Shown here: in pieces, positions 1 to 31,828 of the stretch | Numbering within the stretch: the first letter of the stretch is position 1 | Layout: the number at the start of each line of letters is the position of its first letter | IMG/VR virus record: IMGVR_UViG_3300035180_003361 | Location: 1 to 31,828 of that record | DNA: 31,828 bases | Direction: 5' to 3' (one strand) | Origin: a virus | Made by a program: the position numbers and the translations under genes | Notes under the pieces: model-generated | What the model was told of the DNA's origin: nothing | Databases searched by the model: none | The model's input: the letters and a program-made list of their open reading frames with translations, nothing else

Positions 1-3
1 TGA

Positions 4-115
4 ACTCATATTCCATGCTGTCTCTCTCTAACCAGAATAAATCATCATCATCATTACTCATATTCCATGCTCTCTCCATCTAGCCAATATAAATCATCAT
101 CGTCATTACTCATAT
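4..115. repeat. 52-bp imperfect tandem repeat, two full copies plus a partial third
   Basis: Copies begin at 4, 56 and 108, each with ACTCATAT, giving an exact 52-base period. Both full units continue with TCCATGCT, a CT-rich stretch and an ATCATCATC run before the next unit; they differ by scattered substitutions. The third copy breaks off after about 8 bases, next to the stop of the AlkB-like gene. No open frame with a start signal was seen here. It may extend to the left of the window. Confidence 0.75.
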
Positions 116-126
116 AACCCTAGTGA

Positions 127-687
127 TTATATATTAGTATTACCTGATGATAATACCTTTCTAAAAGAAACTGAAACCCGACGACTACGTACAAGATCAT
201 CGTCTTTTAGACGAGATGGAATAGAATGCGTCCAGTCATAACGAGCCTCACCAGATATAACTAATAAACTACCTGGGGCGAGCAGCATTGATCCCCTTTT
301 GTCAGATTTCAAGTGCTCAAACTCCATTGAGCAAATAGACCCAAGACTCAATGATACAATAGTGTCTCCAAAACATGGAACACAGTCAACGTGCTTACCA
401 ATTCCACTACCAGGCAGGTACTCATTGATAATTAGTTGATCCGGAGTCTCAGTAACGATACCATCATCAACCAATCTGGTAGTATATTGTTTAAGCCACC
501 ATGGTATGGGTGGTGCTTTCATTGAATCATCAAGGGCTCGTTTAGTATAGTCATACTTATATCCATAGTGCTGAGTTCTACGTTTTAGATAATCTGACCA
601 TGCACCTAGCGTATCAATAAGCTCAATGAGATCTGATTGCTGTTGAGTATCAGTAACATCAGGAATATATTTTAAACCAGCTATCAT
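127..687 (-). CDS. AlkB-like 2-oxoglutarate/Fe(II) dioxygenase
   Basis: This 186-aa protein has the AlkB-family core. The iron ligands are H99 and D101 in GKHVD and H154 in DWTHSIP, and the 2-oxoglutarate-binding arginines are R170 and R176 in RVSVSFR. The substrate-lid side carries the typical NEYLPGSGIGKH stretch, as in the ALKBH8/ALKBH5-like branch. The family oxidatively removes alkyl groups from nucleic-acid bases; in a phage this could repair DNA or RNA, or alter tRNA, but the substrate cannot be told from the sequence. The start ATG at 687 follows the upstream stop directly (TAAATG), which suggests translational coupling, since the Shine-Dalgarno is weak. It is the last gene of a minus-strand run that begins with the DNA ligase, which fits a repair role. 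Confidence 0.85.
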   Translation of the reverse strand: MIAGLKYIPDVTDTQQQSDLIELIDTLGAWSDYLKRRTQHYGYKYDYTKRALDDSMKAPPIPWWLKQYTTRLVDDGIVTETPDQLIINEYLPGSGIGKHVDCVPCFGDTIVSLSLGSICSMEFEHLKSDKRGSMLLAPGSLLVISGEARYDWTHSIPSRLKDDDLVRSRRVSVSFRKVLSSGNTNI

Positions 688-996
688 TTACATATCCAAA
701 TCCCAAGTCCACCCAATTTTATCTTCCCATTGTAATAATATTTGTGACACATTACGTTTCATAGAAGATGAAACAATTTCCCATAGCATCAACCCTCGTT
801 CAAATGTCCAATGCTGATGTCTAAACATCGGATATATTACACCAATGTCCATATATCTTTCGAAATACTTATCATTAATTTTAGTTATCTCCATTTGAAT
901 GTTATTATCATCAAACGAAACAACCCTTCCTTCTAAACGAGAATTTCCAATTAGTTTACCTACAAATAAATTAGGCGCATCTTCATCTAGTGACAT
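688..996 (-). CDS. hypothetical protein, possibly the C-terminal part of a frameshifted gene
   Basis: A 102-aa product with no family I recognise; it is rich in aromatic residues near the C-terminus (WEDKIGWTWDLDM). The ATG at 996 has a good Shine-Dalgarno (GAGGAAAAGAAT before the start), so it can be translated alone. The same frame stays open upstream to 1116 without an ATG. It would join the zinc-ribbon ORF at 1031-1213 if one A were removed from an A5 run (plus-strand T5 at 1103-1107), giving a single protein of about 174 aa. It touches the AlkB-like gene with no gap. No function is proposed. Confidence 0.6.
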   Translation of the reverse strand: MSLDEDAPNLFVGKLIGNSRLEGRVVSFDDNNIQMEITKINDKYFERYMDIGVIYPMFRHQHWTFERGLMLWEIVSSSMKRNVSQILLQWEDKIGWTWDLDM

Positions 997-1030
997 ATTC
1001 TTTTCCTCAAAATCAGATATATCTTCGTTA

Positions 1031-1213
1031 TTAGCTAAACCGAACCGTTCTAAAATTTTTTCTTGTATTAAGCAAACTTGATATAATTCCGATCTGTTGT
1101 AATTTTTGATAATGTTTTAACCATCTACTATCCAATCTATCTTTGGACGAAGCTCGTTTTCCAAACTCACTACCATCTTTTGTTTCCTGACATCGACTGC
1201 ATTTCTTCATCAT
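1031..1213 (-). pseudogene. zinc-ribbon N-terminus, probably frameshifted
   Basis: The first 30 residues (KKCSRCQETKDGSEF then KDRLDS) resemble the CxxC N-terminal ribbon that opens many phage HNH-type or DNA-binding proteins. After DSRWLKHYQ the frame gives an unconvincing tail and stops at 1031. Dropping one A from the A5 run at 1103-1107 moves translation into the frame of the 688-996 gene, reading on as NYNRSELYQVCLIQEK and through its start. The second CxxC pair expected in the family is absent (W where C is usual). It starts 13 bases after the ligase stop. It is either a short real peptide or the first half of a broken gene; I favour the latter. Confidence 0.5.
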
Positions 1214-1226
1214 ACCAGTAATAACT

Positions 1227-3119
1227 TCATATTGTCAGATTTAGTAAACTATCTTCGTCAATCAGTTTGATTCCCAACTTACGAGCAGCAACAGCTTTAG
1301 ATGAAGCGCTATTAACATCAGCAATTACTAAATGAGTACAGCTTTTACCAACAGATGATTTATTCTCTCCCCCATTGTCGGCAATGAATTTTTCCAAATC
1401 TGCTCGTTTATTTTTGGTTGAACCTGTAATAGCAATCCTACAACCAGTTAAACTGCCAAAAATCTTGTCTTTAATGGATACTCCCTTATCTAAAAGGTCA
1501 AGAATCAATTTTTGATTTTGATTAAGACCATCAGCCAAGAACTTAGCCTTAGTCGGACCAACACCAGGCACTTGAGCGAACTCATTAGCACCAAGCTGGC
1601 CAAATTTTTCCAAGTCATCACAGCCTGCATTCATAATGGCCTTAATAGTACTCTGGCCAATCATAGGAATAGATAGTGCTCCCAGAAACACTTCTAAAGG
1701 TAATTCAGTGTCAGCCCATAGAATATCATAACATTTTTGAGCCGTTTTATCTCCAAGTCTATCTAGACTTGCAATATCTTTAGGTTCCAAGGTATACAAG
1801 TCAACAATGGTATTAACTTTCTTAGAGTCTACAAGTTTTTCGACCAAGGTATCACCCCACTCAAGTAGATTAAGCTCCTTGATCCAATTTTTGATACGGC
1901 CAATGATCTGTGCACGGCAATGTTTGGTGTTGCTACACATCAGATTTTCTCCATCAAGCTTAGTTAGACCGCCACACTCTGGACAGAAGTCTGGATGTTT
2001 GGCAATCTTGCCAGTACCTTTAACTAATTCTTCAATACGAGGGATAACATCATTGGCTCTAGCTACAAGAACCTTAGCTCCGATATCTAGGCCAAGCTCT
2101 TCAATGTATCCAATGTTATAGATACTAGCTCTAGTAACAGTTGCACCAACCAATTGAACTGGGTCAACAACTGCAACTGGGGTAATACGACCACTATTAC
2201 CAACTTGCCAAATGATATCTCGGATAGTAGATTCGCGAGTTTCATTGTCAAACTTAAATGCGATGGCTCCTAAAGGTCTAAGATCCTTATCACCTAGTGA
2301 CATCTGCTTAGCAAGATCATTAATTCGGATAACTAGTCCATCAATTTCATAATCTAGTTTGGAACGTTCGTTATCTTGATAGTTTCTCCAGTGCTTATTA
2401 ACTTCATCAGCAGATTTGAATACCCAATACTCAGGAATTCCAATCTTACGATCCTTTAACCACTTGAACTGCTCTACTTCGGTTTGGAAATCCACGTCTC
2501 CAAGTACTTGATAAAAGATAATGTTAAGCTTATCAACACCTACACCATCCAAACGTTTAGATACGCCAGAAGCTGCATTACGGGGATTGGCTTTATCAGA
2601 GAAATCTGTCTTCCAAACTGAGTTAAGCATCATGATCTCACCACGCAGTGAACCATTGAAATCTTCCTTTAGGTCAGTATTAACTCCAACCATACGGGCA
2701 ACATTGATGGTGATATCCTCACCAGTCTCTCCGTCACCACGAGTAATGCCTTGGATAAGCTTTCCACCCTCATAGACTAACTCAATAGAGAGACCATCTA
2801 GCTTCTGAGTCACAAACCAAGACTTACAATCCTTATCTTTTGCCCAATCAGACAGTTCCGCTGGGACATTAACCTTGTTCAAAGAGCCCATTGGGATTTG
2901 ATGCTTAGCTTTCTTCCATTCAGATTGAGTTTGAGGGGCTCCAACAATCTTTAGCACCCAATGATTAGCATCTAAAGAGCGCAACTCAGCTTCTCGTGCA
3001 TCATATACCTTATCAGTCAAGATAATTGGTTGCATGCCATCAGGTAGCTTAATGTTATAATAGGTATATTTGGCTCGTAGAAGTTCAGCAGCGAGTTCTT
3101 TAATGCGGTCTTTGGACAT
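1227..3119 (-). CDS. ligA: NAD+-dependent DNA ligase
   Basis: A near full-length bacterial-type LigA (630 aa against about 670). It seals nicks using NAD+, passing AMP from the active-site lysine to the 5' phosphate. The order is an N-terminal Ia region, the adenylation domain with KLDG (lysine near residue 106), TRGDGETGED, LRGE, NPRNAASG and EIDGLVIRI, an OB fold (VGNSGRITPVA), a four-cysteine zinc finger (CPECGG and CSNTKHC), helix-hairpin-helix repeats (SLDRLGDKTA, VPGVGPTKA) and a C-terminal BRCT domain from about residue 550. A TTG at 3125 is in frame, but the AAGGTG motif is only one base from it and seven from ATG 3119, so ATG is chosen. A sigma70-like promoter lies at 3201-3229. Use of NAD+ links it to the NAD-salvage genes near 16-18 kb. 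Confidence 0.97.
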   Translation of the reverse strand: MSKDRIKELAAELLRAKYTYYNIKLPDGMQPIILTDKVYDAREAELRSLDANHWVLKIVGAPQTQSEWKKAKHQIPMGSLNKVNVPAELSDWAKDKDCKSWFVTQKLDGLSIELVYEGGKLIQGITRGDGETGEDITINVARMVGVNTDLKEDFNGSLRGEIMMLNSVWKTDFSDKANPRNAASGVSKRLDGVGVDKLNIIFYQVLGDVDFQTEVEQFKWLKDRKIGIPEYWVFKSADEVNKHWRNYQDNERSKLDYEIDGLVIRINDLAKQMSLGDKDLRPLGAIAFKFDNETRESTIRDIIWQVGNSGRITPVAVVDPVQLVGATVTRASIYNIGYIEELGLDIGAKVLVARANDVIPRIEELVKGTGKIAKHPDFCPECGGLTKLDGENLMCSNTKHCRAQIIGRIKNWIKELNLLEWGDTLVEKLVDSKKVNTIVDLYTLEPKDIASLDRLGDKTAQKCYDILWADTELPLEVFLGALSIPMIGQSTIKAIMNAGCDDLEKFGQLGANEFAQVPGVGPTKAKFLADGLNQNQKLILDLLDKGVSIKDKIFGSLTGCRIAITGSTKNKRADLEKFIADNGGENKSSVGKSCTHLVIADVNSASSKAVAARKLGIKLIDEDSLLNLTI

Positions 3120-3200
3120 ATTCAATCACCTTATATGGTAGAGCAAGTGCGCTCCAGTTAAACTTTAGGGCGCCAGGCGCACCTCTCCCAGTGTCCTGTC

Positions 3201-3229
3201 AATGTAACCACGCTAACGGCCCCTGTCAA
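3201..3229 (-). promoter_or_regulatory. sigma70-like promoter for ligA
   Basis: On the minus strand TTGACA (3224-3229) is followed after 17 bases by TACATT (3201-3206), about 80 bases before the ligase ATG. The same -10 word TACATT recurs at the promoters at 18905 and 28391. It overlaps the end of the broken HD-domain gene. Confidence 0.6.
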
Positions 3230-3536
3230 GGGTTTTGTTTTGGCACGGATCTTGCAGGCGAGCATTTGATACAATGCAAACGCAGCCCTCAATAGAATCA
3301 TGTAGAAGGGCCGTGATAATCATATCACGGTCTATAATCTTCATTTCATCCATGAGAATAATGGCTACTCGTCGTACATGCTCAAAATAACGAGTGGGTT
3401 TACCTTCTGTAAGCTCTTTTCTAGTCTGAGCACGATGCCCAAACTTACCTAAACAATAAGCCAGCTTAACATCAAGCTGATCTGAAGGACTAAAGTAAGG
3501 CTGTATTCATGCTTGAAATGTATGCTTATTCTCCAT
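3213..3536 (-). pseudogene. remnant of an HD-domain (RelA/SpoT-like) phosphohydrolase gene
   Basis: The ATG at 3536 has a very strong Shine-Dalgarno (AAAGGAGCATAAC), but codon 10 is an in-frame TGA (3507-3509). After it the same frame is open to a TAG at 3213 and reads as the start of an HD hydrolase: AYCLGKFGHRAQ, then RYFEHVRRVA, then ITALLHDSIE, which match the H...HD pattern of RelA/SpoT-type hydrolase domains. The typical ED after LLHD and everything downstream are missing, so only about 100 of an expected 180 or more residues remain. This family hydrolyses (p)ppGpp or related nucleotides, so the intact ancestor may have affected alarmones. Readthrough of the TGA is possible but not indicated. 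It follows the PheRS gene by 11 bases. Confidence 0.65.
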
Positions 3537-3547
3537 GTTATGCTCCT

Positions 3548-4621
3548 TTATCTAACTTCCACCTTTAATTCATCTGCAATTCTTTTTCTAATTGCTTTTT
3601 GGATTTTATCAACCTCAGAATTTTTAAGTGTGCCAGTCATATCCCTATAAACAATTCTATAACACTGTGAGGTGCGACCCCTTTTCTGAAATTCATCAAT
3701 TAATGTTATAGATTCGATTAAGTTGTCCCTGTCTTCATCCCTAGCGATGGAGCATAAATCGTTATAAGAGAATTCTGGACTGATGAAAAAAGAAATATCT
3801 TTATAGCATATCTCATATTTAGAGAACGGCTTGTATTTATTAATTTGCCCAGCCTTAAATTGATTCAAAAACTTTTTATCACTAGACCAGAATAGTCTAA
3901 TATCTGGAATATCAAACATAACCATAGCTAAACGTTCAAGGCCAAGACCAAAAGCCCAAGCTTGATGATTAGGTAGCCCTAAATCTTTCATGATATCAGG
4001 GTGTACAGTTCCCGCTCCAAGTAATTCTAGCTGTTTTTTTTGCCTATTAATCTCAAAAGAGGCGCTTGCTTCTACTGAATCTATAGTAAAAGGGAAATAA
4101 ACATCTTCATGCTCTGAGTCTTCAAGAAATTGATATGATGCATCCTTGCCAAAAAGATGTTGAATCAATCCAGACAACCTATTTCTAAGGTCTTTTTTGA
4201 CATCTACTCCCTGGGGAACGATACAAAAGGCATCTATCTGATGAAATACGGGATAGTGTGTTGCGTCTATAGCATCTTTACGATACACATCTCCACAAGT
4301 AATGTATTTTAGTACACTATTACCAGTTTCAGACTTACCAATTGGATACAAATAGCAAGTCATATGGGTTCTTAGAACCTCTTCATCATCTTTATAGAAA
4401 GTATCAGTTGGCCTTCTAGAAGGATGATCTGCTGGAACTCGTAATTTATCGAAATTATATTCAATAGGAACGTAAGGATTATCTATTTCAATTTTAGTTA
4501 GATCTGAAAAATATTCAAAAATCTTTTCTTTAACAATACAAATTGGGTGATTGTCATCTCTATATAGAGATTTACCTATTTTATCACTGATGCTCGGCGG
4601 TATATTGTTCTTCTGGCTCAT
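3548..4621 (-). CDS. single-chain phenylalanyl-tRNA synthetase, mitochondrial type
   Basis: A 357-aa class II synthetase that carries both the PheS-like catalytic core and a C-terminal FDX-ACB anticodon-binding domain (about residues 262-357, ending VDKIQKAIRKRI) in one chain, as in mitochondrial PheRS (FARS2/MSF1) rather than the bacterial alpha2beta2 enzyme. Diagnostic stretches are VPADHPSRRPTDTFY, motif 2 CGDVYRKDAIDATHYPVF (109-126), AWAFGLGLERLAM (221-233, motif 3) and DIPDIRLFW (237-245). It charges tRNA-Phe with phenylalanine. The N-terminus is short and lacks the coiled coil of bacterial PheS, and there is no PheT gene nearby. The start overlaps the upstream lysozyme-like gene by 38 bases and has only a weak Shine-Dalgarno, consistent with coupling. 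It sits two genes from Pth2, another tRNA enzyme. Confidence 0.9.
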   Translation of the reverse strand: MSQKNNIPPSISDKIGKSLYRDDNHPICIVKEKIFEYFSDLTKIEIDNPYVPIEYNFDKLRVPADHPSRRPTDTFYKDDEEVLRTHMTCYLYPIGKSETGNSVLKYITCGDVYRKDAIDATHYPVFHQIDAFCIVPQGVDVKKDLRNRLSGLIQHLFGKDASYQFLEDSEHEDVYFPFTIDSVEASASFEINRQKKQLELLGAGTVHPDIMKDLGLPNHQAWAFGLGLERLAMVMFDIPDIRLFWSSDKKFLNQFKAGQINKYKPFSKYEICYKDISFFISPEFSYNDLCSIARDEDRDNLIESITLIDEFQKRGRTSQCYRIVYRDMTGTLKNSEVDKIQKAIRKRIADELKVEVR

Positions 4622-5144
4622 TTAATTCCAATTTGTGTTTGCTGAGATAGTCCATTGCACGAAACATCTTATAACGTGACCTCCCCCAATTATCATGACA
4701 TTTTCCATCAGTATAAATAGATAGCCTATCCATTACTTTGAAATTTTTACATTCCATAAAAGAAGTATGAATCATATCTAGTGCAATATGAGCTGCAACA
4801 GTTCTACTTGAACATACTTGTTTTTTAGAAGCATGAGTTTGCCACAAACCCCAAGCTTGGTTATTATCTCCACCAACCTTACAATTATCAACATCTTGTC
4901 TAAAAAAACCTTCCGAAGAAGCAATAGATGCTAAAATTAACGCAGTCTTAATTCTTCCATCATCACCTTCAAATATAGGTTTAGTTTCAGGGTCTAATGC
5001 GACCTCTGCAATTGTATTGGCAATTTCATGATATCTTACAGTCGTAATTTCTGGCTTTTCATAATAGGTATGATCTGAAATCGGCACCCAAGAAGCCATG
5101 GCTGTAAAAATGTAAGTTGCTAACAATTCAATTAATTTAGTCAT
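4584..5144 (-). CDS. lytic transglycosylase/lysozyme-like protein, probably exported
   Basis: A 186-aa product with a soluble-lytic-transglycosylase-like core: the candidate catalytic glutamate E78 in ALILASIASSEGFF, and AWGLWQTH (about 97-104), which matches the GLxQ motif after the glutamate. Such enzymes cleave peptidoglycan. The first 20 residues (MTKLIELLATYIFTAMASW) are hydrophobic and could be a signal peptide or anchor. A longer ORF starts at 5189, but ATG 5144 is preferred because it has AAAGAG upstream and overlaps the previous stop (ATGACTAA). Two cysteine-rich positions (NCKVGG, QVCSS) may form a disulfide. It could act in lysis or in virion-associated wall digestion; no holin is visible next to it. 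Confidence 0.65.
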   Translation of the reverse strand: MTKLIELLATYIFTAMASWVPISDHTYYEKPEITTVRYHEIANTIAEVALDPETKPIFEGDDGRIKTALILASIASSEGFFRQDVDNCKVGGDNNQAWGLWQTHASKKQVCSSRTVAAHIALDMIHTSFMECKNFKVMDRLSIYTDGKCHDNWGRSRYKMFRAMDYLSKHKLELNEPEEQYTAEHQ

Positions 5145-5781
5145 TATAATACTCTTTAAATAGATTAATAAAAGGAATATCTTCCCCATTCAATTTGAGT
5201 GGGAAAGTTTCCGAAACACCTGTAGATAAATAAGCTTGACATTCATCAATAAAAACTCTGGGTGTATATCCAATAGTTTTTAATATTTTAAAGAACTTCT
5301 TTCTAAAAGAAGGCTTAAGAGTTTTCACTAATTTAGTCATCTTTTTTCTATATTCAGATTGAGTATAGAAAAATCCATGAGCTATTTCATGTTTCATAGC
5401 AGAATTTTTACCTACTGCTCCAACAATATAGAATTGACCATCTGGATATTTCATAGCACATCTAGAAAATACTCTCCACATTTCTAGATCATAACGATTA
5501 TAATCTTTGATGCGTAATGAAACAACATCCTTAATTACATATCCGGGAATATTAAATCCGCTCCAATCTTTAGGGTAAGTAAAAACACCATTACCATAAG
5601 TTTTAGAATACCATTCCATAAAATCTACTATAGCAAATGACTGATCTCTAAATTTAGAAGATGGTGATTCATAATATTCTTGATACCGCAAAAAATGCAT
5701 AGACATATTATAGCTGTCTTTGAAATCAAGAAAGAAAATACGAGGTTTAACTTCAGAAATTTTAAATCCCTTATTACTCAT
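5137..5781 (-). CDS. putative zinc metallopeptidase (HExxH protein)
   Basis: A 214-aa protein with the zincin motif KHEIAHGFFYT: H131 and H135 as metal ligands and E132 as the general base. E180 in FIDECQAYLSTG lies on a later helix and is a candidate third ligand, as in gluzincins. There is no signal peptide or membrane segment, so a cytosolic role is likely. Substrates are unknown. It overlaps Pth2 upstream by 4 bases and the lysozyme-like gene downstream by 8, so the three appear to form one translational unit. The overall fold assignment rests on the short motif and the spaced glutamate only. Confidence 0.7.
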   Translation of the reverse strand: MSNKGFKISEVKPRIFFLDFKDSYNMSMHFLRYQEYYESPSSKFRDQSFAIVDFMEWYSKTYGNGVFTYPKDWSGFNIPGYVIKDVVSLRIKDYNRYDLEMWRVFSRCAMKYPDGQFYIVGAVGKNSAMKHEIAHGFFYTQSEYRKKMTKLVKTLKPSFRKKFFKILKTIGYTPRVFIDECQAYLSTGVSETFPLKLNGEDIPFINLFKEYYND

Positions 5782-6269
5782 TTAAGCACCTGAAGTTTTT
5801 TAATAACCTTCGGCACTTTACTTTTATACATTGGCCATAAACCGATTACAGTTTCACTACCTGGCGCAATATCAGTTAAACCTGCATCAACTACCAAAAC
5901 ATGATTGGTTGGGCATGCATTTTTAATTTTATCCCATTCTTTGTCATCAGCTTTAAGCACTACTTTACGAAAAGATGAATTTAACCATTCATCAAAAATA
6001 TAAATTAGACTATTATTCAAAGCAATAAAAACTTTTGCATCTTCTGTTCCAATAATTGATTCTTGATTAAAAATTTTTCTTTCTAATTTCGACTGATCTT
6101 CTTTTATATCAAAGTATTTTAACAATAATATTTGAGATGCATGCGCACATTGAGCGGCTGTCTTACCAATGGACATACCTAATGATTCTCGCACAATGAT
6201 ATATACCACTATAGGATCTTCTTGATTTTTTCGTTGATCTACCAAATCTTGTGAAGAAAAATCTTTCAT
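5778..6269 (-). CDS. peptidyl-tRNA hydrolase, Pth2 (archaeal/eukaryotic) family
   Basis: A 163-aa protein that fits Pth2: VVYIIVRESLGMSIGKTAAQCAHAS (about 21-45; conserved MSxGKxAAQxAHA) and the C-terminal block VLVVDAGLTDIAPGSETVIGLWP (about 124-146; DAGxTxIxPG). The family frees peptides from prematurely released peptidyl-tRNA, recycling tRNA. Bacteria normally use the unrelated Pth1, so this is a foreign-type enzyme in a phage. A loop of roughly 20 residues between the first helix and the strand around VFIALNN is not typical. The Shine-Dalgarno GAGGT sits 6-7 bases before the ATG. It heads the four-gene unit that ends with PheRS, so both tRNA enzymes are probably made together. Confidence 0.85.
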   Translation of the reverse strand: MKDFSSQDLVDQRKNQEDPIVVYIIVRESLGMSIGKTAAQCAHASQILLLKYFDIKEDQSKLERKIFNQESIIGTEDAKVFIALNNSLIYIFDEWLNSSFRKVVLKADDKEWDKIKNACPTNHVLVVDAGLTDIAPGSETVIGLWPMYKSKVPKVIKKLQVLK

Positions 6270-6286
6270 ATAAGAACCTCAAATGT

Positions 6287-6317
6287 ATTATATTTATGTA
6301 ATTACGTGCGCACTCAA
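6287..6317 (-). promoter_or_regulatory. candidate promoter for the Pth2-PheRS unit
   Basis: A perfect TATAAT (plus-strand 6287-6292) lies 18 bases before the Pth2 start, and TTGAGT (6312-6317) is 19 bases further upstream, a rather long spacer. Two terminators lie just upstream, so a promoter is expected in this gap. Confidence 0.45.
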
Positions 6318-6321
6318 TGAT

Positions 6322-6347
6322 AAAAAATATGTTGGAAAAACCAACAT
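6322..6347 (-). terminator. rho-independent terminator (second of two)
   Basis: On the minus strand ATGTTGG-TTTTT-CCAACAT (6329-6347) forms a 7-bp stem with a 5-base loop and is followed by ATTTTTT. It backs up the terminator at 6355-6378 after the kelch gene. Confidence 0.7.
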
Positions 6348-6354
6348 AATACTT

Positions 6355-6378
6355 AAAAAAAACGAGTCAACCCCTCGT
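6355..6378 (-). terminator. rho-independent terminator after the kelch gene
   Basis: ACGAG (minus strand, 6374-6378) and CTCGT (6362-6366) pair around a 7-base loop and are followed by eight T residues (plus-strand A run 6355-6362). It starts 6 bases after the kelch stop codon. Confidence 0.8.
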
Positions 6379-6383
6379 AAATT

Positions 6384-7616
6384 TTACAAATTACGTCCGT
6401 AATTAGTTTTCCATGCAGGAAAGCCCAACAACTTAAACAAATTAAAGGAATCGATAGTAGCATTATACTGCGTTCTGGTCAATGAACCATATGCAGCCGC
6501 AGGAGTTCCAGTTGAAAAATCATATTTTAGCTGCTGATCACACAAGAAAATTGCACTAATCCCATTACCGCCAAATAAATAAAGTCGATCATTAACAATA
6601 CCCAATTGAGACTGAGTAATGTTACCAGGAACTGTATACAATGTATCTTGCCAAACAGTAGGAGAAGATATATCGCATCTTAATATCTTAGTAAGATAAG
6701 GCTGGGCTCCAACAACAGATCCCTCTGTAAATAAGTATCCTTTATTAGCAACAACTACAAATTGTCCGCCACCACACGGGAATGGCAAAATACCACTTAC
6801 AGTCCAAGTGGTAGGTGTAGCTTTTAATGCTGAGTAGATACGATTCGTTTGAACATTTTCTTGTGTAAATCCGCCAAACAAATGTATTCTATTATCTAAT
6901 ATGGCGACTTGCGATCCATATAAATTATCCGGAAGTGTAGCTCCAGTATTAGTCCAACTCAATGGATTAGAGCGTGGAGCTTTATAGATGACATTAGTTG
7001 CTAAATTACCATTTTTACCACCAAACAAATACACATAACCATCTAAATCAACTAGTTGTGATTTATGAAGTGCTCCTGGTAAATTAGATCCTGTATAAAT
7101 CCACGATAAAGGATTTGATGTTTGGGCTCTATAAATATGATTGGTTGAACCACTAGTAGTTTTTCCACCCATAAGATAAATATATCCATCTATAATGGAT
7201 AAACTGGACCCAGATAATGGGTCGGGAAGATTAAATCCTGTATAAATCCAATCAGTTGGATTAGACGTACTGGCTCTTAATATTTCACTAGAACCTTCTC
7301 CACCGAATAGATAGCAGTAACCATCAATAATAGCTAATTGACTAGAATGTATAGATGAATAACCATCAATATATCCATCTACTGTTGGCATTGTTTTAAA
7401 TGCTGGACTCCAATTTTGAGCTAATGGAAAATTAAAATCAACAACGGCATACCCATCATTAATTTGATAAGTGCTTACATCTACAAATGATTCTAAACCA
7501 GATTTTAAACCAGTATAGTAATATCCGTCAAAATCCGGAGTATTATTAACGACCCAGGTTCTATATTGCGTTGGAGATGAATTGACATCTCGACCTATCA
7601 TTTTGTAGCGCACCAT
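6384..7616 (-). CDS. kelch-repeat beta-propeller protein, six blades
   Basis: A 410-aa protein with six copies of a roughly 50-residue kelch unit, each with a hydrophobic-DG-x-x-YLFGG strand: IDGYCYLFGG, IDGYIYLMGG, LDGYVYLFGG, LDNRIHLFGG, VANKGYLFTEG and VNDRLYLFGG. Each is followed by a conserved IYRAxxSNPxSWxYTG segment. Kelch propellers bind proteins or glycans; in phages similar proteins are seen among tail-fibre and virion-surface genes, but no location is proven here. The N-terminal 60 residues and the last 60 do not carry repeats. The start is uncertain: ATG 7616 and ATG 7601 both lack a clear Shine-Dalgarno. A different kelch protein lies on the other strand at 30251. Confidence 0.85.
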   Translation of the reverse strand: MVRYKMIGRDVNSSPTQYRTWVVNNTPDFDGYYYTGLKSGLESFVDVSTYQINDGYAVVDFNFPLAQNWSPAFKTMPTVDGYIDGYSSIHSSQLAIIDGYCYLFGGEGSSEILRASTSNPTDWIYTGFNLPDPLSGSSLSIIDGYIYLMGGKTTSGSTNHIYRAQTSNPLSWIYTGSNLPGALHKSQLVDLDGYVYLFGGKNGNLATNVIYKAPRSNPLSWTNTGATLPDNLYGSQVAILDNRIHLFGGFTQENVQTNRIYSALKATPTTWTVSGILPFPCGGGQFVVVANKGYLFTEGSVVGAQPYLTKILRCDISSPTVWQDTLYTVPGNITQSQLGIVNDRLYLFGGNGISAIFLCDQQLKYDFSTGTPAAAYGSLTRTQYNATIDSFNLFKLLGFPAWKTNYGRNL

Positions 7617-7646
7617 GTAGAATATGCTACAATATGAGTAAATGAA

Positions 7647-8018
7647 TTATTCTAAAATTTCAAGTACATAATTGATATGTTTTTCTATATATGTCTTAGG
7701 CATAGTTACTTCACTTGGGTCTAACACTTTTTTATTTTTGGCGTCCCACACAACGGCATGCCTTCCACCATTTTTATTTTGAACTGAAATATAAGCATTG
7801 TTTTTAATGCTATTTAATAATCGTTTATTAAAAGAAATTCGATATTGTATTTTAAGCTTATGAAGAACTTTCAAACATTTTTCAAGATTGGTTCCTTCAA
7901 ACTTTGTATTTCTTTTAGGTTGAATCATTTTCATTATGGACAAATACCCAATGCCAGTAAGCATTGCTAAACTTGCAGCACCACAACTATATACATGTCT
8001 TTGTCTAACATATCTCAT
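7647..8018 (-). CDS. C39-like cysteine peptidase
   Basis: A 123-aa single-domain papain-like peptidase of the C39 type. VRQRHVYSCGAASLAML holds the oxyanion glutamine Q6 and the nucleophile C12; GGRHAVVWDA gives the catalytic H87; and LDPSE near residue 100 gives the third acid. C39 domains normally cut double-glycine leaders and are fused to ABC exporters; this one stands alone, so it may mature a phage or host protein. There is no membrane segment. The start lies 4 bases after the helicase stop. A 30-base gap separates it from the kelch gene downstream. Confidence 0.75.
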   Translation of the reverse strand: MRYVRQRHVYSCGAASLAMLTGIGYLSIMKMIQPKRNTKFEGTNLEKCLKVLHKLKIQYRISFNKRLLNSIKNNAYISVQNKNGGRHAVVWDAKNKKVLDPSEVTMPKTYIEKHINYVLEILE

Positions 8019-8022
8019 TTAC

Positions 8023-9537
8023 TCATTCCTTTTTGGGATCATCATATTGAGTATATTTACTTGGTTTTCGAACCAAATAAAGTTCAGATTTAGAACGAGT
8101 TATGGCAACGTACCAGAGGTTATCTTCTTCTCCACCGTTTCCTTTTCGATAGGTGTTGACGAGAACAAAAACACGATCACGTTCCAAACCTTTGGCCTTA
8201 TGAGTTGTTGAAAGTATAACTTTAGCAGTATCATCAACATCATTGAATAATTTCTCGATTGTTTCTTTGAGATCTTTAATCGTCAAAGTTCCTTCGCATA
8301 GACTTAATAAGCATTCCGCTTTATCCATACAAATATCAGTGGCTTTCTTTTGAGACATCAATCTTTCGACTTCCATATCACGCCACTTGTTGACATAATC
8401 AATAAAACCATTAATAGTTTTAGCTTTAGATTTTTTAATGAAATACAAAAGATTGGCCCCAACATCTCTACCTTGAATATTGGCAGGAACACCAGCTTTA
8501 AGTAAAGCCATACAATATCTAATCAATGGGGCATTAGTTCTTGATAATATGAAATCTCCAGGTTTTACAGTCTTTAGAAGATCATCCGACTCTAAATCAA
8601 TTACAAATCCATCAGGAGAATTTTCATCTGATTCAAAATCTGGAACAATCTCTTGTGCTAATTTTACAACCTTCTTTGGACAACGATAAGTAATTGATAA
8701 TGGTAATGTTTTTGCCTTTAATTTATTGATGAAATTAGGGATTGCCTCACTATCAGCGCCTCTAAATTGATAAATAGATTGCGCAGGATCTCCTACTGCA
8801 ATAATTCTTCCACCTGGTTTAATAGCTGATAGAACCATGGCAATTTGTGCCGCATTCAAGTCTTGAGCTTCATCAACAAAGACTGTATCCCATTTACCAA
8901 CGTTCAAGCGATATACAAATGGAAACCAAATCATATCATCAAAATCAACAACTAATTTTGAATTTTTACATAAAGTAAGAGCTTTAATAACATGCTCAAT
9001 GAATTTTTCCATTGGCAAATCAAATAACTCAATTCCAAATTTTTCAATTAACTCTTCAATTCTTTTAGGAGTATCAAAAAGAAATCCTTTGCACAATGAA
9101 ACGCACTTGCAGATACTTTGATTAAGCTCCCACAACTCATAATCATTACCAATAATAGTTTCAACTAAAGCTTTGCACTTATCGTTTTCTAAAACTACAT
9201 TGCCAAAATTTTGCTTGATAGCTCTAAATCCCAAACTATGAAGTGTCATTACATCAACATAGGAGGGCGCCCTTTGTTTTAATTCTTCTGCAATAGATTT
9301 GTTGAAAGCAACCATTAGAGTTTTCTTGCCACGTGGCAAATACTTAAAACCCTCTACAATAGTAGAGGTCTTTCCTGTACCGGCTCTAGCAATAACTACA
9401 GTATGATCGCTTGCTTGGGCAATATCCTTAAAGATAGCTTTTTGATAGTCTGACCAGTTTCTTTTAGGTTGTGCCTTAAAAATATGCTGTTCAGGCTTTT
9501 TAGGAGGAAATTTAGACGTCTTTTTACTTACCTTCAT
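8023..9537 (-). CDS. UvrD/Rep-like superfamily 1 DNA helicase
   Basis: A 504-aa SF1A helicase, shorter than cellular UvrD (about 720 aa). Motifs in order: ARAGTGKTST (Walker A, 51-60), VAFNKSIAEEL (Ia), TLHSLGF, VFVDEAQDLN (Walker B, DEAQ), VGDPAQSIYQFRGA (III), SITYRCPKKV (IV), STTHKAKGLERDRVFVL (V) and LWYVAITRSKSELYLV (VI). It uses ATP to move 3'-5' on single-stranded DNA, probably in replication or recombination. The regions between motifs that form the 1B and 2B subdomains are small. The Shine-Dalgarno GGGAG is 5 bases before the ATG, and the gene overlaps the upstream hypothetical by 14 bases. A lysine-rich leader of about 25 residues precedes the first motif. Confidence 0.93.
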   Translation of the reverse strand: MKVSKKTSKFPPKKPEQHIFKAQPKRNWSDYQKAIFKDIAQASDHTVVIARAGTGKTSTIVEGFKYLPRGKKTLMVAFNKSIAEELKQRAPSYVDVMTLHSLGFRAIKQNFGNVVLENDKCKALVETIIGNDYELWELNQSICKCVSLCKGFLFDTPKRIEELIEKFGIELFDLPMEKFIEHVIKALTLCKNSKLVVDFDDMIWFPFVYRLNVGKWDTVFVDEAQDLNAAQIAMVLSAIKPGGRIIAVGDPAQSIYQFRGADSEAIPNFINKLKAKTLPLSITYRCPKKVVKLAQEIVPDFESDENSPDGFVIDLESDDLLKTVKPGDFILSRTNAPLIRYCMALLKAGVPANIQGRDVGANLLYFIKKSKAKTINGFIDYVNKWRDMEVERLMSQKKATDICMDKAECLLSLCEGTLTIKDLKETIEKLFNDVDDTAKVILSTTHKAKGLERDRVFVLVNTYRKGNGGEEDNLWYVAITRSKSELYLVRKPSKYTQYDDPKKE

Positions 9538-9808
9538 CTAATCTCCCAGCTGTAGTTCTAATAATATTGTCTTCCATGAATTCGCCGTATTTCTTAGATC
9601 CATCAACTTTTGTTGTATTGTGATAATCAAAATCAACAGCAGTAATATCACCATCTTCATCTTGCTCTCGGCATTCCATCCACTGCCAATAATCTTGTTC
9701 ACCAGCGCAACATAACCATGATGCAAAATGATGGGCAGCAGCTTCATTTGCAAATTTAATTTGCAAAACTGTTTCTTTAGGCAAAGAACTCTTATTACTC
9801 TTACTCAT
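9524..9808 (-). CDS. hypothetical protein (94 aa)
   Basis: No family recognised. The sequence is acidic, with an unusual WLCCAGEQDYWQWMECREQDEDGD core and a short polar N-terminus. A strong Shine-Dalgarno (AAGGAGC) precedes the ATG at 9808 by 6 bases. It sits 2 bases downstream of the ADP-ribosylglycohydrolase gene and overlaps the helicase gene, so it is almost certainly co-translated with them. Confidence 0.7.
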   Translation of the reverse strand: MSKSNKSSLPKETVLQIKFANEAAAHHFASWLCCAGEQDYWQWMECREQDEDGDITAVDFDYHNTTKVDGSKKYGEFMEDNIIRTTAGRLDEGK

Positions 9809-9810
9809 AC

Positions 9811-10728
9811 TTAGCTCCTTGGAAAAAATGATTGCTTAGATCTATTATATAGTTGGCTGTCTAATTCTACCAACTTATCAGCATCTTCAACTTTTGCAGC
9901 AATATCAGTATCGATTGCCTTCATACCAAGCTTGGCTCCAAACAAAGCCCCAACAATAGCTGCTGTGGTATCTGTATCACCTCCAGCTTTGATTGCAGCC
10001 ACTACTGCTTCATGATAGTTATCAAATTTAAGAAAACAATACAGGGCCGCTGGAACAGTCTCTCTTACATCTGCCTTGGTTCCCAAAACTCTTAGAGCTT
10101 GTTGAGGAGTAATATACTCTGAATTGATTAAAGAGTCTAAACTATAGATAGTACTCTTTACTTTACTATCAGGCAATTTTTCCCACAACTTCTCTAAAAG
10201 ATTATCAGTTTCATTATTAACGGCGTATGCTGCTGCCAATGCAATAGCAATAGAGCCAGCTTCAGCATCTTCAGATGCATGAGTAATTGCACTATCAATC
10301 TTGCAAATATTAACTAAAGAGTATAAATCATTTCTAAAATAAACTCCAAACGGGGCTGCCCTCATAGCTGTACCATTTCCCATAGAACCGGCAATACCAG
10401 ATTGGCTCCAATGTTTGCCTGCTTGAAGGTTTTGCATAGCCATTAAGGTAGTTTTACCATAACCTCTAGCTCGACCAGAGAATAACCAATCCATGTATCG
10501 GTCTGCTAAATCATCCGGGTTAAACCCATGATTTTCAATAAGTGACTCTGCAACCATCAAACTCATTTGAGTATCATCAGAATATTGTCCAGGTAAAAGC
10601 TTATGATGCTCACTACCTAAATATGTTCTTCCGTCCCAATCGATTAGGGCTTGATAATTAGAAAGTTTCTTTTCAAAAGGAACCCCTAAAGCATCCGCTA
10701 CAGCAGTTCCAAGTAATACATTACTCAT
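9811..10728 (-). CDS. ADP-ribosylglycohydrolase (DraG/ARH family)
   Basis: A 305-aa enzyme with the family's metal-binding motifs: QYSDDTQM (48-55) near the N-terminus, GNGTAMRAAPFG (118-128), THASEDAEAG (149-158) and AGGDTDTTAA (248-257) at the C-terminus. The family removes ADP-ribose from proteins, nucleic acids or small conjugates using two metal ions. In a phage it might undo host ADP-ribosylation (including toxin- or defence-made marks) or recycle ADP-ribose. The first gene after the CRISPR array, it starts 27 bases beyond the last repeat and could be read from the same transcript as the effector and array; it has its own Shine-Dalgarno (TGGAG). It adds to the NAD-related genes in this window. 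Confidence 0.9.
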   Translation of the reverse strand: MSNVLLGTAVADALGVPFEKKLSNYQALIDWDGRTYLGSEHHKLLPGQYSDDTQMSLMVAESLIENHGFNPDDLADRYMDWLFSGRARGYGKTTLMAMQNLQAGKHWSQSGIAGSMGNGTAMRAAPFGVYFRNDLYSLVNICKIDSAITHASEDAEAGSIAIALAAAYAVNNETDNLLEKLWEKLPDSKVKSTIYSLDSLINSEYITPQQALRVLGTKADVRETVPAALYCFLKFDNYHEAVVAAIKAGGDTDTTAAIVGALFGAKLGMKAIDTDIAAKVEDADKLVELDSQLYNRSKQSFFPRS

Positions 10729-10755
10729 TTATTTCTCCACAGCTACATAGTTTCT

Positions 10756-11809
10756 GTCTCATATTGTAAGGCTATGAGCTGCCTAGGATACAACAAAAAG
10801 AACGCCACTGAAACCATTGATGACATGCTTTCTCATATTGTAAGGCTATGAGCTGCCTCTGATACGAAGAATTCCTCATGCTGCTGAGCGTGCTGCTCGG
10901 CGGTCTCATATTGTAAGGCTATGAGCTGCCTCTGATACATCCAGAATGGACAGAATAACTCGACGAATCCAAGTGACGTCTCATATTGTAAAGCTATGAG
11001 CTGACTCTGATACCTGGGTTCCAAGCCGTCTGGCTGGTCGGTCATCGTGACGTCTCATATTGTAAGGCTATGAGCTGCCTCTGATACCTAATAAATTCAA
11101 TGAGATGCAACCATGCGAACCAGTCTCATATTGTAAGGCTATGAGCTGCCTCTGATACCTGTCAGCACCCGGTCCTGGGTGCTCCCACTTTCACGTCTCA
11201 TATTGTAAGGCTATGAGCTGCCTCTGATACAATGCGACGAACAGAGGTTTCATCCTCACGGCCCTTGTCTCATATTGTAAGGCTATGAGCTGCCTCTGAT
11301 ACAGCCTTGCGAGCAGATCCCACTCCACGGCAAGCGAGAGTCTCATATTGTAAGGCTATGAGCTGCCTCTGATACCCCAAAGGGGACAGAGGGACAGGGG
11401 GCACATGGGGTTCGTCTCATATTGTAAGGCTATGAGCTGCCTCTGATACCTCCACCCATCTCAACGTCCCAGGCTATATTCTTACGTCTCATATTGTAAG
11501 GCTATGAGCTGCCTCTGATACTAAAATTCAGTGCCTGCTTCCAATGTGGGAAATGCTCTGTCTCATATTGTAAGGCTATGAGCTGCCTCTGATACCAGAA
11601 CTGTTGATACTACTCATACTATCGGCGTACGTCTCATATTGTAAGGCTATGAGCTGCCTCTGATACACTCGCTCTCCCCGAACTTGGCGGAGATGAGCTC
11701 ACGTCTCATATTGTAAGGCTATGAGCTGCCTCTGATACTCTTTTGCGCCCATTTAGATCAACGCCACCATTAAGTCTCATATTGTAAGGCTATGAGCTGC
11801 CTCTGATAC
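10756..11809 (-). CRISPR. CRISPR array, 15 repeats of 36 bp and 14 spacers
   Basis: Repeats start at 10756, 10830, 10903, 10978, 11052, 11123, 11195, 11267, 11340, 11414, 11486, 11560, 11631, 11703 and 11774. Spacers are 35-39 bases and all different. On the plus strand the repeat begins GTCTCATATTGTAAGGC and ends GCCTCTGATAC. CTCATA and TATGAG within it form a 6-bp stem with a 9-base loop. Read on the minus strand, this hairpin falls at the 3' end of the repeat, two bases from the spacer, as type V crRNAs require. The four altered or partly altered repeats (first, second and fourth by coordinate) are all at the low-coordinate end, marking it as the old, trailer end. Both facts indicate minus-strand transcription, in line with the effector gene, whose stop lies 8 bases away. 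No cas1, cas2 or tracr-like anti-repeat was seen. Confidence 0.98.
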
Positions 11810-11817
11810 CTCGCAAC

Positions 11818-13770
11818 TTAAGAAATTAATGTTTCCGCTACGTTAACCTCTTCTTTTCGAGCGGCTACCTGCCGAGCCACTTTTTCCTGCTTGGCACGAC
11901 TCCTGCGTTGATACCTAGACTCTTGTACAACGTTGATTTCATTATCGTTTTCGTCTTTGCGAGCGGGTACGGCGTTTTCACCATCACCCAGGCTGTCGCG
12001 ATAACGAGCCAACAAATTAGCTGTAGCATTATCCTCTCTGTCCCAAGTTTTTTTACAATTAGAACAAGTGTGCATATAAGTTGAACTATCTAAATTTTCT
12101 TTAGAAGAACATAGATGACAGGTGTAAGATGTTCCCTTTGGATCAATTTTAATTATATTATTGATTCCAAAAGCATTAACTAATGATAATCTTAATTCAC
12201 TTGGAGCTGCTAATGTTTTATTAGATCTTACTTTTTGTAAATCTTCCTTTTCATCTGGTGCAGATTTTTTGGAAACATCACTTATATTGAAATTTTCTAA
12301 AACTAAAGTTTTATATTTTTTAGCTAATTCGCTTGCCTTAATCCTATAAAACTCTTTTCTTCTTCTAATTGCTTTAGTGCGTTGATTACCCTCCCAAGTT
12401 TCTAAATGAAAATCATGATATCTCCAACCATCTAAACCTGTACCATCAATCATTATTTTATTAACTTTATCCCATTCACCCCTTTTACCAAAAATATTCT
12501 CATCACCACTAAATCTATTGTTAGACCATGTTTCTACAAGTTTCGATAAACGAACACAAGATTTCCAATTGGATAATGTTTTTGTTTCTCTTTTAAGCCA
12601 ATCAGGTAAAATTGATTCATTTTTATTTATGAAAAGAGATAATTCATTTTTTATGAAATTAAACTTATCATCTCTTAAGCCTTTTAACTCGCGAGCTTTT
12701 TTAATTCCATCAATGATATATGCTGGTAAATTTACTTCAGCAACATTATTTTTATCATCTCTAGTTTTTCCAAGACGAAAATGGGTTGTATTACCACTAA
12801 CATCTTTCATATCACGCCAGCCAATATCTAGAGCAATTGTATCTGATGTATTAGTAGAAGATTCTGCAACAGCAGACATATCTACTGTAAAACATACAGT
12901 CCATTCTTCTCTTGTTCCATATCGTTTTTTATGAATCGATACCTTTTTAATTACACCACCATCTGGTAATGATCGATGCATAATCATTGGAAATGATGCC
13001 CAAATAGGTTTTGCGCTTTTATCAGATCCAATTCTAATATGCAATACAGTTTTATTATTTTTTCTTCTTTCTGATCTTGAAAAACCATTAAATGCTTTAT
13101 CATCAACCGGATCAATTTTAATGAAACTATGATTTCCAAATATATTTTCACACTTTAATCCTAGAGAAACTGTATTATCATCATTTTTACTTTTTTGTAT
13201 TTGAACTCCAATAGAACCAACGTTATCCCATCTAACAAATTTGGGATCATTATCTTTTTCGCCATCATAAAGAGGCATTTTACGAGTTGCCTCCATAGCA
13301 TCATTAATTAATTGAGCTGTTCCCCAAAATATAGAACGACGGTTATACTCAAATTTTACACTTTCTTTAGCAGCATCATTTATCATTGATAAAGCATTAA
13401 TAATGTAGTGGTCTTGTTTTGCTAATTTTCTCGCTTCAAATAATTGTTTTTTCAACTCTTTTTTATTGGCACGGGCTACCTTTAAATCATCCTTATCTGT
13501 TTTAGTTGAAAATCTTGATCGCATTTGAGAGTGTTGTGATTTGATTTCTTTTGCAATCTTTAACTCTAACTCATCAGCTTCTTTCATTTTTACTTCAAGA
13601 AGTTTTACATTTTGATCAAATTGTCTTGTCACTAATCTGATGAAAAACCTCCTACCCTTTTCGATATCAATAAGTTTATTATGATACCTATGAGCATCTC
13701 TCATTTGAGAAAAAACTAAATCAGCATTTATGGTTGGAGCTAAAATTCCATATTTATAAACTTTAAACAT
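11818..13770 (-). CDS. compact Cas12-like (type V) CRISPR effector nuclease
   Basis: A 650-aa protein next to the CRISPR array. A split RuvC nuclease fills the C-terminal half: RuvC-I TIALDIGWRD with D315, RuvC-II TLVLENFNIS with E492, and RuvC-III in TWDREDNATANLL (575-587). A four-cysteine ribbon (C551, C554, C569, C572) sits between II and III, as in TnpB-derived Cas12 proteins. The N-terminal half has a long charged, probably coiled-coil helix (about 50-120) and no HNH domain. The expected role is crRNA-guided DNA cutting. The size and phage setting resemble Cas12j (CasPhi) and Casλ, but I cannot assign a subtype. In the last 60 residues (basic and glutamate-rich) the DNA is near 50% GC, against about 30% for the rest. 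It has its own promoter (13795-13822) and AAGAG before the ATG. Confidence 0.92.
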   Translation of the reverse strand: MFKVYKYGILAPTINADLVFSQMRDAHRYHNKLIDIEKGRRFFIRLVTRQFDQNVKLLEVKMKEADELELKIAKEIKSQHSQMRSRFSTKTDKDDLKVARANKKELKKQLFEARKLAKQDHYIINALSMINDAAKESVKFEYNRRSIFWGTAQLINDAMEATRKMPLYDGEKDNDPKFVRWDNVGSIGVQIQKSKNDDNTVSLGLKCENIFGNHSFIKIDPVDDKAFNGFSRSERRKNNKTVLHIRIGSDKSAKPIWASFPMIMHRSLPDGGVIKKVSIHKKRYGTREEWTVCFTVDMSAVAESSTNTSDTIALDIGWRDMKDVSGNTTHFRLGKTRDDKNNVAEVNLPAYIIDGIKKARELKGLRDDKFNFIKNELSLFINKNESILPDWLKRETKTLSNWKSCVRLSKLVETWSNNRFSGDENIFGKRGEWDKVNKIMIDGTGLDGWRYHDFHLETWEGNQRTKAIRRRKEFYRIKASELAKKYKTLVLENFNISDVSKKSAPDEKEDLQKVRSNKTLAAPSELRLSLVNAFGINNIIKIDPKGTSYTCHLCSSKENLDSSTYMHTCSNCKKTWDREDNATANLLARYRDSLGDGENAVPARKDENDNEINVVQESRYQRRSRAKQEKVARQVAARKEEVNVAETLIS

Positions 13771-13794
13771 TATTTACTCTTAATTCTTACTCTT

Positions 13795-13822
13795 ATAATA
13801 AGTTGCGAACATTAACTGTCAA
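13795..13822 (-). promoter_or_regulatory. promoter of the effector and CRISPR array
   Basis: On the minus strand TTGACA (13817-13822) and TATTAT (13795-13800) are 16 bases apart, with the effector ATG 25 bases further on. As no other promoter was seen between the effector and the array, this one probably serves both. Confidence 0.6.
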
Positions 13823-13836
13823 TACCCTAAAATTTT

Positions 13837-14127
13837 TTAAGTTTCGCCAGCCTCTTCATTAAAATCTATTCCAAGACACATATAGTGTCTCTTCTCAACA
13901 AAAAAGGTTGCAGCTTCCTTTATATCATTGAAAATCTTTTGAAATCTCATAGTAATCAACTGACCAGATTCATCCGCCTCCTCAATCTGCCAATCTACTT
14001 CCCAATGATGAACTGTATGATATACTGGACGGATCACTAACATACTTTCCATATCCACGCTAAAACCGGCTGGATGCGAGATAAATGTAATTAAATGCTC
14101 AATTTCGCTATCTATAGACATTAACAT
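13837..14127 (-). CDS. hypothetical protein (96 aa)
   Basis: No family recognised. A small acidic soluble protein with VYHTVHHWEVDWQIEE in the middle and a glutamate-rich end. It overlaps the GIY-YIG gene (start at 14127, with an alternative ATG at 14121 that uses the upstream TAA as TAATG). It lies directly upstream of the effector promoter, so it is probably not part of the CRISPR unit. Confidence 0.65.
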   Translation of the reverse strand: MLMSIDSEIEHLITFISHPAGFSVDMESMLVIRPVYHTVHHWEVDWQIEEADESGQLITMRFQKIFNDIKEAATFFVEKRHYMCLGIDFNEEAGET

Positions 14128-14813
14128 TTCTTTTTAGCCTTTGACATCTTTTGAATAGATTCCTGAGAATGTTTGGCACCCCTTCTATTAGAAGGTTTTC
14201 CTCTTTTATCTTCACCAGAAGATTTCACACACCCATGTCTATTAGCAATATTAACTACTGTAGTATAATGACAATTATAGATTTTTGCAACTTCATGTGA
14301 AGTCGCTCCAGAAACATACAATTTCATCATATCAGACTCATCTACATCTGAAAATTTACGATTAATATTTTTCATTACTTTTGATACATTTTGTCGAAAA
14401 TCTTGTGTTCTAATTTTCCCCTTATTTCCTTTAGAAATAAGTTCTCTGGTTTCTTTAGAAAGAACCTTTCCCTTAGCAGCAATTGACAATTTTCTCTTAT
14501 GCTCATCTGTAAATACAACATTTACAACCGCACCGCCAGGAGATATGTTATATCCAATACTTTTATTACAAGAATTATATTCTTCAATTAATAATGTTTC
14601 TATATAATTAGAGTCTTCTAATGTTTTACATGAAGCAATTATTTCAAAATTAAAATTATTTATTCCATATTTAGCCACAGCTCTACCAATATATTGATCA
14701 GGTTTTTTACGAGCCAAATACTTGTGATTTTTCCATCTACGTACAGGATTAATAGTTTGACCAAGATATATTTTTCCTTTCAAAATATTGATTATTTTAT
14801 AGCAATATCTCAT
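14121..14813 (-). CDS. GIY-YIG homing endonuclease with NUMOD-type C-terminus
   Basis: A 230-aa protein. The N-terminal 95 residues are a GIY-YIG nuclease domain in a diverged form: CYKIINILKGKIYLGQT replaces the usual GIY and YIG, R26 of NPVRRWKNH is the catalytic arginine candidate, and E72 in NYIETLLIEEYN is the metal-binding glutamate. After it come repeated short NUMOD3-like pieces (SIAAKGKVLSKETRELIS, GKPSNRRGAKHSQES) and a helix-turn-helix-like stretch (SGATSHEVAKIYNCHYTTV), which would contact DNA. Such free-standing enzymes move themselves between related phages by cutting unoccupied alleles. It overlaps both neighbours by 4-7 bases. The change of GIY to CYK may or may not affect activity. 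Confidence 0.85.
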   Translation of the reverse strand: MRYCYKIINILKGKIYLGQTINPVRRWKNHKYLARKKPDQYIGRAVAKYGINNFNFEIIASCKTLEDSNYIETLLIEEYNSCNKSIGYNISPGGAVVNVVFTDEHKRKLSIAAKGKVLSKETRELISKGNKGKIRTQDFRQNVSKVMKNINRKFSDVDESDMMKLYVSGATSHEVAKIYNCHYTTVVNIANRHGCVKSSGEDKRGKPSNRRGAKHSQESIQKMSKAKKKC

Positions 14814-15118
14814 GATCTTGGCATTGGTTTGATTAAATGTTTTTTACTTTCTGGAGATAAATTATTCCAAGTTCTTTCACCCTCTTCAGAAATAATAGAA
14901 AAACCTTTATCATCTTGAGTTAAGAAGTGTATCAAATCTCTCATTTGAAAAACTTCTTTACTAGACATATTTTTATATCTTTGATAACAATGAGGATGAT
15001 AATGCATATTAATTCTGAATCCCATGTTATGATGATCAGGACATGAAACTTCTATAAATTTTTTAGTAAAATGTTCTTGATTAATCGTATTACGAGAATA
15101 AAAGCATAATTTACTCAT
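14810..15118 (-). CDS. hypothetical His/Cys-containing protein (102 aa)
   Basis: No family recognised. VSCPDHHNMGFRINMHYHPHCYQRY (about 24-48) clusters cysteine and histidine and may bind a metal. The start at 15118 is chosen over 15142 because it has AGAGGG six bases upstream and overlaps the preceding stop as ATGA. The end overlaps the GIY-YIG gene by 4 bases. Confidence 0.7.
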   Translation of the reverse strand: MSKLCFYSRNTINQEHFTKKFIEVSCPDHHNMGFRINMHYHPHCYQRYKNMSSKEVFQMRDLIHFLTQDDKGFSIISEEGERTWNNLSPESKKHLIKPMPRS

Positions 15119-15684
15119 AAATATCCCTCTAATATCATACAAAGCGCAAATGCTTGTCCAACTGGACGATCTGGATCACTAACCACCTGATCCCAGGACT
15201 TTTCCAGGTATCTGTGGTTATATCCTTCGAAGTCCACCAAATAGATATCCTTATCACTTGTCTCATACATTTCTTTAAGACGTTGAAATGCTGACGTTTT
15301 CATTACAGCTTTTTTATACAGTGGCAAAAAAATTTGATTCTGCGCTTCAAGGTTGGAAAGTTTCTTACCATCCCACCAATGATAAAGATGCTTGCTCCAC
15401 ACTCCTAATGGATACTTAATAGGTTTAGGATTGAGCCAACCACTCTTAGCCCACTCCCAATAATGTTCTGCTGGCAACTCATTAACAGTACTATGATATG
15501 GTTCATAAACTTTACTAAATTGATATCCATTCTCTATATTAAAAGCCTGATGACCATCATATAGATCAACAGGTCCAAGATTGAATGGACTAAAATGCTT
15601 TCCCCATGTGTCAGACCTTGAGGTTACATCCATAGAGAAAGCATTTTCAGGTATAGTATGTTTAAAACTTACAGCATAGATCAT
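15115..15684 (-). CDS. conserved-looking phage protein of unknown function (189 aa)
   Basis: No enzyme motif that I can assign. The sequence is rich in tryptophan and tyrosine with well-defined blocks (GKHFSPFNLGPVDLYDGH, NIENGYQFSKVY, YPLGVWSKHLYHWWDGKKL, KDIYLVDFEGYNHRYL), a pattern that suggests a folded, conserved domain; I recall similar proteins in other large phages, but no known activity. It is linked by 4-base overlaps to the zinc-ribbon protein upstream and the His/Cys protein downstream, so it belongs to the NAMPT transcription unit. Confidence 0.7.
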   Translation of the reverse strand: MIYAVSFKHTIPENAFSMDVTSRSDTWGKHFSPFNLGPVDLYDGHQAFNIENGYQFSKVYEPYHSTVNELPAEHYWEWAKSGWLNPKPIKYPLGVWSKHLYHWWDGKKLSNLEAQNQIFLPLYKKAVMKTSAFQRLKEMYETSDKDIYLVDFEGYNHRYLEKSWDQVVSDPDRPVGQAFALCMILEGYL

Positions 15685-15959
15685 CGGTCATTAGAATCTC
15701 TAATATCAGAATTATCAATTCGTCTTGTTGACTGAGCTATAAGTTTTAATAGTTTTGGTAGTTCAGCAGTTGTTAGAGATTCCGTCCCACCACAAACTGG
15801 ACATAATACTACGTATTCATCAAAATCTGGCTCTCTGTTCATACCATCATGGTAAATGTACTTCACATCATCAGCGCCTGCCTCTAATTCACTGTCACAT
15901 TTGATACAAGTGAATTCATATGTCCAAGCACTGATTTCAGCTTTTTTAATAACTTTCAT
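15681..15959 (-). CDS. small zinc-ribbon protein (92 aa)
   Basis: Two CxxC pairs, CIKC near residue 18 and CPVCGG near residue 53, form a likely zinc ribbon; the rest is a short helix (LPKLLKLIAQS) and a polar tail. There are no catalytic motifs. It starts 10 bases after NAMPT and overlaps the next gene by 4 bases. A role in binding nucleic acid or protein is possible but not shown. Confidence 0.7.
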   Translation of the reverse strand: MKVIKKAEISAWTYEFTCIKCDSELEAGADDVKYIYHDGMNREPDFDEYVVLCPVCGGTESLTTAELPKLLKLIAQSTRRIDNSDIRDSNDR

Positions 15960-15969
15960 TTATTAAACC

Positions 15970-17379
15970 TTATTCATCAATATATTCATCTAGTCTGGCT
16001 TGTGCCCTGACTTTATCGAAGGTGGTTTCATGAGTAATCTCGCCGTTCTCATATACGGTACGCATTACTGTTCTGGGGTTACTAATGTCAGTATCACATA
16101 ACCTAACAGTCTCATAACCCTTAGTGTCACTATAGATTAGATCTAGACGACCAGCCTTGCTAACTTTACCATGGTCAGTCACAGGATCCTTAAAGACATC
16201 TACAGACTTATCCCCAATGAAGACATGGCTGCACTTCATGGCAAACTTCTGAGTATCTCTATTTAATTGCTGCAACAGTGCTGCACCCATACCAAAAGCG
16301 ATATTGCTGGCACTGTAACCATTTGATAGAAGATTTGCAAGAATTTCTTTAATAGACTCTTCATTGATACCATCGCCCTGGATAACTCTAACGTTCTCTA
16401 GAACCTTGTACCCCTTCTTGTTAATAGTACTACCAAACTTCTCATCTAAAATTTGAACACACTTCAAGACAACACTAGGAGGATGACCAGAGTCAGGGCG
16501 GACAATCACAACTGCACCAGAGTCTATGACTTCTTGGCGTAATTTGCCTCCCCATAGGTTACTACAGGCATTCCATAGGTCATAAGAGTCGCTAACACAA
16601 GCAACCAATGCTCCAGGCTTAGCAAACTGTTTTAGCATATTACGATATGCTTCAACTTCATTTTCTTTACCCCAAGAGGTAATAGAGCTATGCTCAGCAG
16701 CTGGAATGCTGAACCCAGACATTGGAATATTATAGAACTCATTAGCCATAAAAACACCTGCTAAAGTATCGCTTCCCATGAAATTGACTAAATGGGAAGC
16801 TCCACCAATCATAGCTGACTCTTGGCTACTAACACTACGAGACCCAAAGTCATGAAGTTTGAAATTAATTTCACCATTAGGATCATCAGATGAAGTGCCT
16901 AGCGCCTCCATAATGAGGCTTCTAATTCTATTACTTCTGGTTGCCACTGTGATAGGATACCAAACCCTAAGTAACATCGTTTCAATCCAAGATACGACCC
17001 AAAAGACATTAGGATCCGTGGACTCAATGCTGACAAGCACATTAGAGACAGGGATGATACTTCCCTCTTGTGGGGCCCTAATACGGACTGGGATCTTTCC
17101 CCCAAGTTCTTTGGCAATATACATCCAGCCTTCATAGTTGAAAGGCTCTCCATGAGCTGCAAATAGCTCCTCAGCTTTCTCTACCTCTTCGACTGTCACT
17201 CTATGGGACAAGTACTCTTTAAGATAGTATTGTAGGCCGAAAAAGACTGTCTTATCATATTCTCCACCACGACTTTCAATGTATGAGAACATGCTTGTAG
17301 TACCAGGTGGGTACTGCTTATAGTGGCTTACCTTGTAAGAATCGGTATCAAACAAATAACTAAAACGATTGGTTTTCAT
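15970..17379 (-). CDS. nadV: nicotinamide phosphoribosyltransferase (NAMPT, NadV)
   Basis: A 469-aa full-length NAMPT, which joins nicotinamide and PRPP to make NMN. The family's residues are present: DTDSYKVSHYKQYPPGT at the N-terminus, FKLHDFGSRSVSSQESA (R181), NFMGSDT (D204), IPAAEHSSITSWG (catalytic H230), CVSDSYDLW, VIVRPDSGHPP, VIQGDGI and FGMGAALLQQLNRDTQ. Together with the NMNAT gene upstream it makes a two-step route from nicotinamide to NAD+, the arrangement described for phage NAD+ reconstitution (NARP2) that counters NAD-depleting immunity. The ATG at 17379 has GGAGAG 7 bases upstream, within a hairpin leader shared with the NMNAT gene. Confidence 0.97.
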   Translation of the reverse strand: MKTNRFSYLFDTDSYKVSHYKQYPPGTTSMFSYIESRGGEYDKTVFFGLQYYLKEYLSHRVTVEEVEKAEELFAAHGEPFNYEGWMYIAKELGGKIPVRIRAPQEGSIIPVSNVLVSIESTDPNVFWVVSWIETMLLRVWYPITVATRSNRIRSLIMEALGTSSDDPNGEINFKLHDFGSRSVSSQESAMIGGASHLVNFMGSDTLAGVFMANEFYNIPMSGFSIPAAEHSSITSWGKENEVEAYRNMLKQFAKPGALVACVSDSYDLWNACSNLWGGKLRQEVIDSGAVVIVRPDSGHPPSVVLKCVQILDEKFGSTINKKGYKVLENVRVIQGDGINEESIKEILANLLSNGYSASNIAFGMGAALLQQLNRDTQKFAMKCSHVFIGDKSVDVFKDPVTDHGKVSKAGRLDLIYSDTKGYETVRLCDTDISNPRTVMRTVYENGEITHETTFDKVRAQARLDEYIDE

Positions 17380-17647
17380 AATATACTCTCCGTATGTTTT
17401 ATTTCCCTCACTGGGAAATTTTTTATCAAACGATTAACCCACGCTTCAAATTCATCAAACGGCAAATCACTTTTTGCTACATTACTCCACAGCTTGTAGA
17501 GCGTCCGCTCAATAAGTCATATGATGATGTCGCAAATTCCTTACTACATTCACATCTTACCAATATTCTTTTACGTGGAGGCAAATTACAATGAATAACT
17601 GTTAATTTTCCGTATATTCCACTAACTACTGTTGGTTTTTTGGGCAT
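17376..17647 (-). pseudogene. zinc-ribbon phage protein split by a one-base deletion
   Basis: From ATG 17647 the frame reads GIYGKLTVIHC, RCECSKEF, then YDLLSGRSTSCG, the usual opening of a phage AP2/HNH-associated ribbon (GkfGrLtVi, CdCG, LxSGxxxSCGC), and stops at 17477 after 56 residues. Inserting one T between 17486 and 17485 restores SCGC and continues in an open frame, NVAKSDLPFDEFEAWVNRL, to a TGA at 17376 that overlaps the NAMPT start as ATGA. That coupling and the restored motif argue that the joined 91-aa reading was the original gene. It could be recent decay, a sequencing error, or, less likely, frameshifting. The last codons overlap the NAMPT leader hairpin. Confidence 0.6.
17380..17419 (-). 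promoter_or_regulatory. hairpin plus Shine-Dalgarno leader of NAMPT
   Basis: ATTTCCC-AGTGA-GGGAAAT (minus strand, 17401-17419) forms a 7-bp stem with a 5-base loop, 22 bases before the ATG. It is followed by ACGGAGAGTATATT and then the start codon. The NMNAT gene has the same order: 6-bp stem, AGAGA loop, then ACGGAGAGTGTATT. A shared translational control site is likely. Confidence 0.6.
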
Positions 17648-17659
17648 ATCAATTCCATA

Positions 17660-18658
17660 TTAAAATTTACTACAAAAATATGATATAATCTGCCAATGAT
17701 CCTCAAAAAAATCTGACTCTCTAGTATAGAATTCGTTAAGTGACATCCACCAAGCTTTATCAGCATCATCAGAGCCCTTGACGATAGGTAGAGTCCCGTG
17801 ACCCAAATCAATCAAGAAAGCGTGTGTGATAGTTCTGCCTCGCAATGAACGGTCTGGATAATCAAACACCTTTTGCTCGGTGACGGCTTTTTCAAGCTCT
17901 TCCTTAGAGACTTTTATGCCAGTCTCTTCCTTTAACTCTCTAAGACAACCATCAAGAACAGTTTCCTTTTGGTTTAGGAATCCTCCTGGAAGAGCAATCA
18001 AACCTCTACCCGGATTTCCTTTACGACGAACTACTAGAACATGGCCACTTTTAATTACAATGGCATCAGTGGTAACGAATGTTGGAGGGAATGGCGCTCC
18101 AGACCAAGCAGCTCGATAGCTTCTAACATAATCATACTCTTCTTTAAGATCCTTAAACTTCTCAGTAGTCTTAAATCGCTCTAGATATTCTGCAATAGGC
18201 GCCTTGACATGAGCCTTGTATCCATTGTCATGAGTGAAGTATAGATCACGAATGGTGGTGGCGTGCGGCATTCTATCCATGTTACGCATCTTAATAAGCT
18301 TCCATTGAGGAAAAAAAGATGTTTCACCAATGTCACAAATCTTGCTGTCATCCACTCCATCGGTAGCCTCAAACACTAGATGTTGCACTTCAGCAAGCCA
18401 TCTATTGTTGGTATACCAAAAATCTTTAACAGGAAGGAATTTGACACGAGCCTTCTCTTCTTCAGAGAGCGCGCTCATAATCATGGCTTTGCGCTCGGTC
18501 TCAGTCCAAGGATTTTGGATATTAGGGGCTTTACCAGCACTACCAATTACAAGTAGAACAATGTCTGCATGACTCAAGGCTTCTCTAAGAAGCTCTTGGT
18601 GACCATGATGAAAAGGCTGAAAACGACCAATACAAACGCAATATTCGAATGACTTCAT
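17660..18658 (-). CDS. nadM: bifunctional NMN adenylyltransferase / Nudix hydrolase
   Basis: A 332-aa two-domain enzyme. Residues 1-175 are a nucleotidyltransferase with GRFQPFHHGHQ (11-21; the HxGH-type ATP site) and the WTETERKAMI segment (51-60), as in NadM-type NMNAT, which makes NAD+ from NMN and ATP. Residues 190-332 are a Nudix domain with a complete box (G226, E232, R240, E241, E244, E245 and G247 in PGGFLNQKE and RELKEETGI), related to ADP-ribose pyrophosphatases. The fusion is known from cyanobacteria (slr0787) and other bacteria. Paired with NAMPT downstream it completes NAD+ synthesis from nicotinamide, while the Nudix half could clear ADP-ribose. It shares a hairpin leader with NAMPT. 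Confidence 0.95.
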   Translation of the reverse strand: MKSFEYCVCIGRFQPFHHGHQELLREALSHADIVLLVIGSAGKAPNIQNPWTETERKAMIMSALSEEEKARVKFLPVKDFWYTNNRWLAEVQHLVFEATDGVDDSKICDIGETSFFPQWKLIKMRNMDRMPHATTIRDLYFTHDNGYKAHVKAPIAEYLERFKTTEKFKDLKEEYDYVRSYRAAWSGAPFPPTFVTTDAIVIKSGHVLVVRRKGNPGRGLIALPGGFLNQKETVLDGCLRELKEETGIKVSKEELEKAVTEQKVFDYPDRSLRGRTITHAFLIDLGHGTLPIVKGSDDADKAWWMSLNEFYTRESDFFEDHWQIISYFCSKF

Positions 18659-18704
18659 AATACACTCTCCGTGTTTCTAATGTGAAAGAACCCTCTCTGG
18701 GTTC
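18659..18704 (-). promoter_or_regulatory. hairpin plus Shine-Dalgarno leader of the NMNAT gene
   Basis: GAACCC-AGAGA-GGGTTC (minus strand, 18688-18704) is followed by a 15-base link and then ACGGAGAGTGTATT-ATGAA. The last 19 bases differ from the NAMPT leader at one position only, and the hairpin has a different stem sequence but the same size and a loop differing at one base, which points to conserved structure. Confidence 0.6.
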
Positions 18705-18735
18705 CGTACCAATATATAACGTTATGCCTAAAACT

Positions 18736-18885
18736 TTATTTCTTAGAATTAATCAACTTGTTCAGGCACATAACTGATGCTAAAAAATTAGTGATTATAA
18801 GCACATAGTTGTGTAAATAAATGTCTAAACCAATACATGCTAAATTCATAAGCATAAGCATAAAATAGAATACCAAAGATTTCAT
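18736..18885 (-). CDS. small membrane protein (49 aa), first gene of the NAD unit
   Basis: An ORF that is easily missed: ATG 18885 has a near-perfect Shine-Dalgarno (AGGGAG, 6 bases upstream) and a TTGACA/TACATT promoter 20 bases above that. The product has two hydrophobic helices, about residues 3-21 (SLVFYFMLMLMNLACIGL) and 27-41 (NYVLIITNFLASVMC), with a short basic tail ending NSKK, so a two-span membrane protein is predicted. There is no known family. It precedes the NMNAT gene in the same direction, with a 77-base gap that holds the hairpin leader. A role as transporter subunit, regulator or toxin-like peptide cannot be decided. Confidence 0.6.
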   Translation of the reverse strand: MKSLVFYFMLMLMNLACIGLDIYLHNYVLIITNFLASVMCLNKLINSKK

Positions 18886-18904
18886 TTTTACTCCCTACCC
18901 TAAC

Positions 18905-18932
18905 AATGTAAAATTTATAAAATACGTGTCAA
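18905..18932 (-). promoter_or_regulatory. sigma70-like promoter of the small-membrane/NAD unit
   Basis: TTGACA (18927-18932) and TACATT (18905-18910) are 16 bases apart on the minus strand, matching the ligA and EF-Ts promoters in the -10 word. It lies just after the stop of the 18947-20017 gene. Confidence 0.6.
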
Positions 18933-18946
18933 GTGCGCCCGATCAT

Positions 18947-20017
18947 TTAACTGAATATGAGAAACTTCTTTATATCAAATGGCTCTACCACAGTACCTTC
19001 AAAGGGATAAAGATTTAGAAATTTTGAATTATAAGCAACTCTTTGTTGCAGATTCCAGGCATCTATTGCTTGGTAGTTATTCTTAGGCGCCTTGTGACCA
19101 GTATATTCTAAAATATCTTCTTTAGCTTCTTTGGTCGCTCTATTTCGCAAACTAGTTACAATGTCTTTGGGGATGATTACTTCACCAACTTTTTCAATAT
19201 AATTGTGAGTTTTTCTAATATTGAAGTAATATGAATTGTCTTTGGACATTATTTTCTTTACAGCTTTATTTGTTCCATCATAAGCCGCAATAGTATAAAA
19301 TAACAGATATTTTTTCAAAAAAGAAGTTTTGAATTTGAATTCAACATTTTTGGATCTTTCGCTCCATGACTGTCCAGGAACTAGTGGAACGTCAAAAGTA
19401 GTAGTATTAACATATCCTAGAAAGACTGCCTTGTTTTTCTTTCTATCTTGATAGACTGCACCAAATTCTAAATCTTTTTTACCAATTGGTTTGAAATCTT
19501 TTTTAGATTCAAATTCTACAACCAAATTATGCAATTCAGAGCCAACTCTAACCAATTTCATTTGAGAAATAAGTTTAGCCCACACATACTTTCCATTTAA
19601 TATTCCGCCAGGAGATATGCCTTCTTTTAGAATAGCGTCCATAACAACATCTTCTCTAACATCCACATAGAATTTATCAATGGCTGCCTTGTAAGCTCTG
19701 CCGCCATTAACCCGATGCTCCAAAGACATGATTCTTACGTTATTAATTGGCTTATTGTCAACTACTTTAGCTTGTGATGTTTTTTTAGGTTGATTATAAT
19801 AAGATTGCTCTGCCCAGCTCTTAGCTTTTGAAAGCATTCCTTCATCACTATTATCAGCAGGAAATGCTGGTAAAACCATTTCTTTTACCGTTTTTTTATC
19901 TTCATCGTCATTATCATACCATGAAATATCCCACTCACAACCAACGGGAACTTCTTGCTCATCAGAGAAGACATAACAGATTTTTTCAGGAATTGAACCG
20001 GTAGGCACTCTACTCAT
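18947..20017 (-). CDS. hypothetical protein (356 aa)
   Basis: No family recognised. The N-terminal 95 residues are acidic and low in structure (WYDNDDEDKKTV; AEQSYYNQPKK). The remainder looks folded, with blocks such as LEHRVNGGRAYKAAIDKFYVDV, LEFGAVYQDRKKNKAVFLG and a C-terminal LYPFEGTVVEPFDIKKF. No signal peptide, membrane segment or nucleotide-binding motif is evident. A TTG at 20029 is in frame, but ATG 20017 is preferred because GGTGA lies 7 bases before it. A terminator precedes the gene and a promoter for the next unit follows it, so it may be transcribed alone from a promoter I could not place. Confidence 0.75.
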   Translation of the reverse strand: MSRVPTGSIPEKICYVFSDEQEVPVGCEWDISWYDNDDEDKKTVKEMVLPAFPADNSDEGMLSKAKSWAEQSYYNQPKKTSQAKVVDNKPINNVRIMSLEHRVNGGRAYKAAIDKFYVDVREDVVMDAILKEGISPGGILNGKYVWAKLISQMKLVRVGSELHNLVVEFESKKDFKPIGKKDLEFGAVYQDRKKNKAVFLGYVNTTTFDVPLVPGQSWSERSKNVEFKFKTSFLKKYLLFYTIAAYDGTNKAVKKIMSKDNSYYFNIRKTHNYIEKVGEVIIPKDIVTSLRNRATKEAKEDILEYTGHKAPKNNYQAIDAWNLQQRVAYNSKFLNLYPFEGTVVEPFDIKKFLIFS

Positions 20018-20031
20018 TATTATCACCAATT

Positions 20032-20065
20032 AAAAATAAAAACGGCGCCCGCTACAGGCACCGTT
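20032..20065 (-). terminator. rho-independent terminator after the glycosyltransferase region
   Basis: On the minus strand AACGGTGCC and GGCGCCGTT (20041-20065) form a 9-bp stem with one T-G pair and a 7-base loop, followed by TTTATTTTTAA. The T-G pair works only in minus-strand RNA. Confidence 0.8.
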
Positions 20066-20110
20066 CAATATAACCACCACTACATCACACGCTTAAACTC
20101 TTAAATATGA

Positions 20111-20369
20111 TTGGAACTAAAACAACATCTCGAAAAATTATTTGAGCCATGGATGACTTGGAAGAATTGGGGGCACCTATAATTATACTTGGGATGATAA
20201 TGATCCAACTACTTGGACTTGGCAGATTGATTACGTTATTCCTCATTCTACTTTCAAATATTCATCGATGAATAGTGTAGAATTTAAAGACTGTTGGGCG
20301 CTGTCTAACCTGCGACCACTATCCGCCAAACAAAACTTATTGGATGTGTTATCTAAAATTAGGCATTAA
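20111..20369 (+). pseudogene. decayed HNH endonuclease, C-terminal part
   Basis: A plus-strand relic between two minus-strand genes. From 20111 the frame reads LELKQHLEKLFEPWMTWKNWG. After removing one G from the G5 run at 20169-20173 it continues TYNYTWDDNDPTTWTWQID, then VIPHSTFKYSSM, FKDCWALSNLRPLSAKQN, and ends at 20369. This is the signature of a common phage HNH family (MTWxNWG, IDHxIP, CWALSNLxPL). The first H of the core is changed (IDYVIP), which would remove a metal or catalytic position. A further T is needed near 20110 to extend upstream, and no start codon or Shine-Dalgarno remains. Its stop overlaps the stop of the minus-strand glycosyltransferase. Confidence 0.75.
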
Positions 20370-21649
20370 CCGTTCTCAAAAAGTGAAACATATCGTAATG
20401 CTATTTTCTCCCAGGTGTTCTCTTCAAGATACTCGATTTGTCTATTGATTTGGGCTTCTCGCGCAACTGGATCGGTAAATAGCTTTTCTAGAGCTGCGGC
20501 AATTTCTTCAGAAGAATCTGCTTTTATAGTAGGTAGATCACTAAAATGATTAACAGATGATGTAACAACTGGCAAACCTTTTGACATTGCCATTCTAGCT
20601 GCACCAGATGCTCCAAACACTTCATGAGTAGGATGAGAGATATACGGAAACAAAGTTGCTTGATTAGTGCGCATGTAACTATCTAAAGTTTCATCTGATT
20701 GATAGCCTCTTAGAATAGCAACATTCTCTTCAATACCTAGTTCAGAAACTAATTCCATTAATTGATTATAATAAAGTTCATGCTCAGCTTTATTATATGG
20801 AGACTCAGAAAATAATCCAGTAAAGAAAACATCTGAGAATTTTTCTTTTAATTTAGCCGTGGCAAGTATGGAATTTTCCCAACCTTTATATCTAAATCCA
20901 AATCCAAATTGTAAAAATGTATGTTCAGATTTATAGAAATTCCACAGTCTTTCTTTATTTGTACAGGGTAAACATCCATGAGGGATTACGTATACATTAC
21001 CCGGAATATGTTTTTGATTCTTGAGAACATCACGAGCACCATCTAAATGAACTACAATTTCTGGAACAGCTGCCTCTACAATAGTTTTGTCTTTGTGATG
21101 GAAGACGGAATGCATTGTAACGATTACTCTATAATCAGAAATCTGATTCATAAATGAAAGCCAGTAACAAGCATTAGGCCACAATCCAAATTCATGTTGA
21201 ATCCAAATCACGTCCGGCTCATATGCTTTGAGTTCTTTTACTAAATCTTGTAATGATTGACCACGCTTCCAGCATGGAACTATTTTATCAGGAGATATGG
21301 TCTGGCCACCAATTTCATTAAGTGGACCAGTGGCAACATCATTATTTTCAACAAATAATTTATAATCACCTACATGCTTTATTACTTCTGGCCATAAGTA
21401 TTCTGAATAGGTTGCTATACCACATCTCATTTTCCAATTACCAACTAAAGCAATCTTCATTTTCTTTGCTGGTTTTTTAGCTAGTTTAGAGACTATTTCT
21501 CCATTTTTAAATCTACCATTAGTAATTAATTCTAATGATGGAACATGTGATAACTCAGCCGGAACTTCGACTACTTGCAAATCATCACTAATAATTGGCT
21601 CACCAGATATTATGCAGATTTTACCATTTTTAATTCCGGCATAGCGCAT
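20366..21649 (-). CDS. GT4-like glycosyltransferase
   Basis: A 427-aa protein with a 65-residue unrelated N-terminal extension, then a GT-B fold from about residue 66: MKIALVGNWKMRCGIATYSEYL (nucleotide-sugar transferase opening), WIQHEFGLWP, and the C-terminal half HTFLQFGFGFRYKGWE, EENVAILRGYQSDETLDSYM and the donor-site region FPYISHPTHEVFGASGAARMAMSKGLPVVTS, as in family 4 retaining glycosyltransferases. It transfers a sugar from a nucleotide-sugar to an unknown acceptor. AGGTGG lies 4 bases before the ATG, and the gene overlaps the pyruvyl-transferase-like gene by 20 bases, so the two probably modify the same glycan. Confidence 0.85.
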   Translation of the reverse strand: MRYAGIKNGKICIISGEPIISDDLQVVEVPAELSHVPSLELITNGRFKNGEIVSKLAKKPAKKMKIALVGNWKMRCGIATYSEYLWPEVIKHVGDYKLFVENNDVATGPLNEIGGQTISPDKIVPCWKRGQSLQDLVKELKAYEPDVIWIQHEFGLWPNACYWLSFMNQISDYRVIVTMHSVFHHKDKTIVEAAVPEIVVHLDGARDVLKNQKHIPGNVYVIPHGCLPCTNKERLWNFYKSEHTFLQFGFGFRYKGWENSILATAKLKEKFSDVFFTGLFSESPYNKAEHELYYNQLMELVSELGIEENVAILRGYQSDETLDSYMRTNQATLFPYISHPTHEVFGASGAARMAMSKGLPVVTSSVNHFSDLPTIKADSSEEIAAALEKLFTDPVAREAQINRQIEYLEENTWEKIALRYVSLFENG

Positions 21650-22598
21650 GTTCCACCTTTTGTTTTAAGATCTCAAATATATTTCGATCTATTGGTAGAA
21701 TAGCATGAACTTTTCGTTTTAAAATCAAATTAAGTTCATTTAGTAATAAGTTTTTAGAAATACCATAATAAGAAATAGTTCTACCCGATACATTTTTTAA
21801 TTTATCATGATGATGAATTGTTAAACTTGGAACGTCAGCTATCTCCGATAAAATCGAACCATGGTATCTCTGAGTGATAACTGCATCATATTTAGAAATT
21901 AATGATGTTACAGATTTGAAATCAGTTGGATTTTCTAATATGAATTTTCCATCTGCACTCAAATAAGTTAATCGGCTAATAAGTTCTCCAGAAAAATAAT
22001 TATCATTCAACTGTTCGTTATTACATAACGATAAAAAATGTATAGTAAATTGATCTTTAAGTAATTCATTAATGAATTGGGTAAATTCACTCTTAAAGTA
22101 TTCTAATGCCGCATGTTTCCAATGTGGCTCATGTAATTTGGGAACAACTAATACATTAGGAATAATAAGAATTGATTTTGATAATTTGGGCAATTTATCA
22201 CCAACGGATAAATTATAAACCAAATCAGGAATAACAATGACATTTGGATTAATGTTTTTTAAACGTTCATATCCAATATCATTTCTAATAGCTATTAATT
22301 CTGCTGATAACAGAAGTTGTATATGATGCGAATGAATTTCAGTTTCACTTCCAACTCCTATATAAAATATCTTAAGCTTTTTAAGCTCATCTAAAATGCT
22401 CGAATCAGATATATTTATTGGTTGATTCAGAAAAGAGCCTCCCCCAATAAATACTGCATCAATATCATTGAAACTATCCTTATCTAAATAACTAGAAAAA
22501 ATAAAGTCATAAGATGGAAAAAGTTGTTTGAAGGAATCCTTAAACAACTCATCTCCTAAATTATTTTGATTATACCAGCCGTATACTAAAATTTTCAT
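21630..22598 (-). CDS. polysaccharide pyruvyl transferase-like protein
   Basis: A 322-aa protein of the CsaB/PssM-type family: YGWYNQNNLGDELF (6-19; G-x-x-N-x-GDE), AVFIGGGSFLNQP (about 49-61), IGVGSE (about 79-84) and the C-terminal VITQRYHGSILSEIADVPSL (R-x-H-G-S). These enzymes attach ketal pyruvate from phosphoenolpyruvate to sugars of surface polymers. With the coupled glycosyltransferase it may alter host surface glycans (for example to block rival phages) or decorate phage proteins. AT content is high, similar to its neighbours. It overlaps the following gene by 20 bases. Confidence 0.8.
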   Translation of the reverse strand: MKILVYGWYNQNNLGDELFKDSFKQLFPSYDFIFSSYLDKDSFNDIDAVFIGGGSFLNQPINISDSSILDELKKLKIFYIGVGSETEIHSHHIQLLLSAELIAIRNDIGYERLKNINPNVIVIPDLVYNLSVGDKLPKLSKSILIIPNVLVVPKLHEPHWKHAALEYFKSEFTQFINELLKDQFTIHFLSLCNNEQLNDNYFSGELISRLTYLSADGKFILENPTDFKSVTSLISKYDAVITQRYHGSILSEIADVPSLTIHHHDKLKNVSGRTISYYGISKNLLLNELNLILKRKVHAILPIDRNIFEILKQKVEHALCRN

Positions 22599-22605
22599 TT
22601 ATATA

Positions 22606-22878
22606 TCAATAAAAGACAGTCCAGATAATTTCTCTAATATCATGTACTTGCCAATCAATGATAAGCGTATAATGAACGTGATGACCACGTTGATTTTTTT
22701 TAACTTCCCATTCTAACTTGTCATGATGATGGTGGTGATGATGTGGATCACATGGAGGTGGTTCATGTTTATTTCTAAAAACAACCTCTACTCTGTGAGG
22801 AAAATCTAATAGTGGAATGTGAGCTTGATTGTGTCCGATAACAACTAAATCTCCACCTTGCTCTGTGTGTGATGGCAT
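22606..22878 (-). CDS. histidine-rich small protein (90 aa)
   Basis: The protein carries a natural run of seven histidines (CDPHHHHHHHDKLEW, residues about 43-57) and more histidines around it, so it probably binds metal. The rest predicts as beta strands (DLVVIGHNQAHIPLLDFP, then VHYTLIIDWQVHDIREI), suggesting a small beta domain of the kind seen in phage structural or baseplate-associated proteins, but I cannot name a family. AAGGAG precedes the ATG by 6 bases. It sits between the RNA ligase and pyruvyl transferase genes. Confidence 0.7.
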   Translation of the reverse strand: MPSHTEQGGDLVVIGHNQAHIPLLDFPHRVEVVFRNKHEPPPCDPHHHHHHHDKLEWEVKKNQRGHHVHYTLIIDWQVHDIREIIWTVFY

Positions 22879-22905
22879 AATGTCTCCTTAGACAGTTATG
22901 CTATA

Positions 22906-23523
22906 TTATTCCAACATTTTAAATAAGTTTTCATTTCCTTTGCATAATTCTTTTAATTTATTTAGCCAGGCTTTTGATTTAATCTTGAACATTACTGGCA
23001 TTTTGGCAAAAGTGTCGGACGCACCCTTACATACAATGCCTTCAAAAGTCATGCCGGGCATAGTTGATTGTTTAACTTTGTCAAATAATTCTGTATTAAC
23101 TTTACCAATATAAAGCACCTTGGGCGTATCCAAATGACCAAAATATGTTATAAATTCTTTTGGTTCTAAAATTCCCTGTTTATATGGATTAACATCAAAT
23201 AGTGTAACTGTTAAATTTTCTTTGAAATCATGCTGTCCAGCAAAAGAGCTTGGTCCCCATAATTCGAAAAAACAAATGGCATCTTTCCAATTATGTTCTT
23301 TAAAAACAGCCGCTAAATCTAATTCAAATTTATCTTTGATTAAAGGAACTGCTTGACCAAATGATTTAGAATTAGCATCAATTAATTTATTCTTAGTTCC
23401 AAATTTATAGAATCCTTTTTTAGAATTCCATTCTGCACGAATTTGACTGCCATCTAACTTATCAAAAGCATAGATGTCAATATCATTTCTTACTTCTTTG
23501 GTTATTGAGGGATAATGTTTCAT
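22906..23523 (-). CDS. ATP-dependent RNA ligase-like nucleotidyltransferase (Rnl2-like)
   Basis: A compact 205-aa ligase: motif I YAFDKLDGSQIRAEW with the adenylated lysine K22, motif Ia-like FGTKNKLI, motif III ICFFELWGPSSF, motif IV MTFEGIVCKG and motif V VMFKIKSKAWL. There is no C-terminal OB or zinc domain, so it is essentially the catalytic domain alone, as in small phage RNA ligases. It probably joins 3'-OH and 5'-phosphate RNA ends. Repair of cleaved tRNA is a likely role, since a 2H phosphoesterase and several unusual tRNAs are encoded nearby. It overlaps the upstream zinc protein by 4 bases. Confidence 0.85.
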   Translation of the reverse strand: MKHYPSITKEVRNDIDIYAFDKLDGSQIRAEWNSKKGFYKFGTKNKLIDANSKSFGQAVPLIKDKFELDLAAVFKEHNWKDAICFFELWGPSSFAGQHDFKENLTVTLFDVNPYKQGILEPKEFITYFGHLDTPKVLYIGKVNTELFDKVKQSTMPGMTFEGIVCKGASDTFAKMPVMFKIKSKAWLNKLKELCKGNENLFKMLE

Positions 23524-24131
23524 AGAAAGGGTTTTAATACATTAGGAATGAATTTTGTTAATTTACTATTAACATAAGAGTGTAATTCTTTATGCTCTTC
23601 ACAGCAACAATTTTCAGTAAATTCATTGTCTTTATTGCCATGATGAAGTCTAGTATAAACTGCTTTATTGCTACAATCTTTTATTGCATTACACTTCCCG
23701 TTAATATAAGCTTGATGATGACCGCCATTATCTTTCCACAAATTAAATTCATAATAGCGCTGGTCACGCTCCCAATTAGATTCTTCAGATCCTCCTGCAA
23801 AATCTAAATCATCAATTACAGGCTTGATCTTGCATTGAATAAATAATTGCCTTAAACATTTTTCACAAAAACTAAAAGTATATCGAGTCATATCAAATAA
23901 ATGATAAGAGTCATATCCTCCAACAACCTGGGCATTATATAGGCCATGAGGATATTGTTCATTCGTAGTTCCAATAGGACACACAGATTCTCCGCAAAGA
24001 TTGCAAAGAATCTCTCTAGGATCAATAACTTTCCTTGTGTTATTGCATCCTGTGCAAATATGTTCGCGCCTATAATTGTCATCCCAATGATCACAACGCT
24101 GACAATCTACATAATTATGTTCTTTTTTCAT
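23520..24131 (-). CDS. multi-zinc-finger protein of unknown function (203 aa)
   Basis: At least eight CxxC-type pairs or single cysteines are spaced along the chain: CQRCDHW, HICTGCNNT, LCNLCGESVC, FCEKCLRQL, GKCNAIKDC and ENCCCEEHKE. The first two pairs resemble the DnaJ-type or TRAF-like ribbon that binds zinc. There are no catalytic motifs. The ATG at 24131 lies in the T-rich tail of the GroES terminator and has no Shine-Dalgarno, so initiation is doubtful or leaderless. The end is coupled to the RNA ligase by ATGA. Confidence 0.7.
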   Translation of the reverse strand: MKKEHNYVDCQRCDHWDDNYRREHICTGCNNTRKVIDPREILCNLCGESVCPIGTTNEQYPHGLYNAQVVGGYDSYHLFDMTRYTFSFCEKCLRQLFIQCKIKPVIDDLDFAGGSEESNWERDQRYYEFNLWKDNGGHHQAYINGKCNAIKDCSNKAVYTRLHHGNKDNEFTENCCCEEHKELHSYVNSKLTKFIPNVLKPFL

Positions 24132-24164
24132 AAAAGAAAAGCCGCACCATAACTATGGTACGGC
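24131..24164 (-). terminator. rho-independent terminator after groES
   Basis: GCCGTACCATA and TATGGTGCGGC (24141-24164) form an 11-bp stem with one T-G pair and a two-base loop, followed by TTTTCTTTT. The T run touches the start codon of the next gene, so it might also limit readthrough to that gene. Confidence 0.8.
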
Positions 24165-24187
24165 CCTTGCATATTGTTTAAAATTAC

Positions 24188-24472
24188 TTATCTAACTACG
24201 CAAAGGATTTGGTCTTCTCTCAAAATGAGAACAGACTCTCCACTATCAGGTAATTCAGTAGCAAAATTCTTATTAAACACTACAGTGTCACCAACGCCAA
24301 CTTCTAATGGAACAATGCTTCCATCAGATGCAACACGTCCAGAACCAACTGCTAATACAGTTCCTTTGACAATCTTTGTTTCTGCGGTAGCTGGTCTAAA
24401 AATCAAACCAACCTTCTCTTCTTCTGGTTGCTTAGTAACTAAAATGAAATCTCTTAGAGGCTGAATAGTCAT
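24188..24472 (-). CDS. groES: GroES-like co-chaperonin
   Basis: A 94-aa protein of the Cpn10 family. IQPLRDFILVTKQPEEEK matches the N-terminal strand; GLIFRPATAETKIVKGTV is the mobile loop (hydrophobic tripeptide LIF in place of the usual GIVL/IIL type); and the ends VLAVGSGRV, VGVGDTVVF and ILREDQILCVV are typical. It caps GroEL rings. No GroEL is seen, so it probably works with the host chaperonin, like T4 gp31, perhaps to allow folding of a large capsid protein. It has AAGGAG before the ATG and a terminator after its stop. Confidence 0.93.
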   Translation of the reverse strand: MTIQPLRDFILVTKQPEEEKVGLIFRPATAETKIVKGTVLAVGSGRVASDGSIVPLEVGVGDTVVFNKNFATELPDSGESVLILREDQILCVVR

Positions 24473-24498
24473 TATGAACTCCTTATCTCACGTATATA

Positions 24499-25032
24499 TC
24501 ATTGACTGTCAGCTTCGATTATTCTAATAAGTTGCTCAAAACAAAACTTGATCCGCTTTTTATCAGCCAATTCATTGAATTTTATTTCAAAGGTATACAT
24601 TTTCTCATAATCAGAAAAATCTATATTCTTTATCTTTAGAATTTTGCAAGCCTGCTGAATAATCAAATTGGGAACAATACTATCATTATCTTTAGATGAC
24701 TTATGTAAACATTCTTCCTTAGCTATATTTAGTATTTTAATTTTTAAATTATTGAAATAAAGTATTTTGTATTTGTCTATTTTCTCGTTAGACCAATTGA
24801 ATTTCTTACAGTAATCAAAGAAAGGTTTATTGCCTCTTTGATTATTATGTTGGGCACATGAAACGGTCAAATTAGTAGTATTAAATGTACCTCTACGAGA
24901 ATCTGGAACGATGTGCTCCATTGTTACTTCTTCAGGAGCTAATGGTTGATCGCAATAGCAGCAAATCATTCCATCCCTGTTAATAACATATTCTTTAATT
25001 CTTTTTTGTCGTCTTCTCTCTTGAACACCCAT
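24499..25032 (-). CDS. HNH endonuclease
   Basis: A 177-aa protein with an HNH core in the first 70 residues: CCYC ribbon, VTMEHIVPDSRRGTFNTTN (E-H, IVPxSxGG-type), LTVSCAQHNNQRGNK. The expected second zinc pair is reduced (C and H in SCAQHNN). The C-terminal 100 residues, rich in lysine and isoleucine, do not match a known DNA-binding module. ATG 25032 is chosen over the longer ORF (25092) because it lies beyond the upstream stop and has AAAGGAT before it. It is probably a homing nuclease inserted between the phosphatase and GroES genes. Confidence 0.85.
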   Translation of the reverse strand: MGVQERRRQKRIKEYVINRDGMICCYCDQPLAPEEVTMEHIVPDSRRGTFNTTNLTVSCAQHNNQRGNKPFFDYCKKFNWSNEKIDKYKILYFNNLKIKILNIAKEECLHKSSKDNDSIVPNLIIQQACKILKIKNIDFSDYEKMYTFEIKFNELADKKRIKFCFEQLIRIIEADSQ

Positions 25033-25045
25033 ATATATATATCCT

Positions 25046-25729
25046 TTATAATTCTTGTGGAGTCCATAATGTAGACAAGTGAGCATGATCATTAATGCTT
25101 ATCAAGCGCCAACCATCTCTTCCAAAATACAATTGGGAAATGGATGTATTTTCAATTGTAACTTTCCAAGTTAAGCTTTTATCGAACCCCAATATATAAT
25201 GAAGCAAACATTTAATAGTCATACCATGAGTAAAACAAATATAATTTGCAACATCACCAGTTTTGCTAAGTTCATTAGCTTTTTGAATCTTTTCTTTATT
25301 GTATAGAATCTCATTCTCTAACCATAGAGATGCTCTGCGCTCTACTTGATTAAGAGCCTCACCACTAGGCGGCTTGAATGAGTGATTCAATAAACTCATC
25401 TTAGCAACCACTGGAAGTGTAACAATTTCTGTACGACTAGCATTGGTCCAATCTCCTGCATTATATTCTCTCAAATCATTTACTATAGTAATATCATAAC
25501 CACTACCATCTGTAACAATTTCAGCAGTATGTAATGCCCTTGTATAAGGTGATGAATATATTGTATCAAACTTATTTATTTTAAGACGCTTTCTTAAACA
25601 CTCTGCTTGCTTTACACCTTTATCAGATAGTGCAACATTTGGAAGCTGACCCATTAAATCAGGATTTTGGTTTTGAGTTGATTGGCCGTGCCGAATGAGG
25701 GTTAAATAAAATTCATGATTATCTAACAT
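25046..25729 (-). CDS. histidine phosphatase (phosphoglycerate mutase-like)
   Basis: A 227-aa branch-1 histidine phosphatase. LTLIRHGQSTQNQNPD carries the phosphorylated histidine (H14) and the RHG motif; YSSPYTRALHTAEIV and LREYNAGDW give the phosphate pocket; CFTHGMTIKCLLH supplies the second catalytic histidine (about H167). The substrate is unclear: the family acts on sugar phosphates, nucleotides and phosphoproteins. No signal peptide. It overlaps the zinc/membrane gene upstream by 11 bases. Confidence 0.88.
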   Translation of the reverse strand: MLDNHEFYLTLIRHGQSTQNQNPDLMGQLPNVALSDKGVKQAECLRKRLKINKFDTIYSSPYTRALHTAEIVTDGSGYDITIVNDLREYNAGDWTNASRTEIVTLPVVAKMSLLNHSFKPPSGEALNQVERRASLWLENEILYNKEKIQKANELSKTGDVANYICFTHGMTIKCLLHYILGFDKSLTWKVTIENTSISQLYFGRDGWRLISINDHAHLSTLWTPQEL

Positions 25730-26036
25730 AATACTCCGATATAATGTAAAAAACTAACAGATTCATAGCGACTATACCAGCAAAAAACCAAAATAACGAA
25801 TCACTTTTACAATAAGATTCAAAATGTTTTTGATCCCAAAATTTTTGTACTTCAATGGCGTAATTAGAATTGTATGCGCAATCATTACTACAAAACCAAA
25901 CATTAGCACCCGGACCAAACTCTCTTCTAACCCAGCCATTATTTTTTATTAAATGGAAATCTTCTGGATGATTGATAGGATGAGTCTCAGATATTGAACA
26001 TCCCCCACAGCTAACTGTATATGTACTAAAAATCAT
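25719..26036 (-). CDS. zinc-binding protein with C-terminal membrane anchor (105 aa)
   Basis: CGGCS near residue 10 and CSNDC near residue 49 form a likely four-cysteine zinc site. Residues 82-102 (FWFFAGIVAMNLLVFYIISEY) are one membrane-spanning helix followed by a three-residue tail, so the zinc part faces the cytoplasm if the tail is outside. The function is unknown. It overlaps the 2H phosphoesterase gene upstream (ATGA) and the histidine phosphatase gene downstream. Confidence 0.75.
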   Translation of the reverse strand: MIFSTYTVSCGGCSISETHPINHPEDFHLIKNNGWVRREFGPGANVWFCSNDCAYNSNYAIEVQKFWDQKHFESYCKSDSLFWFFAGIVAMNLLVFYIISEYYVR

Positions 26037-26425
26037 GACTGAGTAGTTCTTCCAATAGTTAAGTGGAATCCAAATCTAGGCTCTTTAGATAAGCCATACT
26101 TTTCTCTAAGGTCAGATAAATATGGACACTTGGCTTTTAACCAATAGTATTCATTGTTGTCTAACACTCCACCTTCATATTCAAATTCAATAATCTTATT
26201 GGCATCTTTCCCCCACATATCCATGTTAGGAATTTTTTCGCCTCTGATAATTGAAATGTGAGTACCCCATACTGGACGAGTCAGCTTACCCTTCCATGGA
26301 TACTCTCGATAGAACATCTCTCTATAATATTTGGAAATTTCGTCATCACACATTAACACTAACCATCTCTCACTTGAAGAAAGGTGTGTCCGTGGACTGT
26401 ATACCAACTTGCCAACAGATTTCAT
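26033..26425 (-). CDS. 2H phosphoesterase superfamily protein
   Basis: About 130 aa with two H-x-[ST]-x motifs: GTHISIIRG near residue 54 and FHLTIGRT near residue 119, the signature of 2H phosphoesterases (LigT/CPDase and the anti-CBASS protein Acb1 belong here). Members open cyclic phosphates or cut 2',5'- or 3',5'-phosphodiesters. In this phage it may heal 2',3'-cyclic phosphate ends before RNA ligation, or degrade a cyclic-nucleotide alarm signal; the sequence alone does not decide. ATG 26425 is preferred to a TTG at 26437. It lies 25 bases after a tRNA-Gln gene. Confidence 0.75.
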   Translation of the reverse strand: MKSVGKLVYSPRTHLSSSERWLVLMCDDEISKYYREMFYREYPWKGKLTRPVWGTHISIIRGEKIPNMDMWGKDANKIIEFEYEGGVLDNNEYYWLKAKCPYLSDLREKYGLSKEPRFGFHLTIGRTTQS

Positions 26426-26462
26426 ATAAACTTTCAAATAGTTAATATGATGAGTAATCTAG

Positions 26463-26533
26463 TTCGGGATGAGAGGATCGAACTCCCATACGAGGCTTCA
26501 GAGACCCCTGTACTGCCATTGTACTAATCCCGA
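26463..26533 (-). tRNA. tRNA-Gln (CTG)
   Basis: Acceptor TCGGGAT/ATCCCGA, D arm GTAC/GTAC, anticodon stem GGGGT/GCCTC with loop CTCTGAA (U33, anticodon CTG, A37), and T arm GGGAG-TTCGATC-CTCTC. CCA is not encoded (the sequence reads ACTA). ATGATGAG at 26447 and CTCATCAT at 26541 flank it and can pair. Confidence 0.9.
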
Positions 26534-26567
26534 ATACAGTCTCATCATGATATTAAATTATTACCAA

Positions 26568-26808
26568 TCACTCTTCTTTTTTAAAAGAATGAGTGCGAAC
26601 CGTAACAGTACTTTCTGGATATTGACCAAGCATATAGTTCAAGGCTGAACGGTCTGGTTCAGCACTATCATCTGATGAAAGTTTCTTCAACTCTTCTCGG
26701 TCCTCATCAGAAAGACTTTCCATAAGCCGGATTACTTCGAGTAGAACTTAGTAGTGACCAGCAGCTTGCTCTAGCTACTAGTTTTTCAAAAATATATTTT
26801 ACTTTCAT
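26568..26808 (-). pseudogene. broken small gene with a helical acidic product
   Basis: ATG 26808 has GGAG 6 bases upstream and overlaps the previous stop as ATGA, so it was translated. Its frame gives MKVKYIFEKLVARAS and then a poor tail that ends at 26706 or so. A second frame, open from just after a TAA near 26748, reads VIRLMESLSDEDREELKKL and on to ...RTHSFKKEE at 26568. Joined by one or two single-base changes near 26750, the parts give a plausible helical protein of about 79 aa. Within it, ATG 26723 could still start a 51-aa peptide, but it has no Shine-Dalgarno. No family is known. Confidence 0.5.
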
Positions 26809-27167
26809 AGTGACTCCAAAAATGGATGCCAACCTAAAGTAGTTACCCAGAACTCACAAAAACTACCATAATTTTGAGTAACAACATCATTAGCATATGC
26901 TTGCTTGAGCGCTGTAATTTCATTAGTATAAACATCTTTGTTTAAACGTAACTTAGTGACTTCATCAGCTATCATTGCAGAAGCAACCCTTGGTTCCCAG
27001 TGAATGGCCAATGCCATAAGCATTTTACTTCTGGTGACATCTTTTTGTAAAGAATCAATATGATCGAATAGTAAACTAAACATATCTACCATTTTCGCAA
27101 AATATTCAACTGGGTCTTTAGTTCCAACTGAATCTTTCATTTCTTTTAGAAGGTCTTCTCTTTTCAT
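26805..27167 (-). CDS. hypothetical helical protein (120 aa)
   Basis: No family recognised; the sequence predicts mostly helices (MKREDLLKEMKDSV; KMVDMFSLLFDHIDSLQKDV; EVTKLRLNKDVYTNEIT). ATG 27167 is preferred over 27191 because AAGGG lies 6 bases upstream and the previous gene ends in the same place (GGGTTAATATG). It is the third gene of the EF-Ts unit. Confidence 0.7.
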   Translation of the reverse strand: MKREDLLKEMKDSVGTKDPVEYFAKMVDMFSLLFDHIDSLQKDVTRSKMLMALAIHWEPRVASAMIADEVTKLRLNKDVYTNEITALKQAYANDVVTQNYGSFCEFWVTTLGWHPFLESL

Positions 27168-27168
27168 A

Positions 27169-27453
27169 TTAACCCTTAGCAACAAGATCATTTAACTCAT
27201 CAACAGGATCTTTCTTCTGTTGAGACATAGCAACAAAGACTGTTGCCAAATTCTTAAGAGCAGATGCCATATCATCGCCTCTTGCATTACAGACGACTTC
27301 TTTATCCTTAGCAAATGCCCCAGAGTATCTAACCACAGAGCAGTAGTAACCCTTCTTAAGTTTAGCAACAGTTACACCTGGAGCAGTCTTATCTTCTTTA
27401 AACTTGAAACTAACAGCATTGGTTAGCTTATCCATTAATTGTTCAGTATTCAT
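27169..27453 (-). CDS. hypothetical protein (94 aa)
   Basis: No family recognised. A basic N-terminal half (FKFKEDKTAPGVTVAKLKKGYY) and a C-terminal helix (DMASALKNLATVFVAMSQQKKD) suggest a small alpha/beta protein, possibly nucleic-acid binding. Its start shares one base with the EF-Ts stop (TAATG), so it is translationally coupled. Confidence 0.65.
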   Translation of the reverse strand: MNTEQLMDKLTNAVSFKFKEDKTAPGVTVAKLKKGYYCSVVRYSGAFAKDKEVVCNARGDDMASALKNLATVFVAMSQQKKDPVDELNDLVAKG

Positions 27454-28370
27454 TATACACCTTCTACCATCTTGGCAACTTCATCTGCCAAATTATCTTT
27501 TTTAATTTCCACACCCTCACCAACCTGGCAACGAATAAAACTTACCACTTGTATCGTACCACCTAGCTTAGTGCCAACATCTTCGATTACTTTCTGTACT
27601 GTTGTCTTAGGAACAACAACAGATTCTTGGTTCAACAAACAAACGTCTGTATACCATTTATTGAATTTACCGTCAAGAATCTTTGGCCAAGCTGCTTGAG
27701 GCTTATTCAATTCAGTAAGTTGAGTTTCAAAAATTGTCTTCTGACGGGCGACCTCTTCAGGGTCAAGCTTATCTACAGAGACAGCTAATGGACTCATTGC
27801 AGCTACTTGCATAGCTAGATCAAAACCAAGAGCATGAAACTCATCAGTGTGAGTCATTTCACAAGATGAAGCCATCAATGTTACTAACGTACCAATTTTA
27901 GCATTGGAATGAAGATAGGGATACACTAAAACTTTGCTAGGATCTAAACTTTCTTCAACCCACCAGCGTCTTACAACTACATTTTCTTTAGTAGAAGCCA
28001 CAACTGTTTTACGATCATTTTCAACAGAAACCGCATCAAAAGGTAATCCGTTTCGATGTGCCTCTCCAATTGCCCAAAGAGTGTGTTGAACAAAATTTTT
28101 GAATTCATCACCATTGGCAACGAAATCAGTTTGACAATTTACTTCTGCCATAATTTGGACTGGAGTGCCAAACTTTGTATTATAAATACCGACTCGACCT
28201 TCAGATGCTACCTTGCCTTCACGTCCAGAGACTACGTTGAGTCCTTTGACCTTAACAATATCAACTGCTTTCTGTAAATCCCAGCCCGATTCCTCAAGGG
28301 CGTCTTTACAATCTTTCATACCAGCTTGAGTTAAAACTCTAAGCTCTTTGATCATATCTGTGTTGCTCAT
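27453..28370 (-). CDS. tsf: translation elongation factor Ts
   Basis: A 305-aa EF-Ts, the nucleotide-exchange factor of EF-Tu. The N-terminal UBA-like domain (IKELRVLTQAGMKDCKDALEE, then DLQKAVDIVKVKG) is followed by the core with VNCQTDFVAN (78-86; TDFVAN contacts EF-Tu), a second core subdomain with LMASSCEMTHTDEFHALGFDLAMQVAA, and a C-terminal part close to the usual length (E. coli 283 aa). Phage-borne EF-Ts has been reported in huge phages; EF-Ts is also a subunit of Q-beta replicase, so functions other than translation are possible. It heads a minus-strand unit from a TTGACT/TACATT promoter at 28391-28418. Confidence 0.95.
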   Translation of the reverse strand: MSNTDMIKELRVLTQAGMKDCKDALEESGWDLQKAVDIVKVKGLNVVSGREGKVASEGRVGIYNTKFGTPVQIMAEVNCQTDFVANGDEFKNFVQHTLWAIGEAHRNGLPFDAVSVENDRKTVVASTKENVVVRRWWVEESLDPSKVLVYPYLHSNAKIGTLVTLMASSCEMTHTDEFHALGFDLAMQVAAMSPLAVSVDKLDPEEVARQKTIFETQLTELNKPQAAWPKILDGKFNKWYTDVCLLNQESVVVPKTTVQKVIEDVGTKLGGTIQVVSFIRCQVGEGVEIKKDNLADEVAKMVEGV

Positions 28371-28390
28371 GGTAACTTTCCTTATGGCTC

Positions 28391-28418
28391 AATGTAAATC
28401 TTGACAAATTACAGTCAA
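28391..28418 (-). promoter_or_regulatory. promoter of the EF-Ts unit
   Basis: TTGACT (28413-28418) and TACATT (28391-28396) are 16 bases apart on the minus strand, 21 bases upstream of the EF-Ts start. It overlaps the divergent promoter at 28401-28429. Confidence 0.6.
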
Positions 28419-28429
28419 GGGGCTCTAAT
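28401..28429 (+). promoter_or_regulatory. divergent promoter for the + strand gene at 28523
   Basis: TTGACA (28401-28406) and TCTAAT (28424-28429) are 17 bases apart on the plus strand. The two promoters share DNA, so they may exclude each other. The leader to 28523 is about 87 bases, AT-rich, with no gene. Confidence 0.6.
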
Positions 28430-28522
28430 TTTCTAAATTAATGAGAGCTAAAAATTTTGGTCTCAACTTCATATAACGTAATTGGTAGGTAATAATAATA
28501 TATTAAATTAATAGGAGTTCTT

Positions 28523-29233
28523 ATGCTAATTGCCGTAATCAACGAATCAACTTTAGTAACCAATGAAGATGTTAGAAAGATGACGGGCGCTATTCAAAAA
28601 CAAATGACATGGCACGTATGTCCTGCTTGGAATTCAAAATCTATAACTGTTGCCTTCTATGCTGATAAGACTAAGGTACCAGCTCATGCAGAAGTAGTTA
28701 GCATCTTAGATAACTCTACTCAAGCTGGAGCTTTAGGCTATCACTCTGAAGATAATGACGTTGTTGATGCATTTATCTTTGTCAAGCCAGTTCTTGATAA
28801 CGGAGGAGTTATTCTTCGTGATCCTAAGAATAATCAAAATGTTAGCGTAGCTTCAGTTCTTAGCCACGAAATCTGTGAAATGTTTGGAGATACATTCGCT
28901 AATGGTTGGTCAGATGGTCCAACTCTTAAACAAGGCAGTGCTTATGCTCAAGAATTATGTGACCCTGTTGAAAATGATGCTTATGATATTACTTTAAATG
29001 ATGGTGTTACTTTAGTATCAGTATCCAACTTCGTACTTCCACAATGGTTTAATCCACAAGCAACTGCCAAGGATGCACCATTCGATTATCTTGGTAAACT
29101 TACCAAACCATTCTCTATGACTAAGGGTGGATACATGATCCTTATGAAGGAAGGCACTGTTGCTCAAATATTTGGTGAGCATGTTCCACAATGGAAACAA
29201 GACCAAGTTAAAGCAGAATGGTATAGAAGATAA
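28523..29233 (+). CDS. putative zincin-like phage protein (236 aa)
   Basis: The centre holds VLSHEICEMFGDTFANGW (about 113-130), a helix with HExxE in place of the usual HExxH, followed by YAQELCDPVENDAYDI and FVLPQWFNP. This looks like a metal-binding zincin-type core with aspartate and glutamate ligands further on, but no known peptidase family fits and activity is uncertain. The N-terminus (MLIAVINESTLVTNEDVRKM) is not a signal peptide. AGGAG lies 8 bases before the ATG. It is coupled to the downstream membrane protein by TAATG. Codon use is less AT-biased than in the minus-strand genes, which suggests high expression. Confidence 0.6.
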   Translation: MLIAVINESTLVTNEDVRKMTGAIQKQMTWHVCPAWNSKSITVAFYADKTKVPAHAEVVSILDNSTQAGALGYHSEDNDVVDAFIFVKPVLDNGGVILRDPKNNQNVSVASVLSHEICEMFGDTFANGWSDGPTLKQGSAYAQELCDPVENDAYDITLNDGVTLVSVSNFVLPQWFNPQATAKDAPFDYLGKLTKPFSMTKGGYMILMKEGTVAQIFGEHVPQWKQDQVKAEWYRR

Positions 29234-29514
29234 TGGACCTTACCAATAAATGGATGAATGATCCTACCTTCTTAGCTCAAGCTGCACACTTCTTTGGCGC
29301 AGTATCTTTGATTATGACAGCCGCTCATTTTGCGGGTAATACTGGCGGATTTATCACTGGTGGCGTCCTAATGGCACTCGCTATAGTCAAAGAGTTCTGG
29401 TATGATATTGTTTATGAAATTCCAAAACAAAGTTTCTGGGATAGTGCTTTGGACTTTTCTTTTTACTTTATTGGTACATTAGTAGCTTCAGGTATCTTAT
29501 TTTTTAGTAAGTGA
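29233..29514 (+). CDS. small membrane protein (93 aa)
   Basis: Hydrophobic segments at about residues 18-35 (AHFFGAVSLIMTAAHF), 38-52 (GFITGGVLMALAIV) and 72-91 (FSFYFIGTLVASGILFF) predict two or three membrane spans. No family is known to me; a holin-like size is noted but not supported by other signs. Its ATG overlaps the TAA of the upstream gene, so the two are co-translated. Confidence 0.65.
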   Translation: MDLTNKWMNDPTFLAQAAHFFGAVSLIMTAAHFAGNTGGFITGGVLMALAIVKEFWYDIVYEIPKQSFWDSALDFSFYFIGTLVASGILFFSK

Positions 29515-29515
29515 G

Positions 29516-29622
29516 TGGTGGATCTAACCGAGGAGTTGAACCCGACATGAACCTTTACACGGGCTTTATGACGCAAGCATCATTCCCGCAGGTGAATAGA
29601 ACCGTCTATTTTCTTTAGACCC
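29516..29622 (-). tRNA. tRNA-like gene of 107 nt with an inserted hairpin in the anticodon region
   Basis: GGGTCTA (5' end at 29622) pairs with TAGATCC (29520-29526) with one G-T pair, followed by A and an encoded CCA. A D-arm-like segment holds GACGGTTC. Then comes ACCT, an extra hairpin (29559-29589), then GTAA and AGGT, which can pair with ACCT. The hairpin has a GCGGG/CCCGT stem and an ATGATG/CGTCAT stem with a CTTG loop; two of its pairs are G-T in minus-strand RNA only, supporting that strand. The T arm is TCGGG-TTCAACTC-CTCGG (loop of 8). If the hairpin is left out, the loop contains GTA (Tyr). It may be a real unusual tRNA or a decayed one. Confidence 0.45.
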
Positions 29623-29625
29623 ATA

Positions 29626-29827
29626 TTAATTTGCAAGTGCTCTTGGTATGCCACGTAGTTTTACCTTAAACCCTTCAAAGGTTTTTGGAAATTTAACTTT
29701 TGTGTCAGACCATACAATAAGAAAATATTCTTTATCACCCGCTTTAGAAACATAACAAGCCGAACCTACTGATAATCCAGTCTCTTTTTTCTAATTTTTG
29801 AGCGGCAGCCTTTACTTTTTCTTCCAT
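29626..29827 (-). pseudogene. small hypothetical gene broken at a homopolymer
   Basis: ATG 29827 opens MEEKVKAAAQKLEK and then meets an early stop. One base fewer in the A6 run (plus-strand T6, 29795-29800) joins it to ETGLSVGSACYVSKAGDKEY and on through IPRALAN to a TAA at 29626, a 66-aa protein with a plausible beta-rich C-terminus. The lone T6 difference suggests a slippage mutation or a sequencing error. Upstream signal is weak (no clear Shine-Dalgarno). It ends 4 bases from the 107-nt tRNA-like gene. Confidence 0.55.
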
Positions 29828-29849
29828 AATTTACTTTATAATATTTTAG

Positions 29850-29928
29850 AGCGGTTAGACGGAATTGAACCGACATTTTCCAGGACCATGACCCAGACTA
29901 GATTTCTTTTCCATTAGAAGATAACCGC
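29850..29928 (-). tRNA. tRNA with an enlarged (14-base) anticodon loop, identity uncertain
   Basis: Acceptor GCGGTTA/TAACCGC is perfect; D arm TTCT/AGAA has loop AATGGAAA; the anticodon stem TCTAG/CTGGA (29898-29902 and 29879-29883, one T-G pair) sits in the normal place. Between them lie 14 bases, TCTGGGTCATGGTC, instead of 7, with a TGGGTC/ATGGTC near-repeat that suggests a small duplication. T arm GTCGG-TTCAATT-CCGTC has one T-T mismatch. No CCA is encoded. An alternative inner stem (CTGGG/CCTGG) would give a 7-base loop TCATGGT without U33. Confidence 0.6.
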
Positions 29929-29974
29929 ATAGACGACTAAGGTGATGAGATTTTTATTTAAGATCCTCTTCCGA

Positions 29975-30045
29975 GGATCCGAGAAGGATTTGAACCATCT
30001 AGTCAGGCTTGCGACCTGATTTTACCATGTAATCCACATCGGCAT
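29975..30045 (-). tRNA. degenerate tRNA-like sequence with a Cys-type (GCA) anticodon loop
   Basis: A perfect anticodon stem TCAGG/CCTGA encloses TCGCAAG (anticodon GCA, but C instead of U at position 33). The D stem TGATT/AATCA has a bulged G, and the T arm GATGG-TTCAAAT-CCTTC has one mismatch. The acceptor stem pairs only at CCGA/TCGG. A perfect 7-bp GATCCTC/GAGGATC hairpin (29962-29979) overlaps its 3' end. It is probably a decaying tRNA. Confidence 0.45.
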
Positions 30046-30051
30046 TCGTCC

Positions 30052-30126
30052 TGGAGCGACCGAAGGGGCTCGAACCCTCAACCATCTGCTTGGAAGGCAG
30101 AGACTCTACCATTGAGTTACAGTCGC
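30052..30126 (-). tRNA. tRNA-Gly (TCC)
   Basis: Acceptor GCGACTG/CGGTCGC, D arm ACTC/GAGT with AATGGTA, anticodon stem TCTGC/GCAGA with loop CTTCCAA (anticodon TCC), T arm GAGGG-TTCGAGC-CCCTT, discriminator T and an encoded CCA. It is canonical throughout. Confidence 0.95.
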
Positions 30127-30250
30127 ATGGTGCCACTATCTATATCAACTTATTACTATTTTTAATAGGTTTTCTATTCTATCAATTTCTATGTATTCTA
30201 TTACATTAAAGTAAGCGTAATATAAGCCGCATCTTAATTTTGGAGAAATC

Positions 30251-31180
30251 ATGTCTACTCACAATCCACTTCGTTGCTCTCACTCATCTATGATCCAACG
30301 TGGTACAGGTAATCCAGTAGTTCTATTTACCCCTGGTAGCTGGCCTGCACAATCTAATTATCTTAATCAAACGTGGACTTGGAACGGTACAGACTGGTCT
30401 CAAGTAGGCTCAGCTGTCGCTGTAGATCCAGCAGGTCCAACTCCATTACGTGCAGAAGCTGCTATGACCTATGATGGTTATAACGTTGTAATGTTCGGTG
30501 GTCATGGTGAAAGCTCTACCTCTGGCTTCTTACAAGATACTTGGACTTTCAACGGCATCACTTGGACTAAAGAAGCTCCAGCTACTGTCCCATTCGCAAG
30601 AACTAAAGCAGAGTTTGCATTACTAAACGTAGCCAGCGCTAAAAAAGCATTCTTGTTTGGTGGAACTAATGGACTTAACTTCTTAAATGAAACCTGGCAA
30701 TGGAACGGATCTGCTAAGACCTGGACTCAATTAACTCCAGCAACATCTCCTCCAGCTAGAATTAATCATTGTTTTGCTGACGGTCTAACATTCTGCGTAT
30801 TGTTCGGTGGAAAAAATACTGTCTACCCAACTAATGATACTTGGAAATTTGATGGTACTACTTGGACTCAATTAACTCCAACTACTCCACCTCCAGTTAG
30901 AGCTGAAGCCTCTATGTGTTATGACGTTGCTAATAACAATTGGGTATTATTTGGTGGAAGAGATGACTTCAATGTTCTAGGAGATACTTGGATTCTTAAT
31001 ACCGCAGGTACTGCATGGACTAAACAAACAACTGCTGTACAACCATCTTACAGAGTTGGCGCGCAAATGTGTTATGACTCTCAAGCTGGTAAGGTAATTT
31101 TGTTTGGTGGAAATGACCAAGCTGGTAATACCTTCAATGATACTTGGGGCTGGTCTGGTACTGCCTGGGCAATTTTATAA
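30251..31180 (+). CDS. second kelch-repeat beta-propeller protein
   Basis: A 309-aa protein with repeats of about 50 residues, each carrying a DTWxxxGxxWTQL strand and a VLFGG strand: MTYDGYNVVMFGGHGE, KAFLFGGTNG, FCVLFGGKNT, NNWVLFGGRDD and GKVILFGGNDQ, with matching DTWTFNGITWTKE, ETWQWNGSAKTWTQL, DTWKFDGTTWTQL and DTWGWSGTAWAIL. Five to six blades nearly fill the chain. Its repeat type differs from the minus-strand kelch protein at 6384, so they are not recent duplicates. GGAG lies 6 bases before the ATG. Codon choice is more GC-tolerant than in most neighbours, in line with a well-expressed, perhaps virion, protein. No promoter could be placed with confidence in the AT-rich 120 bases upstream. 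Confidence 0.85.
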   Translation: MSTHNPLRCSHSSMIQRGTGNPVVLFTPGSWPAQSNYLNQTWTWNGTDWSQVGSAVAVDPAGPTPLRAEAAMTYDGYNVVMFGGHGESSTSGFLQDTWTFNGITWTKEAPATVPFARTKAEFALLNVASAKKAFLFGGTNGLNFLNETWQWNGSAKTWTQLTPATSPPARINHCFADGLTFCVLFGGKNTVYPTNDTWKFDGTTWTQLTPTTPPPVRAEASMCYDVANNNWVLFGGRDDFNVLGDTWILNTAGTAWTKQTTAVQPSYRVGAQMCYDSQAGKVILFGGNDQAGNTFNDTWGWSGTAWAIL

Positions 31181-31198
31181 TTCGGAAATATTTAGAAT

Positions 31199-31216
31199 AA
31201 CATTATATATAATGTT
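31199..31216. repeat. perfect 18-bp inverted repeat
   Basis: AACATTATATATAATGTT is a perfect palindrome between the kelch stop and the HNH start. As RNA it could form a weak AT hairpin without a T run; as DNA it could be an operator. It ends 3 bases before the HNH gene's GGAGG. Confidence 0.6.
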
Positions 31217-31229
31217 TCGGAGGCCAGAA

Positions 31230-31805
31230 ATGACTATCGAAACATCTACACAAAGTGTAAAAATATGGGCACTTTACTCTATTACAAATTTAATAAATAA
31301 TAAAGTTTATATAGACTCATATACCGATAAAAGAGGTAATGGAAAATTTTGCTCTTTAGTTTATGTGGGATTTCATACAGCTAATAAAAATAAACCAAAA
31401 CCAAATACATCATGCGCCTATTGCAAGAAAAATATCTATAGAAATAGATCAGCTATTAAAAATTCTAAAACAGGAATTGTCTTTTGTTGCATGGAACATA
31501 AAGTATTATCTCAATCTTTTGGTGGGCCACTATATAATGATGTAGTTTTAAACAATCATCGACTCATCGTTTTTAGAAGTGGGCGACCATTAATATGCGC
31601 TAATACTAAATGTAATATTTCTGATGTTGATGTATTAGAAATACACCATAAAGATATGAATCACTTTAATAATGCTCTTGAAAATTTAGAAATACTTTGT
31701 GCTAATTGTCACACAAAAGAACACAAACGATCTGGAATGGTCTCCAATGAGGGAATCGAACCCACGTATTCTGCGAGTCAAGCAGATGCTCTTCCATTGA
31801 GCTAA
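31230..31805 (+). CDS. HNH endonuclease with a GIY-YIG-like N-terminal stub
   Basis: A 191-aa protein. The first 30 residues (IWALYSITNLINNKVYID) echo the start of a GIY-YIG domain, but the rest of that domain is missing. The C-terminal half is an HNH nuclease: ICANTKCNISDVDVLEIHHKD, then FNNALENLEILCANCHTKEHKRSG. An extra CAYCKK and FCCMEHK pair in the middle may bind zinc. ATG 31230 is chosen (GGAGG 7 bases upstream) over a longer ORF running back into the kelch gene. The last 20 residues are the antisense reading of the tRNA at 31738-31811, so the true end was probably lost. The nuclease likely homes near tRNA genes. Confidence 0.75.
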   Translation: MTIETSTQSVKIWALYSITNLINNKVYIDSYTDKRGNGKFCSLVYVGFHTANKNKPKPNTSCAYCKKNIYRNRSAIKNSKTGIVFCCMEHKVLSQSFGGPLYNDVVLNNHRLIVFRSGRPLICANTKCNISDVDVLEIHHKDMNHFNNALENLEILCANCHTKEHKRSGMVSNEGIEPTYSASQADALPLS

Positions 31806-31811
31806 TCGGAG
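31738..31811 (-). tRNA. tRNA, probably Val (GAC)
   Basis: Acceptor CTCCGAT/ATTGGAG, D arm GCTC/GAGC with AATGGAA, anticodon stem TCTGC/GCAGA with loop TTGACTC (U33, anticodon GAC, but T at position 37 where a purine is usual), T arm GTGGG-TTCGATT-CCCTC with one mismatch, discriminator A and encoded CCA. It overlaps the 3' end of the HNH gene on the other strand. Confidence 0.85.
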
Positions 31812-31828
31812 ATTAGTTAGTTGGAACT

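Follow-up and report, generated by a model that had tools for sequence, protein, structure and literature searches.

The 107-nt element that runs from position 29622 to 29516 (minus strand) of a 31.8-kb virus record (31,828 nt, the window analyzed here) is a real tRNA-derived feature, and it is best read, judging by sequence and predicted fold, as a derivative of tRNA-Ala(UGC) whose anticodon arm is about 9 bp too long. The RNA should be chargeable by AlaRS, given its G3-U70 pair, because AlaRS reads the acceptor and not the anticodon. By tRNA geometry it should not decode as drawn, because about 9 bp too many separate the anticodon from the CCA end. Our preferred explanation, which we hold tentatively, is that the element is an extra tRNA-Ala(UGC) copy that no longer belongs to the decoding pool and is most likely falling into disuse, on its way to becoming a relic. 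It is known from one contig only.

Fold and alanine identity signals of the element

The first-pass annotation had placed a tRNA-like RNA with a pairing acceptor and an encoded CCA at this position and on this strand, and all of this was borne out. The acceptor 5' strand GGGUCUA(A), which contains G3 (29615..29622, minus strand), pairs with the 3' strand UUAGAUCC, which contains U70 and leads into A73 and the encoded CCA (29516..29527, minus strand). GGGUCUA/UAGAUCC is paired at 7/7 positions (probability 0.96-0.99 for pairs 1 to 7), with an eighth A-U pair added, and A-CCA follows; the element has the 7-bp acceptor and 3' NCCA of tRNA (RF00005). The two other arms are less regular. A D-arm-like hairpin, AAUAGA-CGGU-UCUAUU (29595..29610, minus strand), lies 2 nt off the canonical position and can also be read as an 8-nt, GG-containing loop closed by a 4-bp stem. 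The T-arm-like segment UCGGG-UUCAACUC-CUCGG (29528..29545, minus strand) has the T-loop motif UUCAA, but its stem needs an 8-nt loop or a mismatch and its pair probabilities are low (0.39-0.71). Hence, of the plausible D and T arms described earlier, the T-loop motif stood, while the D arm lies 2 nt too far in and the T stem departs from the norm.

The minimum-energy fold (-28.9 kcal/mol) combines the 7+1-bp acceptor and the D-like hairpin with the long, bulged arm ACCU-GCGGG-A-AUGAUG-CUUG-CGUCAU-AAAG-CCCGU-GUAA-AGGU (29550..29593, minus strand), in which ACCU/AGGU, GCGGG/CCCGU, and AUGAUG/CGUCAU pair to give about 15 bp versus the normal 5 bp. Its energy is unexceptional (z of -1.2, with 30/200 shuffles equally stable). 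The 11-bp two-part hairpin noted at first reading, with a CTTG loop and two G-U pairs, was recovered as 5+6 bp; in the partition function the CUUG hairpin pairs have probabilities of 0.93-0.97 (0.64 for the outermost) and GCGGG/CCCGU reaches 0.93. The hairpin is not a simple replacement of the anticodon loop, since its tip, CUUGCGU (29571..29577, minus strand), holds the Ala(UGC) loop core C32 U33 U34 G35 C36. The relatives have CTTGC in four Ala(tgc) genes of normal shape, and ARAGORN, in its relaxed reading, also names TGC as the anticodon; we estimate the chance of CUUGC falling at the tip by coincidence at a few per cent for a 30-nt insert. In the tRNA register the 7-nt loop CUUGCGU would hold U33, but its probability is about 0.02 and the best fold forms the CUUG tetraloop instead, so that the 5-bp anticodon stem with a 7-nt, U33-containing loop is absent. 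The two added strands of the arm pair with each other over 9 bp, and the "inserted hairpin" is best read as the Ala anticodon arm pushed outward by an extra helix of about 9 bp. The GTA seen beside the hairpin is there, but not in a 7-nt loop with U33, and is incidental.

Among the 179 unique CCA-ending tRNAs of the clade, G3-U70 together with A73 occurs in 6/6 tRNA-Ala and 0/173 others, and the element has both features. As the determinant for AlaRS, G3-U70 also functions when transplanted into other tRNAs (PMC7373986). A covariance model built from the element only (R1) and run over 811 kb of relatives gave four non-self matches, one to another tRNA (20.9 bits) and three to tRNA-Ala (19.6, 14.9, and 12.8 bits), none of them a homologue of the element. 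The first description of a tRNA-like RNA is therefore upheld to the extent that the element is tRNA-derived and non-decoding as drawn; a tRNA-Tyr(GUA) with an intron-like insert does not agree with the alanine signals.

Genomic setting and searches for relatives

The window belongs to a huge-phage-like genome and encodes a mito-type PheS, peptidyl-tRNA hydrolase 2, EF-Ts, an RNA ligase, and, judged from translations, NAMPT- and NadM-like proteins. Relatives were gathered via EF-Ts and PheS searches, which yielded contigs of up to 448 kb, several of them with >30 tRNA-model matches each. On one side of the element a small frameshifted frame ends, on the other lies the stop of a convergent 93-aa ORF, and the element exactly fills the space between them. 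The small frame (29630-29830, minus strand) had no homologue among the fetched loci, and its frameshift reflects decay or a sequencing error. For the ORF at 28523-29233, an IMG/VR protein scan gave zero relatives, and blastn matched the region in several relatives. Elsewhere in the window, 11818-13770 (minus strand) encodes a TnpB/Cas12-like protein of 650 aa, whose sole relative in the phage collection, in Virus Rctr197k, lies between two annotated CRISPR arrays.

The element shares its strand with a tRNA-Gly/Y-RNA-like cluster that is conserved in related huge phages and, in several relatives, has the order tRNA-Gly, Y-RNA-like RNA, tRNA-Gly. In the window the first gene of this cluster is a normal tRNA-Gly(TCC) (30052..30126, minus strand). 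By comparison with relatives, 29850..29928 (minus strand) is a tRNA-Gly homologue that has kept its acceptor and D arm intact, whereas its anticodon loop measures 14 nt and no longer holds a Gly anticodon; several relatives have a normal Gly(gcc) in its place. Beside or between the tRNA-Gly genes lies a conserved RNA of about 120 nt (29929-30048, minus strand), with homologues at L006 6479-6602, L007 8479-8605, L009 9647-9771, L010 7665-7782, L011 8780-8900, and L013 123-256. It has a terminal stem GACGA/UCGUC, a D-arm-like GAUUACAUGGUAA, a hairpin, and a T-arm-like hairpin, and 12 predicted pairs show both-sided changes in at least one sequence each. Its ends fit what we take to be the lower-stem motif of bacterial Y RNA (YrlA). 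It is probably a phage Y RNA missed by Rfam, and ARAGORN miscalls its core as tRNA-Cys. Two relatives encode Ro60/Rsr proteins, L137 643-2367 (G005) and L138 865-2445 (G009), in which TROVE and vWA_Ro60 domains are recognized; the profiles PF25045 and PF05731 score above cut-off, and there is a PDB match to Ro sixty-related protein Rsr (E of 7e-17).

No homologue of the element was found by BLAST in 13 relative records or in the phage collection, and the relatives contain no syntenic copy. The refuting case named in the first-pass annotation, an ordinary tRNA in relatives of which this copy would be a decayed form, finds neither support nor contradiction in them, since none carries the element. 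Its acceptor pattern occurs in 45 stretches of IMG/VR, none of which resembled the element on inspection. A covariance-model search, proposed in the first-pass annotation as a check, did not recover the element as a tRNA: RF00005 gave no match at E up to 10, whether 141 nt or 1001 nt were searched. ARAGORN at default settings made no call at the element. A relative's tRNA-Pro scores 55.6 bits on the tRNA model despite its insert of about 45 nt, which indicates that the element is hidden from tRNA finders not by its insert alone; its D and T arms deviate too.

Expanded anticodon loops in relatives and competing explanations

A strict four-stem scan of the clade, which replaced a looser scan with many false matches in coding DNA, returned 68 normal tRNAs and 4 with the anticodon loop alone expanded and the other stems perfect (G005 L056 16822, 17299, and 18002 and G009 L085 8213, that is, G009 108213), against 0 expanded D loops and 0 expanded T loops; the scan is small, and its criteria exclude the element. 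Large anticodon inserts also occur in two more tRNA-shaped genes (G005 L056 2611 and G009 L085 12231, or G009 112231). The gene at L056 17299-17420 is an otherwise perfect tRNA-Pro(UGG) with a clean, structured insert of about 45 nt directly after the anticodon, the ends of which duplicate the anticodon-stem strands (CTTGT...ACAAG). That at L085 12231-12367 shows GTG in its anticodon loop; its insert, about 60 nt long, comprises a T arm of its own (GTCCCGTTCGATTCGGGC) and an acceptor-like helix, a nested mini-tRNA. In principle, RNase P/RNase Z could cut this insert out and an RNA ligase could rejoin the ends; the insert resembles the Lak-phage intron that is possibly a tRNA gene in its own right. 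L056 16822-16904 and L085 8213-8302 are similar tRNAs in distant relatives, possibly of one Ile-like isotype, in which hairpins fill a 15-18-nt anticodon loop and no anticodon is evident. At L064 4001-4086 a tRNA has a short tandem duplication in the anticodon arm (GAGTCTACGTAA repeated).

Such inserts raise the question of whether the element is a tRNA with a small intron-like insert in the anticodon loop that is excised and religated to a working tRNA, in the manner of the "enigmatic introns" of Lak megaphage tRNAs (PMC6784885). The RNA ligase in the window and the inserts in the G005 tRNA-Pro(UGG) and at G009 L085 12231-12367 speak for this explanation, which we nevertheless consider improbable. 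On inspection, no single excision yields U33-UGC or a 7-nt GUA loop: once the hairpin is taken out, neither a U33-containing 7-nt loop nor a correctly placed alanine anticodon remains, and the extra sequence flanks the tip on both sides instead of forming a single block. GTA would specify Tyr, at odds with G3-U70/A73, and a spliced tRNA-Tyr(GUA) was rejected on these alanine identity signals and the loop geometry. Rfam gave zero matches to group I/II introns, other intron families, or any other known RNA, which were rejected. No bulge-helix-bulge was seen on inspection, and an archaeal intron of this type was dismissed, since the 5' bulge is missing and EF-Ts and the mito-type PheS indicate a bacterial setting. 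The earlier suggestion of an intron-like insert finds no support, with UGC at the tip and alanine signals in the acceptor. A quite improbable explanation is that intergenic DNA resembles a tRNA by chance, through a fortuitous acceptor and T-loop motif. The fold z of only -1.2 and the lack of a tRNA-model score are compatible with it, but acceptor, CCA, and T-loop motif at tRNA spacing occur at only 0.075 patterns per dinucleotide-shuffled window (0.01 with G3-U70 required). The real window has two such patterns, the element and a true tRNA-Gly. Moreover, the element belongs to a tRNA cluster with the same orientation and takes up the space between two frames, and model R1 matches tRNA-Ala. Very unlikely indeed is a degenerate 88-nt tRNA with a long variable arm, starting at 29603 with anticodon TGC, which ARAGORN reports as "Ala(tgc)" at a relaxed threshold (-ps80); we discarded this type II tRNA, as position 3:70 is a U-U mismatch, its D arm is smaller than a real one could be, and its energy is -5.9 kcal/mol versus -28.9 kcal/mol for the 107-nt fold.

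The remaining alternative is that the element is a functional non-decoding tRNA-Ala body, which might distract or inhibit anticodon nucleases of the host or occupy AlaRS or another tRNA-binding protein; the long arm is proposed to block both decoding and cleavage at the ordinary anticodon loop. From the sequence features at hand we consider this possible but rather unlikely. The intact acceptor with the AlaRS determinant and CCA, the stable long arm, and the relatives' otherwise perfect tRNAs with expansions in the anticodon loop only, together with G005 2611 and G009 112231, favor it. The RNA ligase in the clade and Ro/Rsr in two relatives point to RNA repair or quality control, and it has been suggested that the tRNA-like domain of YrlA may competitively inhibit an anticodon nuclease (PMC7790460). 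That relatives' tRNAs are expanded solely in the anticodon loop (4 versus 0 in the D and 0 in the T loop) makes a selected non-decoding class possible. Still doubtful is the broader idea that the clade might keep chargeable, tRNA-shaped RNAs with anticodon loops replaced or lengthened by structured inserts as decoys or guards against host tRNA-targeting defences, the element being one of them. Against a functional body stand the irregular D and T arms, the absence of a score on the Rfam tRNA model, and the failure to find a homologue in the relatives searched. We regard the copy as most likely drifting in view of its irregular D and T arms and of the tRNA-Gly next to it, which has also lost its anticodon. 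A drifting copy is favored by the T stem with its irregularity and low pair probabilities, the D arm out of place, the lack of a tRNA-model score, the absent homologues, and the altered tRNA-Gly, and the frameshifted small frame beside the element fits local decay, though a sequencing error could explain it. The perfect acceptor argues against decay, as does the 9-bp pairing of the extra strands, which is not readily made by random decay. In its sequence the acceptor stem is intact, with G3-U70, A73, and the encoded CCA, and the anticodon arm measures about 15 bp where 5 are normal and ends in the Ala loop core CUUGC. Were it transcribed along with the cluster, the RNA could be trimmed and then charged by AlaRS, and the charged RNA would be unable to decode.

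Known tRNA-like RNAs and implications

With bacterial and phage tRNA-Ala(UGC) the element shares G3-U70, A73, CCA, the T-loop UUCAA, and the loop core CUUGC; it differs in the arm (about 15 versus 5 bp), the displaced D arm, the irregular T arm, and the length (107 versus about 76 nt). The tRNA-like domains of tmRNA and YrlA likewise have a tRNA body without a usable anticodon, and tmRNA is also alanylated. In contrast to these RNAs, the element lacks an mRNA-like part as well as any signature of tmRNA or Y RNA, and it has no Rfam match. The closest precedent is the Lak megaphage tRNAs, whose genes, likewise from huge phages, contain additional sequence around the anticodon and were described as carrying "enigmatic introns," one possibly encoding a tRNA (Devoto et al. 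2019, PMC6784885). However, the Lak inserts are sequence-conserved and lie in recognizable tRNAs of known isotype, whereas in the element the extra sequence adds to both strands of the arm and there is no known homologue. Mutations in the anticodon loop have been proposed to let phage tRNAs escape the tRNA nucleases of the host (van den Berg et al. 2023, PMC10264068); there too the change is concentrated in the anticodon region, but the mutations were described in decoding tRNAs, and the element could not decode. What is new here is a tRNA-Ala derivative whose anticodon arm has lengthened; huge-phage tRNAs with inserts have already been described.

Why phages carry many tRNAs is a long-standing question. 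If true, charging-competent, non-decoding tRNA bodies would separate "supplying codons" from "fooling tRNA-targeting defences." Because the loop expansions in otherwise perfect tRNAs of this clade are confined to the anticodon loop, the idea is testable.
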